Part shown: positions 1-64,000 of the stretch, one piece after another | Layout of the letters: each line of letters opens with the position of its first letter | Position numbering within the stretch: the first letter of the stretch is position 1 | Origin: Bacteroidales bacterium | Lineage (GTDB): Bacteria; Bacteroidota; Bacteroidia; Bacteroidales; UBA932 | Assembly (NCBI GenBank): GCA_017519185.1 | Contig: JAFWSX010000006.1 | Location: forward strand, 222,084-286,083 | Direction of reading: 5' to 3' | DNA length: 64,000 nt | Program-made: the position numbers and the translations under genes | The notes under the pieces: generated by a model | What the model saw: the letters and a program-made list of their open reading frames with translations, nothing else | Databases searched by the model: none | What the model was told of the DNA's origin: nothing

Positions 1-1757
1 CGGATGAACAGCTTTTCGTTTCCGAAGAAGAGGAGGATGAAGGATACGAACCTTTCGTGCCCGAGGAAGAAGAAGCCATCAATGCCGATGATTTCTTCGT
101 TGAGGAACCCGAAGAGCAAGAGGAATCTCCCGTGAAGGTTGCTGAAGTTCCGGCCGCTCCTGCAGCCGAAGCCCGCGACGTAGAGCTCGTGGTGGAATCT
201 GACGAAAACGATTTCCTCAAGAATCTTTCTGAAGAAGAGCAGGACCACATCTACGATCCGCGTCTTGACCTGTCGCACTATAACTTCCCCGGCATGAACT
301 TGCTGGAGGACTACCGCAATCTCCAGTACGAAGTGTCAAGAGAGGAGCTTGAGAAGAATAAAGTCAGGATCGTCAACTCCCTGAGCAGTTACAAGATCAA
401 AGTCGAGAGCATTGTCGCCAAGCGTGGACCTACTGTCACTCTGTACCGTATCCGCCTGGCCGAAGGTACCCGCATCTCGACTGTCAAGAGGCTTGAGGAA
501 GACATAGCGATGTCGCTTGGCGCCAAAGGCGTCCGCGTGCTCACCCTGTCAGATTCAATAGGCATCGAGGTGGCCAACGAGCATCCGAGCGTCGTTCCGC
601 TAAAGGCCGTGCTCAATTCACCGCAGTTCACGGAGCAGAGCGCTAAGATGGAACTGCCCGTCGCTCTCGGTATCACCGTGACCAGCGAGCCTTTCTTTAT
701 GGATCTTGCCAAGATGCCGCACCTGCTGGTTGCCGGCGCCACTGGTACAGGTAAGTCTGTAGGCTTGAACGCCATCATCACGTCACTGCTCTATAGCAAG
801 CATCCCAGCGAACTGAAGTTTGTGATGGTTGACCCCAAGAAGGTCGAGCTCGACTTCTACCGTCTGCTTGAGAAACACTATCTCGCCAAGCTCCCTGATG
901 AGGAAGAACCAATCATCACCGACACCAACAAGGTGGTACGTACTCTCAAGTCTCTCTGCATAGAGATGGACAACCGCTACGAGCTGCTCCGTATTGCAGG
1001 GGAGAGGAAGATCACCGAATATAACGAAAAGTTCCTGCGCAGACAGCTCAATCCTCTCAAAGGACACGCTTATCTGCCGTATATCGTAGTGGTAATCGAT
1101 GAGTTCGCCGACTTGCTGATGACAGCCGGCAGGGAGGTTGAAGAACCTATTGCCCGCCTGGCCCAGAAGGCCCGTGCCGTGGGAATCCACCTTGTCATCG
1201 CCACACAGAGGCCGACGACCGACGTCATCACAGGTACCATCAAGGCCAACTTCATATCGCGAATAGCATTCAAGACATATTCTTCGGTAGACTCCAAGAC
1301 CATCCTTGACCAGCCCGGAGCCAACAGGCTCATCGGCCGTGGCGATATGCTTGTGGTCTACCCCGGCATAGACATCACCCGTGTGCAGTGCGCTCTCATC
1401 GAGACTGCCGAGGTTGACCGCATCACCAAGTTCATCAACAAGCAGCAGGGTTATGACCACGCGTTCTTCCTGCCCGACGTAGATGAGGAGGAAGGAGATG
1501 CTGCAGGACCTGCAGACCTTCACAAGCGTGACAAACTGTTCGAAGAGGCAGCCAAGATAGTGGTACAGAGCCAGCAAGGCTCGACCTCTTTGCTGCAGCG
1601 CAAGCTCGGCATAGGCTACAACAAGGCAGGCAGGCTGATCGACCAGCTGGAGGCAGCGGGCATAGTAGGACCGTTCAGCGGCAGCAAGGCCCGCACTGTG
1701 CTTGTGACGGATTTTGACACTCTCGACAGAATCCTTGAAAGGCTCGACAATATCTAG
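1..1757 (+). CDS. ftsK: DNA translocase FtsK, C-terminal part (5' end outside window)
   Basis: ATP-driven DNA pump at the division septum that clears and resolves chromosome termini. The reading frame is open from base 3, so the gene begins before the window; the GTG at 57 is internal to an acidic Glu/Asp-rich linker, not a start. Seen after the linker: FtsK alpha/beta motor with Walker A GATGTGKS (735-758), Walker B region VVVIDEFADLL near 1090, and the ATQRPTTDVITG motif near 1200. The last 65 or so residues form a winged-helix gamma domain (LLQRKLGIGYNKAGRLIDQL) that reads KOPS-like sites. The N-terminal membrane segments expected of the family are missing only because of the window edge. 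Its stop overlaps the convergent Nudix gene by 4 bp. Confidence 0.95.
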   Translation, partial: DEQLFVSEEEEDEGYEPFVPEEEEAINADDFFVEEPEEQEESPVKVAEVPAAPAAEARDVELVVESDENDFLKNLSEEEQDHIYDPRLDLSHYNFPGMNLLEDYRNLQYEVSREELEKNKVRIVNSLSSYKIKVESIVAKRGPTVTLYRIRLAEGTRISTVKRLEEDIAMSLGAKGVRVLTLSDSIGIEVANEHPSVVPLKAVLNSPQFTEQSAKMELPVALGITVTSEPFFMDLAKMPHLLVAGATGTGKSVGLNAIITSLLYSKHPSELKFVMVDPKKVELDFYRLLEKHYLAKLPDEEEPIITDTNKVVRTLKSLCIEMDNRYELLRIAGERKITEYNEKFLRRQLNPLKGHAYLPYIVVVIDEFADLLMTAGREVEEPIARLAQKARAVGIHLVIATQRPTTDVITGTIKANFISRIAFKTYSSVDSKTILDQPGANRLIGRGDMLVVYPGIDITRVQCALIETAEVDRITKFINKQQGYDHAFFLPDVDEEEGDAAGPADLHKRDKLFEEAAKIVVQSQQGSTSLLQRKLGIGYNKAGRLIDQLEAAGIVGPFSGSKARTVLVTDFDTLDRILERLDNI

Positions 1758-2233
1758 CCGTTATAAGCCTTGAAGAATACTTCCCTTATTGAAGGATAAG
1801 TGTTGGCGAGTTTGACAGGGAGTTTTTCCCTCGGTACCCAGACGGCTTCCTCTATCTGCTCCTCGGCTTGCGGAACAAGTTTCTGGCTGTTTTTGCTTTG
1901 CATCCTGTACCACCAGGTATGCTTTATGCATTCGACGTTCTGGAAAATATAGCAGTGATGGGTCACGCAGATAAGGCTTCCGGCTGTGAGATCGTTCAGG
2001 CCGGTTTCTTCACTCACTTCGCGCAATGCGCAGGTGACCGTGTCTTCTCCTGGTTCCTGTTTGCCTTTGGGCAGGTCCCAGCAGTTCCGTCGGAATATCA
2101 TCAGGCATTCCCCGGCAGGGTTTTCCACCAGGCCGCCGGCTGCGACAATCTGATGGTACGGGGCGCAGAACAGATCCAGTTCGCGGTCATCGGCAAGCGT
2201 GATGCATTCTTTGCCGATGTATACTTTATGCAT
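1754..2233 (-). CDS. Nudix hydrolase
   Basis: Hydrolase of a nucleoside diphosphate linked to another moiety; the substrate cannot be told from sequence. A complete Nudix box G-x5-E-x7-REVSEETGL lies at residues 57-79, preceded by WDLPKGK. I take the start at 2233 (MHKVYIGKE), giving 159 residues; an ATG nine codons upstream adds a hydrophobic stretch unlike the family. The first 40 residues form a short beta-rich lead-in. It is convergent with ftsK and divergent from pyrE, so it is probably a single-gene unit. The length and motif fit small cytoplasmic Nudix enzymes common in Bacteroidota. Confidence 0.85.
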   Translation of the reverse strand: MHKVYIGKECITLADDRELDLFCAPYHQIVAAGGLVENPAGECLMIFRRNCWDLPKGKQEPGEDTVTCALREVSEETGLNDLTAGSLICVTHHCYIFQNVECIKHTWWYRMQSKNSQKLVPQAEEQIEEAVWVPREKLPVKLANTYPSIREVFFKAYNG

Positions 2234-2277
2234 TATAATACAGACTTTAAAAGTCACCAAATTTAAAAAATTGTTCT

Positions 2278-2285
2278 TATCTTTA
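2278..2285 (+). promoter_or_regulatory. -7 box for pyrE
   Basis: TATCTTTA, one base off the Bacteroidota TAnnTTTG element; no clear -33 TTTG. Transcription would begin near 2292, which argues against the ATG at 2291 and for the start at 2318. Confidence 0.45.
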
Positions 2286-2317
2286 CAAAGATGCGAAAGA
2301 TTGCAGATGAAATAATT

Positions 2318-2950
2318 ATGGATAATCTGGAAAAGAGAGTTGCAGCCGCTTTGTTGGATGTCAAGGCTGTAGAATTGAATACCGAAGAGCCCTTTACCTG
2401 GGCTTCGGGACTGAAGTCCCCCATTTATTGCGACAACCGCAAGTTGTTGTCATATCCCACTGTCCGGACCTTTATCGCAGATCGTCTCGAAGAGGTCATC
2501 AGGGAGCAGTTCAAGAAAGTCGATGTCATCGCAGCAGTTGCCACCGGCGCCATTGCCATCGGTGCCATAGTAGCCGAAAAGATGGGATTGCCCCTTGTTT
2601 ACATACGTCCCAAGCCGAAGGACCACGGAACAGGATCCCAGATCGAAGGTGTCTTCGAGAAGGGTGCCAACATCGTGGTGATAGAAGATCTCATCTCCAC
2701 AGGAATGAGTTCGCTCGCCGCAGCACAGGCCGTGTCGCAGCAGGGCGGTTTCGTCGAAGGAATGGTGGCGATCTTCTCATATAATTTCACAAAGGCACGC
2801 AAAGCCTTCGAGACTGCCAATATCACGCTCTATACTCTGACTGACTACGATACTCTCATCCAAGTGGCCGGAGAAAGCAACTATATCTCCGAAGAGGAGA
2901 TGAGCGTGCTGAGAGACTGGCGTTTCAAACCTGAAAACTGGGGGAAATAG
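2318..2950 (+). CDS. pyrE: orotate phosphoribosyltransferase
   Basis: Transfers phosphoribose from PRPP to orotate to make OMP in pyrimidine synthesis; a cytoplasmic homodimer. The product is 210 residues, normal for PyrE. Seen: FTWASGLKSPIYCDNRKLLSYP near the N-terminus, the flexible-loop segment RPKPKDHGTGSQIEG (98-111) and the PRPP-binding motif VVIEDLISTGMSS (120-132). The start at MDNLEKRV matches relatives; an ATG at 2291 would add nine atypical residues and sits on the predicted transcription start. It is followed after 3 bp by the SRPBCC-like gene and then rsmF, so the three are probably one operon. Confidence 0.96.
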   Translation: MDNLEKRVAAALLDVKAVELNTEEPFTWASGLKSPIYCDNRKLLSYPTVRTFIADRLEEVIREQFKKVDVIAAVATGAIAIGAIVAEKMGLPLVYIRPKPKDHGTGSQIEGVFEKGANIVVIEDLISTGMSSLAAAQAVSQQGGFVEGMVAIFSYNFTKARKAFETANITLYTLTDYDTLIQVAGESNYISEEEMSVLRDWRFKPENWGK

Positions 2951-2953
2951 CAG

Positions 2954-3400
2954 ATGGCAGAGCACGTTGTCGGCAAGACGATATTTCTGGACCAGCAGCC
3001 TATAATGCTGTACAGCCGCTTCTCGAATCTCGAGAGCATCGCCGACAGGTTGCCGGAAGACAAGAAAAAGATGGTCGAGATGACCCAGGATTCCGTCCTG
3101 GTCAAGACTTTGGGCATGGAGTTCGGAATGAGACTTACCCAGAGGATCCCCTTCAACACCCTTGTCTTCGAGCAGATGGGGCAGTCTCCCTTCCCGTTCC
3201 AGTTCAGCCTGCATTTTGACCCGGCTGCAAGCAAGGACGGGGCCACAGACTTCCATATAGAGCTGAACACCGAGCTGAACACGATGCTCAAGATGATGAT
3301 AGGCAGCAAGCTCCAGCCGTTCATCGACAATATAACCGACACAATCTCCCAGATAGCCTCCGGCAAAATTCCGGACGGGATGAGCGATTATGTCGTTTAG
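2954..3400 (+). CDS. SRPBCC-like (START/polyketide-cyclase fold) protein
   Basis: A 148-residue cytoplasmic protein with no signal peptide. The layout (SRFSNLESIADRLPEDKKKMVEMTQDS, a central beta-rich part, then the C-terminal helix MLKMMIGSKLQPFIDNITDTI) is that of the SRPBCC-fold proteins encoded just after pyrE in many Bacteroidota. These have a hydrophobic ligand cavity, but the ligand and function are not known. It starts 3 bp after pyrE, and its last 11 bp overlap the rRNA methyltransferase start, so translation is probably coupled. Assignment is by family resemblance plus conserved position. Confidence 0.75.
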   Translation: MAEHVVGKTIFLDQQPIMLYSRFSNLESIADRLPEDKKKMVEMTQDSVLVKTLGMEFGMRLTQRIPFNTLVFEQMGQSPFPFQFSLHFDPAASKDGATDFHIELNTELNTMLKMMIGSKLQPFIDNITDTISQIASGKIPDGMSDYVV

Positions 3401-4748
3401 TCTCGACCCTATATTCAAGGACAATCTTCAGGAAGCGCTTGGAAAGCAGGCGCTTGAACGATATCTGCAGGCTCTCGACAGTGAGCCTGCGGCTGTTTCT
3501 GTACGCCGCAATCCCTTCAAACTGACGCAGGAAGCATTTGCCGGCCATTTCGCCAGCCTGGCTGACGGCCCGGTGCCGTGGTGCGGAGACGGACTCTATC
3601 TCAGGGAGCGTCCTCAGTTCCACTTCGACCCGCTTGTCCACGCAGGGGCATATTATGTCCAGGATGCTGCCTCAATGGTTGTCGGGAAACTTTTCAGTTC
3701 GCTCCGTGCTGAAACTCCTGCAAGAGTGCTGGATCTTTGTGCAGCTCCCGGAGGAAAGACAACCTGCATAGCGTCTCGTTCTCTGTCGGACGAGGATATC
3801 CTTGTGAGCAACGAAGTCATCCGCAGCAGGGCCACCATTCTTGCCGAAAACGTAACTAAGTGGGGCAGGGCGAATATAGTCGTAACGAATGATGAACCTC
3901 GTCGGTTTGCCGCAATGGAGGGCTATTTCGACATTATGTTTGCGGACGTCCCCTGCTCAGGCGAGGGAATGTTCCGTAAGGATGATGAAAGCATCAGACA
4001 GTGGAGCCCGGACAATGTTGCGCTCTGCTCAGCCCGCCAGCGGAAGATTGTGGCCGAGGCCTGGCCTTCGCTGAAATCTGGAGGCATCCTGGTCTATTCG
4101 ACCTGTACCTTCAACCGTGCCGAGAATGACGGCAACGTCGAGTGGATATGCAAGGAACTCGGAGCGGAAAGGCTGGTCCTCGATGCGGCACCCGAGGCCT
4201 TGCGTACGGAATACGGCCTGCAGTTCATTCCGGGATCGACACGTTCCGAGGGATTGTATGTCGCCGCTGTCCGCAAGACAGCTTCATCAAGGCCTGTCAG
4301 GCTGAAGATGCCCAAGCTGCCCGCAAAGGCAGTCTGCAGTTATGTTCAGGACAGTGAATGTTTCAAGGTCAGCACTTCGTCAGGTGATATGCTCAAAGCG
4401 TTTCCTGCCGGACTCGCCCCTGAAATTATGGCTCTTGAAAGTAAACTGGGAGTTATACGTTCAGGTGTTGCGGTCGCTGCAGTGAAAGGCCGCGATCTCG
4501 TGCCTTCTGCAGCTCTGGCGCTGAGTGACCGGCTTTTGGAAAAAACATTCCCCTGCGAGAACTTGTCTGCAGGGGATGCTCTTAAATATCTGCGGCTTGA
4601 GCCGCTTGTCTTGCCGGACGCCCCCAAAGGTTTCATCCTTCTCAAATATGAGGGAATACCTCTGGGATTCGTGAAAAATCTCGGCAGCAGAACCAACAAT
4701 CTGTTCCCGTCTGCCTGGCGTCTGCGATCAACCGAAGTTATCGAATAG
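3390..4748 (+). CDS. rsmF: rRNA (cytosine-C5-)-methyltransferase, NOL1/NOP2/Sun (RsmF-like)
   Basis: SAM-dependent m5C methyltransferase, probably acting on 16S rRNA. The 452 residues carry the SAM site LDLCAAPGGKT (114-124), the DVPCSGEGMFRKD motif with Cys189, and STCTF with catalytic Cys239, the two-cysteine chemistry of this family. The C-terminal 200 residues resemble the RsmF-type RNA-binding (PUA-like) extension, ending in the characteristic LGSRTNNLFPSAWRL segment. The start at 3390 overlaps the upstream gene by 11 bp, and the stop region overlaps convergent nqrF by 21 bp. RNA target specificity is inferred from architecture only. Confidence 0.9.
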   Translation: MSFSLDPIFKDNLQEALGKQALERYLQALDSEPAAVSVRRNPFKLTQEAFAGHFASLADGPVPWCGDGLYLRERPQFHFDPLVHAGAYYVQDAASMVVGKLFSSLRAETPARVLDLCAAPGGKTTCIASRSLSDEDILVSNEVIRSRATILAENVTKWGRANIVVTNDEPRRFAAMEGYFDIMFADVPCSGEGMFRKDDESIRQWSPDNVALCSARQRKIVAEAWPSLKSGGILVYSTCTFNRAENDGNVEWICKELGAERLVLDAAPEALRTEYGLQFIPGSTRSEGLYVAAVRKTASSRPVRLKMPKLPAKAVCSYVQDSECFKVSTSSGDMLKAFPAGLAPEIMALESKLGVIRSGVAVAAVKGRDLVPSAALALSDRLLEKTFPCENLSAGDALKYLRLEPLVLPDAPKGFILLKYEGIPLGFVKNLGSRTNNLFPSAWRLRSTEVIE

Positions 4749-5999
4749 GATGCTCTCAGGCGGCACTCCGAGGCTGTCGAGCAGGTTGCATACTGCCTGT
4801 GACATCATTGCCGGACCGCACATGAAGTAGAGGACATCCTCCGGAGCTTCGTGGTTCTTCAGGTAGGTCTCGTACATCACGTTATGCACGAAGCCGGGAG
4901 TGTAGGCAACGCCTGCCTCGTCGGCTGCGGGATCCGGACGGTCGAGGGCCAGATGGAACTTGAAGTTCGGGAATTCTTTCTCTATTGCGTGGTAATCTTC
5001 GAGGTAGAAGGCTTCCTTCAGGCTGCGCGCTCCATAGAAGAAGTGCACAGTGCGGGTAGTCTTCTCGGTCTTGAAGAGATGCATGATGTGGCTGCGCATC
5101 GGGGCCATACCGGCACCACCGCCGACGAAGATGAATTCCTGGTCCTTCGGACAGTTGTCCGGAACGAAGAATTCGCCGTAAGGGCCGCTGATGGTAACCT
5201 TGTCACCCGGCTTGCGTGAGAACACGTATGAAGAGCTGACACCCGGATTGACGGGGAGAAGCTTGTTGCTGCCTTTGGGCGCTGTGCGGTCGAAGGGCGG
5301 AGTGGCGATGCGGACATTAAGCTTGATGATGTCGCCTTCAGCAGGATAGCTGGCCATAGAGTATGCCCTGATGGTCGGGGTCTTGTTGACCATCTTGAGG
5401 TCGAAGAACTTGTAGAATTCCCAATCTTTGCGGTACTGCTCGTCGATGTCCATATCCTTGAAGTCCACCGTGATGGCAGGGATGTCAATCTGGATGTAAC
5501 CGCCGGAGCGGAAGTTGAGGTGTTCTCCCTCAGGCAGCTTGACCACGAATTCCTTGATGAAGGTGGCCACGTTGTGGTTTGAAACAACTTCGCATTCCCA
5601 CTTCTTTACGCTCAGTGCGCTGTCGGGGATGACGACCTTGAGGTTGTCCTTTACTTTCACCTGGCAGCCGAGGCGCCAGTTGTCGTTGATCTGCTTGCGG
5701 GTGAAATGCACGGTCTCGGTGGGAAGGATGCTTCCGCCGCCTTCGAGAACGCGGCATTTGCACTGGCCGCAGGAACCCTTACCGCCACAGGCTGACGGAA
5801 GGAATATCTTCTCATTGGCAAGAGTGGCCAGAAGCGAGTTGCCCTGAGGCACGTCGATGACTTTCTTGCCGCCGTTGATGTCGATCTTGACAGTTCCGGA
5901 AGGGGTGAGCTTGCCTTTGATCCAGAGCAGCAGGGCTACGAGAATCAATATTAGAAGCAGGCACGCTACTACAGATATAATTATTGTTCTGAAATCCAT
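4728..5999 (-). CDS. nqrF: Na+-translocating NADH-quinone reductase subunit F
   Basis: Electron-entry subunit of Na+-NQR: oxidises NADH through FAD and passes electrons to a [2Fe-2S] centre. 423 residues: one N-terminal membrane helix (residues 5-27), a ferredoxin domain with Cys71, Cys77, Cys80 and Cys112 (CGGKGSCGQC then LGCQVK), and a ferredoxin-reductase domain with the FAD motif RAYSMASYP and the NADH motif FVGGGAGMAPMRSH. It is the last gene of nqrABCDEF, 12 bp after nqrE. Its 3' end overlaps the convergent rsmF by 21 bp, and no terminator is visible between them. Confidence 0.97.
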   Translation of the reverse strand: MDFRTIIISVVACLLLILILVALLLWIKGKLTPSGTVKIDINGGKKVIDVPQGNSLLATLANEKIFLPSACGGKGSCGQCKCRVLEGGGSILPTETVHFTRKQINDNWRLGCQVKVKDNLKVVIPDSALSVKKWECEVVSNHNVATFIKEFVVKLPEGEHLNFRSGGYIQIDIPAITVDFKDMDIDEQYRKDWEFYKFFDLKMVNKTPTIRAYSMASYPAEGDIIKLNVRIATPPFDRTAPKGSNKLLPVNPGVSSSYVFSRKPGDKVTISGPYGEFFVPDNCPKDQEFIFVGGGAGMAPMRSHIMHLFKTEKTTRTVHFFYGARSLKEAFYLEDYHAIEKEFPNFKFHLALDRPDPAADEAGVAYTPGFVHNVMYETYLKNHEAPEDVLYFMCGPAMMSQAVCNLLDSLGVPPESILFDNFG

Positions 6000-6011
6000 A
6001 TCCTCTTCCTC

Positions 6012-6629
6012 CTATAATTGAAATCCCATAAAGCTCATGAAGGCGATGCCCATGAGGCCGGTGATGATGAATGCAAGGCCGAGGCCCTTGAGAGGCTTGG
6101 GCACGTTGCTGTAAGCCAGCTTCTCGCGGATGGCAGCCATAGCCACGATGGCAAGGAACCAGCCGATGCCGCTTCCAAGACCGAAGGTGAAGGCCTCACC
6201 GACGTTGGAATAACCTCTCTCCTGCATAAACAGCGAGCCGCCGAGAATGGCGCAGTTCACTGCGATCAGGGGAAGGAAGATTCCGAGGGAAGCATAGAGG
6301 GAAGGAGAGAACTTCTCGACGAACATCTCCACGATCTGCACGAAGGTGGCGATCATTGCGATGTAGACGATATAGCTCAGGAAGCTCAGGTCAACGCCCG
6401 CAAGGTTCGGAGAGAGCCAGGTGAGGGCGCCTGCCTTGAGCACGTATTCATAAAGCAGGTAGTTCAGGGGCAGGGTGATGGTCAGCACGAAGATCACGGC
6501 GAGTCCCAGACCGGTTGCGGTCTTTACGTTTTTCGATACGGCGAGATAGGAGCACATTCCAAGGAAGAATGAGAACACCATGTTCTCGACGAAGATCGAT
6601 TTAATGAATATGTTGATATAATCCATCAT
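6012..6629 (-). CDS. nqrE: Na+-translocating NADH-quinone reductase subunit E
   Basis: Integral membrane subunit with six predicted helices, paralogous to NqrD; the two form an inverted-topology pair around an intramembrane iron centre and the Na+ path. At 205 residues it has the usual length. The family-typical start [21 protein letters not shown] contains one of the conserved half-membrane cysteines, and [16 protein letters not shown] follows in the middle. Two adjacent ATGs (6629, 6626) are possible starts. It lies 12 bp after nqrD. Confidence 0.96.
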
Positions 6630-6641
6630 TCTCGTGTCCTC

Positions 6642-7262
6642 CTATTGCTCTTGAAGTTCTTTGTCTATGCTCCTGTGTATCCATACCACGCAGCCGAGAA
6701 GGATGAGGGCCATGGGCGGAAGGATCATCAGACCGTTGTTGGCATACCAGCCGCCGTTTTCGATGTACCAGCTCTGCGGAATGATCTGGAATCCGAGCAG
6801 CGTGCCGCTTCCGAAGAGTTCGCGGAAGAAGGCGACGATGATCAGGATCATTCCGTAACCGAGACCGTTGAAGGCTCCGTCAACGAAGCTCGGCCAGGGT
6901 TTGTTGCCGAGGGCGAAGGCTTCGATGCGGCCCATAATGATACAGTTGGTGATGATCAGGCCGATGTAGACCGAAAGCATCTTGGAAGTGTCGTATGAGA
7001 AAGCTTTCAGCGCCTGGTCGATGAGAATAACGAACATTGCAACAACAACCAGCTGCACGATGATGCGCACGCGGTTGGGAATCGTGTTCCTCAGCAATGA
7101 GATGAAAAGGCTCGAGAACGCGGTTACCAGAGTAACTGACAGGGCCATCACAAGGGCACCCTTGAGCTGGACGGTAACTGCGAGTGAAGAGCAGATACCG
7201 AGCACAAGCACCGTGATCGGGTTGCCTTTGAACAGGGGTTTCAAATATGTATCTTTTTCCAT
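6642..7262 (-). CDS. nqrD: Na+-translocating NADH-quinone reductase subunit D
   Basis: Six-helix membrane subunit of Na+-NQR, homologous to NqrE. The 206 residues contain the family segments NPITVLVLGICSSLAVTVQLKGAL and NCIIMGRIEAFALGNKPWPS, each with one conserved cysteine expected to bind the intramembrane iron centre. It begins 4 bp after nqrC, so translation is tightly linked. The protein is hydrophobic throughout except for short loops, as the family requires. Confidence 0.96.
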   Translation of the reverse strand: MEKDTYLKPLFKGNPITVLVLGICSSLAVTVQLKGALVMALSVTLVTAFSSLFISLLRNTIPNRVRIIVQLVVVAMFVILIDQALKAFSYDTSKMLSVYIGLIITNCIIMGRIEAFALGNKPWPSFVDGAFNGLGYGMILIIVAFFRELFGSGTLLGFQIIPQSWYIENGGWYANNGLMILPPMALILLGCVVWIHRSIDKELQEQ

Positions 7263-7266
7263 CTTG

Positions 7267-7983
7267 TTATTCTCCGAGTATTTGTTTGTAGTAGTTCATC
7301 CATTGCTCGATGGTGTTCTGGAGTGAGCGTGAAGTGATGGTGGCACCGCTGATGGCGTCCACGCCGTTGCGGTCGTTTCCGGCACCGCCCTTGACGATCT
7401 TCACTGAAGAGAAGGCTCCGGCAGCGTCTGCAAGTGTCTTTCCATCGAACTGGTTGTAGAACCAGGGCTCAGCTATCTCGCCGCCGAGACCGGGAGTCTC
7501 GCTGGCGTGTGCGAACATTGCACCCTGGAGGGTCTGGCCGTCGGCCTTGACAGAAAGATATCCCCAGATGGCACCCCAGAGACCTGCGCCGTAGCAGGGC
7601 AGGACAGTCACTTCTTCGCCGTTGTCAAGTTTGCACTTGTAGACGGGGAGAGTGAGCTTGCCGCCGTTCTTTATGGCGTTGTACTGAGACTTCAGGTCAA
7701 CGTGGAAAGCATCTACGCCCTGAACCTTGTTGCCGTTCTCGTCAATGACGAAAGTGTCGGTTATGTGCTGGTCGTAGAGTTTCTTGAAGTCGGCCTTCTT
7801 GTCGGGCTGGCCGTTCGTCTCGCCTATGTTGGCTGCGAGCATTATGGATTTCATCTGCTCCAGCTCCACGTTGGCGGTCTGGCGCGGCTTCAGTGCGCTG
7901 GCTACAATGGCCAGGATGGCAGCCACGATAACGACGAGGACAGTGGTGTATATGATAGTATAGATATTGCTGTTAGTGTTCAT
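7267..7983 (-). CDS. nqrC: Na+-translocating NADH-quinone reductase subunit C
   Basis: Periplasmic flavoprotein subunit anchored by one N-terminal helix (about residues 9-31). 238 residues; the C-terminal FMN-binding domain ends with SGATITSRS, in which Thr215 is the expected covalent FMN attachment site. The FMN would be added by an ApbE flavin transferase, which is not in this window. It lies 12 bp after nqrB and 4 bp before nqrD. ETPGLGGEI, typical of FMN-binding domains, is also present. Confidence 0.96.
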   Translation of the reverse strand: MNTNSNIYTIIYTTVLVVIVAAILAIVASALKPRQTANVELEQMKSIMLAANIGETNGQPDKKADFKKLYDQHITDTFVIDENGNKVQGVDAFHVDLKSQYNAIKNGGKLTLPVYKCKLDNGEEVTVLPCYGAGLWGAIWGYLSVKADGQTLQGAMFAHASETPGLGGEIAEPWFYNQFDGKTLADAAGAFSSVKIVKGGAGNDRNGVDAISGATITSRSLQNTIEQWMNYYKQILGE

Positions 7984-7995
7984 AGCCTGCCCTCC

Positions 7996-9099
7996 TTAAA
8001 CTGTCTGTGCCCTTTTGAGGCGTTTGCGAATGTTGCTGTTCACGACGATGTGGTCGATGAGCGGTGCGAATGTGTTCATCACGAGGATGGCGAGCATCAT
8101 TCCCTCCGGATAGCCGGGGTTGAAGAGTCTGAGCATAACGGCGAAGACTCCGATCAGGAAGCCGTAGATCCATTTGCCGGTCTCAGTCTGGGCTGAAGTC
8201 ACAGGGTCGGTGGCCATAAAGACGCATCCGAATGCGAAGCCGCCCATAATCAGCTGATAGTAGCAGGGAACGTCACCCAGCAGGCCGATCAGCAGGCCGC
8301 CGGCCACGCAGCTGAGCATTATCTTCCAGCTTGCAACGCCTGTCCAGATAAGGATCACGGCGCCGATCAGGATGGCGAGGGTTGAGGTCTCGCCGACTGC
8401 TCCGGGGATGAAACCGAAGAACATATCGGCTACTGAATAATCTACGGAGCCTGTGGCAGCCATCTGGCTGAGAGGAGTGGCACCGCTGAAACCGTCCACG
8501 CCGGCAACCCATACGTCATCTCCTGTCATCTGCTTCGGATAGGCGAAGAACAGGAATGCACGGGCCAGCAGTGCGGGGTTCCAGATGTTGTAGCCGGTTC
8601 CTCCGAAGACTTCCTTGCCGATGACAACTGCAAAAGCAACAGCCAGGGCAAGCATCCACAGGGGAACGTTCACGGGCATTATCAGAGGTATGATGAGACC
8701 TGTCACGAAGTAACCTTCGCTCACTTCCTCGTTGCGGATGTTGGCGAAGAGGCACTCGAAGAACAGACCCACGATGTAAGAGACGAGATACATCGGGAGC
8801 AGCTTGAGGAAGCCGTACCAGATGCACTGCCAGAATCCCCAGTCAAAGTCGCTTGCGAGGCTTGTCTGGAGTCCGATGTTGTACATTCCGAAGAAGATGG
8901 CGGGCAGCAGGGCGAGCATTACGGTCGACATCGTCCTCTTGAGGTCGATGCTGTCACGTACGTGAGCTCCCTTGGCCGTAACGGTCTTCGGGACATAGAC
9001 GAAAGTTTCAAAGGCTTCAAAGAATGAGCCGAATGCGTGAAGCTTGCCTCCCTTCTTGAAGGCGGGCTCCCATTTGTCGAATAGTTTTCTGAGTCCCAT
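7996..9099 (-). CDS. nqrB: Na+-translocating NADH-quinone reductase subunit B
   Basis: Large membrane subunit with about ten helices, thought to form the Na+ channel and to carry covalent FMN and riboflavin. 367 residues. The covalent FMN motif SGAT is at residues 205-208 (VDGFSGATPLSQ), so Thr208 should carry FMN. GGTGYNIWNPALLARAFLFF and the C-terminal GMMLAILVMNTFAPLIDH are family-typical. It lies 4 bp after nqrA and 12 bp before nqrC. Confidence 0.97.
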   Translation of the reverse strand: MGLRKLFDKWEPAFKKGGKLHAFGSFFEAFETFVYVPKTVTAKGAHVRDSIDLKRTMSTVMLALLPAIFFGMYNIGLQTSLASDFDWGFWQCIWYGFLKLLPMYLVSYIVGLFFECLFANIRNEEVSEGYFVTGLIIPLIMPVNVPLWMLALAVAFAVVIGKEVFGGTGYNIWNPALLARAFLFFAYPKQMTGDDVWVAGVDGFSGATPLSQMAATGSVDYSVADMFFGFIPGAVGETSTLAILIGAVILIWTGVASWKIMLSCVAGGLLIGLLGDVPCYYQLIMGGFAFGCVFMATDPVTSAQTETGKWIYGFLIGVFAVMLRLFNPGYPEGMMLAILVMNTFAPLIDHIVVNSNIRKRLKRAQTV

Positions 9100-9103
9100 A
9101 TCC

Positions 9104-10459
9104 TTAAGCCATTTCTTTTAACATTAGATCGATGCCGTCGCTGATGATCTGCTGGATGCCGACCTTTGAAGGGCAGACGAACTCGCAGAGAGCGAAGTCT
9201 TCGGGCAGAACCTCGTAGATTCCGAGGTTCTCCATCTTCTCGATGTCTTTGGCCAGACAGGCTTTCGCCAGATAGACGGGATAGATGTCCATAGGCAGCA
9301 CCTTGGCGTAGACGTCAGAGACTACGAACGGTCTCGGCCCGCCGTTGGTGTTGGTGTCCATATCATATTTCTTCTTGCCGCCGAGCCAGCTCCAGTATGT
9401 ATGAGAGAAGCTGAACTTCTTGGTGCGGAAAGGTTTGCACCATCCGAAGGTTTCATAGTAGTCACCTTCCTTGAGGATTGTTACCTGGTTGTCGAAGAAT
9501 CCGAGGAAGCCGTCGGGACCCACATTCTCGCCGGTGAGGATATCGCCGCTCACGAGGCGTACGTTGTCGGCGCTGTCGAAGAAGTCGGCGAATGCTGACA
9601 TCGGAGCTCCCTGGATGGCGTTCACGTAAGCAGGATTCTTTGCTGCAGGGCCGGTGACCGCGACAAGGCGGGTGGCGTCATAGATGCCTTCGTTGAATGC
9701 CTTGCCTATCATAGCAACCGACAGCAGGTCTACAGTCCAGACTGTCTCGCCTTTGTTGATAGGGCTGATGTGGTTTATCTGTACGCCCACGTTTCCTGCG
9801 GGGTGTTTGCCTTCGAATTCGTGGAAAATGACACCGCGCAGCTTCTTGAATTCTGAAGAAGGGCAGGTGTAGTAATTCATGCTGAAATGGACTCCGCCTT
9901 TGGTGAATTTGCTGAGGACGTCGATGCCTGTCTGCACGTCGTCGAAGCGGTTCTGAAGTACGAAATCATAATCCGGTGCCAGCGGAGCGGTATCCATGGC
10001 CGAGATGAAAATCGATTTGGGACTGTCGTCCGGATTGGCGATGATGCCATATGGCCTTTGGAGAACCATCGGCCAGAGACCCATCTCCAGCATACGGGCT
10101 GCTGCCTTTTCTTTGGTCATGGAAGCAGGGACTGCCGCTTTCTTGCGGCGGTATTCCATCTTGCCTTCAGCCTTGACTCTCACTTCGAGCAGTTTGCGTT
10201 TCTCTCCCCTGACGACGGCTTCTACAGTGCCGCTGATAGGAGAGCAGAAACTTACCTGCGGACGGTTCTTGTCAACAAAAAGAGGGTCACCGGCAAGTAC
10301 GCGGTCCCCCTCCTTAACCACCATCTTCGGGACAAGAGCCCTGAAGTCGGTAGGTTTTATTGCAACAATGTCCGCAGACACAGTTTTGGCGATTGTCTGA
10401 GAGGCTGCCCCGGCAACGGGAATGTCAAGTCCTTTCTTTAATCTAATCTGTTCTGACAT
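9104..10459 (-). CDS. nqrA: Na+-translocating NADH-quinone reductase subunit A
   Basis: Cytoplasmic-side subunit of Na+-NQR involved in quinone binding; first gene of the operon. 451 residues starting MSEQIRLKKGLDIPVAG, followed by a biotinyl/lipoyl-like region (VVKEGDRVLAGDPLFVDK) and the RnfC/NqrA barrel. The ending FVCPSKVGIQQIISDG is typical. Expression is probably from the promoter at 10510-10517, giving a leader of about 45 nt. All six nqr genes follow with gaps of 4-12 bp. Confidence 0.97.
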   Translation of the reverse strand: MSEQIRLKKGLDIPVAGAASQTIAKTVSADIVAIKPTDFRALVPKMVVKEGDRVLAGDPLFVDKNRPQVSFCSPISGTVEAVVRGEKRKLLEVRVKAEGKMEYRRKKAAVPASMTKEKAAARMLEMGLWPMVLQRPYGIIANPDDSPKSIFISAMDTAPLAPDYDFVLQNRFDDVQTGIDVLSKFTKGGVHFSMNYYTCPSSEFKKLRGVIFHEFEGKHPAGNVGVQINHISPINKGETVWTVDLLSVAMIGKAFNEGIYDATRLVAVTGPAAKNPAYVNAIQGAPMSAFADFFDSADNVRLVSGDILTGENVGPDGFLGFFDNQVTILKEGDYYETFGWCKPFRTKKFSFSHTYWSWLGGKKKYDMDTNTNGGPRPFVVSDVYAKVLPMDIYPVYLAKACLAKDIEKMENLGIYEVLPEDFALCEFVCPSKVGIQQIISDGIDLMLKEMA

Positions 10460-10509
10460 TATTGATTGTTATAAAATATATTGATATATAATTTGTTCAG
10501 AATATCCGG

Positions 10510-10517
10510 CAAAGATA
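10510..10517 (-). promoter_or_regulatory. -7 box for the nqr operon
   Basis: On the minus strand this reads TATCTTTG, an exact TAnnTTTG element 50 bp before nqrA; the -33 element is unclear. It lies about 25 bp from the divergent helicase -33 element. Confidence 0.6.
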
Positions 10518-10541
10518 CATATAAAAAAAGAAGAAATCACC

Positions 10542-10571
10542 TTTGTTTTAGGTTTTTTCGGTTATATATTT
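10542..10571 (+). promoter_or_regulatory. promoter of the helicase gene
   Basis: TTTG at 10542-10545, an 18-bp spacer and TATATTTG at 10564-10571. The box ends 8 bp before the ATG at 10580, so the transcript may be almost leaderless. Confidence 0.65.
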
Positions 10572-10579
10572 GCCATACT

Positions 10580-13036
10580 ATGGAGAGCAGCGCAAATCAT
10601 ATTTTCGACCAGCTTAACGATGCTCAGGCACAGGCGGTTCGCAACATCGACGGACCCTGCCTCATCATTGCCGGAGCAGGCGCCGGAAAGACCCGCGTGC
10701 TGACCTGCAGGATAGCGAATGCGATAGCCTGCGGAGCCGCACCCGGAGAGATCCTGGCACTGACCTTCACCAAGAAGGCGGCCAACGAAATGAAGGAGCG
10801 TATCGCCGCTCTTGTGGGAGAAAACAGGGCAAGGTGGATATGGATGGGAACATTCCACTCCATCTTCATCAGATTCCTGCGCTCCTATGCCCAGCAGCTG
10901 GGCTATCCCGAACAGTTCACAATCTACGACCAGTCTGACAGCCGTGCGGCAGTGAAGCAGTGCATCAAGGAGCTGGAACTGGACGACAAGGTATACAAGC
11001 CGAATGAGATTGCATCCCGCATCTCCGGAGCAAAGAACAACCTGATCACAGCCGCAGCCTATATCAATACTGCTTCGTTAGTCGAGCAGGACAAGATGTC
11101 CCGCAAAGGGCGCATCAGCGATATATACAGTCTCTACGCGAAGAAGTGCAAGATTGCCGGCGCGATGGATTTCGACGACATCCTCGTCAATACCAACATC
11201 CTCTTCAGGGATTTCCCGGAGGCTCTGGAACAGATCAGGAACCGTTTCCGCTACATCCTGGTGGACGAGTATCAGGACACTAACTTTGCCCAGTACGTGA
11301 TTCTCAAGAAACTGGCCGCCTCGCACCGCAACATCTGTGTGGTCGGCGACGACAGCCAGAGCATCTACGCGTTCCGCGGTGCAAGAGTGGAGAACATCCT
11401 CTCGTTCCACAGGGACTATCCCGAGGCAAAAATATTCCGCCTCGAGCAGAACTACCGCTCCACAAGGACTATCGTGGATGCTGCCAACAGCTTGATAGCC
11501 AAGAATGAGCACAGGATCGAAAAGACCTGCTTCTCGGATGGGCAGATAGGTGAGAAGATCGAAGTCCTGAATGGCTTTACCGAGCAGGAAGAAAGTTATC
11601 TCGTCGCTGCGAAGATTGTCAACAGGATATATACAGCCAAGGCCCAGTACAGCGATTTTGCAATCCTGTACCGTACAAACGCCCAGTCCCGCTCGATTGA
11701 GGAGGCGCTCCGCAAGCGCAACCTGCCTTACCGTATCTACGCTGGCTTCTCTTTCTATGACCGTGCCGAGGTCAAGGATATGCTGGCCTATTTCCGGCTC
11801 GTCATAAATCCTATGGACGACGAAGCCTTCCGCAGGGTCGTGAACTTTCCGGCCCGCGGCATAGGCGACACTACTCTGAACCATCTTGCCGCCCTGGCCG
11901 CTGCCAGGGGAATCTCTATGCTCGACGCGGTGATGCTGAGTGACCGGGATCTGGTGGAGTGCGGACTGAAAGGTGCGGCCATAAGCAAGCTGAGGTCATT
12001 CGCTGCGATGATTCTGGAGATGAACCAGAAGATGGCAGCCACGGATGCATACGAGCTTGCGCTTGAGATCGGAAACCAGTCCGGAGCGCTGATCGCGTTC
12101 AAGGCCGATTCGTCGATCGAAGGTCTTTCGAAGTTCCAGAACGTCGAAGCGCTGTACAACAGCATCAAAGACTATGTCGACGAGGAGACCGAGAACCGCG
12201 CGAACGGAGAGGACGCAGTCGTCGGCGACATAACGGTCAACCTTGCGGAATATGTAGAGAACATAACCCTGCTGTCCGCTGTAGAGCGAGAGGCCGGGCA
12301 GGGTGATGACAATAACAAGATATCGCTGATGACCGTGCACGCTGCGAAAGGCCTGGAGTTTCCGTTTGTTTTCGTGATAGGTATGGAGGAGAATCTGTTC
12401 CCGTCGGGGTCGGACCTTCTTCCTTCTGATATAGAAGAGGAGCGCAGGTTGTTCTACGTGGCGCTGACCAGGGCCGAAAAGGCGGTGACTCTGTCGTATG
12501 CCAGCAACCGTATGCGCTGGGGAAAGAGCGAGAGCAACGATGTGAGTCGCTTCATCAGGGAGATCGACGGCAAGTATCTCAGCGGCTCGGTGCCTATGCG
12601 CTCAGGAGCCAGGACTGCCAGCAACGCGGCAATGGGGGCGGCTTTCGGCCGTGAATATGGCAGCCAGAGATATGGCGGTGGTTCTTCTTATGGCCCTGGC
12701 AGATCGTCCTATGGTCAGAACAGGCCTTCAGGAGGCGGCGACCGCCCTGCGTGGAGCTATTCCCGCAAAGCTGCTCCAGCCCAGCCGGTCCAGCAGCGTC
12801 CCATACAGCCGGCACCAACCCGTCCGGCTGCACATACACCTGATCCCGGTTTCACTCCGGACCCTGTTGCATCTCTACAGGTGGGTCAGAGAGTCGAACA
12901 CGACCGCTTCGGTTTCGGAACAATACTCTCTTTCGATGGTGAAGGAGCAGGTATGAAAGCTGTCGTCAGGTTTGAAGATGGAAGTACAAAGACACTTTTG
13001 CTAAAATTTGCTAAACTTCGTGTGGCTCGGGGCTGA
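10580..13036 (+). CDS. pcrA: ATP-dependent DNA helicase, UvrD/PcrA type
   Basis: SF1 3'-5' helicase for repair and replication restart. 818 residues from the ATG at 10580; an upstream ATG at 10481 would span the promoter and add 33 atypical residues. Motif I is GAGAGKT (32-38), motif II VDEYQDTN, motif III GDDSQSIYAFRGA, followed by QNYRST, TVHAAKGLEF and VALTRAEKAVTLSYA. A Gly/Gln/Pro-rich linker joins the motor to a C-terminal Tudor-like domain (VGQRVEHDRFGFGTI...VRFEDG) like that of PcrA that contacts RNA polymerase. It is followed by an intrinsic terminator at 13103. Confidence 0.95.
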   Translation: MESSANHIFDQLNDAQAQAVRNIDGPCLIIAGAGAGKTRVLTCRIANAIACGAAPGEILALTFTKKAANEMKERIAALVGENRARWIWMGTFHSIFIRFLRSYAQQLGYPEQFTIYDQSDSRAAVKQCIKELELDDKVYKPNEIASRISGAKNNLITAAAYINTASLVEQDKMSRKGRISDIYSLYAKKCKIAGAMDFDDILVNTNILFRDFPEALEQIRNRFRYILVDEYQDTNFAQYVILKKLAASHRNICVVGDDSQSIYAFRGARVENILSFHRDYPEAKIFRLEQNYRSTRTIVDAANSLIAKNEHRIEKTCFSDGQIGEKIEVLNGFTEQEESYLVAAKIVNRIYTAKAQYSDFAILYRTNAQSRSIEEALRKRNLPYRIYAGFSFYDRAEVKDMLAYFRLVINPMDDEAFRRVVNFPARGIGDTTLNHLAALAAARGISMLDAVMLSDRDLVECGLKGAAISKLRSFAAMILEMNQKMAATDAYELALEIGNQSGALIAFKADSSIEGLSKFQNVEALYNSIKDYVDEETENRANGEDAVVGDITVNLAEYVENITLLSAVEREAGQGDDNNKISLMTVHAAKGLEFPFVFVIGMEENLFPSGSDLLPSDIEEERRLFYVALTRAEKAVTLSYASNRMRWGKSESNDVSRFIREIDGKYLSGSVPMRSGARTASNAAMGAAFGREYGSQRYGGGSSYGPGRSSYGQNRPSGGGDRPAWSYSRKAAPAQPVQQRPIQPAPTRPAAHTPDPGFTPDPVASLQVGQRVEHDRFGFGTILSFDGEGAGMKAVVRFEDGSTKTLLLKFAKLRVARG

Positions 13037-13102
13037 TCGTGGCACGGTCTTTGTAAATTTTCACATCGAAGTTTATCATAGTTTTAGTTTAGGTCAGGGA
13101 CT

Positions 13103-13145
13103 GGGTCGGTTCGCCATAACGAGCCGGCCCTTACTTGTTTTTTAT
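13103..13145 (+). terminator. intrinsic terminator after the helicase gene
   Basis: An 11-bp stem (13103-13113 with 13120-13130, two G-U pairs), a 6-nt loop, then a T-rich tract with six consecutive Ts. The stretch 13037-13178 holds nothing else clear except a weak TAACTTAG box at 13149. Confidence 0.75.
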
Positions 13146-13178
13146 TCGTAACTTAGCAAGAGAATACTTCCCGACATT

Positions 13179-14594
13179 ATGAAAAAACTTCTCTTCATAA
13201 TAGCGCTGCTGGCGGCTGCGGCTTGCACGAAAGTGAGCGAGCCTGCGCCCTGCGGACCGGTGCCCAGCGAGCGGCAGCTGCAGTGGCATCAGCTCGAGCG
13301 CTATGTCTTCATACATTTCACTACGAATACCTTTACTGACCTTGAATGGGGCTACGGCAATGAGAGTGAGGAGATTTTCAACCCGACGGCCTGCAATCCG
13401 CGTCAGTGGGCGGACATCATCAGCCGGGCCGGTTTCAAGGGCATAGTGCTGACCGCCAAGCATCACGACGGTTTCTGTCTTTGGGACACCAAATACACCG
13501 GGCACAACATTATGAACTCGCCGTACGGCCGCGATCTTGTGAAAGAGGTGAGTGACGCCTGCCGGGAATACGGTCTCAAGTTCGGAGTCTACCTTTCTCC
13601 CTGGGACCGCAACCATCCGGATTACGGCACTCCTGCCTATATCGACTATTACCGCAACCAGCTCACTGAGCTCCTGACTAACTACGGTGACATTTTCGAA
13701 GTGTGGTTCGACGGAGCCAACGGCGGTGACGGGTGGTATGGAGGTGCAGACGAGAGACGCAACATCGACAACCTGACTTACTATGACTGGCCCACCACCT
13801 GGGAGATTGTCCGTCAGAAGCAGCCCAATGCAATTATGTTTTCCGACGGAGGCCCAGACTGCCGCTGGGTGGGCAACGAGGCTGGCTTCGCCGGTGAGAC
13901 GAACTGGAGCACGCTCAACAAGGCTGAGTTCGCCCCAGGCCATGCGGACACTTTTGCCCTCAACCACGGGCAGGAGGACGGCACCGACTGGCTGCCTGCC
14001 GAGGTGGATGTGTCAATCCGTCCTGGCTGGTTCTACCATCAGCGGGAAGATGACCGTGTCAAGAGCGTCGATCAGCTGATGGACATATACTATAAATCTG
14101 TCGGCCGCAACGGCAATCTCATACTGAACGTACCGCCGGACCGCAGAGGACTTATACATCCGACAGACTCTGCAAACTTGATAGAATTCGGCAGGGCAAT
14201 CAAAGCGGAATTTGCTGAAAATCTCGCGCAAGCGGCTGATTTCAAGGCTACTGATGTGAGGGGAAATTCCCGCAGATTCGCCGCTTCGAAAGTGGCAGGT
14301 GAAGGCTATTGGGCAACCGACGACGATGTGACGACGGCCTCTCTGACAGCAACTTTCCGCAAGCCCACGACTGTCAGCAAAATAGTACTGCAGGAGCATA
14401 TCGCCCTTGGCCAGAGGGTGCAGCGCTTCAGCGTTGAAGCGATGGTTGACGGACGGTGGCAGACCCTCGACGAGCAGACCACCATCGGCTACAAGCGCAT
14501 AATAAGATTTGACCCGGTTATGGCTGATGCCATCCGGGTCAATATCCTGGCCTCAAAGGCTTGCATAGCGCTCGACAATGTCGGGATCTACTAG
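13179..14594 (+). CDS. alpha-L-fucosidase, GH29, lipoprotein
   Basis: Retaining exo-glycosidase that releases fucose from glycans. 471 residues with a lipoprotein signal peptide (MKKLLFIIALLAAAAC, lipidation at Cys16), so it acts in the periplasm or on the cell surface. GH29 segments: HHDGFCLWDTKYT (95-107), YLSPWDRNHPDYG (138-150) and EVWFDGANGGDGW with the nucleophile Asp178. After about residue 345 a beta-rich C-terminal part (ATDDDVTTASLTATF...) looks like an F5/8-type carbohydrate-binding module. No other fucose gene is nearby. It ends 5 bp from the convergent araB. Confidence 0.92.
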   Translation: MKKLLFIIALLAAAACTKVSEPAPCGPVPSERQLQWHQLERYVFIHFTTNTFTDLEWGYGNESEEIFNPTACNPRQWADIISRAGFKGIVLTAKHHDGFCLWDTKYTGHNIMNSPYGRDLVKEVSDACREYGLKFGVYLSPWDRNHPDYGTPAYIDYYRNQLTELLTNYGDIFEVWFDGANGGDGWYGGADERRNIDNLTYYDWPTTWEIVRQKQPNAIMFSDGGPDCRWVGNEAGFAGETNWSTLNKAEFAPGHADTFALNHGQEDGTDWLPAEVDVSIRPGWFYHQREDDRVKSVDQLMDIYYKSVGRNGNLILNVPPDRRGLIHPTDSANLIEFGRAIKAEFAENLAQAADFKATDVRGNSRRFAASKVAGEGYWATDDDVTTASLTATFRKPTTVSKIVLQEHIALGQRVQRFSVEAMVDGRWQTLDEQTTIGYKRIIRFDPVMADAIRVNILASKACIALDNVGIY

Positions 14595-14599
14595 CGTAC

Positions 14600-16192
14600 T
14601 TACTTCTTGTGCTGCACTGCGGCGCGCTCGATGGCGAGGCAGGCCTTGTAGTTCTCGATGTAACGGTTGAAGCCTTCTACGTCATCTTCGGTAGGGGCTA
14701 TTTCGACACCGGTGTTGCCTGCAAAGACAAACTTGTCAAGGAAGTCCGGGAGAGACAACCCGCCGGGATTGTTCACCAGGTAAGAGCCGAGGAGAGCGAT
14801 GCCCCAGGCTCCGCCTTCACCTGCAGTCTCCATAACCGAGATGGGAGAGTTGAGGGCTGAGGCGAGGACGCGCTGGCCAACACCCTTGACCTTGAACAGT
14901 CCGCCGTGGCCTGTGATGCGGTCGACCTTGACCTTTTCTTCCTTCAGCAGGACGTCGTTGCCGATCTTGAGCACACCGACGGTGGCGTAAAGGATGGAAC
15001 GCATGAAATTGGACAGATTGAAACTGTCGGTTGCAGAGCGGACGAAGAGAGGACGGCCTTCAGCAAATCCGGTAACGGGCTCGCCGGAGATGTAGTTGTA
15101 TGAAACCAGGCCGCCGCAGTCAACGTCGCCTTTGTCGGCAGCGTCGAACAGGCGCTGGAAGATCTTGCCCATATCGACTTTTACTCCCATAAGTTCCTCA
15201 TACTCTTTGAACAGGCCCACCCAGCCGTTGAGGTCGGAAGTGCAGTTGTTGCAGTGGACCATTGCGACGAGATTGCCGTCGGGGGTGGTGACCATGTCGA
15301 TCATCTCGTTAGGCTTTGACAGTTCCTTCTCCAGTACTATCATAGAGAATGAAGAAGTGCCGGCGGAAACATTGCCGGTGCGAGGTCTGACAGCGTTCGT
15401 AGCAACCATTCCTGTTCCTGCGTCTCCTTCGGGAGGACACAAGGGAACACCGGCCTGCAAGTGTCCGGAAACATCGAGGCGTTTTGCTCCATTCTCTGTC
15501 AGGCGGCCTGCCGGCTCGCCTGCATTGAGAACCTTCGGCAGAATGTCACCAAGCTTCCAGTTGAATTTGTGGGGAGCGACGAGTTTGTCAAACTTCTCGA
15601 TCATGTCCGCCCTGTAGTTTCTGGTCTCGGGGTCGACAGGAATCATTCCTGAAGCATCACCGACGCCAAGAACCTTCTCGCCGGTGAGCTTCCAGTGGAT
15701 GTAGCCGGCAAGGGTTGTCAGATAGCCGATATTCGGAACGTGTTCCTCCTTGTTCAGGATAGCCTGGTACAGGTGGGATATGCTCCAGCGCAGAGGAATG
15801 TTGTAGACGAACAGCTTGGAAAGGGCGGCGGCAGCTTCGCCGGTGTTGGTGTTGCGCCAGGTGCGGAAGGGAACCATAAGGTGCCCGTCTTTGTCAAAGG
15901 GCATATAGCCGTGCATCATCGCGCTGATGCCGATGGCGGCAAGATGCTCAATCTCCACGTCGTAGCGCTTGCGGACGTCAGTGCGCAGATCAGCGTAGCA
16001 GTCCTGCAGGCCAAACCAGATGGTTTCGTTGCTGTAGGTCCAGAGACCGTCCACAAGCTGGTTCTCCCATTCGTGGCTGCCCTGGGCGATAGGGACGTGA
16101 TCCTCGTCGATGAGCACCGCCTTGATGCGGGTGGAGCCGAACTCGATGCCGAGGATGGCTTTTCCTGATTCGATGGTTCTTCTTGCGTCCAT
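14600..16192 (-). CDS. araB: FGGY-family carbohydrate kinase, probable L-ribulokinase
   Basis: Phosphorylates a ketose, most likely L-ribulose to L-ribulose 5-phosphate. 530 residues: N-terminal phosphate motif ILGIEFGSTRIKAVLID, the FGGY core with DASGMIPVDPETRNY, and the C-terminal ATP-site region ITGHGGLFKVKG. It belongs to the ribulokinase type found in Bacteroides arabinose clusters, which diverges from the E. coli enzyme, so substrate identity rests on neighbours: araA ends 1 bp before its start, and the transporter and araD are divergent. A xylulokinase role is possible but less likely. Confidence 0.85.
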   Translation of the reverse strand: MDARRTIESGKAILGIEFGSTRIKAVLIDEDHVPIAQGSHEWENQLVDGLWTYSNETIWFGLQDCYADLRTDVRKRYDVEIEHLAAIGISAMMHGYMPFDKDGHLMVPFRTWRNTNTGEAAAALSKLFVYNIPLRWSISHLYQAILNKEEHVPNIGYLTTLAGYIHWKLTGEKVLGVGDASGMIPVDPETRNYRADMIEKFDKLVAPHKFNWKLGDILPKVLNAGEPAGRLTENGAKRLDVSGHLQAGVPLCPPEGDAGTGMVATNAVRPRTGNVSAGTSSFSMIVLEKELSKPNEMIDMVTTPDGNLVAMVHCNNCTSDLNGWVGLFKEYEELMGVKVDMGKIFQRLFDAADKGDVDCGGLVSYNYISGEPVTGFAEGRPLFVRSATDSFNLSNFMRSILYATVGVLKIGNDVLLKEEKVKVDRITGHGGLFKVKGVGQRVLASALNSPISVMETAGEGGAWGIALLGSYLVNNPGGLSLPDFLDKFVFAGNTGVEIAPTEDDVEGFNRYIENYKACLAIERAAVQHKK

Positions 16193-16193
16193 A

Positions 16194-17732
16194 TTACTTC
16201 AGGGCTTTATTAAGCATAAAGTATACTTCGTTGTTGCGTAGATTCTGCTTGAAGCCGGCGATGTCGGTCTGCTTGTTGATGCGGACATATTCGATGCCGG
16301 TCATTTCGGCGAAGTCATCCCAGTACTCCTCGGTTATGTCGTAAGAGAAGGCACTGTGGTGTGTACCGCCGGCCAGGATCCAGGCGCCTGCGCCGATTTC
16401 GAAAGTAGGCTGGGGAATCCAGAGGGCACTTGCCACGGGCAGGTTGGGCATCGGCTTGGGTTTGATGCACTCTACGGTCTGGGAGATGAGGCGGAAGCGG
16501 TTGCCGAGATCTACGATAGTGGCCTTGATGCCGGGGCCGGTCTTGGATGTGAACACCAGACGGGCGGTGAACTGCTTGCGGATGCCGATGCCGAGGAAAT
16601 GGACTTCGAGTTTCGGTTTGTTCTCGACTGCGATGAGCGGGCAGATTTCGAGCATATGGCTCTGCAGGCAAGATGAACGGTCACCTGCGAAGTTGAGCGT
16701 GTAGTCCTCAAGGAATGAACATCCGGTGGGAAGGCCCTGCTGCATCACCCAAAGGGTGCGTACGAGGCAGGCGGTCTTCCAGTCGCCTTCTGCACCGAAT
16801 CCATAGCCTTCTGCCATCAGACGCTGCGATGCGAGGCCCGGAATCTGGTCGAAACCGCAGAAGTCGGGAGCGTTGATGTCTGCATCTCCGAGGTCATCGA
16901 AGTTGGTGGTGAAGGCAGTGGCGCCTTCGTCCTTCAGCACGCGGCGCAGTGCAATCTCTGCTTTGGCGCTGTTCTTCACCTTCTCCCAGTATACATCTTC
17001 TCCGCTCTCGTCGATCTTGATCTCATAGAGCTTCTTGTACTCCTCCACGAGGGCGTCGGCTTCGGCATCGGTAACCTTCTTGAAATATTCCATCAGGTTG
17101 CTGACAGGGTAGTAGTCTACGTGGTAGCCGAGGCGCTGCTCGAACTCGACACGGTCTCCGTCGGTGACGGCCACGTTGTTCATATTCATACCGAACATCA
17201 GGCAGCGTACATCGTGTGCATCGCGGACGCCTGCTGCTACGCGTGCCCATACTGCAATCTGTTTCTGGGCCTTTTCATCTTTCCAGTATCCGCATACCAC
17301 CTTGCGGGGAATGCGCATACGGGTGCAGATATGACCGAACTCGATGTCGCCGTGGGCGCTCTGGTTGAGGTTCATGAAGTCCATGTCGATCTCGCTCCAG
17401 GGAATCTCGGCGTTGTACTGAGTGTGAAAGTGGAGCAGAGGTTTCTGCAGCTGCTGCAGACCCTTGATCCACATCTTCGCGGGTGAGAAGGTGTGCATCC
17501 AGGTGATAATGCCTATGCACTTGTCATCGTTGTTGGCGGCAAGCATCACGGCCTCGACTTCCTTCGAACTGTTGGCAGTGCCTTTGTAAACGATTTTCAC
17601 GGGGATGTTGCCTGAGGCATTGAGTCCCTCTACCATTTCTTTTGAGTGTCCGTCTACTTGTACAACGGCGTCGCCTCCGTAGAGCAGCTGGGCTCCGGTG
17701 ACGAACCAGACTTCATAATTTTCAAAAAGCAT
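16194..17732 (-). CDS. araA: L-arabinose isomerase
   Basis: Mn-dependent interconversion of L-arabinose and L-ribulose in the cytoplasm. The 512 residues cover the whole family: MLFENYEVWFVTGAQLLYG at the start, the WMHTFSPAKMWI segment, active-site stretches FTTNFDDLGD and EGYGFGAEGDWKTACLVR (catalytic Glu region), SFLEDYTLNF, and GGTHHSAFSYDI with a metal-binding His. It is first in the araA-araB unit; araB starts 1 bp after it. Transcription is probably from the minus-strand half of the palindrome at 17778-17795. Confidence 0.97.
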   Translation of the reverse strand: MLFENYEVWFVTGAQLLYGGDAVVQVDGHSKEMVEGLNASGNIPVKIVYKGTANSSKEVEAVMLAANNDDKCIGIITWMHTFSPAKMWIKGLQQLQKPLLHFHTQYNAEIPWSEIDMDFMNLNQSAHGDIEFGHICTRMRIPRKVVCGYWKDEKAQKQIAVWARVAAGVRDAHDVRCLMFGMNMNNVAVTDGDRVEFEQRLGYHVDYYPVSNLMEYFKKVTDAEADALVEEYKKLYEIKIDESGEDVYWEKVKNSAKAEIALRRVLKDEGATAFTTNFDDLGDADINAPDFCGFDQIPGLASQRLMAEGYGFGAEGDWKTACLVRTLWVMQQGLPTGCSFLEDYTLNFAGDRSSCLQSHMLEICPLIAVENKPKLEVHFLGIGIRKQFTARLVFTSKTGPGIKATIVDLGNRFRLISQTVECIKPKPMPNLPVASALWIPQPTFEIGAGAWILAGGTHHSAFSYDITEEYWDDFAEMTGIEYVRINKQTDIAGFKQNLRNNEVYFMLNKALK

Positions 17733-17777
17733 AATTGTATATTTTAGTTATATGATATTGTCTGTTAGAGATTCTTA

Positions 17778-17795
17778 CAAATTTAATTAAATTTG
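17778..17795. promoter_or_regulatory. divergent arabinose promoter: two back-to-back -7 boxes
   Basis: A perfect 18-bp palindrome CAAATTTAATTAAATTTG. Each half is an outward-facing TAAATTTG box: plus strand 17788-17795 for the symporter operon, minus strand 17785-17778 for araAB. Weak -33-like elements lie at 17765-17768 (TTAG) and 17807-17810 (GTTG on minus). It may also be an operator. Confidence 0.6.
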
Positions 17796-17832
17796 CGTAT
17801 TAAGTACAACAATTCAACCTGACTAAACTGCT

Positions 17833-19551
17833 ATGGCTTTACTTGACTGGATAGTGATTGCGATATTCGTCGCAGCTATGGTATGGATTATCATGTCGGT
17901 AGTCCGCAAGAAAAAAGACAATTCATCTGATTACTTCCTGAGCGGCCGCGATGCTACGTGGATCGCCATCGGAGCTTCCATCTTCGCTTCGAACATCGGC
18001 TCGGAGCACCTCATCGGCCTGGCCGGCAGCGGCGCTTCAAGCGGTCTGGCAATGGCCCACTGGGAGATCCAGGGCTGGATGATCCTGATTCTGGCCTGGG
18101 TGTTCGTGCCGTTCTACGAGCGCAGTATGGTCTACACCATGCCTGAGTTCCTCGAGAAACGCTACAACCGCAGCTCAAGGAAGATATTGACTTATATCTC
18201 ACTCATCAGCTACGTGCTCACCAAGGTGGCCGTGACAGTCTATGCCGGCGGTCTCGTGTTCCAGCAGGTGTTCGGCATCGAAAGCATCCGTATCTTCGGA
18301 GCCAACGTCGACTTCTTCTGGGTTGCCGCCATCGGCCTTGTGGTGCTGACAGCTATTTACACTGTTATCGGAGGTATGGAGTCCGTCCTTAAGACATCAG
18401 TGCTCCAGACGCCCATCCTGCTGCTGGGATCCATCGTGATCCTCATCCTCGGCTTCAAGGAGCTCGGCGGCTGGCAGAATATGCTTGACCTCTGCAACGT
18501 CACTCCCGCATATGAAGGTGCACAAGGCTCTATGTCCCACCTTATGAGGCCGCTCAGCGATCCTCAGTATCCCTGGCTCGGCGCCCTTCTTGGTTCGGCA
18601 ATCATCGGCTTCTGGTACTGGTGTACTGACCAGTTCATCGTCCAGAGGGTCCTTTCAGGCCGTGACCAGCGGCAGGCCCGCCGTGGTGCCATCTTCGGAG
18701 CTTATCTCAAGCTGTTGCCCGTGTTCCTCTTCCTCATCCCCGGAATGATCGCCTTTGCACTCGCACGCGGAGCTGCTACCGGAGCTCTCGACAGCGAGCT
18801 CGGCCGCCAGCTTGCACCGGTTCTCACCAACGGTGACGTGGCCTTCCCTCTGCTTGTTGCCAAACTTCTGCCCGCCGGTTTCAAGGGAGTCGTTGTCTGC
18901 GGTATCCTCGCAGCCCTGATGAGTTCTCTTGCTTCACTGTTCAACTCTTCAGCGATGCTTTACACCATCGACGTCTACAAGCCCAAACATCCCGAAGTTT
19001 CTGAGCAGAAACTCGTGAAAGTCGGTCGTATGGCTACAATCATAATCGTAACTCTCGGTATCCTTTGGATTCCCGTGATGAAGAGCATCGGCGACGTGCT
19101 CTATCTTTACCTGCAGGATGTCCAGTCAGTGCTTGCTCCTGGTATCGCAGCTGCATTCCTGATGGGTGTCTGCTGGAAGAAAGCCACTCCCAAGGGTGGC
19201 CAGTGGGCATTGATCACAGGCCTTGTCATCGGTCTCGTCCGTCTTGGCGCCAAGATCATCTACACTACTTCCTGGGGTGCGGGAATGGGCTCTAGCTTGT
19301 TCCGCACGGTATTCTATGATTTCAACTGGCTGTACTTCTGCGCCTGCATGCTGGCTGTCTGCCTGCTTGTCTGCGTCGTCGTCAGCCTTTGCACAAAACC
19401 GAAACCCAAAGAGGAAATCAGAGGTCTCGTGTTCGGTACGGCCACAGAAGAGCAGAAAGCTGTTACACGCCGCAGCTGGAATGGCTGGGATATCTTCCAT
19501 ACCTGCGTAATTCTCGGCATCACCGTAGCATTCTATATCTATTTCTGGTAG
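17833..19551 (+). CDS. sodium/solute symporter (SSS family), probable arabinose importer
   Basis: Inner-membrane Na+-coupled transporter of 572 residues with about 14 hydrophobic helices, similar to SglT-type sugar symporters. Seen: [27 protein letters not shown] near the N-terminus, the [20 protein letters not shown] region, and the [15 protein letters not shown] segment typical of SSS sugar carriers. It is first in the operon with araD (1-bp gap), which makes arabinose the probable substrate; a related pentose or hexose cannot be excluded. The Na+ gradient would come from the NQR pump encoded at 4728-10459. Confidence 0.9.
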
Positions 19552-19552
19552 T

Positions 19553-20245
19553 ATGTTAGAAGCACTCAAACAGGAAGTTCTCGAGGCCAACCTGAGCCTC
19601 GTAACCCACGGACTGGTGATATTTACCTGGGGTAATGTAAGCGCGATTGACCGCGCCAGCGGCCTTGTGGTCATAAAACCCTCAGGAGTCAGCTATGACG
19701 AGATGAAGGCCTCAGATATGGTGGTCGTCGACCTCGACGGCAAGGTTGTCGAAGGTGACCTGCGTCCGTCTTCCGACACCCCGACCCACGTGGCCCTCTA
19801 CAAGGCATTTCCGAAAATAGGAGGAGTGGTCCACACCCATTCCACCTTTGCTACAGCCTGGGCGCAGGCCGGGAAGGCCATACCCAATATCGGTACAACC
19901 CACGCCGATTATTTCCACGATTGCATCCCTTGCACCGACACAATGACCAAAGCCCAGGTGGAAGGTGACTATGAGCTGGAAACCGGCAACGTGATAGTCG
20001 ATCTTTTCAAGAATTATAATTACGAGCATACTCCCGCCGTTCTGGTGCGCAACCACGGGCCTTTTTCCTGGGGCGCAACCGCCGCCAAGGCAGTTGAGAA
20101 TTCAGTGGTGATGGAGCAAGTCGCAAAGATGGCGTTCATTTCATATTCAGTGAATCCGAACCTCACGATGAGCGACCTGCTTATAGAAAAACACTTCAAC
20201 CGCAAGCACGGTCCCGGAGCTTATTATGGACAAAAGAAAAAATAG
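19553..20245 (+). CDS. araD: L-ribulose-5-phosphate 4-epimerase
   Basis: Class II aldolase-fold, Zn-dependent enzyme converting L-ribulose 5-phosphate to D-xylulose 5-phosphate, the last step of arabinose entry into the pentose phosphate pathway. 230 residues. Zinc ligands His94 and His96 ([17 protein letters not shown]) and His168 ([10 protein letters not shown]) are present, with Asp75 where E. coli AraD has its acidic residue. [14 protein letters not shown] is strongly typical. It starts 1 bp after the symporter stop. Confidence 0.96.
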
Positions 20246-20252
20246 AAATAGT

Positions 20253-21398
20253 ATGAAAAAGTCTTTCTTGATGGTAATGGCGGCAGTGTTGGTTCTTGCT
20301 GCAAGCTGTACCGGCAAAAAGGGAGCAGAGTCCCTCAAAGTTGATCCCGCACTGTTCGAAGCTGTAGTAGACGGCAAGGACGTGCATCTGTATACTGCTG
20401 AAAATGCCAACGGCATGGTGGTCCAGTTCACGAACTACGGTGCACGCGTGGTCAGCATCATTGTTCCCGACAAGAACGGCGAGCCCAAGGATGTCATCTG
20501 GGGTTTCGATTCTATCGAAGGCTATCTCACCGGTGATGCATTCTCAGGCCCTGTGGTAGGCCGTTACGGCAACCGTATCGCAAAAGGCCAGTTCACTCTT
20601 GACGGAGTCACCTATCAGGTGGACCAGAACGAAAACGGCAACCATCTGCACGGCGGCAAGAAAGGAATCTATGCCGTTGTATGGGACTGCAAGCAGTACA
20701 AGAACGCCCAGGGTGAACCCGTAGTCGAGATGACCTACAATTCTCCCGACGGCGAGATGGGATATCCCGGCAATATGAAGATTACCGTGGTCTATACCGT
20801 CAAGAACGACAACTCGCTTGCCATCACCCATAAGGCAGTTACCGACAAGGCCTGCCCCGTGAACCTGACGTTCCATCCCTATCTCAACCTTCACGGCACC
20901 AGCGAGGTTAGCTCTAACAGCCACATCCTCTACATCGATGCCGATACCTTCACGGCTACCGACAGGGCTCTCATCCCTACGGGTGAACTGACTCCCGTGG
21001 CAGGAACCGCAATGGATTTCAACACTCCCACTGAAGTGGGCAGCAGGCCTGATATGAGCGTTGAGGCTATCAACATCGCCAACGGCGGATACGACCAGAA
21101 CTATGTTCTCAACCATCCCGGCGATATGAGCAGACCCTGCGCTACGATGTATGAGCCGGCTACCGGAATCTTCCTCGAGATATTCACTGACCAGCCTGCC
21201 ATCCAGTTCTACTCAGGCCCTGCAATGAACGGTACTGACGTGGGCAAGCGCGGTGACGTGCACCACCGCTTCAGCGGCATCGCACTAGAGACCCAGAAGT
21301 TCCCCGACGCTCCCAACCATCCTGAGTTCCCTGATACCATTCTCCGCCCTGGCACGGAATATGTGCATAACGCAGTCTATAAGTTCTCAACCAAATAA
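20253..21398 (+). CDS. galM: aldose 1-epimerase (mutarotase), exported lipoprotein
   Basis: Interconverts alpha and beta anomers of aldoses. 381 residues from the ATG at 20253, chosen because it gives a clean lipoprotein signal (MKKSFLMVMAAVLVLAASC) and clears araD; the ATG at 20226 lies inside araD. Catalytic His is in FHPYLNLHG and catalytic Glu in ALETQKFPDAPNHPEFPDT near the C-terminus, with GRYGNRIAKGQF and NHLHGG upstream. An exported mutarotase beside a sugar symporter suggests it presents the preferred anomer of arabinose for uptake. It follows araD by 7 bp. Confidence 0.93.
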   Translation: MKKSFLMVMAAVLVLAASCTGKKGAESLKVDPALFEAVVDGKDVHLYTAENANGMVVQFTNYGARVVSIIVPDKNGEPKDVIWGFDSIEGYLTGDAFSGPVVGRYGNRIAKGQFTLDGVTYQVDQNENGNHLHGGKKGIYAVVWDCKQYKNAQGEPVVEMTYNSPDGEMGYPGNMKITVVYTVKNDNSLAITHKAVTDKACPVNLTFHPYLNLHGTSEVSSNSHILYIDADTFTATDRALIPTGELTPVAGTAMDFNTPTEVGSRPDMSVEAINIANGGYDQNYVLNHPGDMSRPCATMYEPATGIFLEIFTDQPAIQFYSGPAMNGTDVGKRGDVHHRFSGIALETQKFPDAPNHPEFPDTILRPGTEYVHNAVYKFSTK

Positions 21399-21407
21399 CA
21401 AAACACG

Positions 21408-22073
21408 ATGAAAAAGTTTTTCTGCAGCATTGTAGTCCTTCTTTTAGCCCTGCCTGTTCTGGCCCAGAACGAAGGGGCGGTGCCATTCAACGGAGTCATC
21501 GTAGATGTTGCCGGAAAAGGAATCAAAAACGTTAAAGTCGAGGTCAAGAACACCAGCAAATATACCAAGACTGACAAGCAGGGCCGTTTCGGTTTGACCA
21601 ACATAACTCCCGAAGACACTCTGGTATTCTCCATCAAGAGGATCCGCCACGAAATCGAAGTTGGCGAAGCCAAGAGTCTCAGGATAGTTATGGCTTCAGA
21701 GAACACAGATGAATGGAAAGCTTCGCAGGATGATGAACTGGTGGATTTCGGTTTCATGTATGTTAAGAGACGCGAGTTTACCGGCAGCGCATCCGGCCTG
21801 ACGGAAGAAAACCTCAAAGGTTATACAGACCTTGCCGAGGCCATCAATGCGCTTGTTCCTAATGTTACAGTAAGTTCAGACGGAAGCGTGAGCATCCGTG
21901 GCCAGAGGTCTCTCGTGGCTAGCAACAATGCTATGATACTCCTGAACAACCAGGAAATCGGCTCCGTGCTGGATGTAAGCATCTATGACGTGAAGAGCGT
22001 CGAAATCATCAAAGATGGTGTCGGCTATGGCTCAAGAGGCGCCAACGGCGTGGTTGTGATTCGTACCAAATAA
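21408..22073 (+). CDS. CarboxypepD_reg-like plus TonB-plug protein lacking a barrel
   Basis: A 221-residue exported protein (signal peptide MKKFFCSIVVLLLALPVLAQ). Residues 24-100 form a CarboxypepD_reg-like beta domain (VPFNGVIVDVAGKGIKNVKV). Residues 125-221 form a TonB-dependent-receptor plug: DLAEAINALVPNVTV, SIRGQRSL, ILLNNQEIG, VKSVEIIKDGVGYGSRGANGVVVIRTK. Translation stops exactly where the beta-barrel would begin in a SusC-type receptor, and no barrel remnant follows; the next gene starts 5 bp later. It lies 9 bp after galM. Such stand-alone plug proteins occur in Bacteroidota, but I know of no assigned function. It could be a regulator of a receptor or an independent periplasmic binding protein. 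Confidence 0.8.
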   Translation: MKKFFCSIVVLLLALPVLAQNEGAVPFNGVIVDVAGKGIKNVKVEVKNTSKYTKTDKQGRFGLTNITPEDTLVFSIKRIRHEIEVGEAKSLRIVMASENTDEWKASQDDELVDFGFMYVKRREFTGSASGLTEENLKGYTDLAEAINALVPNVTVSSDGSVSIRGQRSLVASNNAMILLNNQEIGSVLDVSIYDVKSVEIIKDGVGYGSRGANGVVVIRTK

Positions 22074-22078
22074 CATTT

Positions 22079-24352
22079 ATGATAAAGAAACTGTTTCCGG
22101 CATTGCTGCTTTCATTGATGGCAGCATGCTCATCGCCTGAGAAGGTGGACTATGCCGACTACGTTAACCCGCTGGTCGGCACTTTGTCTACTTACTCCCT
22201 TTCCACGGGTAATACCTACCCCGCAATCGCCCTGCCCTGGGGTATGAATTTCTGGACTCCGCAGACCGGCCGCATCGGCAATGGCTGGACATATGTATAT
22301 ACTGAGAACAAGATCCGCGGTTTCAAGGAGACACATCAGCCGAGTCCCTGGATAGGGGACTACGGCCAGTTTGCCATTATGCCTGTGACCGGGGCGCCTC
22401 TGTTCGACCAGGACGCACGCGCCAGCTGGTTCTCCCACCGCAGTGAGACTGCCAGGCCATATTATTACAGTGTATATCTGGCCGACCACGATGTCACCAC
22501 CGAGATAACCCCCACCGAAAGGGCGGCAATGTTCCGTTTCACTTTCCCGGAGACCGACAGTGCCTTCGTGGTTATTGATGCTGTCGAGGGTGGTTCGGGC
22601 ATCCAGATTGTGTCCGACCGCAAGATTGTCGGCTATTCGACTATGAACAGGGGAGGAGTGCCTGCCAATTTCAAGAACCGTTTCGTGATAGAGTTCGACA
22701 AGCCTTTCACCTACAAGGCCACCTTTTCGGATGGCGTACTGTCAGAAGGTGTGATGGCTGCAGAAGCTGCACACGCCGGAGCTGTAATCGGTTTTTCAAC
22801 CCGCAAGGGAGAGGTTGTCCACGCTAAGGTGGCTTCTTCCTTCATAAGTGACGAGCAGGCCATTCAAAATCTCAAGGAGCTTGGCGACAGAAGTTTCGAC
22901 GAAGTTATGTCCGATGGCAAGAGGGTTTGGAACGAGGCCCTCGGACGCATAGAAGTCAGCGGAGAGAATGTCGACAATATGCGCACATTCTATTCCTGCC
23001 TCTATCGTTCGCTGCTGTTCCCCCGCAAGCTCTATGAAATTAATGCAGACGGACAGGTGATGCACTACAGCCCCTACAACGGCGAGGTGTTGCCCGGCTA
23101 TATGTATACCGACACGGGATTCTGGGATACTTTCCGCAGCCTCTTCCCGTTCGTCAACCTGATGTACCCCACCGAGGCCCTGCAGATGCAGGAAGGACTG
23201 ATCAATGTCTATAAGGAAAGCGGTTTCTTTCCCGAGTGGGCTTCACCGGGCCACCGCAGCTGCATGGTCGGCAACAATTCCGCAGCGGTGCTGGCTGACG
23301 CATATATGAAAGGCCTCAAGGTTGCAGAGCCTGACGTGATGTTCGAAGGCCTGCTCCACGGCAGCAATGCCGTCCATCCCAGAGTAAGTTCTACAGGCCG
23401 TCTCGGCTGGCAGTACTACAATGAGCTTGGATATGTCCCCTATGATGTCGGCATCAACGAGAGTGTTGCCCGTACGCTGGAATATGCATATGACGACTGG
23501 TGTATCTACGAGCTGGCAAAGGCTCTCGGAAGGCCGGACGAAGAAGTGCAGCTCTATGCGAAGCGAGCTCTCAACTATAAGAATGTCTTCGACCAGGAAA
23601 GCAGCCTGATGCGCGGACGCAACGCCGACGGCAGTTTCCAGACTCCGTTCTCTCCGCTCAAGTGGGGAGACGCCTTCACTGAAGGCAACAGCTGGCACTA
23701 CACCTGGAGCGTGTTCCACGACCCGCAGGGCCTCATCGACCTTATGGGCGGCCGCGAGAACTTCGTGACGATGCTGGACTCGGTGTTCAACGTTCCGCCT
23801 CTGTTCGACGAGAGCTACTACGGCGGCGTAATCCACGAGATCAGGGAGATGCAGGTGATGAATATGGGCAACTATGCGCACGGCAACCAGCCGGCCCAGC
23901 ATATGATATATCTCTATGACTATGCGGGAGAGCCCTGGAAGGCGCAGCGCTGGGTAAGGGAGACGATGGACAAGCTTTACAGCGCCACTCCCGACGGCTA
24001 TTGCGGCGACGAGGACAACGGCCAGACTTCTGCGTGGTATGTGCTCTCGGCTCTCGGTTTCTACACCGTGGCTCCCGGCACAAACCAATATATAATAGGA
24101 ACCCCGCTGTTCAGGAATGCAGTCCTGCACTTCGAGAACGGCAACGACCTTACCATCGAGGCGCCTGAAAACGGACCGGAGAACTTCTACATCGATGCGA
24201 TGTCCTTCCGTGGCAAGAACTACACGAAGAACTACTTCGACCACTTTGACCTCATCAAGGGCGGAACTGTGAAGGTCAGGATGTCCGACAAGCCGAACTA
24301 CAAACGCGGCACGGCCGAAGAGGATCTGCCGTATTCATTCTCTCGCGAATAG
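22079..24352 (+). CDS. GH92 alpha-mannosidase, lipoprotein
   Basis: Ca2+-dependent inverting exo-alpha-mannosidase that trims mannose from N-glycans or yeast-type mannan. 757 residues with a lipoprotein signal (MIKKLFPALLLSLMAAC). Family marks: DYVNPLVGT at the mature N-terminus, FKETHQPSPWIGDYGQF, FWDTFRSLFPFVNL, HGNQPAQHMIYLYDYAG and GYCGDEDNGQTSAWYVLSALGFY, ending in a C-terminal beta domain. Linkage specificity (1,2, 1,3 or other) cannot be read from sequence. It starts 5 bp after the plug protein, so it belongs to the arabinose operon, an unexpected pairing. It ends 17 bp from a convergent gene. Confidence 0.94.
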   Translation: MIKKLFPALLLSLMAACSSPEKVDYADYVNPLVGTLSTYSLSTGNTYPAIALPWGMNFWTPQTGRIGNGWTYVYTENKIRGFKETHQPSPWIGDYGQFAIMPVTGAPLFDQDARASWFSHRSETARPYYYSVYLADHDVTTEITPTERAAMFRFTFPETDSAFVVIDAVEGGSGIQIVSDRKIVGYSTMNRGGVPANFKNRFVIEFDKPFTYKATFSDGVLSEGVMAAEAAHAGAVIGFSTRKGEVVHAKVASSFISDEQAIQNLKELGDRSFDEVMSDGKRVWNEALGRIEVSGENVDNMRTFYSCLYRSLLFPRKLYEINADGQVMHYSPYNGEVLPGYMYTDTGFWDTFRSLFPFVNLMYPTEALQMQEGLINVYKESGFFPEWASPGHRSCMVGNNSAAVLADAYMKGLKVAEPDVMFEGLLHGSNAVHPRVSSTGRLGWQYYNELGYVPYDVGINESVARTLEYAYDDWCIYELAKALGRPDEEVQLYAKRALNYKNVFDQESSLMRGRNADGSFQTPFSPLKWGDAFTEGNSWHYTWSVFHDPQGLIDLMGGRENFVTMLDSVFNVPPLFDESYYGGVIHEIREMQVMNMGNYAHGNQPAQHMIYLYDYAGEPWKAQRWVRETMDKLYSATPDGYCGDEDNGQTSAWYVLSALGFYTVAPGTNQYIIGTPLFRNAVLHFENGNDLTIEAPENGPENFYIDAMSFRGKNYTKNYFDHFDLIKGGTVKVRMSDKPNYKRGTAEEDLPYSFSRE

Positions 24353-24369
24353 CTGTTGTCCTGCGCCGG

Positions 24370-25161
24370 CTATTTCAGGAACAGGTCCTTATTGGACTTG
24401 TAGAACTGGGCGCACTCAGCAGGGTAATCGGAATTCATATAGTCGATGCCCCGCGAATAGAACACACGATAGACTTTTCTGCTCTCGGGAGCTCCCCAGA
24501 AACGGATGGGCTTCCCGAGGGCGTGTGCGTGTTCCACTGCTTCCGATACTTTTTCCCAGCCTTTCCTGCTGCCCTTGCCGCGGCCTCTCCACAGAGTATA
24601 CTTGTAGAACGGAGCGCTGAACAGGGCTATGCGCTGCAGTTGTGTATCTGTGTATTCCATATCGAGATTTCCGTCGAAAAAAATGTAGTCGGGATAGTTG
24701 CCGAAATCCGAAGGCACCGGCACATTGCCCGTCATCACTACCCTTACGGCATAAGGGTTCACCGTAGGATCGAAGACATCGCGGTGTGTCTCCAGCAGCT
24801 TTATCAGCGTGCTGAGGGTTGGTTCCGTAGTCTCCTTGATATCAATCAGAAACTGCAGGGTCTGTCCGCTGCCGGCCCAGGGCCTGCTTCCGTTCTCTCC
24901 GAAGACTTGCAGGACAGGCTGCAGATAGAGTGCGTCGAAAGTGCGTTCAGGCTTTATGTCCTTTTTGTCGTGGCTGACGAAGAGGGTGCCGTCGATGCAG
25001 TACACGTCAGCCTCAACTGAGTCGAAATGCTGGTTGTAAGCCTCCCAGAACGGGACAGTGCGCTCATAGTTGTTGTGAGAATGCAGCAGAACAGGGTTCT
25101 GAGCCAACAGTACTATCGGGCACAGCAACAATGCCCAAGCCAGAAGAACAATCTTTTTCAT
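24370..25161 (-). CDS. exported glycerophosphodiester phosphodiesterase-like (PI-PLC-fold) protein
   Basis: 263 residues from the ATG at 25161, chosen because MKKIVLLAWALLLCPIVLLAQ is a clean signal peptide; an ATG 13 codons upstream only adds a polar tail. GDPD/PI-PLC TIM-barrel signs: HSHNNYER (catalytic-His/Asn type), DSVEADVYCIDGTLFVSHD with the Glu/Asp metal ligands and second His, then FLIDIKE and a C-terminal GIDYMNSDYPAE. It probably cleaves a phosphodiester such as a glycerophosphodiester in the periplasm. Single gene; the upstream stretch 25162-25204 shows no clear promoter. Confidence 0.8.
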   Translation of the reverse strand: MKKIVLLAWALLLCPIVLLAQNPVLLHSHNNYERTVPFWEAYNQHFDSVEADVYCIDGTLFVSHDKKDIKPERTFDALYLQPVLQVFGENGSRPWAGSGQTLQFLIDIKETTEPTLSTLIKLLETHRDVFDPTVNPYAVRVVMTGNVPVPSDFGNYPDYIFFDGNLDMEYTDTQLQRIALFSAPFYKYTLWRGRGKGSRKGWEKVSEAVEHAHALGKPIRFWGAPESRKVYRVFYSRGIDYMNSDYPAECAQFYKSNKDLFLK

Positions 25162-25204
25162 ACTGCCAAATGTACGCAAAAAGCCGCAACTTCCTGACAC
25201 AATT

Positions 25205-25221
25205 GGTTCCCTGAGGGAACC
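25205..25221. repeat. small inverted repeat
   Basis: GGTTCCC-TGA-GGGAACC, 7-bp perfect arms with a 3-nt loop and no adjacent T-tract. It lies between the GDPD-like gene and the tRNA palindrome; role unknown. Confidence 0.5.
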
Positions 25222-25251
25222 GTTAAGGGAGGGGTCAGAGAAAGGGGCATT

Positions 25252-25319
25252 GCCCCAAACGGGTCACAAAGAAATAGCTGCTAGAATTTCTAGCAGCTAT
25301 TTCGTGACCCGTTTGGGGC
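25252..25319. repeat. 68-bp near-perfect palindrome overlapping the tRNA-Lys 3' end
   Basis: Outer arms 25252-25267 and 25304-25319 and inner arms 25271-25286 and 25288-25303 are each 16 bp and perfect, separated by an AAA bulge (25268-25270) and one central base. The right outer arm is the 3' end of tRNA-Lys, and the left outer arm is its inverted copy. The inner hairpin followed by a short T-rich run on the minus strand looks like the tRNA terminator. Confidence 0.85.
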
Positions 25320-25377
25320 TCGAACCCAAGACCCCAGCATTAAAAGTGCTGTGCTCTACCAACTGAGCTAACGAGTC
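25305..25377 (-). tRNA. tRNA-Lys (anticodon TTT)
   Basis: A 73-nt cloverleaf read on the minus strand. The 7-bp acceptor stem GACTCGT/ACGGGTC has one T-G pair; the discriminator base is A (CCA is not encoded). The D-arm is GCTC..GAGC, the anticodon stem CAGCA/TGCTG with loop CTTTTAA (anticodon TTT), and the T-arm TTGGG-TTCGAGC-CCCAA. A strong promoter lies at 25399-25430. The 3' end is embedded in the palindrome at 25252-25319. Confidence 0.97.
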
Positions 25378-25398
25378 AAGACCCTTATTTTGGGACTG

Positions 25399-25430
25399 CA
25401 AAAGTATGCAATCCCTTTGTAATCTCCAAA
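25399..25430 (-). promoter_or_regulatory. promoter of tRNA-Lys
   Basis: Minus strand: TTTG (25430-25427), exactly 20 bp, TACTTTTG (25406-25399); an exact match to the Bacteroidota consensus. The rest of 25431-25550 is A+T-rich with a small GGAGC/GCTCC hairpin near 25503 and no further gene. Confidence 0.75.
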
Positions 25431-25550
25431 TAATATTTTCCGTCTGGACCAAAGTGCATTTTAAACGAATATAAATGTTTAAAAACGGGTAGGGTCCTTT
25501 GCAGGAGCTACATTGCGCTCCGTAACAATCAAAAAATGGAGGACAAAGAA

Positions 25551-26627
25551 ATGAAAAGAATTGCAGCAATCTGTTTGGGGATTGCAATGATTGCCACGGC
25601 ATGCCAAGTGCTGCCTGACGGGGAAGACCAGAAGCTGCGCAAAGGGGGCCTGGTACTGAGGATTGCAGATTTTTATAATGACGCTCCTGCGCTCAAGTCT
25701 GCAGCGCTCCCCGACACCAATTCATTCCTGCTTACCGTCGCCGATCTGTCAGGGGAGGCGTACTATCACGGCCTTTACGGTGAAAGGCCTCAATCCATAT
25801 TGCTAACAGAAGGTACCTACCAAGTGTCGCTCGTTTCTGCAGATTATTCCATTCCTGCCTTCGATTCGCCGAGGTGGGGTGCGGATGTACAGGTTGACAT
25901 AGTTGCTGACGAAACCACAAAGGTATTGCTGGAGTGCTCCCAGGTCAATGCCGGTATCAGGCTCAATTTCGGCAGCCACTACCGCGAGATATTCGGCGCA
26001 AGCCCCATCAGGATCTCCCGGGGCGATAAAAGCCTGCTATATCCCATAGGTGAAGAGAGGTATGCATATTTCCCGCCGGGCGAAGCCCTCTTCGAGATAG
26101 TCACCGGCACGGAAACCAAGCCCATCTTCAAACGGTCGCTCCGGCAGGGCGTGAACCTCACCATCAACCTCGATGCTTCTTCGGACTCAGGCGGGTCGGT
26201 ATTTGAAGTATCGGTTGACACTCAGGCAATATACGAGTCCGAGGACATAGTGACTGACGGCACGTTTTTCCAGGAGGACGGACTGACGATGAAGACAGCT
26301 TTCTGCGTGGATTCCGCAGCGCATCACGTGGGTGATACCGTATGGGTGTGGGGCTATATCGTAGGAGGCGACTGCACTGCCGACAAAGTGAATTTCTTCA
26401 CCGAAGATATCGTTTCCGCTACGCATTTCGCCATAGCTGCGTCGCCGTCTGCTTCCAAAAGGTCGGAATGTATGGCAGTGGAACTGAGCAAGGCTGCGAT
26501 GCGCGCCGAACTCAACCTTGTGGACAACCCCCAGCTCAAATACAGGAAGATTTATCTGAGGGGCAAGGTCGCCAATTATATGGGCTCGTGGCCCGGCATA
26601 AAAAATCTCTCCGAATACAAATATTAG
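25551..26627 (+). CDS. DUF4493-type lipoprotein
   Basis: 358 residues from the ATG at 25551, preceded by a GGAGGA-like ribosome site; it gives the lipoprotein signal MKRIAAICLGIAMIATAC. Residues 30-215 have the beta-rich pattern of DUF4493 (LRKGGLVLRIA..., TVADLSGEAYYHGLY, LLTEGTYQVSLVSAD, fimbrillin-like). After a Ser/Gly linker, residues 245-358 (AFCVDSAAHHVGDTVWVWGY, YRKIYLRGKVANYMG) resemble the OB-fold DUF6359 domain often joined to it. These are surface or periplasmic proteins of unknown function. It stands alone between the tRNA and the COG0523 gene. Confidence 0.7.
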   Translation: MKRIAAICLGIAMIATACQVLPDGEDQKLRKGGLVLRIADFYNDAPALKSAALPDTNSFLLTVADLSGEAYYHGLYGERPQSILLTEGTYQVSLVSADYSIPAFDSPRWGADVQVDIVADETTKVLLECSQVNAGIRLNFGSHYREIFGASPIRISRGDKSLLYPIGEERYAYFPPGEALFEIVTGTETKPIFKRSLRQGVNLTINLDASSDSGGSVFEVSVDTQAIYESEDIVTDGTFFQEDGLTMKTAFCVDSAAHHVGDTVWVWGYIVGGDCTADKVNFFTEDIVSATHFAIAASPSASKRSECMAVELSKAAMRAELNLVDNPQLKYRKIYLRGKVANYMGSWPGIKNLSEYKY

Positions 26628-26628
26628 T

Positions 26629-26660
26629 CGGATAATATCCGCAATTGATTTGTATTTTTG
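26629..26660 (+). promoter_or_regulatory. palindrome plus -7 box before the COG0523 GTPase
   Basis: The 13-bp palindrome CGGATAATATCCG (26629-26641) lies where the -33 element would sit, 11 bp before TATTTTTG (26653-26660). It is a candidate operator; the repressor identity is unknown. Confidence 0.45.
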
Positions 26661-26680
26661 TCAGCAGAGAAAACTTTGGA

Positions 26681-27814
26681 ATGATGAATCAGAAAGAAAC
26701 TCCGGTATTGCTGCTCACCGGATATCTGGGCAGCGGAAAGACAACTCTCGTCAATAGGATACTTACAAACAGGCAGGGTATACGCTTCGCAGTGATAGTA
26801 AATGATATCGGTGAAGTCAACATCGATGCCAGCCTCATCCAGCAGGGCGGAGTTGTGAAACAGAAAGACGACAGCCTTGTGGCGCTGCAGAACGGATGCA
26901 TCTGCTGCACGCTGAAGATGGACCTGGTCAACCAGCTTTGCGACCTCGTGAAGTCGGGCAACTTCGACTATATAGTCATCGAAGCAAGCGGCATCTGCGA
27001 GCCAGTGCCCATCGCACAGACTATCTGCTCGATACCCGGCATGCCTCCGGAGTATACAAAATATGGAGTTCCCCGTCTGGACTGCATAGTTTCGGTGGTG
27101 GACGCACTCAGGCTCAGGGATGAATTTGCCTGCGCGAAAGATCTCACAAGGGATGATATCGACGATGAGGATATTGAGAACCTGGTGATCCAGCAGATCG
27201 AGTTCTGCGACATAATATTGCTGAACAAGGTCGATCAGGTGTCAGAGGAGGAACTGAAGCAGATCAAGGCCGTGGTGCGTGCCATCCAGCCTTCTGCCAA
27301 GATAGTGGAATGCACTTATGCCGACGTTCCCCTGCAGCAGATACTCGATACCCACAGCTTCAACTTCGACAAAGCCAGCCTGTCGGCAGCGTGGATCAAG
27401 GAGCTGGGCAAACCCATCGAGGACGAAGAGGAGAGCGAGGAGGAAGAGGAGTATGGCATCGGCACATTCGTCTATTACCGCCGCCGCCCGTTCGACGTCA
27501 ACAAGTTCGACCGTTTCGTGATAAAGAGGTGGCCTTCCAACATCATACGTGCTAAAGGAATCTGCTGGTTCGCCGACAACAACGATATGTCATACATCTT
27601 CGAGCAGAGCGGAAAGCAGAAACAACTCAGGGAAATAGGCCAGTGGTATGCCACTGCTCCCGCCGAAGAGCTAGAACAGCTGATGATGGAAGATCCAACC
27701 CTTGCTATGGACTGGGATGACGAATGCGGCGACAGGATGATAAAACTCGTGTTCATAGGCCAGCATCTCGACCGCGAAAAATTGACGGAAGAACTCGATT
27801 TCTGTCTTGCCTAA
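26681..27814 (+). CDS. COG0523 (CobW/YjiA-type) metallochaperone GTPase
   Basis: G3E-family GTPase that loads a metal, usually zinc, onto client proteins. 377 residues from the ATG at 26681; an ATG 12 codons upstream would fall over the promoter. P-loop GYLGSGKT (14-21), the metal motif NGCICCTL (CxCC), LNKVD for guanine recognition, an acidic stretch EDEEESEEEEEYG in the linker, and the C-terminal CobW_C domain (FVYYRRRPFDVNKF...). Members in zinc-starvation regulons carry upstream operators, and a 13-bp palindrome is present here. The DUF4493 lipoprotein gene ends 53 bp upstream. Confidence 0.92.
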   Translation: MMNQKETPVLLLTGYLGSGKTTLVNRILTNRQGIRFAVIVNDIGEVNIDASLIQQGGVVKQKDDSLVALQNGCICCTLKMDLVNQLCDLVKSGNFDYIVIEASGICEPVPIAQTICSIPGMPPEYTKYGVPRLDCIVSVVDALRLRDEFACAKDLTRDDIDDEDIENLVIQQIEFCDIILLNKVDQVSEEELKQIKAVVRAIQPSAKIVECTYADVPLQQILDTHSFNFDKASLSAAWIKELGKPIEDEEESEEEEEYGIGTFVYYRRRPFDVNKFDRFVIKRWPSNIIRAKGICWFADNNDMSYIFEQSGKQKQLREIGQWYATAPAEELEQLMMEDPTLAMDWDDECGDRMIKLVFIGQHLDREKLTEELDFCLA

Positions 27815-27837
27815 GAATAGGAATTTGAATAAATTTG
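27806..27837 (+). promoter_or_regulatory. promoter of uxaC
   Basis: CTTG at 27806-27809 (inside the end of the GTPase gene), a 20-bp spacer, then TAAATTTG at 27830-27837. Leader of about 30 nt. Confidence 0.6.
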
Positions 27838-27874
27838 TTCGAATCGATTATCAAATATTAAAAATACTTATTCT

Positions 27875-29278
27875 ATGACCCCGTTCATCACCAAAGACTT
27901 CATGCTGACAACGGATGCTGCACGTGAACTTTATCACGAGAGCGCCGAGAAGATGCCCATCATCGACTACCACTGCCATCTGGTTCCCCAGATGATTGCC
28001 GAGAACACCCAGTTCAAGAATATGACTGAGGTATGGCTTGGCGGAGACCACTACAAATGGCGTGCGATGCGCGGCAACGGTGTTCCCGAGGAATACATCA
28101 CCGGCAACAAGTCAGACTGGGAGAAATTCGAGAAGTGGGCCGAGACTCTGCAGTACGCAATGCGCAATCCGCTCTATCACTGGTCTCATCTCGAGCTTTC
28201 CCACATCTTCGGCATCGACAAGGTCCTGAATCCTTCCACCGCCCGCGAAATCTACGAGGAGTGCAATGCCAAGCTCGCTACCGAAGATTTCCGCGCCCAG
28301 AAGCTGATGACTGGCTGCAACGTGAAGATTGTCTGCACCACCGACGATCCTATTGACGACCTGAGATATCACAAGCAGATCGCAGAACATCCGTTCGGAA
28401 CCAAGGTGCTTCCCGCCTGGAGACCAGACAAAGCCCTCGGCATCGACAATCCCAAGGCTTACAAGGAGTACATCGGCAAGTTGGAGAAGGCCGCAGGAAT
28501 GGAAATCAAGAGTTACCGAGACCTGCTCGAGGCTCTCCAGAAACGCCACGACTTTTTCGAGAGCATGGGCTGCCGCCTGAGCGACCACGGAATGGACACC
28601 TTCCACGCTGCAGACTACACTGCTACCGAGATCAACCGCATCTTCAAGAACGCCCTCGCCGGCAAGAAGCCGACCCCGAAGGAGTTCGACAAGTTCCAGA
28701 GCGCATTGATGTTCGACTTCGGCGTGATGGATGCCAAGAGCGGCTGGACCCAGCAGTTCCACGTCGGCCCGATCCGCAACAACAACACCAAGATGTTCAA
28801 GAAACTCGGTCCCGACACTGGTTTCGATGCAATCAACGACCTGCCGATGGCAGAAGCCGGCCACAAGTTCCTCGACCGTCTCGCCAAGAACGACGCCCTG
28901 GCCAAGACCATCCTCTACTGCCTCAACCCGAAGGACAACGAGGTGCTCACAGTGATGGCCTACACCTTCAACGACGGCACCGTTCCCGGCAAGATGCAGT
29001 TCGGAAGCGGCTGGTGGTTCCTCGATCAGGAGGACGGAATGCGCAAGCAGATCAACGCCCTGTCTTCTCTCGGCCTGCTCAGCCGTTTCGTAGGTATGCT
29101 GACCGACTCACGCAGTTTCCTCTCATATCCCCGCCACGACTATTTCCGCCGCATTCTCTGCGACGTGCTTGGCAAGGACATCGAAGATGGCAAGCTGCCT
29201 CGCAGCGAGATGCCGTTCATCCACAAGATGGTTTCAGACATCTCTTACAACAACGCCAACACATATTTCGGACTCTAG
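27875..29278 (+). CDS. uxaC: glucuronate isomerase (uronate isomerase)
   Basis: Amidohydrolase-fold enzyme interconverting D-glucuronate and D-fructuronate (also galacturonate and tagaturonate). 467 residues, normal for UxaC. Metal motif IIDYHCHLVP near residue 30, NMTEVWLGGDHYKWRAMR, and CTTDDPIDDLRYH are typical. It is transcribed alone, between its own promoter and the terminator at 29300; the downstream enzymes of the pathway (uxuA, eda, kdgK) lie about 3 kb away on the other strand. Confidence 0.96.
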   Translation: MTPFITKDFMLTTDAARELYHESAEKMPIIDYHCHLVPQMIAENTQFKNMTEVWLGGDHYKWRAMRGNGVPEEYITGNKSDWEKFEKWAETLQYAMRNPLYHWSHLELSHIFGIDKVLNPSTAREIYEECNAKLATEDFRAQKLMTGCNVKIVCTTDDPIDDLRYHKQIAEHPFGTKVLPAWRPDKALGIDNPKAYKEYIGKLEKAAGMEIKSYRDLLEALQKRHDFFESMGCRLSDHGMDTFHAADYTATEINRIFKNALAGKKPTPKEFDKFQSALMFDFGVMDAKSGWTQQFHVGPIRNNNTKMFKKLGPDTGFDAINDLPMAEAGHKFLDRLAKNDALAKTILYCLNPKDNEVLTVMAYTFNDGTVPGKMQFGSGWWFLDQEDGMRKQINALSSLGLLSRFVGMLTDSRSFLSYPRHDYFRRILCDVLGKDIEDGKLPRSEMPFIHKMVSDISYNNANTYFGL

Positions 29279-29299
29279 GAGCCTGTATCATAAAACAGA

Positions 29300-29329
29300 A
29301 GAGGGACGGATTTTCCGTCCCTCTTTTTA
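29300..29329. terminator. intrinsic terminator between uxaC and the serpin gene
   Basis: Perfect 10-bp stem AGAGGGACGG/CCGTCCCTCT with a 5-nt loop followed by TTTTTAT on the plus strand; A-rich on the other side, so it may serve both convergent genes. Confidence 0.85.
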
Positions 29330-29346
29330 TGTCTGTTCCTGTAGAA

Positions 29347-30591
29347 CTAGAATTTTCTCTGAACGCCTACGAAGACGATCGCGCCGGTGCTGACTTCGCT
29401 GATGGCGTAGATGAACGGGCGGTCGACCTTGAACTCGATGTGCGGCTGGGGCGCTGCAGCGCTGGTCAGTCTCATTCCTACATATGATATGGCAGCGGCT
29501 TCGGTGCCTTCCTCATTCACTTTTACCTTTGCCTTGTGGATCACCTGGTCGATGAAAACTCTGGTGTCGCTGATGCCGGTGAAGTCTGCTGAGCGGGTGA
29601 AGGCCTTCTTCATTCCCATAGCATCAAGTGTCTTAATGCAGATATCTGCAGCTGTATATTCGGTTTCGAATTTCGGCAGGTAAAGAGAAACATCATATCT
29701 GTCGCCGCCGTGGCGGTAATTGTTCCAAGACTCTGCATCGAGACTAGCCAGGACGTCGTTAACGTCGACACCCTCGGTAGGAAGGATGACGGTCATCGAA
29801 TATGCTCCGTTGCCATAGGGAAGGCTGAGGGCAGACGCGTTCTTGCCGACGAACACCCTTGTGTTGGTGCCCTTGCTCATAAGGGTTACCTTCTTGGTGC
29901 TGCCGTCGTGGTTGCTGAAATTGTCGTCAAAGCTATTCTTCTCGTTGAATTTGTCTTTCCATTCGCCCTTGAAGTAGATGGCGTTGATGAGTGCGACCAT
30001 CTGGTCAATGGGGATTTCGTCGACAATCTTGTTGATCATTCCGTGGGTCTTGGCGCCGCACCAGCCGTTGATTGCGGCTGCAGCAACTTTTCCGTCGAAA
30101 TCGAGAGTCTGGCACTCGGCATAATAGTCGGCCTTCAGCTTGGCTGCGTAATCATCCTTTATGGCGATAGACTGTTTTGACCAGAAGGAATTGGCAATTT
30201 CCATCACCGTGGTGTTGTCCACTCCTTCCAGGGCAGGGATGAGGGTCCTGAAGTATCCTGCAATCTCGTCTTCGCTGTAACCTGACAGTTTGAGCGCATC
30301 GAGCATCTCGGTCTTGGTGTCGCCGACAGCACCTTCGGCTGTCATTGCAAGGACTGTCTGGAGGCTGAAGGGCGATGCGAACAGATTCTCGTTCTTGTCT
30401 TCCTTCGTGGCCAGTATCTTCATAAAGTCGAACGTGAAATCGTTGGATTTGCGGCTGAGTTCTGACTGAGCCTTAGTCAAAGCAATGTCCTGGCGTACGT
30501 TCTCTTCAGTATTCTGCGGCTCGTTCTTGTCGCAGGCAGCATTCGCCATCAGTATAGCTGCCATAAAAGTAAGAGCAAACATTTTCCTCAT
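29347..30591 (-). CDS. serpin-family protease inhibitor, lipoprotein
   Basis: Suicide inhibitor of serine or cysteine proteases, probably displayed on the envelope: lipoprotein signal ending ANAAC with Cys20. 414 residues cover the full fold, including NLFASPFSLQTVLAMTAEGA, NAIYFKGEWKDKF and VDRPFIYAI. The hinge EEGTEAAAIS (360-369) has the small residues needed for loop insertion, so it should be inhibitory. By family numbering P1 falls at about Thr376 (RL-T-S), hinting at an elastase- or cathepsin-like target, but loop length shifts this by one. It is a single gene with a promoter at 30649. Confidence 0.94.
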   Translation of the reverse strand: MRKMFALTFMAAILMANAACDKNEPQNTEENVRQDIALTKAQSELSRKSNDFTFDFMKILATKEDKNENLFASPFSLQTVLAMTAEGAVGDTKTEMLDALKLSGYSEDEIAGYFRTLIPALEGVDNTTVMEIANSFWSKQSIAIKDDYAAKLKADYYAECQTLDFDGKVAAAAINGWCGAKTHGMINKIVDEIPIDQMVALINAIYFKGEWKDKFNEKNSFDDNFSNHDGSTKKVTLMSKGTNTRVFVGKNASALSLPYGNGAYSMTVILPTEGVDVNDVLASLDAESWNNYRHGGDRYDVSLYLPKFETEYTAADICIKTLDAMGMKKAFTRSADFTGISDTRVFIDQVIHKAKVKVNEEGTEAAAISYVGMRLTSAAAPQPHIEFKVDRPFIYAISEVSTGAIVFVGVQRKF

Positions 30592-30648
30592 AATTTAAGA
30601 TGATTTAGTCAGTCTAAAGGCGATAATCGTGCCAGCCTGGATTCATAG

Positions 30649-30656
30649 CAAAGATA
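30649..30656 (-). promoter_or_regulatory. -7 box for the serpin gene
   Basis: TATCTTTG on the minus strand, 57 bp before the start codon; no clear -33 element. It is divergent from the box at 30684. Confidence 0.55.
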
Positions 30657-30683
30657 ACAAACTTATAATTTGCCACGAATCAC

Positions 30684-30691
30684 TATCTTTG
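30684..30691 (+). promoter_or_regulatory. -7 box directly before the EamA gene
   Basis: TATCTTTG ends 4 bp before the ATG at 30696, so transcription should begin at or just after the start codon (leaderless or an internal start). Confidence 0.55.
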
Positions 30692-30695
30692 GCGC

Positions 30696-31601
30696 ATGAA
30701 TTCCAAACTGACGGGGCATATGGCGTGCGCGGCGGCGTACACGATATTCGGGCTGAACATTGTGTTCTGCAAGGATATAGCGAATGCTGACACTGTGTCG
30801 CCGGAGGCGCTGTTCGGATCAAGGATGATCTTGGCTGCGGCCATTTTCTGGATAATGTCGCTCTTTACCAAGCCCGAGAAGGTGCCTTTCAAGGATGTGT
30901 GCCTGATGGGACTGGCCGGCATCATCGGACTGGCGCTGCCGCAATACACTTTCCTGAAGGGCATCACGATGGCTTCGTCCATCGACTGTTCGATCATAGG
31001 TTCGCTGACACCGATGTGGGCAATGCTGTTCGCGGCGGTGTTCCTTGGGGAGCCTATCACCGGCAAGAAGGTGCTGGGAGTCGTTACATCACTGGCCGGT
31101 GCGCTGCTGCTGATTTTCACCTCGCTGCATTTCAAGGGCGGGCTGCAGAGCTCTACTCCGGCAGGAATCGCACTCCTGGTGGCCAACTGCTTCACCTTCG
31201 GTGCATATCTGGGCATTTTCAGGCCGCTCACGCAGAAGTACGGCATAGTCACGCTGATGAAGTGGATGTTCTTCTTCGCTATGGTGGTGTCCTTGCCGAT
31301 GAGCCTGAAGCCCATCCTGTCGGTCGATTATGCAGCGATTACGCCGAAAGTGTGGTTTGAGATCGCGTATCTGATAGTGATGGCGACCTTCGTGGCCTAT
31401 TTCTTGATACCTGCCGGTCAGCGCAGGCTCAGGCCGACCATCGTCAGTATGTATACCTACCTTCAGCCCATCATCGCAGTTGTGGTGAGTATCATCGCGG
31501 GGATGGACGTGCTCACGTGGCAGAAGGTGCTTGCTATCGTTCTGGTGTTCGCCGGAGTCTGGATTGTGAACAAATCAAGGGCAGCATCGCCTGCTGAATA
31601 G
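30696..31601 (+). CDS. EamA/DMT-family inner-membrane transporter
   Basis: 301 residues forming ten hydrophobic helices in two EamA repeats, the drug/metabolite transporter fold. Seen: AYTIFGLNIVFCKDI at the start, the end of repeat one LTPMWAMLFAAVFLGEPITGKKVLGV, and the matching end of repeat two YTYLQPIIAVVVSIIAGMDVLTWQKVLAIVLVFAGVW. The substrate (metabolite efflux or uptake) cannot be told. Followed after 4 bp by a DUF456 protein, so probably a two-gene operon. The start at 30696 is the only ATG upstream of the first helix. Confidence 0.88.
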   Translation: MNSKLTGHMACAAAYTIFGLNIVFCKDIANADTVSPEALFGSRMILAAAIFWIMSLFTKPEKVPFKDVCLMGLAGIIGLALPQYTFLKGITMASSIDCSIIGSLTPMWAMLFAAVFLGEPITGKKVLGVVTSLAGALLLIFTSLHFKGGLQSSTPAGIALLVANCFTFGAYLGIFRPLTQKYGIVTLMKWMFFFAMVVSLPMSLKPILSVDYAAITPKVWFEIAYLIVMATFVAYFLIPAGQRRLRPTIVSMYTYLQPIIAVVVSIIAGMDVLTWQKVLAIVLVFAGVWIVNKSRAASPAE

Positions 31602-31605
31602 TACT

Positions 31606-32088
31606 ATGGACGTATTCTGTGTTTTTGCATTGATCCTGGGTCTTGTAGGAATCGTTGGCAGCATAATTCCTGCCCTGCCCGGCCCTCCGCTCAGCTGGAT
31701 CGGCCTTCTGCTTGTCTATTTCTCAGGCCAGAGGGGAGTGGCGGATCCGATGACTTTGCGCTTCCTGATGATCTGGCTTGTCGTGACGGTGTTAGTGACG
31801 ATATTCGACTATTTCGTGCCGGCGTGGTTTACCAAGGTGACGGGCGGACACAGGGCTGCCAGCATAGGTGCGATGATAGGCCTTTTCATCGGTATGTTCT
31901 CGCCCTTCGGCATCATTGTCGGCTCCCTTGCAGGAGCCTTCCTCGGCGAATTCCTCTTCGAGAAAAGAGGAGTATGGGACTCGTTCAAGGCAAGCCTCGG
32001 AGCCTTTCTCGGATTTATGTCAGGCACCGGTGCCAAGCTCATTACGAGCGGCATAATGCTCTACGACATCATTAAGTATGTCTTCTGA
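31606..32088 (+). CDS. DUF456 membrane protein
   Basis: 160 residues, nearly all hydrophobic, with about four to five helices. IVGSIIPALPGPPLSWIGLLLVY and the glycine-rich GAMIGLFIGMFSPFGIIVGSLAGAFLGE repeat-like helices are the mark of DUF456. Function unknown; the small-residue helices suggest tight packing or oligomers. It starts 4 bp after the EamA gene and ends 42 bp from convergent uxuA. Confidence 0.85.
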   Translation: MDVFCVFALILGLVGIVGSIIPALPGPPLSWIGLLLVYFSGQRGVADPMTLRFLMIWLVVTVLVTIFDYFVPAWFTKVTGGHRAASIGAMIGLFIGMFSPFGIIVGSLAGAFLGEFLFEKRGVWDSFKASLGAFLGFMSGTGAKLITSGIMLYDIIKYVF

Positions 32089-32130
32089 TTACTGCAAGGC
32101 AGCCTGCGCTTAGCGCTAATACCTGTGAAA

Positions 32131-33351
32131 TTATTCCCGTGACAACATCCTGTCGATGCCGACCATCAGGCCGTCGAGCTCGGCGATGCCGCGAAGACGA
32201 CCGTTGAGCGGATAGCCGATGTTGTATCTGTCGGCCTCAAGGTCATTGAGGATACGGATGCCGTGGTCAGGACGCACCGGCATACGGAAGTCCTTGCGGC
32301 CCAAAGCGATGCGTCGGCGCTGCTCGCGCATGAACACCTCCATTATGGCCGGCATGTCAAGGTCTCCGTACAGATGGCCTGATTCATAGAAACTGCGCGA
32401 ATTACCGATATACCGCGTATTGCGCAGGTGCAGGAAGTGGATCCTGTCGGCGAAGCGCTCAGCCATCGCCACCATATCATTGTCCTGGCGGCCTGAAAGA
32501 GAACCAGTGCAGAAGGTAATGCCGTTGCGGGTAGAAGGATTGGCCTTCTCGAGCCATTCCATATCGTCGGCGCATCCCATAATACGGGGCATTCCCAGGA
32601 TGGGGTAGGGCGGGTCGTCGGGATGGATGGCCAGGTTGACACCGTATTTCTCGCAGACAGGAATCAGCGCGTCGATGAAATATTTGAGATTGGCTCGATA
32701 CTGCTCCTTGTCGATGTCCTTGTAGCGGGAGATGTAGTACAGGAAAATCTCCCTGTAGTCGCTGGCCGAACTGTCGACGGCACCATTGATGAAGCCCTGC
32801 GTAACGACGATGATGTTGTGGCAGAGCGTTTCGGCCTGCTCGGGAGTCATAGCGGCGAAGACCTTTTTTGCGTCTGAGAGGTCTTTTTCGCTATAATCAT
32901 TTTCGGCCCCGGGCCTTTTGAGGATGAAAACGTCAAAAGCCACGAAAGTGGGATAGTCGAAGCACAGTCCGATGCCTCCTCCTACATATGGGTAGTCCAG
33001 GATCGTCCTGCACCAGTCCAGCACCGGCATAAAATTGTAGCAGACAGTGTCGATGCCGCACTGGCCGAGGTTGCGGATGGTCTTGCGGTAGTTGTCGATA
33101 TGCTCGTCACGCCTGCTGCCGCCTGTCTTGATGTCTTCAGACACAGGCACGCTCTCGACAACGGCCCAGCGCATACCCTTGGACTCGATCTGAAGCTTGC
33201 GCCTCAAAATTGCGTCTTTGGGCCAAACTACGCCTGTAGGAAGATGGTGGAGAGCGGTGACGACACCTTCGATGCCCATCTGGACGAGATGGTCCAGCGT
33301 CACTGCATCATTGTCGCCGAACCAGCGCCAGGCTTTTTCCAGTTTTACCAT
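32131..33351 (-). CDS. uxuA: mannonate dehydratase
   Basis: Dehydrates D-mannonate to 2-keto-3-deoxygluconate. 406 residues of a xylose-isomerase-like TIM barrel. Seen: WRWFGDNDAVTLDHLVQMGIEGVVTALHH, YNFMPVLDWCRT, AIHPDDPPYP and HLRNTRY, with the His/Cys/Asp metal ligands of the UxuA family; the ending RPDHGIRI also fits. First gene downstream of the eda-kdgK pair on this strand: order kdgK, eda, uxuA with gaps of 16 and 6 bp. Confidence 0.96.
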   Translation of the reverse strand: MVKLEKAWRWFGDNDAVTLDHLVQMGIEGVVTALHHLPTGVVWPKDAILRRKLQIESKGMRWAVVESVPVSEDIKTGGSRRDEHIDNYRKTIRNLGQCGIDTVCYNFMPVLDWCRTILDYPYVGGGIGLCFDYPTFVAFDVFILKRPGAENDYSEKDLSDAKKVFAAMTPEQAETLCHNIIVVTQGFINGAVDSSASDYREIFLYYISRYKDIDKEQYRANLKYFIDALIPVCEKYGVNLAIHPDDPPYPILGMPRIMGCADDMEWLEKANPSTRNGITFCTGSLSGRQDNDMVAMAERFADRIHFLHLRNTRYIGNSRSFYESGHLYGDLDMPAIMEVFMREQRRRIALGRKDFRMPVRPDHGIRILNDLEADRYNIGYPLNGRLRGIAELDGLMVGIDRMLSRE

Positions 33352-33357
33352 AGCGTG

Positions 33358-34026
33358 CTATCTTAATTCCTTTACGATTGCGAGAGCTCCGCGGACTTTC
33401 TTCTCGATGAAGCCGAAGTCACCGCTGGCGATGACGTCCTTGGGAGTGAGTTTCGAGCCGAGACCTACACAGGCCACACCTGCCTTGAACCAGGCCTCGA
33501 GGCTGTCCCTCTCGGGTGTCACACCGCCTGAGGGCATAAGTTCAGTCCAGGGGCAGGGGCCTTTGACAGCCTTCACGAAACTCGGGCCTCCGACCTCTCC
33601 GCCGGGGAATATCTTGACAATCTCGCAGCCGAGTTCCTCGGCCAGATTGATTTCGCTAAGGGTACCGCAGCCGGGAATCCACGCAATCTTGCGGCGGTTG
33701 CAGACTTTTGCCATATCGGGGTTGAGGCTGGGAGAGACGATGAAGTTGCTGCCGAGCTGGATGTAAAGGGCAGCTGTAGCCGGGTCGCATACCGAACCTG
33801 TGCCCATAATCATCTCGGGGCATTCCTTCGCGCACCATTTGTTCACTTCAGCGAACACTTCGTGGGCGAAGTCACCGCGGTTGGTGAACTCGAACACGCG
33901 GGCGCCGCCGTCATAGCAAGCCTTGACCACTTTCTTGACGATCTCGGCGTCTGAGTTGTAATAGAGGGGAACGATGCCTGTCTCGATAAAGGTATTGAAA
34001 ACCTGAAGCCTTTTGAATCTGCTCAT
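33358..34026 (-). CDS. eda: 2-keto-3-deoxy-6-phosphogluconate aldolase (KDPG/KHG aldolase)
   Basis: Class I aldolase splitting KDPG to pyruvate and glyceraldehyde 3-phosphate. 222 residues from the ATG at 34026 (MSRFKRLQVFN); an ATG 24 codons upstream would run into kdgK. The Schiff-base lysine is in EIVKIFPGGEVGGPSFV, and GTGSVCDPATAALYIQLGSNFIVSP and PSGGVTPE are typical. It lies 16 bp after kdgK and 6 bp before uxuA. Confidence 0.95.
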   Translation of the reverse strand: MSRFKRLQVFNTFIETGIVPLYYNSDAEIVKKVVKACYDGGARVFEFTNRGDFAHEVFAEVNKWCAKECPEMIMGTGSVCDPATAALYIQLGSNFIVSPSLNPDMAKVCNRRKIAWIPGCGTLSEINLAEELGCEIVKIFPGGEVGGPSFVKAVKGPCPWTELMPSGGVTPERDSLEAWFKAGVACVGLGSKLTPKDVIASGDFGFIEKKVRGALAIVKELR

Positions 34027-34042
34027 AATCGTAGTTTTTATT

Positions 34043-35074
34043 TTATCTGGCAACACGCCCTGAGGCATCGCCGCCCATAAGTTTTTCCACTTCTTCAACG
34101 GTGACGCGGTTGTAGTCTCCGTAGATGGTATGTTTCAGACAAGATGCAGCCACTGCGAAATCGAGGGCTTTCTGGTCGCTGTCATAGTTCAGCAGGCCGT
34201 AGATCAGGCCGCCCATAAACGAATCTCCGCCGCCGACACGGTCGACGATGTGGGAGATGCGGTATTCCCTGGATTTGAACAGTGTCTTGCCGTCGTAGAG
34301 GACGCCAGCCCAGGTGTTGTCGTTGGCGTTGATGGAACCGCGAAGTGTGGTAATCACTTTCTTGCAGCGGGGAAAGCGGGCCATTATCTGTTTTGAAACA
34401 GAAAGATAAGCTTCAGCCTCGACCTTGCCGGCTGCTACGTCGACACCTTCAGGAGTGATGCCGAGAGCCTTCGATGCGTCCTCCTCATTACCGAGGATAA
34501 CGTCTGAGCAGGCTACCAGCTCAGGCATTACTTCCATCGCGCTTTTGCCCCATTTCCAGAGATTCTTGCGGTAGTTGAGGTCGCAGGAAACGGTGATGCC
34601 CTTTGCATTGCAGGCCTTTACAGCCTCAAGGCATACTTGTGCGGCACCTTCGGAGATGGCAGGGGTGATGCCTGTCCAATGGAACCAACGGGCACCCTCC
34701 AGCACCTTGTCCCAGTCAATCATTCCTGGCTTGACTTCGGCAATCGAAGAGTTGGCGCGGTCATAGATGACCTTGCTGCCGCGGCTCACGGCTCCTGTCT
34801 CGAGGAAGTAGATGCCGATGCGTCCGCCGCCGTAAACTATATCGGAAGTGTCGACTCCGAAGCCCCTCAGTTCCCTGACGCAGGCTGCCGCTATGTCATT
34901 CTTCGGAAGCCTGGTGACGAAAGATACCGGCATTCCGTAATTTGCAAGCGATACGGCTACATTTGCTTCTCCTCCGCCGTATGTGGCGTTGAGCATATTC
35001 CCCTGTCCGAAACGTTCATAACCAGGGGTTGCGAGACGGAGCATTACCTCTCCGAAAGTTACTATCTTGTCCAT
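34043..35074 (-). CDS. kdgK: 2-keto-3-deoxygluconate kinase (PfkB family)
   Basis: Phosphorylates KDG to KDPG. 343 residues from the ATG at 35074 (MDKIVTFGEVMLRLATPG); an upstream ATG at 35119 lies before the -7 box at 35101, so it is unlikely. PfkB signatures: GGGEANVAVSLANYG near the N-terminus and the anion-hole/catalytic Asp motif VGGGDSFMGGLIYGLL. It heads the kdgK-eda-uxuA operon. Confidence 0.94.
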   Translation of the reverse strand: MDKIVTFGEVMLRLATPGYERFGQGNMLNATYGGGEANVAVSLANYGMPVSFVTRLPKNDIAAACVRELRGFGVDTSDIVYGGGRIGIYFLETGAVSRGSKVIYDRANSSIAEVKPGMIDWDKVLEGARWFHWTGITPAISEGAAQVCLEAVKACNAKGITVSCDLNYRKNLWKWGKSAMEVMPELVACSDVILGNEEDASKALGITPEGVDVAAGKVEAEAYLSVSKQIMARFPRCKKVITTLRGSINANDNTWAGVLYDGKTLFKSREYRISHIVDRVGGGDSFMGGLIYGLLNYDSDQKALDFAVAASCLKHTIYGDYNRVTVEEVEKLMGGDASGRVAR

Positions 35075-35100
35075 TGAATATTTATTGCGTTTTACGCCGG

Positions 35101-35108
35101 CAAATGTA
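35101..35108 (-). promoter_or_regulatory. -7 box for the kdgK-eda-uxuA operon
   Basis: TACATTTG on the minus strand, 26 bp before the kdgK start; a leader of about 20 nt. Confidence 0.55.
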
Positions 35109-35150
35109 GCGTTTTGCAAGGAATGTTGTTACCTTAGCAAAGTCAAAACA

Positions 35151-35180
35151 TTACAAATCACTACAAATCATTACAAATAT
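35151..35180 (+). repeat. three tandem decamers before rubredoxin
   Basis: TTACAAATCA, CTACAAATCA and TTACAAATAT follow each other exactly and run into the rubredoxin ATG at 35179. A TACCTTAG box lies at 35130-35137. They may be a protein-binding site or simple replication slippage. Confidence 0.6.
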
Positions 35181-35340
35181 GAAAAAATACGTTTGCGACC
35201 TCTGCGGTTACGAGTACGATCCGCAGGCCGGAGATCCTGATAATGGCATAGCTCCCGGCACCGCCTTCGAAGACCTTCCCGAAGACTGGGTATGCCCTCT
35301 CTGCGGCGTAGGCAAAGACCAGTTCAGCCCCGCTGAGTAG
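35179..35340 (+). CDS. rubredoxin
   Basis: Small one-iron electron carrier of 53 residues. Two Fe(Cys)4 half-sites are seen, CDLCG (residues 6-10) and CPLCG (39-43), with [19 protein letters not shown] between them, the classic type I rubredoxin layout. In anaerobes it passes electrons to peroxide- or superoxide-detoxifying or other redox enzymes. It lies 86 bp upstream of the porin of the imelysin/di-heme locus on the same strand; an inverted repeat separates them, so co-transcription is uncertain. Confidence 0.96.
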
Positions 35341-35353
35341 CCCTGCAAGGCAT

Positions 35354-35375
35354 AAATCACCACAATTGGTGATTT
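35354..35375. promoter_or_regulatory. inverted repeat between rubredoxin and porin
   Basis: AAATCACCA-CAAT-TGGTGATTT, 9-bp perfect arms and a 4-nt loop, just upstream of the porin -7 box. It is either the rubredoxin terminator (few Ts follow) or an operator of the porin operon. Confidence 0.5.
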
Positions 35376-35394
35376 TCGCGCCTTTTGGTTGTCA

Positions 35395-35402
35395 TACTTT
35401 TG
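35395..35402 (+). promoter_or_regulatory. -7 box for the porin-imelysin operon
   Basis: TACTTTTG, 24 bp before the porin ATG; possible -33 TTTC at 35373-35376 within the end of the inverted repeat. Confidence 0.5.
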
Positions 35403-35426
35403 CATCGGATAAAACCGATTTGCAAA

Positions 35427-36701
35427 ATGACGATCAAAAGGTTTTTTTTGAGTGTTTCTCTCATATCATTGTTGATTTGTACCCTTGACGCGCAGGCCCA
35501 GAGGCTTACGCTCGGAGGTTACGGGGAAGTCGCCCTGAGCCGCAATTTCTACAGTGACAACGTCTACCGCTATTCCAACGCTTCATTGCACAAAGGCGAG
35601 TCTCACGGCCGCTTTGATGTTCCCCACGCAGTATTCTATGTAGGATATGATTTCGGGAAGGGCTGGACAATGCAGTCCGAGATCGAGTTCGAACATCTGG
35701 GAACCGGCACCGAGGTGGAGAAGGAGTTCGAGGAAGCTGGAGAATGGGAAGCCGAGACCGAGCGTGGCGGAGAGGTTGAACTGGAGCAGTTCTGGCTTCA
35801 GAAGAGCTTTATGCCGCAGTTGAATGTCCGAATGGGACATATCGTGGTGCCCGTCGGCGGTCTCAACAATGCCCACGAACCGCTCAATTTTTTCACTGTC
35901 TACAGGCCGGAAGGCGAGGCAACGGTGCTTCCTTCCACCTGGCACGACACCGGAGTCAGCATCTGGGGAGATATCGGAACCTGGAAATATGAGTTTCTGG
36001 TAGTTTCCGGCCTTGATGCGATGATGTTCGGCCGCGACGGCTTCATAAACGGAGGTGCCAACACACCCTTCAAGTTCCAGGTTGCCAATACCCTTGGATT
36101 CGCAGGCCGTCTCGACAAGTCTTTCTTCGAAAACCGCCTGAAGATGGGTGTCAGCGGATATGTCGGCAACACCCTGAGGAATACGTTTCCCTATGAGGCA
36201 TTCACAAATGCCAGCCTTGCTGCAGCCAAAGGCACATTGCTGGTCGGTACCTATGATTTCAGATACAAGGGCTTCGGCTGGATAGTTCGCGGAAATGCTG
36301 ACTTTGGATATCTCAGCGACGCAGGTGTCATAAGCAGATACAAGAGCAGCAAGGGTGCCGCTTCGGGCGCGCCGTATGATTCCACCCCTGTCGGTGACAA
36401 GGCCGCTGCACTTGGCTTCGAGGCCGGTTATGACCTTTTCAGCAGCCTTTTCAACGTACGCGACAAGAATCAGCAGCTCTATCTGTTCGGCCGCTGCGAG
36501 TGGTACAACCCTTATATGGCCGTGAGCGGCCAGGGCAGTGCCGAGTTCACTGAAAAACTGAGGGTGGCAGCCGGCATCAACTGGTTCCCGATTCCGGAAA
36601 TCGCCGTCAAGGCCGAGTATTCCCACAGGTTCCTTGCTACCCAGTACAACCCTGAACCATCAATTTCCATAGGCATCGCCTATGCAGGTTTCTTCAGATA
36701 A
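35427..36701 (+). CDS. outer-membrane porin, phosphate-selective porin O/P-like
   Basis: 424 residues from the ATG at 35427, giving the signal peptide MTIKRFFLSVSLISLLICTLDAQAQ. The mature part begins LTLGGYGEVALSRNFY and alternates polar and aromatic residues in barrel strands: SEIEFEHLG, GGEVELEQFWLQ, VRMGHIVVPVGGLNNAHEP, VLPSTWHDTGVSIWGD. These are typical of OprO/P-like porins of Bacteroidota. The last residues, ISIGIAYAGFFR, do not end in the usual Phe. It is first of four genes: imelysin follows after 20 bp. The permeant could be an anion or an iron complex; this is inference from its neighbours. Confidence 0.85.
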   Translation: MTIKRFFLSVSLISLLICTLDAQAQRLTLGGYGEVALSRNFYSDNVYRYSNASLHKGESHGRFDVPHAVFYVGYDFGKGWTMQSEIEFEHLGTGTEVEKEFEEAGEWEAETERGGEVELEQFWLQKSFMPQLNVRMGHIVVPVGGLNNAHEPLNFFTVYRPEGEATVLPSTWHDTGVSIWGDIGTWKYEFLVVSGLDAMMFGRDGFINGGANTPFKFQVANTLGFAGRLDKSFFENRLKMGVSGYVGNTLRNTFPYEAFTNASLAAAKGTLLVGTYDFRYKGFGWIVRGNADFGYLSDAGVISRYKSSKGAASGAPYDSTPVGDKAAALGFEAGYDLFSSLFNVRDKNQQLYLFGRCEWYNPYMAVSGQGSAEFTEKLRVAAGINWFPIPEIAVKAEYSHRFLATQYNPEPSISIGIAYAGFFR

Positions 36702-36721
36702 TCATCTAAACACCATAACAA

Positions 36722-37942
36722 ATGAAAAAGATACTGAATTACGTTTCTGTTGCAGTGATTGCTGCAGTTTCTCTGGCTTCGGTTTCTTGCAACCCCGTAG
36801 ATAACGGAGGTGAGACTGCAGCCGAAAAAGAACTCAAGGCAGCAGTCGAGGAATATGTTCCTGAAGTCATTTACAAGATTTACGGCAATCTGGCCGATGC
36901 CACATCGAAGCTCTATGACCAGCTCGCTGCTTTCAAGGAAAAAGGTCTCGGCTCAGCAAGCCAGGCAGATATCGACGCCATATGCACTACTTTCCTTGAT
37001 GCGCGCGCACAGTGGGAGGCAAGCGAAGCTTTCCTTTATGGCGCAGCCACTGTTTACGGCATCGACCCCCACATCGACACCTGGCCCCTCAACAAGGACA
37101 AACTTGCCAAAGAACTGAGCAACGCTGCTGTCATCGCAGATCTTGACGCTGAAGGCGCAGATGCTGTGGATGAGGTAGGCGTGAGCAACCTCGGCTTCCA
37201 CGGCATCGAATTCATCCTCTTCCGCAACGGAGCCAACCGCAAGGTCGCTGACCTCAAAGGAAAGGAGACCGACGAATCGTTCTATGCCTACAACGTCAGC
37301 GGCAAGGACGAAATCATCTTCGCCACTGCTGTTGCAGAAGATCTCCGCAACTACTGCTGGCAGCTTCAGGCTTCCTGGGATCCGAATGCTCCCGAAGCGA
37401 GGGTCGCATATGTGGAAGATGAACTCGAGATGAACACGACTATGGACAACGGCCTGACCTTCGGTGAGAATATGCTGGCAGCCACAAAAGCCGGAAGTAC
37501 GATGGCTACCTGGCAGAGAGCGGTTTCGACAATACTCGTGGCAGGCTGCTCGAATATCTGCAATGAGGTTGCCAACAGCAAGATAGCCTCTGCTTATTAT
37601 GCTACCGACCCCGATTACATCGAGTCACCCTATTCAAAGAAATCATACCTCGATTTCCTGAACAATATCCTAAGCATACAGTACAGCCTTTATGGCAAGG
37701 CTGAAGCTACCACTCCTTCCAAGACTTGCATTATGAAAGTGCTCGAAAGCCAGAAGTATTCAGGAATTTCCAAACTTCAGTCAACCCTTGACGAAGCAGT
37801 GGCATCTCTCAAGGCTTGTGTGGCCAGCGGAGTTGCATTTGTGGACGATCCTGATGCAACCTGTGCTGCAAAAGCTATGGAGGCTCTGAATGCTCTCGAT
37901 GCCGAGCTCAACAAAGCTGCTGAATTTGTTGAAACACTCTAA
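36722..37942 (+). CDS. imelysin-family (EfeO/IrpA-like) iron-binding lipoprotein
   Basis: 406 residues with a lipoprotein signal peptide (lipidation at Cys23, LASVSC). The imelysin signature GxHxxE is present as GFHGIE (158-163), and PHIDTWPLN, where a conserved His/Asp pair sits, lies at 116-124. The body is helical and Asn/Ala-rich, fitting the two-bundle imelysin fold. Relatives are insulin-cleaving-metalloprotease homologues now thought to bind iron or heme in the periplasm rather than to be proteases. It lies between the porin (20 bp) and the di-heme enzyme (10 bp). Confidence 0.9.
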   Translation: MKKILNYVSVAVIAAVSLASVSCNPVDNGGETAAEKELKAAVEEYVPEVIYKIYGNLADATSKLYDQLAAFKEKGLGSASQADIDAICTTFLDARAQWEASEAFLYGAATVYGIDPHIDTWPLNKDKLAKELSNAAVIADLDAEGADAVDEVGVSNLGFHGIEFILFRNGANRKVADLKGKETDESFYAYNVSGKDEIIFATAVAEDLRNYCWQLQASWDPNAPEARVAYVEDELEMNTTMDNGLTFGENMLAATKAGSTMATWQRAVSTILVAGCSNICNEVANSKIASAYYATDPDYIESPYSKKSYLDFLNNILSIQYSLYGKAEATTPSKTCIMKVLESQKYSGISKLQSTLDEAVASLKACVASGVAFVDDPDATCAAKAMEALNALDAELNKAAEFVETL

Positions 37943-37952
37943 GGATACTGCC

Positions 37953-39722
37953 ATGAAAAGACTGAGATATATTGCCTTGCTTTCGTCAGCGCTGCTGCTG
38001 GCGGCTTGTAATCCCACTTCGGATGAACCCAAACCTGAAAAGAACGAACCCGACACGAAATATGTCGGTCAGGCGGTAGGCAACTTCTCGGCAGACGAAT
38101 GGTTCCCGGGCGGACAGCTCGGCACAACCACCAACGTAACTGACGGTTGCTACGAAGACGAAACCCCCGCAGTTGAGATGCAGGGCCTTACATATGAATT
38201 CAACCTCGGAGAGAAATTCTTCGAACGCAATTATACTGAAAACACCAAGCCTTTCAACGGCCTCGGCCCGGCGTCTGTACGCAAATCCTGCCTTGACTGC
38301 CACCCCGGATACGGTCACGGCCAGTGGAAAGACAGATACATAGCAAACGGAAGTGCAGCATATGGAAACGGCTATCTGCTGGTGGTCTATCATCCGACCT
38401 ATGCCGGCAGCAATGACGGCCCGTACATCGCAGAAGTGACCGGAATGCCCCAGACAATGGCGCAGTCGCCGTTCCTTCCTCCCATCGACGAAAGCCAGAT
38501 CAACATAACCTGGACTGAGATCGGTTCTATGGAGAGCGGTCTGCCTATGCAGTTCGCCGACGGCGAAAAGTACTCTCTCCAGTATCCGACGATGACCATT
38601 CCGACAAGTGCATTCAACACCGATCCCAAGCCTGAGAATATTGATTTCCGTCTTGAGACAACTATTGGTGTGATCGGCACAGGACTGATAGATGCCATCC
38701 CTACCGACAGCATTGCAGCCCAGTATGCGAAAGAAGCTGCATATTTCCGTTCAGCAGGACTCGATGTCAGCGAGTATCTCAACCCGAACTACTGGGACGA
38801 GGCCTCACAGAAGATGGCAGCAGGTGCATATTACACCAATTTCTACACAGACGGCATTCTTGCCGACGGTACTAAGACTTCCAAGGCTGCGAAGGATTAC
38901 CAGACTCTCAAGCGCTACACCTACGCCCTTACCCGCGGAAGCCTTCAGGACGGTGCCGGAGCCAACGCAATCTGGAACATCACCAATGTTTCACGCCCCG
39001 ACAGGCCTTATCTCTACACCACCAATGCCTGGGCAAGCGCAATGAGCAAGAACAAGGATGTCATTGCTGAGATCAAGGCTTCCGGAACCAACAGCCCGTA
39101 TTATGTGGATGTAAACGGTGACGGAAAAGTCACTGACGAAGAGATTGCCGAGGCCGTCTATGAACTTCTTCGTCCTGGCACCAACCAGTTTGACAATAAA
39201 TATCATAACTTTGAACCCGAGATGACAGCCGACCAGAACTATGCATTTATGGTTTGGCACAGGGGTCTTGCAATTCCGCGTGCGCGCAACCTGAACAAAG
39301 AGAGCGTGCAGAGAGGCAAGAAAGTGTTTATGGAGATAGGCTGTGCATCGTGCCACCGTCCTTCCTGGACTACCAAAGACGACAACTACTGGGCACCTGC
39401 GATGTATGAGGGCAAACCTCTGCCGCGCTATGCCAACCAGACTATCTATCCTTATTCAGATTTCGTGCAACATAAGCTCTATATGAAGAACGATATCCAC
39501 GGAAGCTGGTGCCGTACCACTCCCCTCTGGGGCCGTGGTCTTTCGGCCCAGGAAACCGGCCGTGGCGACAGGTTGCACGATGCCCGTGCCCGCAATACCG
39601 TAGAGGCGATTATGTGGCACGGCTACAGCAAAAAGAGCCATTCCTATTCTTCCGCAGAAAAGTTCTATAAGCTCAGCAAAGAGGACAGGGACGCTGTGGT
39701 GGAATTCATCAATTCGATTTAA
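37953..39722 (+). CDS. di-heme c-type oxidoreductase (DUF1111/DHOR, MauG-like), lipoprotein
   Basis: 589 residues from the ATG at 37953, with lipoprotein signal MKRLRYIALLSSALLLAAC (Cys19). Two heme c sites are seen: CLDCH (113-117) and CASCH (464-468). The C-terminal RTTPLWGRGLSAQETGRGD and HDARARNTVEAIMWHG match the conserved end of the di-heme oxidoreductase family often encoded beside imelysins. It probably works as a periplasmic peroxidase or oxidase, for example on Fe(II). An EF-hand-like VDVNGDGKVTDEEIAE sits in the middle. It shares a TAATG stop/start with ccsBA. Confidence 0.9.
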   Translation: MKRLRYIALLSSALLLAACNPTSDEPKPEKNEPDTKYVGQAVGNFSADEWFPGGQLGTTTNVTDGCYEDETPAVEMQGLTYEFNLGEKFFERNYTENTKPFNGLGPASVRKSCLDCHPGYGHGQWKDRYIANGSAAYGNGYLLVVYHPTYAGSNDGPYIAEVTGMPQTMAQSPFLPPIDESQINITWTEIGSMESGLPMQFADGEKYSLQYPTMTIPTSAFNTDPKPENIDFRLETTIGVIGTGLIDAIPTDSIAAQYAKEAAYFRSAGLDVSEYLNPNYWDEASQKMAAGAYYTNFYTDGILADGTKTSKAAKDYQTLKRYTYALTRGSLQDGAGANAIWNITNVSRPDRPYLYTTNAWASAMSKNKDVIAEIKASGTNSPYYVDVNGDGKVTDEEIAEAVYELLRPGTNQFDNKYHNFEPEMTADQNYAFMVWHRGLAIPRARNLNKESVQRGKKVFMEIGCASCHRPSWTTKDDNYWAPAMYEGKPLPRYANQTIYPYSDFVQHKLYMKNDIHGSWCRTTPLWGRGLSAQETGRGDRLHDARARNTVEAIMWHGYSKKSHSYSSAEKFYKLSKEDRDAVVEFINSI

Positions 39723-41776
39723 TGAAGACAAAGACACTGAAGTTGTTATCTTTCGGAAGCATGGCGGTCATCATCATTGCGATGGTGGCTGCCACTTTCG
39801 TTGAGAAGTCCAGAGGTTCGGACTTCGCTTTCAGCCTGGTATATTACAATCCGGCATTCATCGCCCTGTGGGGTCTGGCAGCCGTCACGGGCCTTCTGCT
39901 GCTGTTCAAAAAGAATGTAAAAGCATTTTTCACACTGCTGCTTCACATCTCTTTCGCCGTGATGCTCGTCGGAGCCCTGGTCACCCACCTGTTCAGCCAG
40001 GAAGGTATGATCAGCCTCGACAAAGGGGTGCCGAATTCCACTGTCGTTACAGAGCAGGGCAGGGACATCGAGCTTCCGTTCAGCCTGACGCTGCGTGAGT
40101 TCGAGATTGAACGCTATCCCGGTTCGATGGCTCCTTCGGACTATCGCAGCCTTGTGGCCCTCGATGATGGCAGCCAGCTTGAAATATCGATGAACAACAT
40201 CGGCAAGCATATGGGCTGGAGGATGTATCAGGCCGACTATGAAGATGACTTGCAGACTTCAGTGCTTGCAATGAGCAAGGACGTATGGGGAGTCGGCATA
40301 ACATATGCCGGCTATCTGATGCTGCTCATCGCCATGCTCGGCTTTTTCTTCCAGAAGGACAGCCAGTGGCGTGCCGCACTGCGGAAAGTAACCGCTGCGG
40401 TCGTGCTGGTCCTTATGCCGGTAATCGCTCAGGCGGCCGGTGGCCAGCGCCCTGTGGCTCCGAAAGAGGTGGCTAAGGAAATAGGTGAGCTGTATGTCTA
40501 TTACAACGACCGTATCTGCCCCCTCCAGACCCAGGCCAGGGATTATGCACTTAAGGCTTATGGGAAGGCCCGGGTAGACGGATATACCGCCGAGCAGGTT
40601 ATGACCGGCTGGATGTTCTGGTATGACGAGTGGCAGGACAGGCCTCTCAAGGTGAAGGCCAAGGAGCTTGGGACTTCGAAAGAAAAGGAAAAATATGCAG
40701 TAAGGGACGATGCCGCCTCCGGAGCTGCATTCAAATTGTTTCCTCTGGCCGTTTCTGACAATATCAGGTGGTTCGGCAGTGAGGACAAGCTTCCTGAATT
40801 GGAAGAAGACGAGCAGTCTTTCATCCGTATGAGTCTCGGCCTGCTGCGTGACGAAGCCCGTTCCGGCAATTGGGACGAAGTCAGCCGCATCGTCGGCCAG
40901 ATCAAGAAATATCAGGAGAAGAATGCCGCTGTGGTGCTGCCTTCTGCCGCAAAGGTCAAGGCCGAGAGGGCATACAATGCCATCTGCCTGCCTAAAGTGC
41001 AGTTTATGCTGTCCATCACCATCGGCATCATATTGTTCGTGCTGTCGGGAATATGGCTTTCAAAGGGCCGGAAGACTCCGGAAAAACTGGCCAGGGCACT
41101 GTCAGTGGTGTCGTGGCTGCTGTTCGCCTATCTGACGGCAGTGCTTGCTCTGAGGTGGTTCGCTTCAGGACATATGCCGTTCACAGGCAGCTACTGCGTG
41201 ATGATGCTCATCGCGTGGTTCTCGACTCTGGCGATGTCTCTGCTCTACAAGAAGATGCCGCTGCTGCAGCCTCTGGGCTTCCTTCTGGCCGGCTTCACTA
41301 TGCTGATGGCCACGATGTCCAGCGCCAATCCGCGCCTGACCCACTTGATGCCTGTGCTGCAAAGCCCGCTTCTTTCGATACACGTGCTCAGTATGATGAT
41401 TTCCTATACTCTGCTCGGCCTGGTGATGCTTAACGGCATCCTCGGCCTAATCGTGAAAGGCGGCGAGGCGAAGGTGAGCCTGATGAACCTCAGCAAGGTG
41501 ATCGTGACGCCAGCCGTGTTCCTGCTGACCTTCGGTACATTCCTCGGAGCGGTATGGGCCAACATAAGCTGGGGTTCATACTGGGCCTGGGACCCCAAGG
41601 AAACCTGGGCGCTTATAACCCTGCTGGTGTACGCGTTCTCGATTCACGGCAGTTCCATCAAGGCTTTCCGCAATCCTACATTCTATCACATCTATACCAT
41701 AGTGGCGTTCCTTTCCGTGCTGATCACTTATTTCGGTGTCAATCTGATATTGGGAGGCATGCACAGCTATTCGTAG
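39722..41776 (+). CDS. ccsBA: cytochrome c biogenesis protein CcsBA (ResB-CcsA fusion)
   Basis: System II heme exporter and cytochrome c synthase, attaching heme to CXXCH motifs outside the inner membrane. 684 residues: N-terminal ResB-like half with helices at about 10-30, 40-60 and 70-90 and a large periplasmic loop; C-terminal CcsA half with several helices and the heme-handling motif WGSYWAWDPKE (617-627). Its start overlaps the di-heme gene stop by one base, so the synthase is made together with its likely client. It is shorter than some ResB-CcsA fusions but has both halves. Confidence 0.92.
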   Translation: MKTKTLKLLSFGSMAVIIIAMVAATFVEKSRGSDFAFSLVYYNPAFIALWGLAAVTGLLLLFKKNVKAFFTLLLHISFAVMLVGALVTHLFSQEGMISLDKGVPNSTVVTEQGRDIELPFSLTLREFEIERYPGSMAPSDYRSLVALDDGSQLEISMNNIGKHMGWRMYQADYEDDLQTSVLAMSKDVWGVGITYAGYLMLLIAMLGFFFQKDSQWRAALRKVTAAVVLVLMPVIAQAAGGQRPVAPKEVAKEIGELYVYYNDRICPLQTQARDYALKAYGKARVDGYTAEQVMTGWMFWYDEWQDRPLKVKAKELGTSKEKEKYAVRDDAASGAAFKLFPLAVSDNIRWFGSEDKLPELEEDEQSFIRMSLGLLRDEARSGNWDEVSRIVGQIKKYQEKNAAVVLPSAAKVKAERAYNAICLPKVQFMLSITIGIILFVLSGIWLSKGRKTPEKLARALSVVSWLLFAYLTAVLALRWFASGHMPFTGSYCVMMLIAWFSTLAMSLLYKKMPLLQPLGFLLAGFTMLMATMSSANPRLTHLMPVLQSPLLSIHVLSMMISYTLLGLVMLNGILGLIVKGGEAKVSLMNLSKVIVTPAVFLLTFGTFLGAVWANISWGSYWAWDPKETWALITLLVYAFSIHGSSIKAFRNPTFYHIYTIVAFLSVLITYFGVNLILGGMHSYS

Positions 41777-41833
41777 GCTTTGCTCTGTCAGGAGTCTTTT
41801 GTATCTTGCAAAGATTTTTGACAGAAGGAGCAG

Positions 41834-42403
41834 ATGATAGATTTCAACATTTCCAAAGACGGCAACTACAAGGTCATCTCAAGTGAGTACCTTCTTCGCG
41901 AAGGCCCCTGGATGACTGTGCGCCGCGACTGTGTGGAACTTCCTGACGGACGCAGGAACCCTGCATACTATGTCCTTGAATATCCCGACTGGGTGAATGT
42001 CATAGCACGCACCTCTGACGGACGGTTCCTTATGGAAAAGCAGTACCGTCACGGGCTTGGCATCACAGAATATGAACTGTGTGCAGGAGTCATCGAGGAA
42101 GGAGAGGAGCCCCTTGCTGCAGCTAAGCGAGAACTGATGGAGGAAACCGGATTCGGCGGAGGGGAGTGGAGAGAGATGATGACGCTCTGCGCCAATCCTT
42201 CGTCCCAGAACAATCTCAGCCATTGCTTCGTCGCGACGGGAGTCGAGAAGATGGGAACCCAGCATCTCGACCCGACCGAGGCCATAGAGCCCATCCTTAT
42301 GACCGTCGACGAGGTCCGCGAACTGCTGGTAGGAGGTCATTGCAAGCAGGCGCTGATGACCGCTCCGCTCTGGCGTTATTTTGCAGAAAACCATTTATTG
42401 TAA
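41834..42403 (+). CDS. Nudix hydrolase, ADP-ribose pyrophosphatase-like
   Basis: 189 residues. The Nudix box GVIEEGEEPLAAAKREL followed by MEETG is complete, and EYELCAGVIEEGEE preceded by KQYRHG fits the ADPRase subfamily, which hydrolyses ADP-ribose to AMP and ribose 5-phosphate. First gene of a tight unit: nitroreductase after 3 bp, then HAD and S66 genes overlapping by 4 bp each. The leader 41777-41833 contains ATCTTGCAAAGAT, a small palindrome over a TATCTTGC box, possibly its promoter. Confidence 0.88.
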   Translation: MIDFNISKDGNYKVISSEYLLREGPWMTVRRDCVELPDGRRNPAYYVLEYPDWVNVIARTSDGRFLMEKQYRHGLGITEYELCAGVIEEGEEPLAAAKRELMEETGFGGGEWREMMTLCANPSSQNNLSHCFVATGVEKMGTQHLDPTEAIEPILMTVDEVRELLVGGHCKQALMTAPLWRYFAENHLL

Positions 42404-42406
42404 GAT

Positions 42407-42931
42407 ATGGACAACGAAGTTTTGAAAGCTATAAGGGAACGTCGCAGCATCAGACGCTATCTTCCCGACCAGATAAAAGAAGAAGAGCTGAGGACAGTCC
42501 TCGAGGCCGGCACCTGGGCTCCGACGGGCAAGGGCACGCAGGATCCCGTGATGATAGCGGTGCAGGACCCGGAAATATGCGCCGTGCTCAGAAGACTGAA
42601 CGCGGAAGTCTGGGGCAAGACAGACATCGATCCCTATTACGGTGCTCCGACCATCATTCTTGTGTTCTCAAAGTCCGGCAACCAGAATTGCGTGAAGGAC
42701 GGTTCGCTCGTGATCGGCAACATCCTTCTGGCCGCCCACAGCATCGGCCTCGGAGCCTGCTGGATCAACCGATGCAAGGAGATGTTCGAGACTGAGGAAG
42801 GCAAAAAGCTTGCTCCGCGTCTTGGCATTCCTGAAGGCTATGAAGGCGTCGGCAGCGTCTCGCTCGGCTACATAGAGCACGCCGCACCCGCTCCCCGGCC
42901 ACGCAAAGCTGACTATTTCAAGATAATATGA
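42407..42931 (+). CDS. nitroreductase-family flavoprotein
   Basis: 174-residue FMN-dependent NAD(P)H oxidoreductase of the short nitroreductase type. The N-terminal FMN phosphate-binding motif RERRSIRRYLPDQI, the APTGKGTQDPVMIAV stretch and GLGACWINR are typical. The physiological substrate is unknown (quinones, nitro compounds or flavin). It overlaps the next gene by 4 bp (ATGA). Confidence 0.92.
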   Translation: MDNEVLKAIRERRSIRRYLPDQIKEEELRTVLEAGTWAPTGKGTQDPVMIAVQDPEICAVLRRLNAEVWGKTDIDPYYGAPTIILVFSKSGNQNCVKDGSLVIGNILLAAHSIGLGACWINRCKEMFETEEGKKLAPRLGIPEGYEGVGSVSLGYIEHAAPAPRPRKADYFKII

Positions 42932-43572
42932 CATCCCTCGCAATCTTCGATTTCGACGGAACCCTCGGTGACACCACGGGTATAATACTGACGACTATGG
43001 CGGCCACTTTCAAAGCTATGGGTCAGCAGCCGCTCAGTGAAGCGCAGTACAGGAGTGTAATAGGGCTGCCACTCGAGAAGTGCTTCAGTGCCCTGATACC
43101 TCTCGATGAGGAAGGGGAGGCGAAGTATGCCGCCGCCTATCGAAAGAAGTTCGATGAGCTTGACCGGAAGGGTATGGTTACGCTCTATCCCGGGGTCCTC
43201 GAGACTCTCGTCACACTGAAGGAGCGCGGAGTGAGGCTCGCTATCGCCAGCAGCCGCCACCGCCACACTCTCGACCGGTATGTGTCGGAGCTTGGGCTTG
43301 CTCCCTTGATAGAAATGACCGTAGGTGCCGACGACGTGACCAAGGCAAAGCCCGATCCCGAACCGGTGAACATAATATTGAGAAAGCTGGGTGTTCCGGC
43401 TGAAGAGACAATAATGGTGGGGGATGCTCCCTATGACATATTGATGGGCCGTGCCGCTGGCTGCAGGACTGTAGCCGTGACTTATGGCAACGGCACTGCA
43501 GATAATCTCAAGGCTGCAGGGGCCGATTTCCTTGCAGACAGTTTTTATGATATCATTCAGATGGTAAGATGA
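42928..43572 (+). CDS. HAD-family phosphatase (beta-phosphoglucomutase/Gph-like)
   Basis: 214 residues. HAD motif I FDFDGTLGDT with nucleophile Asp8 and Asp10, motif II IASSRH, motif III lysine in KAKPDPEPV, motif IV VGDAPYD; the helical cap between motifs I and II makes it subclass I like phosphoglycolate phosphatase or pyrophosphatase PpaX. Substrate not determinable. Start and stop overlap both neighbours by 4 bp, indicating coupled translation. Confidence 0.92.
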   Translation: MTSLAIFDFDGTLGDTTGIILTTMAATFKAMGQQPLSEAQYRSVIGLPLEKCFSALIPLDEEGEAKYAAAYRKKFDELDRKGMVTLYPGVLETLVTLKERGVRLAIASSRHRHTLDRYVSELGLAPLIEMTVGADDVTKAKPDPEPVNIILRKLGVPAEETIMVGDAPYDILMGRAAGCRTVAVTYGNGTADNLKAAGADFLADSFYDIIQMVR

Positions 43573-44714
43573 ACAGACGATTATTCCCGCTGATCCTTGT
43601 GCTTCTGGCCGGCAGTTCACTCTGCGGCAACGCAATGCGTCCCTACAAGGCGCCGACGGAATCACATATCTATGAATTGGAAGTGCCTCAGACGGACACG
43701 ACTGCCGATGAGCCCGTAGCAGCCGATACCGTGGCCGTTGAAGCCGTGCCGGTTGACACTGTCCAGGCTGATACGGTCGAAATCTGGGTAAGGCCCGACA
43801 TCCGCCCTGAGCCGCTCAGAGCGGGTGATACCATAGGAATATTTGCAATATCAAATTATGCTGACAGCACTGCGCTCAAATACGGCATCTCAGTTTTCAA
43901 GAATTGGGGGCTTAATGTAAAACTTGCCGACAATCTCTACAAGAGGGTGGGGAAGAGCCGCTATGACGGCACTCTTGAGGAGCGCATCGAAGCGACGCAG
44001 GCTCTGATCGACGACCCTCAGGTGAAGGCTATGATCTCAGTGCGCGGAGGCTACGGCGCAGCCCAGGTAATTCCCTATCTTGATTTTACTTCTCTTCTGG
44101 AACATCCGAAATGGATAGTGGGCTACAGTGATGTCACTGCCCTTCATATAACGCTCAACAATATGGGGCTTGAAACTCTCCACGGCCCTATGGCTACCCG
44201 TATAGAGGGGGATACCACCTCTGTGGCGTTTCTGCACGAAGCGCTGTTCGGTGACGCTCCGGGGCTTTCGATACCAGCCAATCTGTTCTGCCGTGAGGGC
44301 GAGGCGACCGGAAGGCTGGTGGGAGGAAACCTGTCACTGATATACAGCCTGCAGGGTACGCCTATGAACCTTGATATGAAGGATGCCATCCTGTTCATCG
44401 AAGATGTAGACGAAGACAGCTATGCTATAGACAGAATGCTGCAGAACCTGCTTATGTCTGGCAAACTGGACGAGATTGCCGGAATCATCGTGGGGCAGTT
44501 CTCCAATTTTGACGACGCAAAGGGTATGGACCTGCCGCTGCCGGCCATAATCTACTCAAAGATAGGTGACAGGCAGATTCCCGTGATGTATCAGATAGAT
44601 GCAGGTCACGAATGGAACGCCCACAAAAGCGCGCCTAACTATTCACTGTACCTTGGCCGCCGCATCCACCTGAAGGTGGACCGCAACGTGGCGTCTTTCG
44701 AATATCTGGATTGA
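43569..44714 (+). CDS. S66 family LD-carboxypeptidase (LdcA-like) with signal peptide
   Basis: Muropeptide peptidase that removes the terminal D-alanine from tetrapeptide stems. 381 residues. The catalytic triad is visible: Ser187 (VGYSDVTALH), Glu278 (LFIEDVDEDS) and His347 (QIDAGHEWN). Unlike the cytoplasmic E. coli enzyme it begins with a signal-like segment (MNRRLFPLILVLLAGSSLCG) and a 50-residue spacer rich in DTV/ADT units (residues 40-72), so it probably acts in the periplasm. Last gene of the four-gene unit. Confidence 0.88.
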   Translation: MNRRLFPLILVLLAGSSLCGNAMRPYKAPTESHIYELEVPQTDTTADEPVAADTVAVEAVPVDTVQADTVEIWVRPDIRPEPLRAGDTIGIFAISNYADSTALKYGISVFKNWGLNVKLADNLYKRVGKSRYDGTLEERIEATQALIDDPQVKAMISVRGGYGAAQVIPYLDFTSLLEHPKWIVGYSDVTALHITLNNMGLETLHGPMATRIEGDTTSVAFLHEALFGDAPGLSIPANLFCREGEATGRLVGGNLSLIYSLQGTPMNLDMKDAILFIEDVDEDSYAIDRMLQNLLMSGKLDEIAGIIVGQFSNFDDAKGMDLPLPAIIYSKIGDRQIPVMYQIDAGHEWNAHKSAPNYSLYLGRRIHLKVDRNVASFEYLD

Positions 44715-44719
44715 CAGGA

Positions 44720-45070
44720 CTAGGATTTCTCTTCGCCGTCTTTCTTTGACCTCAAGCTGTCGAACTTGGCTTTTGCCTTGTCGGCTGCTTCTTTGGTCTC
44801 TTCTTTCATTTCGGCGAACTTCTCGGAAGCTTTGTCTTTGAACTCGGCTGCTTTGACCTTGGCCAGTTCAGTGGCTTCCTTGACTTCTTCCTTCATCTCG
44901 GCAAACTTGCCGGGAGCTTTTTCCTTCAGTTCTTCAGCTTTTACTTTTGCCTTGCCGGCTGCCTCTTCAAGTTTCTCCTGAGCTTTGTCGACGCAGTAGC
45001 CTATTTTTTCACCGAGTGAAACCTTGCCGTCTTTGTTGAGGTCTCTCTTGTCAAATTCTTGTTCGCTCAT
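44720..45070 (-). CDS. EF-hand plus amphipathic helical-repeat protein
   Basis: 116 residues, no signal peptide. A full EF-hand loop, DLNKDGKVSLGE (residues 10-21), has ligands at positions 1, 3, 5, 7(backbone), 12. The rest is Lys/Glu/Ala-rich helix containing two in-register 29-residue repeats (41-69 and 70-98, about 20 identities), each with KFAEMKEE, the pattern of LEA- or apolipoprotein-like amphipathic helices. I do not recognise a named family or function. It is a possible stress or membrane-surface protein. It ends 5 bp from the S66 gene and follows mgtC by 23 bp, perhaps co-transcribed. Confidence 0.75.
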   Translation of the reverse strand: MSEQEFDKRDLNKDGKVSLGEKIGYCVDKAQEKLEEAAGKAKVKAEELKEKAPGKFAEMKEEVKEATELAKVKAAEFKDKASEKFAEMKEETKEAADKAKAKFDSLRSKKDGEEKS

Positions 45071-45093
45071 AGCAATGTATTTTTTAAGATTGA

Positions 45094-45765
45094 TTATTTC
45101 TTGTGTGAAACGATGGAACCGTCAAGCCCGTCAAGGAGGTCCCAGACTCGCTCTTCGTAGTCTATGCGCTTAGTGCTGAGCTCGACGGTAGCCTTGTAGG
45201 TCTTGCCCTTTCCTTCATCCAGCAACTCAAGGTCGTAGGAGCGGATGACTACACCGTCTGCTTTGAGACTGTCCACGATGCTCCTGATCTTCTCCTTGTC
45301 TGCAGAAGTCATAGTGATGGACAGCTGACGTTTGTTAAGCTTGTCGTCCACGGCAAGGGCCATCTCGAGAGCCATCAGCACCATCAGCGTAGTGATGACT
45401 GCCAGTTCGTATTGCCCTACTCCGCAGGCTATGCCCAATGCCGCAGTAACCCACAGGCCGGCAGCAGTCGTCAGTCCGTGGATGACGTTTTTCTGGAAGA
45501 TTATCAGTCCGGCACCGATGAAACCGATGCCAGAAACTATCTGTGCAGCAAGACGGGCCGGGTCATATCTGGCGATTGGTATCAAATCCGCGACTTTCTC
45601 AAAACCGTATGCGGAAATGACGGTGATCAGGGTGCTGCCAAGCGCTACCAGGAAGTGGGTGCGGAATCCGGCCTCTTTCGCTCTCTTCTCCCTCTCAAAT
45701 CCGATGACTCCTCCGAGGATGCCACCCACAATTACACGGATAATCAATTCGTACTTCAGACTCAT
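45094..45765 (-). CDS. mgtC: MgtC/SapB-family membrane protein
   Basis: 223 residues: four to five N-terminal helices with the MgtC marks GGVIGFEREKRAKEAGFRTH and GIGFIGAGLIIFQ, then LTTAAGLWVTAALGIACGVGQ. A C-terminal soluble ACT-like domain (about residues 145-223) follows. MgtC proteins affect Mg2+ homeostasis or the F-type ATPase in pathogens; in Bacteroidota the role is unknown. A TATTTTTG box on the minus strand lies at 45798-45791. The EF-hand protein follows downstream. Confidence 0.92.
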   Translation of the reverse strand: MSLKYELIIRVIVGGILGGVIGFEREKRAKEAGFRTHFLVALGSTLITVISAYGFEKVADLIPIARYDPARLAAQIVSGIGFIGAGLIIFQKNVIHGLTTAAGLWVTAALGIACGVGQYELAVITTLMVLMALEMALAVDDKLNKRQLSITMTSADKEKIRSIVDSLKADGVVIRSYDLELLDEGKGKTYKATVELSTKRIDYEERVWDLLDGLDGSIVSHKK

Positions 45766-45790
45766 CGCGGTTAACGTTTCGTGATTACAT

Positions 45791-45798
45791 CAAAAATA
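45791..45798 (-). promoter_or_regulatory. -7 box for mgtC
   Basis: TATTTTTG on the minus strand, 25 bp before the start codon at 45765. It lies within 20 bp of the divergent DUF2461 box. Confidence 0.5.
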
Positions 45799-45809
45799 CG
45801 CAAAATCAT

Positions 45810-45817
45810 TAAATTTG
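45810..45817 (+). promoter_or_regulatory. -7 box directly before the DUF2461 gene
   Basis: TAAATTTG ends 7 bp before the ATG at 45825; the expected transcript start coincides with the start codon. Confidence 0.55.
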
Positions 45818-45824
45818 TCCATAT

Positions 45825-46508
45825 ATGGAAACACAAATTTCAATGCCTGACCTGCTGCAGTTCTATGCAGAACTGGCGGAAAACAATGAGAAAAAGTGGT
45901 TCGATGAGCGTAAGCCGCTATATCTTGCCATAAAAAGCTATTATGAGAATCTCGGCATGGAGATACTCGGAGGTTTGCGCAAATTCGATCCTGATCTTCC
46001 GGACCTGGCCCCGAAGGACATAAGCTGGCGAATCTATCAGGACCAGCGTTTCCACGACCGCCCGCCCTACAAGAGCTGGTGCGGCCTGTTCTTCGCAAAA
46101 GGCGGCAGAAAGTCACAATATCCCGGCTATTATATGCATATGGAGCCTGCTGAGAACAGCTATTTCCTCTGTGCCGGTATCTGGAGGGAGGAGAAGCTGA
46201 TAATCAAAAGTGTCCGGGAAGAGATAATGCTGAATGGAGCCGAGTTCGACCGCGTCGCAAATCCAGGCAAGGGCTGGAATGTGATGTGGGACGGCGCCCT
46301 TACCCGTCCCGCACAAGGCTGGCCGGCCGACAAACCTTACTCCAAATATTTCCGGCTGAAGCAGTTTCTGATAATGAAGCCTCTTGACGTGGATTTTCTC
46401 CTCCGTCCGGACCTGGCGAAACGGGTGGTCGGCGAGTTCAGGAACGTCGTCCCTTTCGTGCGCTATCTCAACCGTCCGGTGGATTACGTCATAGAGGAAT
46501 GGATGTAA
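45825..46508 (+). CDS. DUF2461 protein
   Basis: 227 cytoplasmic residues of the DUF2461 (TIGR02453) family. Typical segments: LLQFYAELAENNEKKWFDE at the N-terminus, RIYQDQRFHDRPPYKSWCGLFF, and GYYMHMEPAENSYFLCAGIW. Function is unknown across the family. It is a single-gene unit between its own -7 box and a bidirectional terminator at 46514. Confidence 0.9.
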   Translation: METQISMPDLLQFYAELAENNEKKWFDERKPLYLAIKSYYENLGMEILGGLRKFDPDLPDLAPKDISWRIYQDQRFHDRPPYKSWCGLFFAKGGRKSQYPGYYMHMEPAENSYFLCAGIWREEKLIIKSVREEIMLNGAEFDRVANPGKGWNVMWDGALTRPAQGWPADKPYSKYFRLKQFLIMKPLDVDFLLRPDLAKRVVGEFRNVVPFVRYLNRPVDYVIEEWM

Positions 46509-46513
46509 AAAAA

Positions 46514-46547
46514 ACCGCAAGGTCAGATGACTTTGCGGTTTTTTTTT
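46514..46547. terminator. bidirectional intrinsic terminator
   Basis: An 11-bp stem (46514-46524 with 46529-46539, one G-T pair), A-run on the left and nine Ts on the right. It serves DUF2461 on plus and the outer-membrane barrel gene on minus. Confidence 0.85.
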
Positions 46548-46561
46548 ATGTTGGACCGTTA

Positions 46562-47206
46562 TCAGTGTCTGAAGATCAGGCCTACTGCAAAGGTGTTGTA
46601 AGACGGGCCGTGGTTGGCTTCAAATACATTCATCGGACGGTAGCTTGCGTAGATACCGAAACCGTCAACGTCTACAGACAGGTTCAGGTCATAAGTCACG
46701 CGGTTAGTGTAGATTCCTGAAGCACGCTCGGTGTTCCACTTGTTGTCTGAATTGGTGTAAACAAGACGGGTAGATGCGTTCATGTTGATTCTTGCGGTAG
46801 CTCCCACAGATACGGACAGCTTGTCGGTGAGTCTCTGGGTGAAGGTCAGAGGAAGACCGAATCCGAGAACAGTTGAAGTAGAGTACTTGATCTTTGAGAA
46901 GATCGAAGGAACGATGGCAGTAGAATGGCCGCCAGAAAGGAAGTATTTACCGCTGGTAGGATGGTAGGTGTCCAGAAGGAAGTCGGCACCGAGAGTGAGA
47001 GAACTGCCACTGAAAGGCTTAACGCCCACTTCGATGATATTGATGCCGAAATCAACGCCACCGGCGACATTAGAGTTGTTGGCAGCGCCGACATATCCGA
47101 CTCTGATGTTGGAACCGGCTTTGGCGGTTACGAGATCAGACCTTTGAGCAGAAGCTCCGATGACTGTGAGCATAGCGAAAGCTATGACGAATAATACTTT
47201 TTTCAT
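46562..47206 (-). CDS. small outer-membrane beta-barrel protein
   Basis: 214 residues with signal peptide MKKVLFVIAFAMLTVIGASAQ. The mature part alternates in short strands (GSNIRVGYVGAAN, FGINIIEVGVKPF, SSLTLGADFLLD, TVLGFGLPLTFTQ, LSVSVGATARIN) and ends AVGLIFRH. It has the look of an 8- to 10-stranded OmpA/OmpW-like barrel of Bacteroidota, without a peptidoglycan-binding domain. Function unknown. Promoter box at 47244; single gene. Confidence 0.8.
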   Translation of the reverse strand: MKKVLFVIAFAMLTVIGASAQRSDLVTAKAGSNIRVGYVGAANNSNVAGGVDFGINIIEVGVKPFSGSSLTLGADFLLDTYHPTSGKYFLSGGHSTAIVPSIFSKIKYSTSTVLGFGLPLTFTQRLTDKLSVSVGATARINMNASTRLVYTNSDNKWNTERASGIYTNRVTYDLNLSVDVDGFGIYASYRPMNVFEANHGPSYNTFAVGLIFRH

Positions 47207-47243
47207 CTTGTGTGTATTAATGGTTTAGCCCTTAAAGGCGTCG

Positions 47244-47251
47244 CAAATATA
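47244..47251 (-). promoter_or_regulatory. -7 box for the outer-membrane barrel gene
   Basis: TATATTTG on the minus strand, 37 bp before the start codon; weak -33 element. Confidence 0.5.
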
Positions 47252-47271
47252 GCATAAATTGTGAAAATGGG

Positions 47272-48117
47272 TCATCCCTGCCCGGATTTCGCCTTCATTG
47301 CCCTTCGGTATTCAGAAGGCGTTGACCCCAGAACCTTTGCTACGAATCGGGTGAAATAGGATCTGCTTGAGAAGTTCATCTCATCGCAAATCTCCTCGAT
47401 GGACAGATCTGAACTTTCGAGAAGTTCCTTGACACGTATGGTTGTGAGGTGGTTTATCCAGTCACTGGCCCCAGAACCGCTTGCATCAAGGCAGACGCGG
47501 CTCAGCTTCCGCGGGGTTATGTTCAGCTTGTCTGCATACCAGGCCACTGTCCGTTCGCTGTCGCAATGTGCTTTGAGAAGCTCCTGGAAACGCAGGAAGA
47601 CGAAGGCGGCGTCGTTGCTTCCGGACAGCTCGCTCGAAACGGCCTTGCTGTCATAGATGTCCCAGATGTCGTACATAAGTACCTGGAAACAGTGATACAG
47701 GCTCTGTCGTCCGAAATCGCTCGACCTCTGCAGCCGTCTGTCTATACCTTCGATGTCTGAGAGCAGCAGCTCCTTCTCCGAAACTTCCAGATGTGTCACG
47801 GGATGCGCCTTGGTCTGCAGGAATCCGCTTTTGGACCATACATTCCCATTGTGGGCATTGTGCAGGAATCCTCTGGGCACGGCAAGCGCCTTGCCGCTGA
47901 AATCATCTGAGAAAGTCAGCCCTGTGCACCCTGAATCTCCCTGCAATATAACAAGGTCATCGACACCGAAGACGTGGTCCGTTCCGTCACAAGAGAAGGA
48001 TCCGCCTCCCGTGAAGCAGATGAAATGGATGTGGTGACTGCCATAGAAGCGAGCTGGAGAGGGAAAGTCCAGGGGACAGCTGAAAACTAATGCGCTTGCT
48101 GAGGAAAAATTGGACAT
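47272..48117 (-). CDS. AraC-family transcriptional regulator
   Basis: 281 residues: N-terminal cupin-like sensing domain (about 20-130, SHHIHFICFTGGGSFSCDG) and C-terminal double HTH (about 180-275) ending SIEEICDEMNFSSRSYFTRFVAKVLGSTPSEYRRAM, a standard AraC/XylS signature. It is divergent from a TonB-dependent receptor, and the two promoters interlock at 48160-48179, so it probably regulates that receptor in response to its ligand. Confidence 0.93.
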   Translation of the reverse strand: MSNFSSASALVFSCPLDFPSPARFYGSHHIHFICFTGGGSFSCDGTDHVFGVDDLVILQGDSGCTGLTFSDDFSGKALAVPRGFLHNAHNGNVWSKSGFLQTKAHPVTHLEVSEKELLLSDIEGIDRRLQRSSDFGRQSLYHCFQVLMYDIWDIYDSKAVSSELSGSNDAAFVFLRFQELLKAHCDSERTVAWYADKLNITPRKLSRVCLDASGSGASDWINHLTTIRVKELLESSDLSIEEICDEMNFSSRSYFTRFVAKVLGSTPSEYRRAMKAKSGQG

Positions 48118-48159
48118 TTAATGGACAAAAATTGAAACTGAAAATGGCCTGTGAGTATT

Positions 48160-48167
48160 TACATTTG
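48160..48167 (+). promoter_or_regulatory. -7 box for the TonB-dependent receptor
   Basis: TACATTTG, 29 bp before the ATG at 48197; no clear -33. Confidence 0.5.
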
Positions 48168-48171
48168 CACC

Positions 48172-48179
48172 CAAAGTTA
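48172..48179 (-). promoter_or_regulatory. -7 box for the AraC-family regulator
   Basis: TAACTTTG on the minus strand, 4 bp from the receptor's box and pointing into it; its transcript would start near 48165. Confidence 0.5.
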
Positions 48180-48196
48180 CAATAATGATAATTAAT

Positions 48197-50074
48197 ATGA
48201 AACTGAGAACCTTGTCAGTCGCGTTAGTCTGCCTGTTATTGGGTCTTACCGGCGCCACTGCAATTGCGGCTGAGGCCGATACCACTTCAAATTACCTCGA
48301 CGAGTCTGTCGTCACCGGCACAAGGGTCAGGACGCTGTCCGGCTTTCTTCCCCAGACCGTCAGCGTCGTTAACCACAATGAACTGGCAACGACACAGCGG
48401 CTCAGCGTGCTGCCTACACTGAACGAACTGGTGCCGGGCATCTTCATCAACTCAAGGGCTATGCTTGGTTACGGCGTCAGCACAGGAGCTGCCGGTGGCA
48501 TCAGCGTACGCGGCCTTTCCGGCGGCACCGGACAGATGATGGTGCTCATCGACGGACATCCTCAATATCAGGGCATCTTCGGCCACCCTATTTCTGATTC
48601 TTACCAGACCCTGATGACCGAACGCGTGGAGGTGCTAAGAGGCCCGGCCTCAGTGCTCTACGGCAGCAACGCGATGGGCGGCGTCATAAACATCATCACC
48701 CGTAAGTCGCTGGAAGACGGTGTGCATACCGACCTTAACGCAGGAGGCGGCAGTTTCGGCACATTCCAGGGCGTGTTGTCGAACCGCGTGCGCAAAGGCC
48801 GCTTCAGCAGCGTCGTTTCCGGGCAATATTCGCGAAGCAACAACCATCGTCCCCGTATGGGCTTCGAGCAGTACGGTGGTTACGGCAAGGTCGGCTATGA
48901 GTTTTCAGACAACTGGAGCGCCTATGCCGATGTCGACATCACACATTTCAATGCATCATATCCTGGCGCGACAACGTCTCCGTTGTTCGACGCAGACCAG
49001 TGGATCACCCGCGGCGTGGCCTCGGCAGCCGTCGAGAACCATTATGACAAGACCGACGGATCAGTAAGCCTCTACTATAACTTCGGAAACCACAAGATCA
49101 ACGACGGACACGCCGAGGGTGCGGCTCCACAGGCAAACTGGTTCCGTTCGGAAGATGCCGTGGCCGGCGTTTCCGGATGGCAGAGTTTCGGTCTCTTCAA
49201 GGGTAATACCACCACTCTGGGAATCGACTGGCAGAGCGTACACGGCAAGGCCTGGAACCAGGTGATTGCAACGGGTGAGGATCTTGCTCCTATGGCTGAC
49301 AAGACGGAGAATATCTTTGCGGGCTATGTGGACTTCAGGCAGGACCTGACCTCCTGGCTGACTGCCGATGTCGGACTCAGGGCCGACAACCACTCCAGGT
49401 CAGGGCTGGAACTCGTGCCTCAGGGCGGCCTGGCGTTCCGTATCGGCAAAGGTGAACTGAAGGCTATGGTCAGCAAAGGTTTCCGCAGACCTACCATCAA
49501 GGATATGTACCTCTTCCGCCCGGCTAATCCGGAGCTCGAACCGGAGCGCATAATGAACTATGAACTGGCTTGGAAATCTTCTGTTTCAGAAGTGTTTACA
49601 TATGGGCTGAACGTTTTCTATCTCAAGGGCGACAATATGATCCAGACTCAGATGGTTGAAGGGAAACCTCTCAACGTGAATACAGGCCCTGTCGAGAATT
49701 ATGGTGCCGAACTTGACCTTCACTGGCGCATCAGCAACAACTGGAACCTGGTGGGCAACGGCAGCTGGCTGCATATGGAGAACCCCGTTCTTTCTGCCCC
49801 TGAGATTACAGCATACTGCGGCCTTCAGTTCCATCAGAACCGTCTTCAGGTTTCTGCTGGAGGAATGGAAGTGGCTGGACTCTATACCGCTGTAGGAGCA
49901 GCTCCGCAGAAAGAGAACTTCTTCCAGCTTAGCCTCAATGCAAGCTACCAGTTCACCGACTGGCTCGGAATCTGGGTGCGTGGAGACAACTTGCTCAACC
50001 AGAAATACGAAATAATGGCAGGCTATCCTATGCCGGGTATCAACTTCATGGCAGGTTTGTCGCTCTCGCTGTAG
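48197..50074 (+). CDS. TonB-dependent outer-membrane receptor
   Basis: 625 residues from the ATG at 48197 (MKLRTLSVALVCLLLGLTG signal peptide); an ATG four codons upstream is possible. TonB-box-like ESVVTGTRV follows the signal. The plug (about 40-165) carries SVRGLSGGTGQMMVLIDGHPQYQ and VEVLRGPASVLYGSNAMGGVINIIT; the 22-strand barrel follows to GLSLSL. There is no CarboxypepD_reg domain, so it resembles BtuB/FecA-like receptors for a small ligand (siderophore, cobalamin, heme or metal) rather than SusC. The neighbouring AraC regulator suggests ligand-responsive control. Confidence 0.92.
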   Translation: MKLRTLSVALVCLLLGLTGATAIAAEADTTSNYLDESVVTGTRVRTLSGFLPQTVSVVNHNELATTQRLSVLPTLNELVPGIFINSRAMLGYGVSTGAAGGISVRGLSGGTGQMMVLIDGHPQYQGIFGHPISDSYQTLMTERVEVLRGPASVLYGSNAMGGVINIITRKSLEDGVHTDLNAGGGSFGTFQGVLSNRVRKGRFSSVVSGQYSRSNNHRPRMGFEQYGGYGKVGYEFSDNWSAYADVDITHFNASYPGATTSPLFDADQWITRGVASAAVENHYDKTDGSVSLYYNFGNHKINDGHAEGAAPQANWFRSEDAVAGVSGWQSFGLFKGNTTTLGIDWQSVHGKAWNQVIATGEDLAPMADKTENIFAGYVDFRQDLTSWLTADVGLRADNHSRSGLELVPQGGLAFRIGKGELKAMVSKGFRRPTIKDMYLFRPANPELEPERIMNYELAWKSSVSEVFTYGLNVFYLKGDNMIQTQMVEGKPLNVNTGPVENYGAELDLHWRISNNWNLVGNGSWLHMENPVLSAPEITAYCGLQFHQNRLQVSAGGMEVAGLYTAVGAAPQKENFFQLSLNASYQFTDWLGIWVRGDNLLNQKYEIMAGYPMPGINFMAGLSLSL

Positions 50075-50101
50075 GACATTCTCTTCAGAAATAACTAACT
50101 T

Positions 50102-50137
50102 CGGCCGGACAAAGTCATTGAGATGGACATCCGGCCG
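50102..50137 (+). promoter_or_regulatory. hairpin around the trmO start codon
   Basis: CGGCCGGA (50102-50109) can pair with TCCGGCCG (50130-50137), leaving the ATG at 50123 in a 20-nt loop. It may tune translation or end the receptor transcript; there is no T-tract. Confidence 0.4.
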
Positions 50138-50791
50138 ATTGCTTTTTTCAAATCTCCCGTCGAAGGTAAGTTCGGGGTTCCGCGGCAGAGCGGCATAGCA
50201 CCTGACCTCAGGGGCGAGGTGCGGCTTGTCTCTCCCTATGACAATCCTGACGCCCTGCGCGGGCTGGAAGGCTTCGATTTCATCTGGCTGATATGGGAAT
50301 TTTCCCTGAACGGACCTTCCTCAAATCTCACCGTCAGACCGCCCAGGCTCGGCGGGAACGAGAGGGTGGGTGTCTTTGCCAGCCGCTCTCCCTTCCGCCC
50401 GAATCCACTTGGCCTTTCCTGTGTGAGGATAGATTCCATAGATGCCGACAAAGGCATCATCCACGTCCTTGGAGCCGATCTGGCCGACGGTACTCCTGTC
50501 TACGACATCAAACCCTATGTGGCGTATGCAGACTGTCACCCAGACGCCCGCAGCGGTTTCGTGGACGGCAACAACTGGAGTCCTCTTGAGGTGGTCATGC
50601 CCGATACCTTGTCTGCTGGTTTGTCTGACGATGAGCTTCAGGCGCTCAGGCAGCTCCTTTCCTGCGACCCCAGACCCCAGTATCTGGAAGATCCGGAACG
50701 CGAATACGGGCTGACATTCGCAGGCCGCAACGTGCGCTTCAAGGTCTGCGACAGAGTCGCAATTGTCACTGAAATCACCGACATACAATAG
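50123..50791 (+). CDS. trmO: tRNA (N6-threonylcarbamoyladenosine(37)-N6)-methyltransferase TrmO
   Basis: SAM-dependent methylation of t6A37 to m6t6A in tRNA-Thr. 222 residues of the UPF0066/TsaA barrel fold: IAFFKSPVEGKFGVPRQSG at the start, RPPRLGGNERVGVFASRS and PFRPNPLGLSCV in the middle, DGTPVYDIKPYVAYAD near 130. Its start codon sits in a potential hairpin loop. The DUF362 gene follows after 41 bp with its own -7 box. Confidence 0.94.
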   Translation: MDIRPIAFFKSPVEGKFGVPRQSGIAPDLRGEVRLVSPYDNPDALRGLEGFDFIWLIWEFSLNGPSSNLTVRPPRLGGNERVGVFASRSPFRPNPLGLSCVRIDSIDADKGIIHVLGADLADGTPVYDIKPYVAYADCHPDARSGFVDGNNWSPLEVVMPDTLSAGLSDDELQALRQLLSCDPRPQYLEDPEREYGLTFAGRNVRFKVCDRVAIVTEITDIQ

Positions 50792-50803
50792 AAAAATTCT
50801 TAG

Positions 50804-50811
50804 TAGCTTTG
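50804..50811 (+). promoter_or_regulatory. -7 box for the DUF362 gene
   Basis: TAGCTTTG, 21 bp before the ATG; -33 unclear. Confidence 0.45.
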
Positions 50812-50832
50812 TGTTAACCAAAACACTGAGTT

Positions 50833-51834
50833 ATGCAAAAGAACCCTGTACTCGGAACCGGAGGAGACATCTATATCCCGTTCAACAAACGCAGCGGCAA
50901 CGAATCCATAGTTTATTTCACACGCGACCTGAGCGCAAGAGGCCTGTTGAAGGCTTTCGACTGCGTCAGTGCGAACCTCACCGGCAAGATTGGAGTTAAA
51001 CTCCATACCGGTGAACCCCACGGCCCCAACATCATTCCCCGCCCCTGGGTGAAGAATCTTATGAAGAAGAGGCTAGAGGGTGCCAATATCATCGAGACCA
51101 ATACCTTCTACGAAGGAGACCGCGACACCACGGAGAAGCATCTGAAGACCGTCCGCATCAACGGCTGGACTTTCTGCCCGGTGGATATAATGGATGCAGA
51201 AGGGACTGCCTGGCTTCCAGTCGAAGGAGGCAAGTGGTTCGACCGTATGAGCGTCGGCAAGAATTTGCTGAATTATGATTCGATGCTGGCTCTGACACAT
51301 TTCAAGGGCCACGTATGCGGCGGATTCGGAGGCTCTAACAAGAACATCGGCATCGGCTGCGCCGACGGCAAGGTAGGAAAATGTATGATCCATTCAACTC
51401 CCGGCCAGGATGACCCCTGGGACATTGTCGAGGAAGAGTTTATGGAGAAGATGACCGAGTCTACGAAGGCGACGATAGACCATTTCGGCAAGAAAGTGTC
51501 TTATGTCAACGTGATGCGCAATATGTCCGTATCCTGCGACTGTGAAGGCGTTATGGCCGAGCCCGTGGTTACTCCGAATGTCGGCATACTGGCATCTCTT
51601 GACATCGTGGCCATAGACCAGGCCTGCGTCGACATCCTCTATGCGATGAAGAAGCACGAGCGACACGCTATGCAGGAACGCATAGAAAGCCGCCACGGAC
51701 TGCGGCAGCTTTCATATATGAACGAGCTGGGAATGGGAAATACCCGCTACGTTATGATCGACCTTGACAACGGCGGCCAGAGGATGTATCCCAAGGATGC
51801 CGTCTACAATCTGAAGCCTTTCGGCTCTGAATAA
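50833..51834 (+). CDS. DUF362 protein
   Basis: 333 residues of the DUF362 family: IGVKLHTGEPHGPNIIPRPWV, HFKGHVCGGFGGSNKNIGIGCADGKVGKC and NMSVSCDCEGVMAEP are its marks. The typical C-terminal 4Fe-4S ferredoxin segment of many DUF362 proteins is absent, though several cysteines (in CGGFGG, GIGCADGKVGKC and SCDCEG) remain and could bind a metal. Function unknown. No signal peptide. It ends 3 bp from a convergent cupin gene. Confidence 0.88.
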   Translation: MQKNPVLGTGGDIYIPFNKRSGNESIVYFTRDLSARGLLKAFDCVSANLTGKIGVKLHTGEPHGPNIIPRPWVKNLMKKRLEGANIIETNTFYEGDRDTTEKHLKTVRINGWTFCPVDIMDAEGTAWLPVEGGKWFDRMSVGKNLLNYDSMLALTHFKGHVCGGFGGSNKNIGIGCADGKVGKCMIHSTPGQDDPWDIVEEEFMEKMTESTKATIDHFGKKVSYVNVMRNMSVSCDCEGVMAEPVVTPNVGILASLDIVAIDQACVDILYAMKKHERHAMQERIESRHGLRQLSYMNELGMGNTRYVMIDLDNGGQRMYPKDAVYNLKPFGSE

Positions 51835-51837
51835 TAT

Positions 51838-52185
51838 TTAAGCTGGATTCTGGGCGCGGTCGGGAACTACTGCGAAGAAAACTACGGGCACGTCGCCGTC
51901 ATTGACGAAGCCGTGGGTTTCTCCCTCTTCGCAATAATGTGCCTGTCCAGCGCAGATATCTTCCCTTTTGCCGTCAGTCACGAAATGTCCCTTGCCCTGG
52001 AGGACGAGGATTTCCTCGCTGTTGCCCTGGTGGGGGTGAAGTCCGATGGTCGAGCCTACGGGAATGGTGATGCGCATCAGTTTCACTTTGCCGTCGGCGA
52101 CTGCAGTCTGGATCATCACTTCGCCTTCTCCACCTTTGAAATGAGGATTGGCGACGGTTTCTATTTCGTTGAAATCTATAACCAT
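51838..52185 (-). CDS. cupin-domain protein
   Basis: 115-residue single-domain cupin. Motif 1 GLHPHQGNSEEILVLQGKG provides two His and a Glu for a metal, and motif 2 CEEGETHGFVN provides the second His. Such proteins may be small oxygenases, isomerases or sugar sensors; nothing points to one. It follows dtd by 12 bp and probably shares its transcript. Confidence 0.88.
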   Translation of the reverse strand: MVIDFNEIETVANPHFKGGEGEVMIQTAVADGKVKLMRITIPVGSTIGLHPHQGNSEEILVLQGKGHFVTDGKREDICAGQAHYCEEGETHGFVNDGDVPVVFFAVVPDRAQNPA

Positions 52186-52197
52186 ATCGATGTAGTG

Positions 52198-52650
52198 TTA
52201 TTCAGGGTTTTTAGAATCGAGCCATATAGTCACAGGTCCGTCGTTGAGCAGGCTGACTTTCATATCGGCACCGAAGATGCCCCGTCCCACAGGCTTTCCG
52301 AGTGCCATCGACAGGGCTTCGCAGAACTTTTCATACATCGGTTCCGAGATTGCCCCGGGGGCGGCGTGGATATATGAAGGACGGTTCCCTTTCTTGCAGC
52401 TTGCCATAAGGGTGAACTGGCTGACGGAAAGGATTTCGCCTCCGATTTCAATGACGGAGCGGTTCATCACGCCTTCTTCGTCATCGAAGATGCGAAGGTT
52501 CACTGTCTTGCGGACAAGCCAGTCGATGTCGCTGTCATCATCATCGGCTCTCACGCCCACAAGGACCAGAAGCCCCTTTCCGATTTCGGAAACGGTGCTG
52601 CCGTCGACCTTGACGTCGGCGTGCGAAACTCTCTGTATCAGTGCTCTCAT
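52198..52650 (-). CDS. dtd: D-aminoacyl-tRNA deacylase
   Basis: Removes D-amino acids (and Gly) wrongly attached to tRNA. 150 residues from the ATG at 52650 ([17 protein letters not shown]); an ATG nine codons upstream gives an atypical start. [19 protein letters not shown] is the family's SQFTL motif, and the second, [10 protein letters not shown], is the variant of GPVTF/IxL. Promoter box at 52675-52682. Confidence 0.95.
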
Positions 52651-52674
52651 CTTGCCGTGACTCTTACGAGGGTG

Positions 52675-52682
52675 CAAAGATA
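52675..52682 (-). promoter_or_regulatory. -7 box for dtd
   Basis: TATCTTTG on the minus strand, 24 bp before the ATG at 52650. Its -33 region would overlap the patatin -7 box. Confidence 0.5.
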
Positions 52683-52704
52683 TCCAAATTCACCGAACTT
52701 TTGG

Positions 52705-52712
52705 TACATTTG
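52705..52712 (+). promoter_or_regulatory. -7 box directly before the patatin gene
   Basis: TACATTTG ends 5 bp before the ATG at 52718, so the mRNA is probably leaderless. Confidence 0.5.
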
Positions 52713-52717
52713 CATAT

Positions 52718-53662
52718 ATGGGAAGCATTTTCAGGAAGAAAAAGAAATATAAATTAGGCATTGCGTTCAGCGGCGGCGGAGCTAAAGGAGCTGCTCATTG
52801 CGGCGCGATGCAGGCTCTCAATGAGTTCGGCCTGAAGGCCGATATCGTTGCGGGTACAAGCGCAGGCAGCATTGCCGCAACTATGTATGCGGCCGGGATG
52901 AGCCCTGTGGACATAACCAACAACTTCAGCACACTGGACTTCCGGGACCTTCTGGGCACCCAGCTGCCGAAAGGCGGTATGTTCGACACTAAGCCGCTTG
53001 TCAAGCACCTGCAGAAGATAATGCCCTACGAAAGGCTGGAAGACCTGCCTGTCAAGACGCTTGTCGTTGCCACAAGCATAGAAAGGGGCATTGTCCGCAT
53101 CTTCGACGAAGGCGAGATCGCCCAGCGTGTGGCCGCCTCCTGCGCCATTCCTCTGATCTATCAGCCGGTAAAGATCGAAGGTGAGCACTATTCTGACGGC
53201 GGAGTACTGATGAACCTGCCCGTTTCGGCTCTTCGCGATAATTGCGAGAAGGTCATAGCCCTCAATCTCCATCAGGCAGGCAAGATATGCTATCGCGACA
53301 GTATGTACAGCATAGCCATCCGGTCATTCTCGCTGATGTTCCTGTCAAATACGATGGAAGATGCGTCCAGAGCCGACTTGGTGATAGATATGGACACTTC
53401 GTCATACAGTGCATATGACCTGAGCAATATAGATTCGTTGTTCTATATCGGCTACAATACTGCGGTGGAAGTGCTCGAGGCCAACGGTTATAAACGTGTG
53501 ATGCCCAAGCAGCCGCTCGAGCATCTGCACAAGAAAGCGCCCGGCGCTCTCGATGAACTCAAAATGAAAGCACAAGCGATGCTTGCCAAGTCCGAAGAAC
53601 TCAGGGACTCGGCAAAGCGGCTTATCGCCGGTGGCAGCAGCAAGAAATCGCTGGAAGCCTGA
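52718..53662 (+). CDS. patatin-like phospholipase (RssA-type)
   Basis: 314 residues; Ser-Asp dyad lipid acyl hydrolase. Oxyanion motif FSGGGAKGAAHCG (18-29), nucleophile Ser48 in AGTSAG, catalytic Asp160 in YSDGGVLMN. A basic N-terminus (RKKKKYK) and no signal peptide suggest a cytoplasmic or membrane-surface enzyme, as for RssA/YlbK. The Lys-rich C-terminal tail (about 265-314) is probably helical. It ends 5 bp from convergent DUF4251. Confidence 0.92.
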   Translation: MGSIFRKKKKYKLGIAFSGGGAKGAAHCGAMQALNEFGLKADIVAGTSAGSIAATMYAAGMSPVDITNNFSTLDFRDLLGTQLPKGGMFDTKPLVKHLQKIMPYERLEDLPVKTLVVATSIERGIVRIFDEGEIAQRVAASCAIPLIYQPVKIEGEHYSDGGVLMNLPVSALRDNCEKVIALNLHQAGKICYRDSMYSIAIRSFSLMFLSNTMEDASRADLVIDMDTSSYSAYDLSNIDSLFYIGYNTAVEVLEANGYKRVMPKQPLEHLHKKAPGALDELKMKAQAMLAKSEELRDSAKRLIAGGSSKKSLEA

Positions 53663-53667
53663 CGCCG

Positions 53668-54153
53668 TCAGGGCAGATACATCTCTCCCGTGTAGGAAAT
53701 CCTTTCCCTGTTTCGCGATGAAACTGACAGGAAGGCACTTCCGCTTGCGGATACATTGAGGGTGTAGAAGAACACGTCTTCGTCGTTGGCCACATTGATG
53801 ATGACATCGTGGCCTCCTCCTGCGTTCACAATGTCGTGGTATTCATTGATCTTTGCAGTGAAGTCAAGTCCTTTTCCGCCGCCGTATGGCAGGTTGAAGG
53901 CGCGGCCGATGAAGGGAAGATACGACACGAGCGTATCTCCTGACACCTTGATGGAATAATTGCTGACCGCCCTCGCAGGTCCCACTGAAGGGATCATCAA
54001 CTGGATGAGGATTGTATAGTCTTTGTTTGACAGATTCTCCTGGACGGCCTTTTCCAGGGATGCTTTGTCGGCACTAGTCATTGCAGCTCCACAAGCCGAC
54101 ACCGTCATCACCGTGACGGCGGCTGCAATCATGAAGAGGAATAACTTTTTCAT
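53668..54153 (-). CDS. DUF4251 lipoprotein
   Basis: 161 residues with signal MKKLFLFMIAAAVTVMTVSAC (lipidation at the Cys). The remainder, with SYLPFIGRAFNLPYGGGKGLDFTAKI and a YTLNVSASGSAFLSVSS strand pair, is the DUF4251 pattern common in Bacteroides and relatives. Function unknown; small beta-rich periplasmic or surface lipoprotein. It is divergent from the GH125 gene across an 89-bp A+T-rich gap containing TAAATTAG at 54214. Confidence 0.87.
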   Translation of the reverse strand: MKKLFLFMIAAAVTVMTVSACGAAMTSADKASLEKAVQENLSNKDYTILIQLMIPSVGPARAVSNYSIKVSGDTLVSYLPFIGRAFNLPYGGGKGLDFTAKINEYHDIVNAGGGHDVIINVANDEDVFFYTLNVSASGSAFLSVSSRNRERISYTGEMYLP

Positions 54154-54242
54154 AGTTGAGTGTATTAGGCTATACCAAATTACTGATTTTTAAGAAAAAA
54201 AACAATAATTGCGTAAATTAGCGACTATAAATGCAAATGACT

Positions 54243-55652
54243 ATGAAACGTATACTGACGACCCTGGTTGTGCTTGCCGCTTTTGTTTCGGCCTCGGCAC
54301 AGACCTATCAGTCACAGCGCCCTGCCGAGCGTGACCGCCTCTTCCGTTCCACTGCAGTTGAGGCCAAGATTGCAGAAGTTACAGCAAAGCTTACCAATCC
54401 CAAGCTTGCCTGGATGTTTGCCAACTGCTTCCCCAACACCCTTGACACCACTGTCCATTTCGGAAAGGACAAGGACGGCAAGCCCCGCACGTTCGTGTAT
54501 ACGGGTGATATCCACGCAATGTGGCTCCGCGATTCGGGCGCCCAGGTATGGCCGTATGTGCAGCTTGCAAATGAGGACCCGGAGCTTCGCGAAATGCTTG
54601 CCGGAGTCATCAACTGCCAGTTCGGCCTGATATGCATCGACCCGTATGCCAATGCGTTCAACGACGGCCCGACGGGTACCGGCTGGCAGAGTGACCGCAC
54701 CGATATGGACCCCAACCTTCACGAGCGCAAGTGGGAGATTGATTCCGACTGCTATCCGATACGTCTCGCATACCACTACTGGAAAGTCACAGGAGATACT
54801 TCAATATTCGGTGACACCTGGCTCACTGCCATCCGCCGCATCCTCACCACATTCCGCGAGCAGCAGCGCAAGGATGGCCGCGGCCCTTACCATTTCCAGC
54901 GTGAGACAGCCGTCCAGACCGATACCAAGTCGAACAGCGGCTGGGGCAACCCCGTAAAGCCCGTAGGCCTCATCGCTTCTGCTTTCAGGCCTTCTGACGA
55001 CGCCACTATGTTCGAATATCTCATTCCCTCAAACTTCTTCGCAGTGACATCGCTCCGCAAGGCTGCCGAAATACTTACCGTTGTGAATGGGGAGACCGCC
55101 CTTGCTGCGGAGTGCCGTGCACTTGCGTCAGAGGTTGAGGCTGCGCTTCGCAAGTATGCCGTCCACAAGCATCCCAAGTATGGCAAGATCTACGCATTCG
55201 AGGTTGACGGCTACGGCAACCAGCTGCTGATGGACGACGCCAACGTGCCGAGCCTTCTTGCTATGGCCTATCTTGGCGACGTCAGCGTGAAGGACAAGAT
55301 CTATCAGAATACCCGTCGCTTCGTATGGAGCCTCGACAATCCTTATTTCTTCAAGGGAACTGCCGCAGAAGGCATCGGCGGACCTCACATCGGCTATGAT
55401 ATGGTCTGGCCTATGAGCATAATGATGAAGGCGTTCACTTCCCGTGATGATGCCGAGATCAAATGGTGCATCGAGACTCTTCTCAAGACCGATGCCGGCA
55501 AGGGGTTCATCCACGAGTCTTTCCATAAGGACAATCCTGCGAAATACACCCGCGACTGGTTCGCCTGGCAGAATACTCTCTTTGGAGAACTCATCATCAA
55601 GCTTATAGACGACGGTAAGATAGACCTGCTGAATTCAATAACCGTACAGTAA
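54243..55652 (+). CDS. GH125 exo-alpha-1,6-mannosidase, exported
   Basis: Inverting exo-alpha-1,6-mannosidase acting on N-glycan cores or mannan branches. 469 residues from the ATG at 54243, signal peptide MKRILTTLVVLAAFVSASAQ. GH125 (formerly DUF1237) marks: PNTLDTTV, TGDIHAMWLRDSGAQVWPY, NDGPTGTGWQSDRTDM, and the C-terminal FIHESFHKDNPAKYTRDWFAWQN containing the catalytic Glu. It overlaps the GH2 gene by one base (TAATG), so the two enzymes are made together. Confidence 0.95.
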   Translation: MKRILTTLVVLAAFVSASAQTYQSQRPAERDRLFRSTAVEAKIAEVTAKLTNPKLAWMFANCFPNTLDTTVHFGKDKDGKPRTFVYTGDIHAMWLRDSGAQVWPYVQLANEDPELREMLAGVINCQFGLICIDPYANAFNDGPTGTGWQSDRTDMDPNLHERKWEIDSDCYPIRLAYHYWKVTGDTSIFGDTWLTAIRRILTTFREQQRKDGRGPYHFQRETAVQTDTKSNSGWGNPVKPVGLIASAFRPSDDATMFEYLIPSNFFAVTSLRKAAEILTVVNGETALAAECRALASEVEAALRKYAVHKHPKYGKIYAFEVDGYGNQLLMDDANVPSLLAMAYLGDVSVKDKIYQNTRRFVWSLDNPYFFKGTAAEGIGGPHIGYDMVWPMSIMMKAFTSRDDAEIKWCIETLLKTDAGKGFIHESFHKDNPAKYTRDWFAWQNTLFGELIIKLIDDGKIDLLNSITVQ

Positions 55653-58306
55653 TGAGAAGACTGACAGTCCTCCTGGGTCTCTGCCTGCTATGTTTCCAGC
55701 TTGCAGGGCAAACCGTGCTTGACTCGCGGAAAGGTCACGACGGGCAGTACGATTGGAAGATGTGCCGTGCCGGAGATGTACGGTCCACGGCAAAACAAGT
55801 CTCTACCCCGGGATTCGATGACGACTCCTGGCAGCAGGCAGTAGTGCCCGGCACTGTCCTTACATCGCTTGTGGCAAACGGAGTCTATCCCGACCCATAC
55901 TACGGAATTGTCAACAAACTTTCAGAGGGGCTCATTCCTGACCTTGCAGATGCCGGCAGGGAATTCTATACCTACTGGTTTCGCACTGAATTCAACGGAG
56001 TTGATGCCGGCACTGGGAAGCGTGTCTTCCTTCAGCCTATGGGCATCAACTACAGAGCCGAGTTCTGGCTGAACGGAACTATGGTCGGAGCTATGGCCGG
56101 AATGTTCAACGATGCAATGATGGACGTCACCGACTTCATCATCCGCGACGGCCGCAACGCTCTGGCCGTGCTTGTCTGTCCTGTGGACGAACCCGGCCGC
56201 TGGATGCAGAAATCGTGGGGTGCTCCGGGGGAGAACCACAATGGGGGAGACGGAAAGATAGGCTGGAATACTACGCAGCTTATGACTGTGGGCTGGGATT
56301 TTACCTTCGACGACGGCGTCCGCGACCGCAACGCCGGCATCTGGAAGTCTATACGGCTTTTTTCCAAGGGCGATGTGGGCCTCAGCAGTCCTTTTGTGGT
56401 ATCCACGCTGTCTCATCCCGATTATGACAGCGCTGCAGAAACTGTTTCAGTCGAGGTTGTCAACAATGTGAATGACCGCGGATATAACGTTGACTGTCTC
56501 GTGCAGGGCGAGATCGAGGGCACCGGCATACGATTCGAGAAAACCGTTTCCCTTGTGAGAGGAGAACGCCGCACGGTTACATTCACGGCTGGGGAATTTC
56601 CCCAGCTGCTTATCAGGTCTCCGAAACTATGGTGGCCGAAGAACAAGGGTGAGCAGAACTTATATAAGCTGAAATTGCAGGTTTCCGTAGGCGGGGAGGT
56701 GAGTGATGCCGTCGAGACAAGTTTCGGCATAAGAGAAGTCACGGTCACCACGGATACTCCAGACAAGTCAAAGGTGTTCATTGTCAACGGGAAACGTATA
56801 TTTATCCGTGGCAGTAACTGGATTCCCGAAGCTATGCAGCGCACCGACGATGCCCGAATGCGTACGGAACTGGCCTACACGGCCCAGTCCGGCATCAATA
56901 TGCTGCGCCTGTGGGGCGGCGGAATTGCTGAAAGCGACCTCTTCTATACCCTTTGTGACGAATATGGCATCCTTGTATGGCAGGAGTTCTGGATGACTGG
57001 CGATACCCGTCATCCTCGTGACGAAGCTGTCTATTTCAACAATATGGAGTCGACTGTCAAGAGGATCCGCAACCATCCGTCACTGGCTTTCTATGTCTCT
57101 TCAAACGAGAGCACTGAAATGTCAGGAGCAGAGCAGCTGCTGGCAAGGCTTGACGGCACCCGGCCCTACCAGATGCAGTCTGAATGTGACGGTATCCACG
57201 ACGGCAGCCCTTACAAGCAGGTAAACCCGATGTGTCACTACACCAACACCGCTTCGGAGAGGGGAAGCCGCATCGACGGATTCAATCCGGAGTACGGGGC
57301 CCCGACCCTGCCGGTAATAGAAAACCTGCGCAGGATGATGCCTGCCGACAAGCTATGGCCCATAGACAAAGCAACCTGGGATTACCTGGACGGCAACGGT
57401 TTCCACCTTATGTCGAGCCTGTATGCCGACCTGGTCAATGAGTACGGCGAGTCGCAGGACATCGAATCTTTCGCATTCAAGGGACAACTGCTCGGAGCGA
57501 TGAATTCCAAGAGTATCTGGGAGACTTGGAACTACAACCGTCTGGACGACGGAGACCGTTTTTGCTCAGGCCTGCTTTTCTGGTACCACAACAGTCCGAA
57601 CGTACAGGTATGCGCCCGTATGTGGGACTGGTATCTCGAGCCCACTGCTTCACTTTACCATACAATGCACTCCCTGGAGCCTCTGCACGTGCAGTTCGAC
57701 TATCTGAAGAATACTGTAAGTGTGGTGAACGACGGCAGCAAGGCGATTGACGGGCTTACGGTCACTGCCAGGCTCTACGACCTCGACAGCCGTCTGGTGC
57801 GTAGTTGGAGCACAAAAGTTGATGCTGCGGCAGACCGTGCCGTGACGGATGTCCTCAAACTTGAGTTCCCGGCCGGCATCTCGGATGTCCACTTCATAAG
57901 CCTTGAACTCTCGGACACAAAAGGCAATATCCTCTCTGAAAACTTTTATTGGCGTTCAAAAGATGAGTTCAAGGGCAGGGAAAGTGTCTCAGGTCCGTGC
58001 TCATCCGGCTTCGGCCCGCTGGAGAAGATGAAGAGGGCGGCACTTTCCGTAAAAACTCAGAAACAGGCAGACGGAAGCATCAAGGTGGTTCTGAAGAACA
58101 CCACAGGAAGGATAGCCTTTTTCAACCGCCTGCAGTTGCGAGACTCAGAAGGAGAGCCGATGAGCGGAACGCTTTATTCAGATAATTTCTTCACCATACT
58201 TCCGCACAAGTCCGTGACCGTAACGCTGACACCTGACCGTGGAGGCGCTTCGAGTTTGCTGGTGGAAGGATGGAATACTCCCAGGGCCGAGCTGAGGATA
58301 AGATGA
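55652..58306 (+). CDS. GH2 glycosidase, beta-mannosidase / exo-glucosaminidase-like
   Basis: Retaining exo-beta-glycosidase of 884 residues with signal peptide MRRLTVLLGLCLLCFQLAGQ. Layout: jelly-roll domain (about 25-235), Ig-like domain, TIM barrel (about 365-650) with acid/base Glu486 (VSSNESTEM) and nucleophile Glu547 (NPEYGAPT), then C-terminal Ig-like domains. LWGGGIAESDLFYTLCDEYGILVWQEF is typical of the mannosylglycoprotein beta-mannosidase / CsxA branch. Paired with GH125 by a TAATG overlap, it most likely hydrolyses beta-mannosides of N-glycan cores; beta-glucosamine activity is the main alternative. Confidence 0.9.
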   Translation: MRRLTVLLGLCLLCFQLAGQTVLDSRKGHDGQYDWKMCRAGDVRSTAKQVSTPGFDDDSWQQAVVPGTVLTSLVANGVYPDPYYGIVNKLSEGLIPDLADAGREFYTYWFRTEFNGVDAGTGKRVFLQPMGINYRAEFWLNGTMVGAMAGMFNDAMMDVTDFIIRDGRNALAVLVCPVDEPGRWMQKSWGAPGENHNGGDGKIGWNTTQLMTVGWDFTFDDGVRDRNAGIWKSIRLFSKGDVGLSSPFVVSTLSHPDYDSAAETVSVEVVNNVNDRGYNVDCLVQGEIEGTGIRFEKTVSLVRGERRTVTFTAGEFPQLLIRSPKLWWPKNKGEQNLYKLKLQVSVGGEVSDAVETSFGIREVTVTTDTPDKSKVFIVNGKRIFIRGSNWIPEAMQRTDDARMRTELAYTAQSGINMLRLWGGGIAESDLFYTLCDEYGILVWQEFWMTGDTRHPRDEAVYFNNMESTVKRIRNHPSLAFYVSSNESTEMSGAEQLLARLDGTRPYQMQSECDGIHDGSPYKQVNPMCHYTNTASERGSRIDGFNPEYGAPTLPVIENLRRMMPADKLWPIDKATWDYLDGNGFHLMSSLYADLVNEYGESQDIESFAFKGQLLGAMNSKSIWETWNYNRLDDGDRFCSGLLFWYHNSPNVQVCARMWDWYLEPTASLYHTMHSLEPLHVQFDYLKNTVSVVNDGSKAIDGLTVTARLYDLDSRLVRSWSTKVDAAADRAVTDVLKLEFPAGISDVHFISLELSDTKGNILSENFYWRSKDEFKGRESVSGPCSSGFGPLEKMKRAALSVKTQKQADGSIKVVLKNTTGRIAFFNRLQLRDSEGEPMSGTLYSDNFFTILPHKSVTVTLTPDRGGASSLLVEGWNTPRAELRIR

Positions 58307-58309
58307 CCG

Positions 58310-60112
58310 TCAGAAATTCCACCTGGCTCCCAGAATCACGAGCCTGCGGTTGTTGAGTGCAGTTTCCTGCCAGCACTCGCTTTCGTCTGCAGATATGTAG
58401 TCGGTGGTGATTTCAGTGTCCAGGAGATCCCTTCCGTTCAGGAACAGGGTGAAATGCTTGAAGCTCTTGCTGATGCTTGCATTGAGAGTGCAGTACTGGC
58501 CGAACATCGTGAAGAATGTAGAAACCTTGCTCTGGAAAGCCAGATCTGTGGCGATGTTCCATCCTTTGCCCAGATCTACGGCGGCGTTGGCCTTGAAATT
58601 CCAGTCGAAGGAGCGTTTTTCCTCACCGGTGGCTCTCACTCGACGGAGATTCTGGCGGTAGTCTGCAGACAAACCTGCGGAGAATCTGCTGTCGGTCCAC
58701 GTCGCTCGTGCCGAAGCGGTACCGATCCAGCTGTCTGCAGCGTTCACCCAAGTGAAGACTTTGTATTTCCTGCCGTCGATGGTTTCATTCACATAAGTAC
58801 GGTCAATCTCGTCGTTTTTCTTACCGATCGATGCGGCTGCGGAAGCCGTGAACCTTCTCTGGGTGAAAGTATAATTCGTCCTGAAGGTGGCCGTACTGGT
58901 AGGGAGCAGGTTTATGTTTCCTCGAATCAGCTGGTTGACGTATTCTCCGGGGCGGTCATACCAGCATATCTGCAGATATGACGGATATTGGATGGAAAGA
59001 GTGTTTCCGAAAGATATCCTATGATTGTTCGAGATCAGCCATTCTATAGTGGATGTGCCTACTGGATGTGGTGCCTGCAAGCCTATCTTTTGGGTGTGGG
59101 TGTCGTCGTTCAGCCTCTTGGAATAAAGTTGGAGTGCATAGTCGAATGCGATATGCAACTTTTCCCGTCGCAAGTCGCCCGCTACAAAAGGTTCTCCTCG
59201 TACTTCGAGAAAGTTGAAATTCTCACGCAGACGAACACTGTCACGCCACTCGTCAGATTCTCCCGTGTTTGTGGCTCCGCTGTTCCTGTTGAGGTTGTTT
59301 CCCAGAAGGACACGGATTCCGGGATTGAAAACGAATTTTGTCTCACCTGTGAGCAGCGAGTCTCGCAGATGTATTGCCAGCGAAAAGGAAGGATCTGTAG
59401 ATGCCGAGTTGATGCGATAGATGTGGGCGTTAAAGACCATATCATCGGAATCATCGCTCGTGGCGGACTGAACCTCCCAGTCACTCGTTCTGCCCAGGAT
59501 GGAAACTGCCCCTGTCAGTTCAGTGAAGAGCACCTTGCGTGGAGTGCCGAGTTGATGCTGGCTCCTTGCGCCTGCTTCAACCACGTGTTCGGTCAGCTTC
59601 TGATCCTCGACGTTTACCTTGAACATCGATAAATCGATATCCTCAATCTCCAGATCCAGGTTACCGCCGAAATCTACGTTCTGGTTTTTGCTGGGGTTGC
59701 TCCTGTATCGATATTGAACCCAGGCGAAATATCTCTGAGTCGATGATGGAGTAAGGTTGGCTTCTGACCGCCATCTGATGTTCAGGGGTTTCTGCTCGGA
59801 GAATTTGACCACTGCCTTGAAGTTGGGCTTCTCGGTTTTCAGGCCTGTGATGCTTATCCTGTCTACTTCAGTTTCCTTGGTTTCGAACACGCAGTTGAGG
59901 CTGGTGTTCCATTGGAATTTAGGTGCGGTGTGCCCGACTGAAAAAGCACCTGAGACATAATAGTGCCCCAACCCTTCCTCTTCAGGGTCAACCTTGGCCA
60001 TGCCGCCTGCTCCCAGACTCAGTTCAGCAGAACCCTTCCATTGTGCTGACAGTGAAATGGAACAGATCAGCAGTGCGAGGCTGAGGGTCAGGAAGCGTAG
60101 CGAAGGTTTCAT
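58310..60112 (-). CDS. outer-membrane beta-barrel protein without a plug domain
   Basis: 600 residues from the ATG at 60112, signal peptide ending LSAQ; an ATG 37 codons upstream lies inside the threonine aldolase. The mature part goes straight into barrel strands (WKGSAELSLGAGG, YYVSGAFSVGHTAPKFQWN...) and ends FTLFLNGRDLLDTEITTDY ... LVILGARWNF with terminal Phe, the C-terminal end of the OMP_b-brl_3-type barrels found in Bacteroidota receptors. There is no CarboxypepD_reg or plug region. Its ATG overlaps the threonine aldolase stop by one base (TGATG). Function unknown. Confidence 0.8.
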   Translation of the reverse strand: MKPSLRFLTLSLALLICSISLSAQWKGSAELSLGAGGMAKVDPEEEGLGHYYVSGAFSVGHTAPKFQWNTSLNCVFETKETEVDRISITGLKTEKPNFKAVVKFSEQKPLNIRWRSEANLTPSSTQRYFAWVQYRYRSNPSKNQNVDFGGNLDLEIEDIDLSMFKVNVEDQKLTEHVVEAGARSQHQLGTPRKVLFTELTGAVSILGRTSDWEVQSATSDDSDDMVFNAHIYRINSASTDPSFSLAIHLRDSLLTGETKFVFNPGIRVLLGNNLNRNSGATNTGESDEWRDSVRLRENFNFLEVRGEPFVAGDLRREKLHIAFDYALQLYSKRLNDDTHTQKIGLQAPHPVGTSTIEWLISNNHRISFGNTLSIQYPSYLQICWYDRPGEYVNQLIRGNINLLPTSTATFRTNYTFTQRRFTASAAASIGKKNDEIDRTYVNETIDGRKYKVFTWVNAADSWIGTASARATWTDSRFSAGLSADYRQNLRRVRATGEEKRSFDWNFKANAAVDLGKGWNIATDLAFQSKVSTFFTMFGQYCTLNASISKSFKHFTLFLNGRDLLDTEITTDYISADESECWQETALNNRRLVILGARWNF

Positions 60113-61158
60113 CAATCGGCAATTGTGGCCAGAATCTTTTCGAGATCGTCGATATCTTGTTGTGTGGTTGACCAGCTGGTGACGAAACGGCACATCGTGT
60201 GCTCCGCATCTACGGCCCCCCACTTTTCAAATCTGACTTGTTCGCTCAGCTGGGGAAGCAAACTGTTGCGGATGATTATGAACTGCTGGTTGGTGCGTGA
60301 ATTCACTGCGAGCAGCCCCTTGTCGTATTTGACGAAAAGTTCGGGAATCTGCTTGGCCAGGGCGTCTGCCTGGCGGCCGATTTCCTCATAGAGCCCATCC
60401 GTGAAGAGGGTGTCGAACTGCAGACCGGTTATGCGGCCTTTAGCGAGCAGGGCTCCGTGCTGCTTTATGAAAGTGAAGAAGTGTTCCGGAGCTCCGTGGT
60501 GAGGAAATACTATCGCTTCTCCAAACAGGGCGCCGACTTTCGTGCCTCCGATGTAGAAAGCTTCGCAATGCTCGGCCAGGTATTCAAGGGTCACGTCATT
60601 GCCTTCGGCTCCGAGTGCATAACCGAGTCTTGCCCCGTCGATGTATAGCCTTCCGTTATATTTCTTGGTGACATTGTGGATGGCTGTGAGTTCCTGGGCG
60701 CTGTACATCGTGCCGAGCTCGGTGGGGAAGGAGAGGTAAACAAGCTCGGGCTCCACGATATGGTCGCGGCTCTCGTCGGCCCTGTATGCGCGGAAAACCT
60801 CCTCCAGTTCGTGAGGCCTGATCTTGCCGTCGTCGTGATTCGGCAGTGCGATGACTTTATGCCCGGTGAATTCAATTGCGCCTGCTTCGTGCACATTGAT
60901 GTGGCCGCTCGGTGCGGAGACTGCTCCCTGCCAGGGCTTTAGAAGAGCGTCGATGACGGTGGCATTCGTCTGGGTTCCTCCTATCAGGAAGAAAATGTCC
61001 GCATCGGGATCTCCGCAGGCTTCACGGATGCGCTGCTTGGCGCTTTCGCTGTATTTGTCAATGCCGTATGTTCCGGTATATTCGAAATTTGTCTCTTCGA
61101 GACGTTTCATTATGGCAGGATGTGCTCCGCAGTTATAATCGCAATTGAGATATAGCAT
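60112..61158 (-). CDS. ltaE: low-specificity L-threonine aldolase (beta-eliminating lyase family)
   Basis: PLP enzyme cleaving L-threonine (or allo-threonine) to glycine and acetaldehyde. 348 residues. FFLIGGTQTNATVIDALL, SGHINVHEAGAIE and LYIDGARLGYAL fit the family; the PLP lysine is Lys207 in YIGGTKVGALFGEA. It starts MLYLNCDYNCGAHP. The promoter region holds CTAATATA (TATATTAG on minus, 61186-61179) inside a small inverted repeat. It is translationally coupled to the downstream barrel gene, an odd partner. Confidence 0.92.
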   Translation of the reverse strand: MLYLNCDYNCGAHPAIMKRLEETNFEYTGTYGIDKYSESAKQRIREACGDPDADIFFLIGGTQTNATVIDALLKPWQGAVSAPSGHINVHEAGAIEFTGHKVIALPNHDDGKIRPHELEEVFRAYRADESRDHIVEPELVYLSFPTELGTMYSAQELTAIHNVTKKYNGRLYIDGARLGYALGAEGNDVTLEYLAEHCEAFYIGGTKVGALFGEAIVFPHHGAPEHFFTFIKQHGALLAKGRITGLQFDTLFTDGLYEEIGRQADALAKQIPELFVKYDKGLLAVNSRTNQQFIIIRNSLLPQLSEQVRFEKWGAVDAEHTMCRFVTSWSTTQQDIDDLEKILATIAD

Positions 61159-61175
61159 AATAGGTTAAAAATGTA

Positions 61176-61192
61176 TTGCTAATATAGCAATA
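61176..61192. promoter_or_regulatory. inverted repeat over the ltaE promoter
   Basis: ATTGCTA-ATA-TAGCAAT, 7-bp perfect arms covering a TATATTAG box on the minus strand; candidate operator. Confidence 0.4.
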
Positions 61193-61217
61193 TTATTTGG
61201 GAATATAAGCGAATCGC

Positions 61218-61835
61218 CTATTTCACGGCAATTACTCTAATGAATCTGCCGTCGTTGCGGGTGACGGATACGGATGTGAAACCGGCAGCCTTGAGGTCAG
61301 ATTCAATCTCTTCGACAGTGTATGTGTGCATATTCCCGATCACATTTTCCCAGGAATTGTACCGGGGGTCGGTCCCGTCAGATTCGTTGACGATCATAAA
61401 CCGCCCTCCGTTCTTCAGCACCCTGCGGACCTGACGGTAGCAGGTTGTTATGTCTGGCCAGAAATAGATAGTTTCGAAGGCAGTCACAAGGTCGAAACGC
61501 TCATCGTCGAAGGGCAGGGCTGCGGCATTGCCTTCTACTACTTCGCAGCGCTTGTCGCGGATTGCCTGAGCATTCAGCCTGGCGGATTTCGCTACCGCGA
61601 GGGAAGAATAGTCGACACCGCAGACTTTATCGCAGCGGTCAAGCAGACGGGCTATGTTGGCCCCGCCGCCGCATCCGATGTCGAGGGCTGAAGCCTTTTC
61701 GTCGATTTCAAGGTCCTTAAGCGCCCAGTTTGCCAGGATTTCGTGTCGGCCTCGGTTCATCCTGTTGACCATATAGATGCCGAAAATGCCCCTGGGTTTG
61801 CGGGTATTGCCCCAAAATTTAGTCTTCAGGCTCAT
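61218..61835 (-). CDS. class I SAM-dependent methyltransferase
   Basis: 205 residues from the ATG at 61835 (MSLKTKFWGNTRKPRG), chosen over an ATG 25 codons upstream that lies before the -7 box. SAM motif ALDIGCGGGANIARLLDRC, FDLVTAFETIYFWPD and LKNGGRFMIVNESDG show a Methyltransf_11/UbiE-like fold. Substrate unknown; the HEILANWALKDL lead-in is seen in Bacteroidota methyltransferases of unknown role. Promoter TATTTTTG at 61861-61854 on the minus strand. Confidence 0.88.
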   Translation of the reverse strand: MSLKTKFWGNTRKPRGIFGIYMVNRMNRGRHEILANWALKDLEIDEKASALDIGCGGGANIARLLDRCDKVCGVDYSSLAVAKSARLNAQAIRDKRCEVVEGNAAALPFDDERFDLVTAFETIYFWPDITTCYRQVRRVLKNGGRFMIVNESDGTDPRYNSWENVIGNMHTYTVEEIESDLKAAGFTSVSVTRNDGRFIRVIAVK

Positions 61836-61853
61836 ATCCTTCTGTTTTGTTTG

Positions 61854-61861
61854 CAAAAATA
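61854..61861 (-). promoter_or_regulatory. -7 box for the methyltransferase gene
   Basis: TATTTTTG on the minus strand, 18 bp before the ATG at 61835. Confidence 0.5.
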
Positions 61862-61890
61862 AAGTAACTTTACTTTTCCAGCATTGAAAA

Positions 61891-62052
61891 ATGAAGAGAT
61901 TCTGCACCACATTGTTCCTCTTGTCCCTGTGCCTTTCCCTTATGGCTCAGGATGTGACGCTCAAGGTCGGTACTTACATCAATGACCGCAGGCTTGCTCC
62001 CGGTCATCACAATTATTTTATGTTCGACCTGCAGATGAGTCTCCGTTTCTAA
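61891..62052 (+). CDS. 53-residue secreted peptide, possibly a remnant of an outer-membrane protein
   Basis: Signal peptide MKRFCTTLFLLSLCLSLMAQ followed by only 33 residues (DVTLKVGTYINDRR ... MFDLQMSLRF). The ending with alternating residues and a terminal Phe is like the last strand of an outer-membrane barrel, so it may be an internally deleted barrel gene or a true small protein. A promoter-like pair, TTTG at 61846-61849 and TACTTTTC at 61871-61878 (21-bp spacer), lies upstream. Confidence 0.5.
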   Translation: MKRFCTTLFLLSLCLSLMAQDVTLKVGTYINDRRLAPGHHNYFMFDLQMSLRF

Positions 62053-62089
62053 AAAAAAACTCCCTTCCCGGAATCCAGGTAAGGGAGTT
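62050..62089 (-). terminator. intrinsic terminator of the acyl-CoA ligase gene
   Basis: On the minus strand a 9-bp perfect stem AACTCCCTT/AAGGGAGTT (62089-62081 with 62066-62058) is followed by a run of eight or nine Ts. Confidence 0.85.
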
Positions 62090-62107
62090 GCACGTCAGTT
62101 TGAGGTT

Positions 62108-63760
62108 TTAGTTGTATAGCGTGCGTTTTATTGACTGCTTCGGCGTGTGGACAAACCCTCCTTCGAGAATCTCGAACTTGGATATCTGGCTGTATGCCGG
62201 AAGAGCCTTGTTGATTGTTTCAAGGTTGCGTTTCATCACAGAGTCAATGGTCTGGCCTTCGGGAAGTCCCTTGACCGCATCCTGGTTGAGAGAGACGATG
62301 GCTGCGAGTATGTGGTTGCGTCCTACGACCACTGATTCATTGATGCAGGGGAGGTTGTTCACCAGATGCTCGATCTCTTCGGGATAGATGTTCTGTCCGT
62401 TGGAAGACAGGATCATGCATTTGCTGCGGCCTTTTATGAAAATGTTGCCGTCCTTGTCCATTACTCCAAGGTCACCTGTGCGAAGCCATCCGTCTTCCGT
62501 GAATGCGGCAGCGTTGGCTTCCGGATTCTTGTAGTAACCGGCCATCACATTTGTGCCTCGTACCTGGATTTCTCCGGGCACCTTGTCGGGCACGTATGAA
62601 TCAATGCGGACCTCACCATATTTGGCCATAGCTCGGCCACAAGAGCCGAGGGCGGCCATATTGTAAGGAACGTAGGCCACCAGGGGCGCACACTCCGTCA
62701 TTCCGTAGCCGACGGCGTAGGGAAGGCCGATTTTCCGCATAGTCTCTTCAACCTGGCGGTTGAGCGGTGCTCCTCCGATAGGGATTTCGCGTACCTTTCC
62801 TCCGAGTGCGGCGAGGACTTTGCGTCCGACCATCTTGTAGAACAGCTTGTTGACAAGCGGAATCTTCGTGATGACTTTCACCGCCGGCTTCTCGAGCGTA
62901 GGGATTACCTTGCCCTTGATGATCTTTTCCATCACAAGAGGCACGGTGATGAGGATGTACGGCATAACCTGGGCGAATACGGCCATCAACAGGCTGGGAC
63001 TGGGAGTTCTGCTGACGAAGTAGATGTGGCTTCCTCCGCAGAGAGTGTAGAGATATTCGAAAGTCATTCCGTACATGTGGGCGAGCGGCAGCATAGAGAT
63101 AGAGTTGTCATCATAAGTTACCTTGATGGTTTCGATGGCGAACTGAATGTTGGTGCTCAGGTTCCTGCCGGTGAGCATAATGCCCTTCGGCGAGCCGGTC
63201 GTGCCAGAAGTGTAGTTTATGACTTCGATGCTGTCAAGAAAATCTTTGCCGAAGTGTACGTCTTCCTTGCGGAGTCCCGCGGGATACTCCTTGTTGAAAT
63301 GTGCTTCGGCGTTATTCAGTGCAGTGCGGACGGATTCTTCGCGCGCCCACATGCAGGAATAGTCATCAATGTTGACCACTGCCTTGAGATATTTCGCCTT
63401 GCTCATATCGAGTTTCGTGAATGTGCGGATATCAGTGAAGAGCAGCGAACTGTCGGAGTGGTTGCAAAGGTCGAGTATGGCTTCGGGGGTGAAGTCGTAG
63501 AGGATGGGGACAGCGACGGCATCGTAAACAGCTATTGACAGAAAAGCCATGCCCCAGTGGGCAGAGTTCTTGCCGCAGATTGCCACTTTGTCGCCTTTTT
63601 CGAGACCAGCGTCCCCGAATGCGAGATTCATTTTCACGATTTGAGAAGCAACTTCTGCATAAGTGTAGTCGCGTCCTTCGAAATCGCTCATTGCCTGACG
63701 CTCCCATTTGTCGAGCGTCACTTTCTGGAAACGGTTCAGATAATGCAGTATTTCAACCAT
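62108..63760 (-). CDS. AMP-forming acyl-CoA synthetase (long-chain fatty acid-CoA ligase-like)
   Basis: Activates a carboxylic acid, probably a fatty acid, as acyl-AMP and then acyl-CoA. 550 residues. P-loop-like motif YTSGTTGSPKGIM, GYGMTECAPLVAYVP, hinge motif WLRTGDLGVMDKDGNIFIKGR, and the C-terminal lysine region (FVHTPKQSIKRTLYN). The N-terminus WERQAMSDFEGRDYTYAEVA matches the long-chain type. It stands alone, with a -7 box at 63784 and a terminator at 62050. Confidence 0.92.
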   Translation of the reverse strand: MVEILHYLNRFQKVTLDKWERQAMSDFEGRDYTYAEVASQIVKMNLAFGDAGLEKGDKVAICGKNSAHWGMAFLSIAVYDAVAVPILYDFTPEAILDLCNHSDSSLLFTDIRTFTKLDMSKAKYLKAVVNIDDYSCMWAREESVRTALNNAEAHFNKEYPAGLRKEDVHFGKDFLDSIEVINYTSGTTGSPKGIMLTGRNLSTNIQFAIETIKVTYDDNSISMLPLAHMYGMTFEYLYTLCGGSHIYFVSRTPSPSLLMAVFAQVMPYILITVPLVMEKIIKGKVIPTLEKPAVKVITKIPLVNKLFYKMVGRKVLAALGGKVREIPIGGAPLNRQVEETMRKIGLPYAVGYGMTECAPLVAYVPYNMAALGSCGRAMAKYGEVRIDSYVPDKVPGEIQVRGTNVMAGYYKNPEANAAAFTEDGWLRTGDLGVMDKDGNIFIKGRSKCMILSSNGQNIYPEEIEHLVNNLPCINESVVVGRNHILAAIVSLNQDAVKGLPEGQTIDSVMKRNLETINKALPAYSQISKFEILEGGFVHTPKQSIKRTLYN

Positions 63761-63783
63761 AGTGCTAATGTGTTTTTACGGTG

Positions 63784-63791
63784 CAAAGTTA
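63784..63791 (-). promoter_or_regulatory. -7 box for the acyl-CoA ligase gene
   Basis: TAACTTTG on the minus strand, 23 bp before the ATG; ATTG about 18 bp upstream may be the -33 element. Confidence 0.55.
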
Positions 63792-63850
63792 CCGCCTGGT
63801 CATTTTTGGCAATGGTGTTGTGAAATAAAGTGCATCTGTTGGTGTAATTA

Positions 63851-63882
63851 TTTGTTTTGGCGGAAAAATGTGGCTATTTTTG
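63851..63882 (+). promoter_or_regulatory. promoter of the last gene
   Basis: TTTG (63851-63854), exactly 20 bp, TATTTTTG (63875-63882): a full consensus. The leader contains a four-codon frame (MKNE, 63885-63899). Confidence 0.7.
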
Positions 63883-63921
63883 GGATGAAAAACGAATAAT
63901 TATTTTTTCATCCCACACAAA

Positions 63922-64000
63922 ATGGACGGTTATGTAAAGGCTCGCAAGGGCTATATGCAGCATTTTTTGTTTGGACTCTTCCTGGCCGGTTTTTTCGCGG
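63922..64000 (+). CDS. unknown protein, N-terminal start only
   Basis: The frame from ATG 63922 is open to the window end: 26 codons, MDGYVKARKGYMQHFLFGLFLAGFFA. A short basic lead is followed by a hydrophobic stretch like a first membrane helix; a second ATG at 63955 is also possible. Too short to name. Confidence 0.45.
   Translation, partial: MDGYVKARKGYMQHFLFGLFLAGFFA

Follow-up and report, generated by a model that had tools for sequence, protein, structure and literature searches.

A family of barrel-less plug proteins related to SusC/RagA receptors, with a member in a predicted arabinose operon of a Bacteroidales bacterium

We have analysed a 221-residue frame in the window, a 64,000-nucleotide stretch of DNA from a Bacteroidales bacterium, whose product carries the N-terminal extension (NTE) and plug domain of a TonB-dependent receptor and ends without a barrel. 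The features of the locus are collected in Table 1. The plug gene follows the end of the aldose-epimerase gene by 9 bp and precedes the start of the GH92 gene (22079) by 5 bp. Matches to L-arabinose isomerase and L-ribulose-5-phosphate 4-epimerase identify the surrounding operon as an arabinose operon, in agreement with the first-pass annotation of this DNA, while the FGGY-like kinase scores below both the ribulokinase and the xylulokinase cut-offs. No SusD gene lies beside the plug gene in the window, its neighbours being the aldose epimerase and GH92. A promoter scan returned 12 sites compared with 5.5 expected, none of them informative, and one Bacteroidota-type promoter pattern was matched twice in the window, neither time upstream of the operon. 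Signal peptides and lipoboxes were called by eye.

Table 1. Genes of the locus and parts of the plug protein, in coordinates of the window.
Feature	Coordinates	Strand	Basis
FGGY-like sugar kinase, divergent	14600..16192	-	profile match
L-arabinose isomerase AraA, divergent	16194..17732	-	profile match, 754 bits vs cut-off 622
Sodium:solute symporter, first gene of rightward run	17833..19551	+	profile match
L-ribulose-5-phosphate 4-epimerase AraD	19553..20245	+	above NF006047 cut-off, below TIGR00760 cut-off
Aldose 1-epimerase (GalM-like), lipobox by eye, directly upstream of plug	20226..21398	+	profile match
Barrel-less NTE-plug protein, 221 aa	21408..22073	+	translation, Pfam, NCBIfam, orthologues
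Signal peptide, residues 1-20, 'VLAQ' end, without lipobox	21408..21467	+	by eye
NTE / CarboxypepD_reg-like beta domain, residues 26-94	21483..21689	+	Pfam, AF2 strands, Foldseek
Ton-box-derived segment, residues 107-123 (QDDELVDFGFMYVKRRE), polar box core	21726..21776	+	alignment, AF2
Plug domain, residues 128-221	21789..22070	+	Pfam, AF2, Foldseek RagA/SusC
Plug loop shortened to 3 residues, from KD to YGSRGANG	22017..22025	+	alignment
GH92 glycoside hydrolase, lipobox by eye, directly downstream of plug	22079..24352	+	profile match

Several observations concern the genes around the plug. An exported-looking protein with DUF4493 and DUF6359 (25536-26627) adjoins a gene that was assigned by eye to a CobW-like GTPase, and is kept in several related loci. 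The kinase is 74.5% identical to its counterpart in genome G134 and 92% in G157, compared with 98% for the adjoining AraA (G134), and from these identities the arabinose locus appears to be a mosaic. AraD of genomes G066 and G124 differs from that of the window with a dN of 0.13-0.14, while symporter, epimerase and GH92 of the same genomes show a dN of 0.02-0.06, which suggests replacement of AraD.

Translation, Pfam and NCBIfam agree on the architecture that had been read from the sequence at first pass. The frame runs from ATG to TAA, its product ends in GSRGANGVVVIRTK, and it is composed, in order, of a signal peptide, a CarboxypepD-type NTE, a Ton-box-like segment and a complete plug, the stop codon (22071-22073) falling directly after the last plug strand, where a SusC barrel would begin. 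Pfam Plug is matched above cut-off at residues 121-215 (E 6.4e-08) and CarbopepD_reg_2 at residues 28-97 with a score slightly below cut-off (E 4.1e-07, 30.4 bits, cut-off 32.2), and the NCBIfam SusC/RagA model TIGR04056 is matched over only its positions 4-204 of 981, scoring 84 bits where the cut-off is 368. The Pfam and NCBIfam scans returned no dedicated model for a barrel-less plug protein. A reading of the window revealed no barrel-coding sequence 3' of the stop, and GH92 begins within a few bases of it, so that the gene is, as first proposed, not a simple frameshift of a longer receptor. Pfam detected no M56 protease domain in the protein and no STN domain at E up to 1, which rejects an STN-type signalling receptor, and a phage origin of the gene was rejected as no PHROGs match was obtained.

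An AF2 model run on seven close sequences, and of fair confidence only (mean pLDDT 66.5, pTM 0.44), consists of a beta domain at residues 26-94 and a plug-like domain at residues 128-221, connected by a stretch at 97-127 without structure (pLDDT under 50). In Foldseek the whole model is nearest to RagA and SusC and its front part to isolated SusC NTE domains (9hfj). The NTE opens with the family motif V-P-F-N-G, in which F27, N28 and G29 are found in 25/25 members of the family described below. As the signal peptide is plain and without lipobox, the protein is strongly inferred to be free and soluble in the periplasm. It is very probably not a transporter, since without a barrel it would carry out no transport by itself.

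Orthologues of equal length and 65-100% identity are present in 9 of the 26 genomes of the genus examined, and L-arabinose isomerase was found in exactly these nine plug carriers among the 26. An aldose epimerase orthologue lies upstream of the plug gene in all nine, and GH92 lies downstream in eight; in the ninth, G150, no GH92 was seen in the 426 bp remaining on the contig after the plug gene. The stop position is the same in 10/10 orthologous sequences read from the nine genomes, one of which is cut by a contig edge and misses its first 20 residues, and the stop is therefore neither chance nor a sequencing error, the latter an explanation which the first-pass annotation had kept in view. 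Purifying selection is indicated by dN/dS ratios of 0.035-0.114 in 26 of the 45 orthologue pairs, dS being saturated in the remaining 19. In a gene-by-gene comparison of five genomes, dN/dS was 0.035-0.080 for the plug (9/10 pairs, dS being saturated in the tenth), 0.032-0.069 for GH92 (10/10 pairs), 0.010-0.048 for the symporter and 0.010-0.043 for the epimerase. By these ratios the plug is constrained about like GH92 and less than the symporter and the epimerase. When the plug gene was divided into four parts, the signal peptide had the highest dN/dS in all but one of the 9 pairs for which the whole gene gave a value.

The DNA of the plug allele itself (21200-22100) is 79-83% identical to that of G134 and G157, while G134 and G157 are 89-91% identical to each other; between the genome of the window (G000) and G134, identity is 90-95% over the preceding 900 bases and 82-91% in the stretch that follows the allele. 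At the level of DNA identity this looks like allele exchange. Two different plug alleles are present on two contigs (L046, L048) of G154, which may be a mixed assembly.

Barrel-less homologues occur beyond the genus. In 393 genomes of the order, a seven-row profile (A1) gave a barrel-less match in at least 7, the genome of the window included (E up to 1e-22), the other A1 matches listed in that draw being frames of 547-1196 residues. At least one further carrier, G421, was obtained with a wider profile (A2) and confirmed by reading its locus, in which Pfam Plug is above cut-off; another short frame in the A2 table (G459) is ended by a contig edge. With A2, barrel-less homologues were found in 7/15 genomes of a genus termed g135 and in 8/11 genomes of another, g186 (8/20 in the family of g186), with a length of ∼227-236 aa where this was read. 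Similar-length homologues, for which a search had been recommended at first pass, are thus found in three genera, and the nearest of them match the window protein in length, not the full-length receptors which the first-pass annotation would have taken as the sign of a recent truncation. In a draw of 395 genomes of the phylum, the genome of the window was the only one matched at E up to 1e-50 among the candidates scored; the order and phylum draws may have passed over rare members because only 7 candidates were scored in most genomes. In a draw of 149 genomes of its own family, the short frames listed from other genera (280-486 residues) have coordinates that place them at the ends of contigs. 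A plasmid search returned 101 records, all of less than 60% identity, and nine of the 10 matches listed are annotated as TonB-dependent receptors, the other being without a gene. The assembled protein family comprises 25 sequences from one genus in each of three taxonomic families, referred to here as members, together with the diverged sequences of G266 and G421 from two further families, and its spread among the genomes searched is patchy. No earlier description of a barrel-less plug family was found in the open-access library searched.

The two diverged genes have surroundings of their own. The plug gene of G266 (L064 / L076:932-1633) is preceded by a SusC/SusD pair and a lipoprotein, and its product, which forms a long branch in the tree, has the same short loop. 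That of G421 (L206:2216-3043) is directly followed by a gene for a 629-residue protein with a weak match to a type IX secretion tail.

Barrel-less and full-length plugs are separated in a tree. From 138 matching frames, removal of 50 duplicates and 2 frames at contig edges left 26 barrel-less and 60 full-length plugs, the latter being the best matches to the query rather than a random sample and each continuing for 495 residues or more beyond the plug. A single branch splits the 26 from the 60 with support of 97/94, in a tree whose bootstrap had not settled (0.985), and the split is retained with support of 97/97 when G421, added later, is included as the 27th barrel-less row. The long branches of G266 (L064) and G421 (L206) meet in the tree, with weak support for their placement (71/16). 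Since the full-length rows are the best matches to the query and these two sequences are long branches, a single origin is favoured by the tree for the 25 members and is not extended to all 27.

The split is accompanied by differences at the plug end and in the Ton box. The loop from K-D to Y-G contains 3 residues in 27/27 barrel-less plugs compared with 6 in 60/60 full-length plugs, one short and two full rows, which the pattern had missed, being read by eye. The three-residue rule had already been stated when G421 was read, and G421 conforms. The Ton-box core is D, S or N in the 26/26 barrel-less sequences which are readable, that of G266 (L064) being unreadable and left out, and V, A or F in 60/60 full-length plugs; it is D at residue 113 of the window protein and N in G421. 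The box of Bt1763, given as DEVVVTG in the portion of the study drawn on here (PMC7782687), is the canonical SusC box. Position 108, before the core, is D in 24/25 members compared with L, I or M in 60/60 full-length plugs, and G115, V119, R122 and E123 are invariant in 25/25 members. Segment 107-123 nevertheless keeps the E-L-V-x-x-G-Y pattern of a Ton box. Between the three main lineages the Ton-box segment is conserved at 0.54, the NTE at 0.44 and the plug at 0.40, and as the segment is equally conserved in full-length receptors (0.59), part of this signal may be inherited.

Domain content, purifying selection, placement on one tree branch and a fixed position in the arabinose operon of the genus combine to indicate a maintained gene. 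The best explanation is that a receptor of SusC/RagA type lost its barrel long ago and that the remaining gene has been kept since. We consider it almost certain that the family is real and non-truncated.

As to function, we tentatively favour, at somewhat less than an even chance, a dedicated periplasmic adaptor that would act by protein-protein contact. Such an adaptor would be made together with sugar-use genes, and its flexible segment 107-123, carrying the re-tuned Ton box, and its NTE would serve as docking surfaces. A contact site would most plausibly lie in this segment because it is conserved, unstructured and altered, as would fit a binding peptide whose specificity has changed. A possible partner, if a rather unlikely one, is the TonB/ExbD machinery or a TonB paralogue; a glycosidase encoded downstream is a less likely partner again, and both the mouth of an outer-membrane barrel, contacted in trans, and a sugar or other small ligand must be regarded as doubtful. 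Alternatively, the plug could be a folded remnant and the NTE could do the work.

The gene contexts bear on whether the protein is an accessory to the glycosidase encoded downstream, an explanation we regard as unlikely although a same-direction glycosidase does follow the plug gene repeatedly: GH92 in eight of the nine carriers of the genus, GH88 in 5/7 genomes of g135 and, in 2/7 g135 genomes, GH43 after one small protein gene (Bflower_2 in the one tested). However, no glycosidase was recognised beside the plug at any of 8 g186 loci, where neighbours were judged from their printed first residues, most of them by eye, and four by Pfam (TerC, NAD epimerase, FeS-assembly protein and GtrA-like protein), and neither of the two neighbours tested in G421 is a known glycosidase. 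GH92, GH88 and GH43 are, moreover, unrelated families, so that a surface bound in common is not obvious. Comparison of the g186 and G421 neighbours with those of the window's genus and g135 suggests that a sugar context is frequent and not obligatory, and because the g186 plug genes lie among unrelated genes no single pathway covers all contexts.

A simple decoy or tuner of TonB, in which the free Ton box would bind TonB and lower its supply to the receptors when the arabinose genes are on, is doubtful. The segment does retain a conserved Ton-box pattern, and growth of Bt1763 on levan requires its Ton box, according to the part of the report used here (PMC7782687). Against ordinary binding stand the two substitutions described above, at the core, which is polar (D/S/N) in 25/25 members and V/A/F in 60/60 full-length plugs, and at position 108, where the hydrophobic residue of 60/60 full-length plugs is replaced by D in 24/25 members. 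Competition for TonB in the ordinary sense, which had been suggested at first pass, is therefore weakened.

More improbable still is a detached plug for a barrel encoded elsewhere, or a BamP-like peptide which enters a barrel from below. In the closed state, SusC plugs are reported to move out of the barrel in vitro (PMC7782687, in the part considered here), and there is a precedent in BamP, which has an N-terminal domain and a linker that enters the BamA barrel from the periplasm according to the sections of its description used here (PMC12611786). The genome of the window yielded 14 TonB-dependent receptors, however, of which 13 have a recognised plug, and the fourteenth, Oar-like, has ∼115-125 residues between NTE and barrel, room enough for one, which makes a partner barrel less likely; as the barrel model recovered only 3 of the 6 SusC genes of the genome, a lone SusC-type barrel could be missed by this search. 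Pairing with a separate barrel of the same genome, another suggestion of the first-pass annotation, is thus weakened rather than removed. A detached plug is also at odds with the loss of three residues beside the YGSRGANG motif, and a BamP-like peptide with the C-terminal domain of BamP, which in the same sections (PMC12611786) is described as three helices and not a plug. In its most specific form, which we hold to be very improbable, the protein would be a trans-acting plug and the Bacteroidales counterpart of BamP, its re-tuned Ton-box peptide entering BamA, or a SusC barrel vacated by its plug, at the periplasmic mouth and gating it when the sugar-use genes are switched on.

A recent truncation or decaying receptor fragment, to which the presence of the domains of the first quarter of SusC might point, is rejected as next to impossible in view of the equal-length orthologues, the low dN/dS and the position on a branch of their own.

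Plug domains are taught as corks which are meaningful only inside their barrel. A barrel-less plug family under selection on one branch would imply that the unit of NTE, Ton box and plug can act alone, and in one genus each sampled genome with a detected arabinose isomerase carries the plug as well. The family also supplies a natural barrel-less construct, predicted to be small and soluble, for testing the role of the NTE. In the portion of the Bt1763 study drawn on here, growth on levan was not detected within 24 h once the NTE had been removed (PMC7782687).

Three known systems invite comparison with the adaptor proposed here. SusC/RagA receptors (TIGR04056; RagA, Bt1763, Bt3090) provide the best sequence and fold matches and share the succession of NTE, Ton-box position and plug. 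The plug protein differs from them in having no 22-strand barrel and no adjacent SusD gene, in its shortened plug loop, and in the polar rather than hydrophobic core of its Ton box. A second likeness is to M56-family proteins, which end in a plug-like motif without barrel at 3 of the 30 M56 loci examined; unlike the window protein, these ends are attached to a membrane protease. One of the three loci lies in the window's own genome (G000:C16, L181), where an M56-type protein ends in the motif LKDTSSREKYGDNASNGVIIIELK, without barrel. All four M56 plug-like motifs seen have the six-residue loop, and the short loop, rejected as a general mark of barrel-less plugs, is consequently a mark of this plug family. 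BamP of the Flavobacterium johnsoniae BAM complex (NF053692), as presented in the sections of its description used here (PMC12611786), is likewise periplasmic and composed of an N-terminal domain, a long conserved linker and a C-terminal domain, and residues 1-79 of the window protein match the NCBIfam BamP model weakly (E 0.0026). Membership in BamP was rejected, as the C-terminal domain is a plug fold here and the match amounts to 17 bits against a cut-off of 230. In the same sections, one of two possibilities put forward by the authors is that other Bacteroidota have analogues which have gone unrecognised (PMC12611786). By sequence, then, the parts of the plug protein are known ones in an apparently unusual assembly, an NTE, Ton box and plug of SusC/RagA kind without the barrel.
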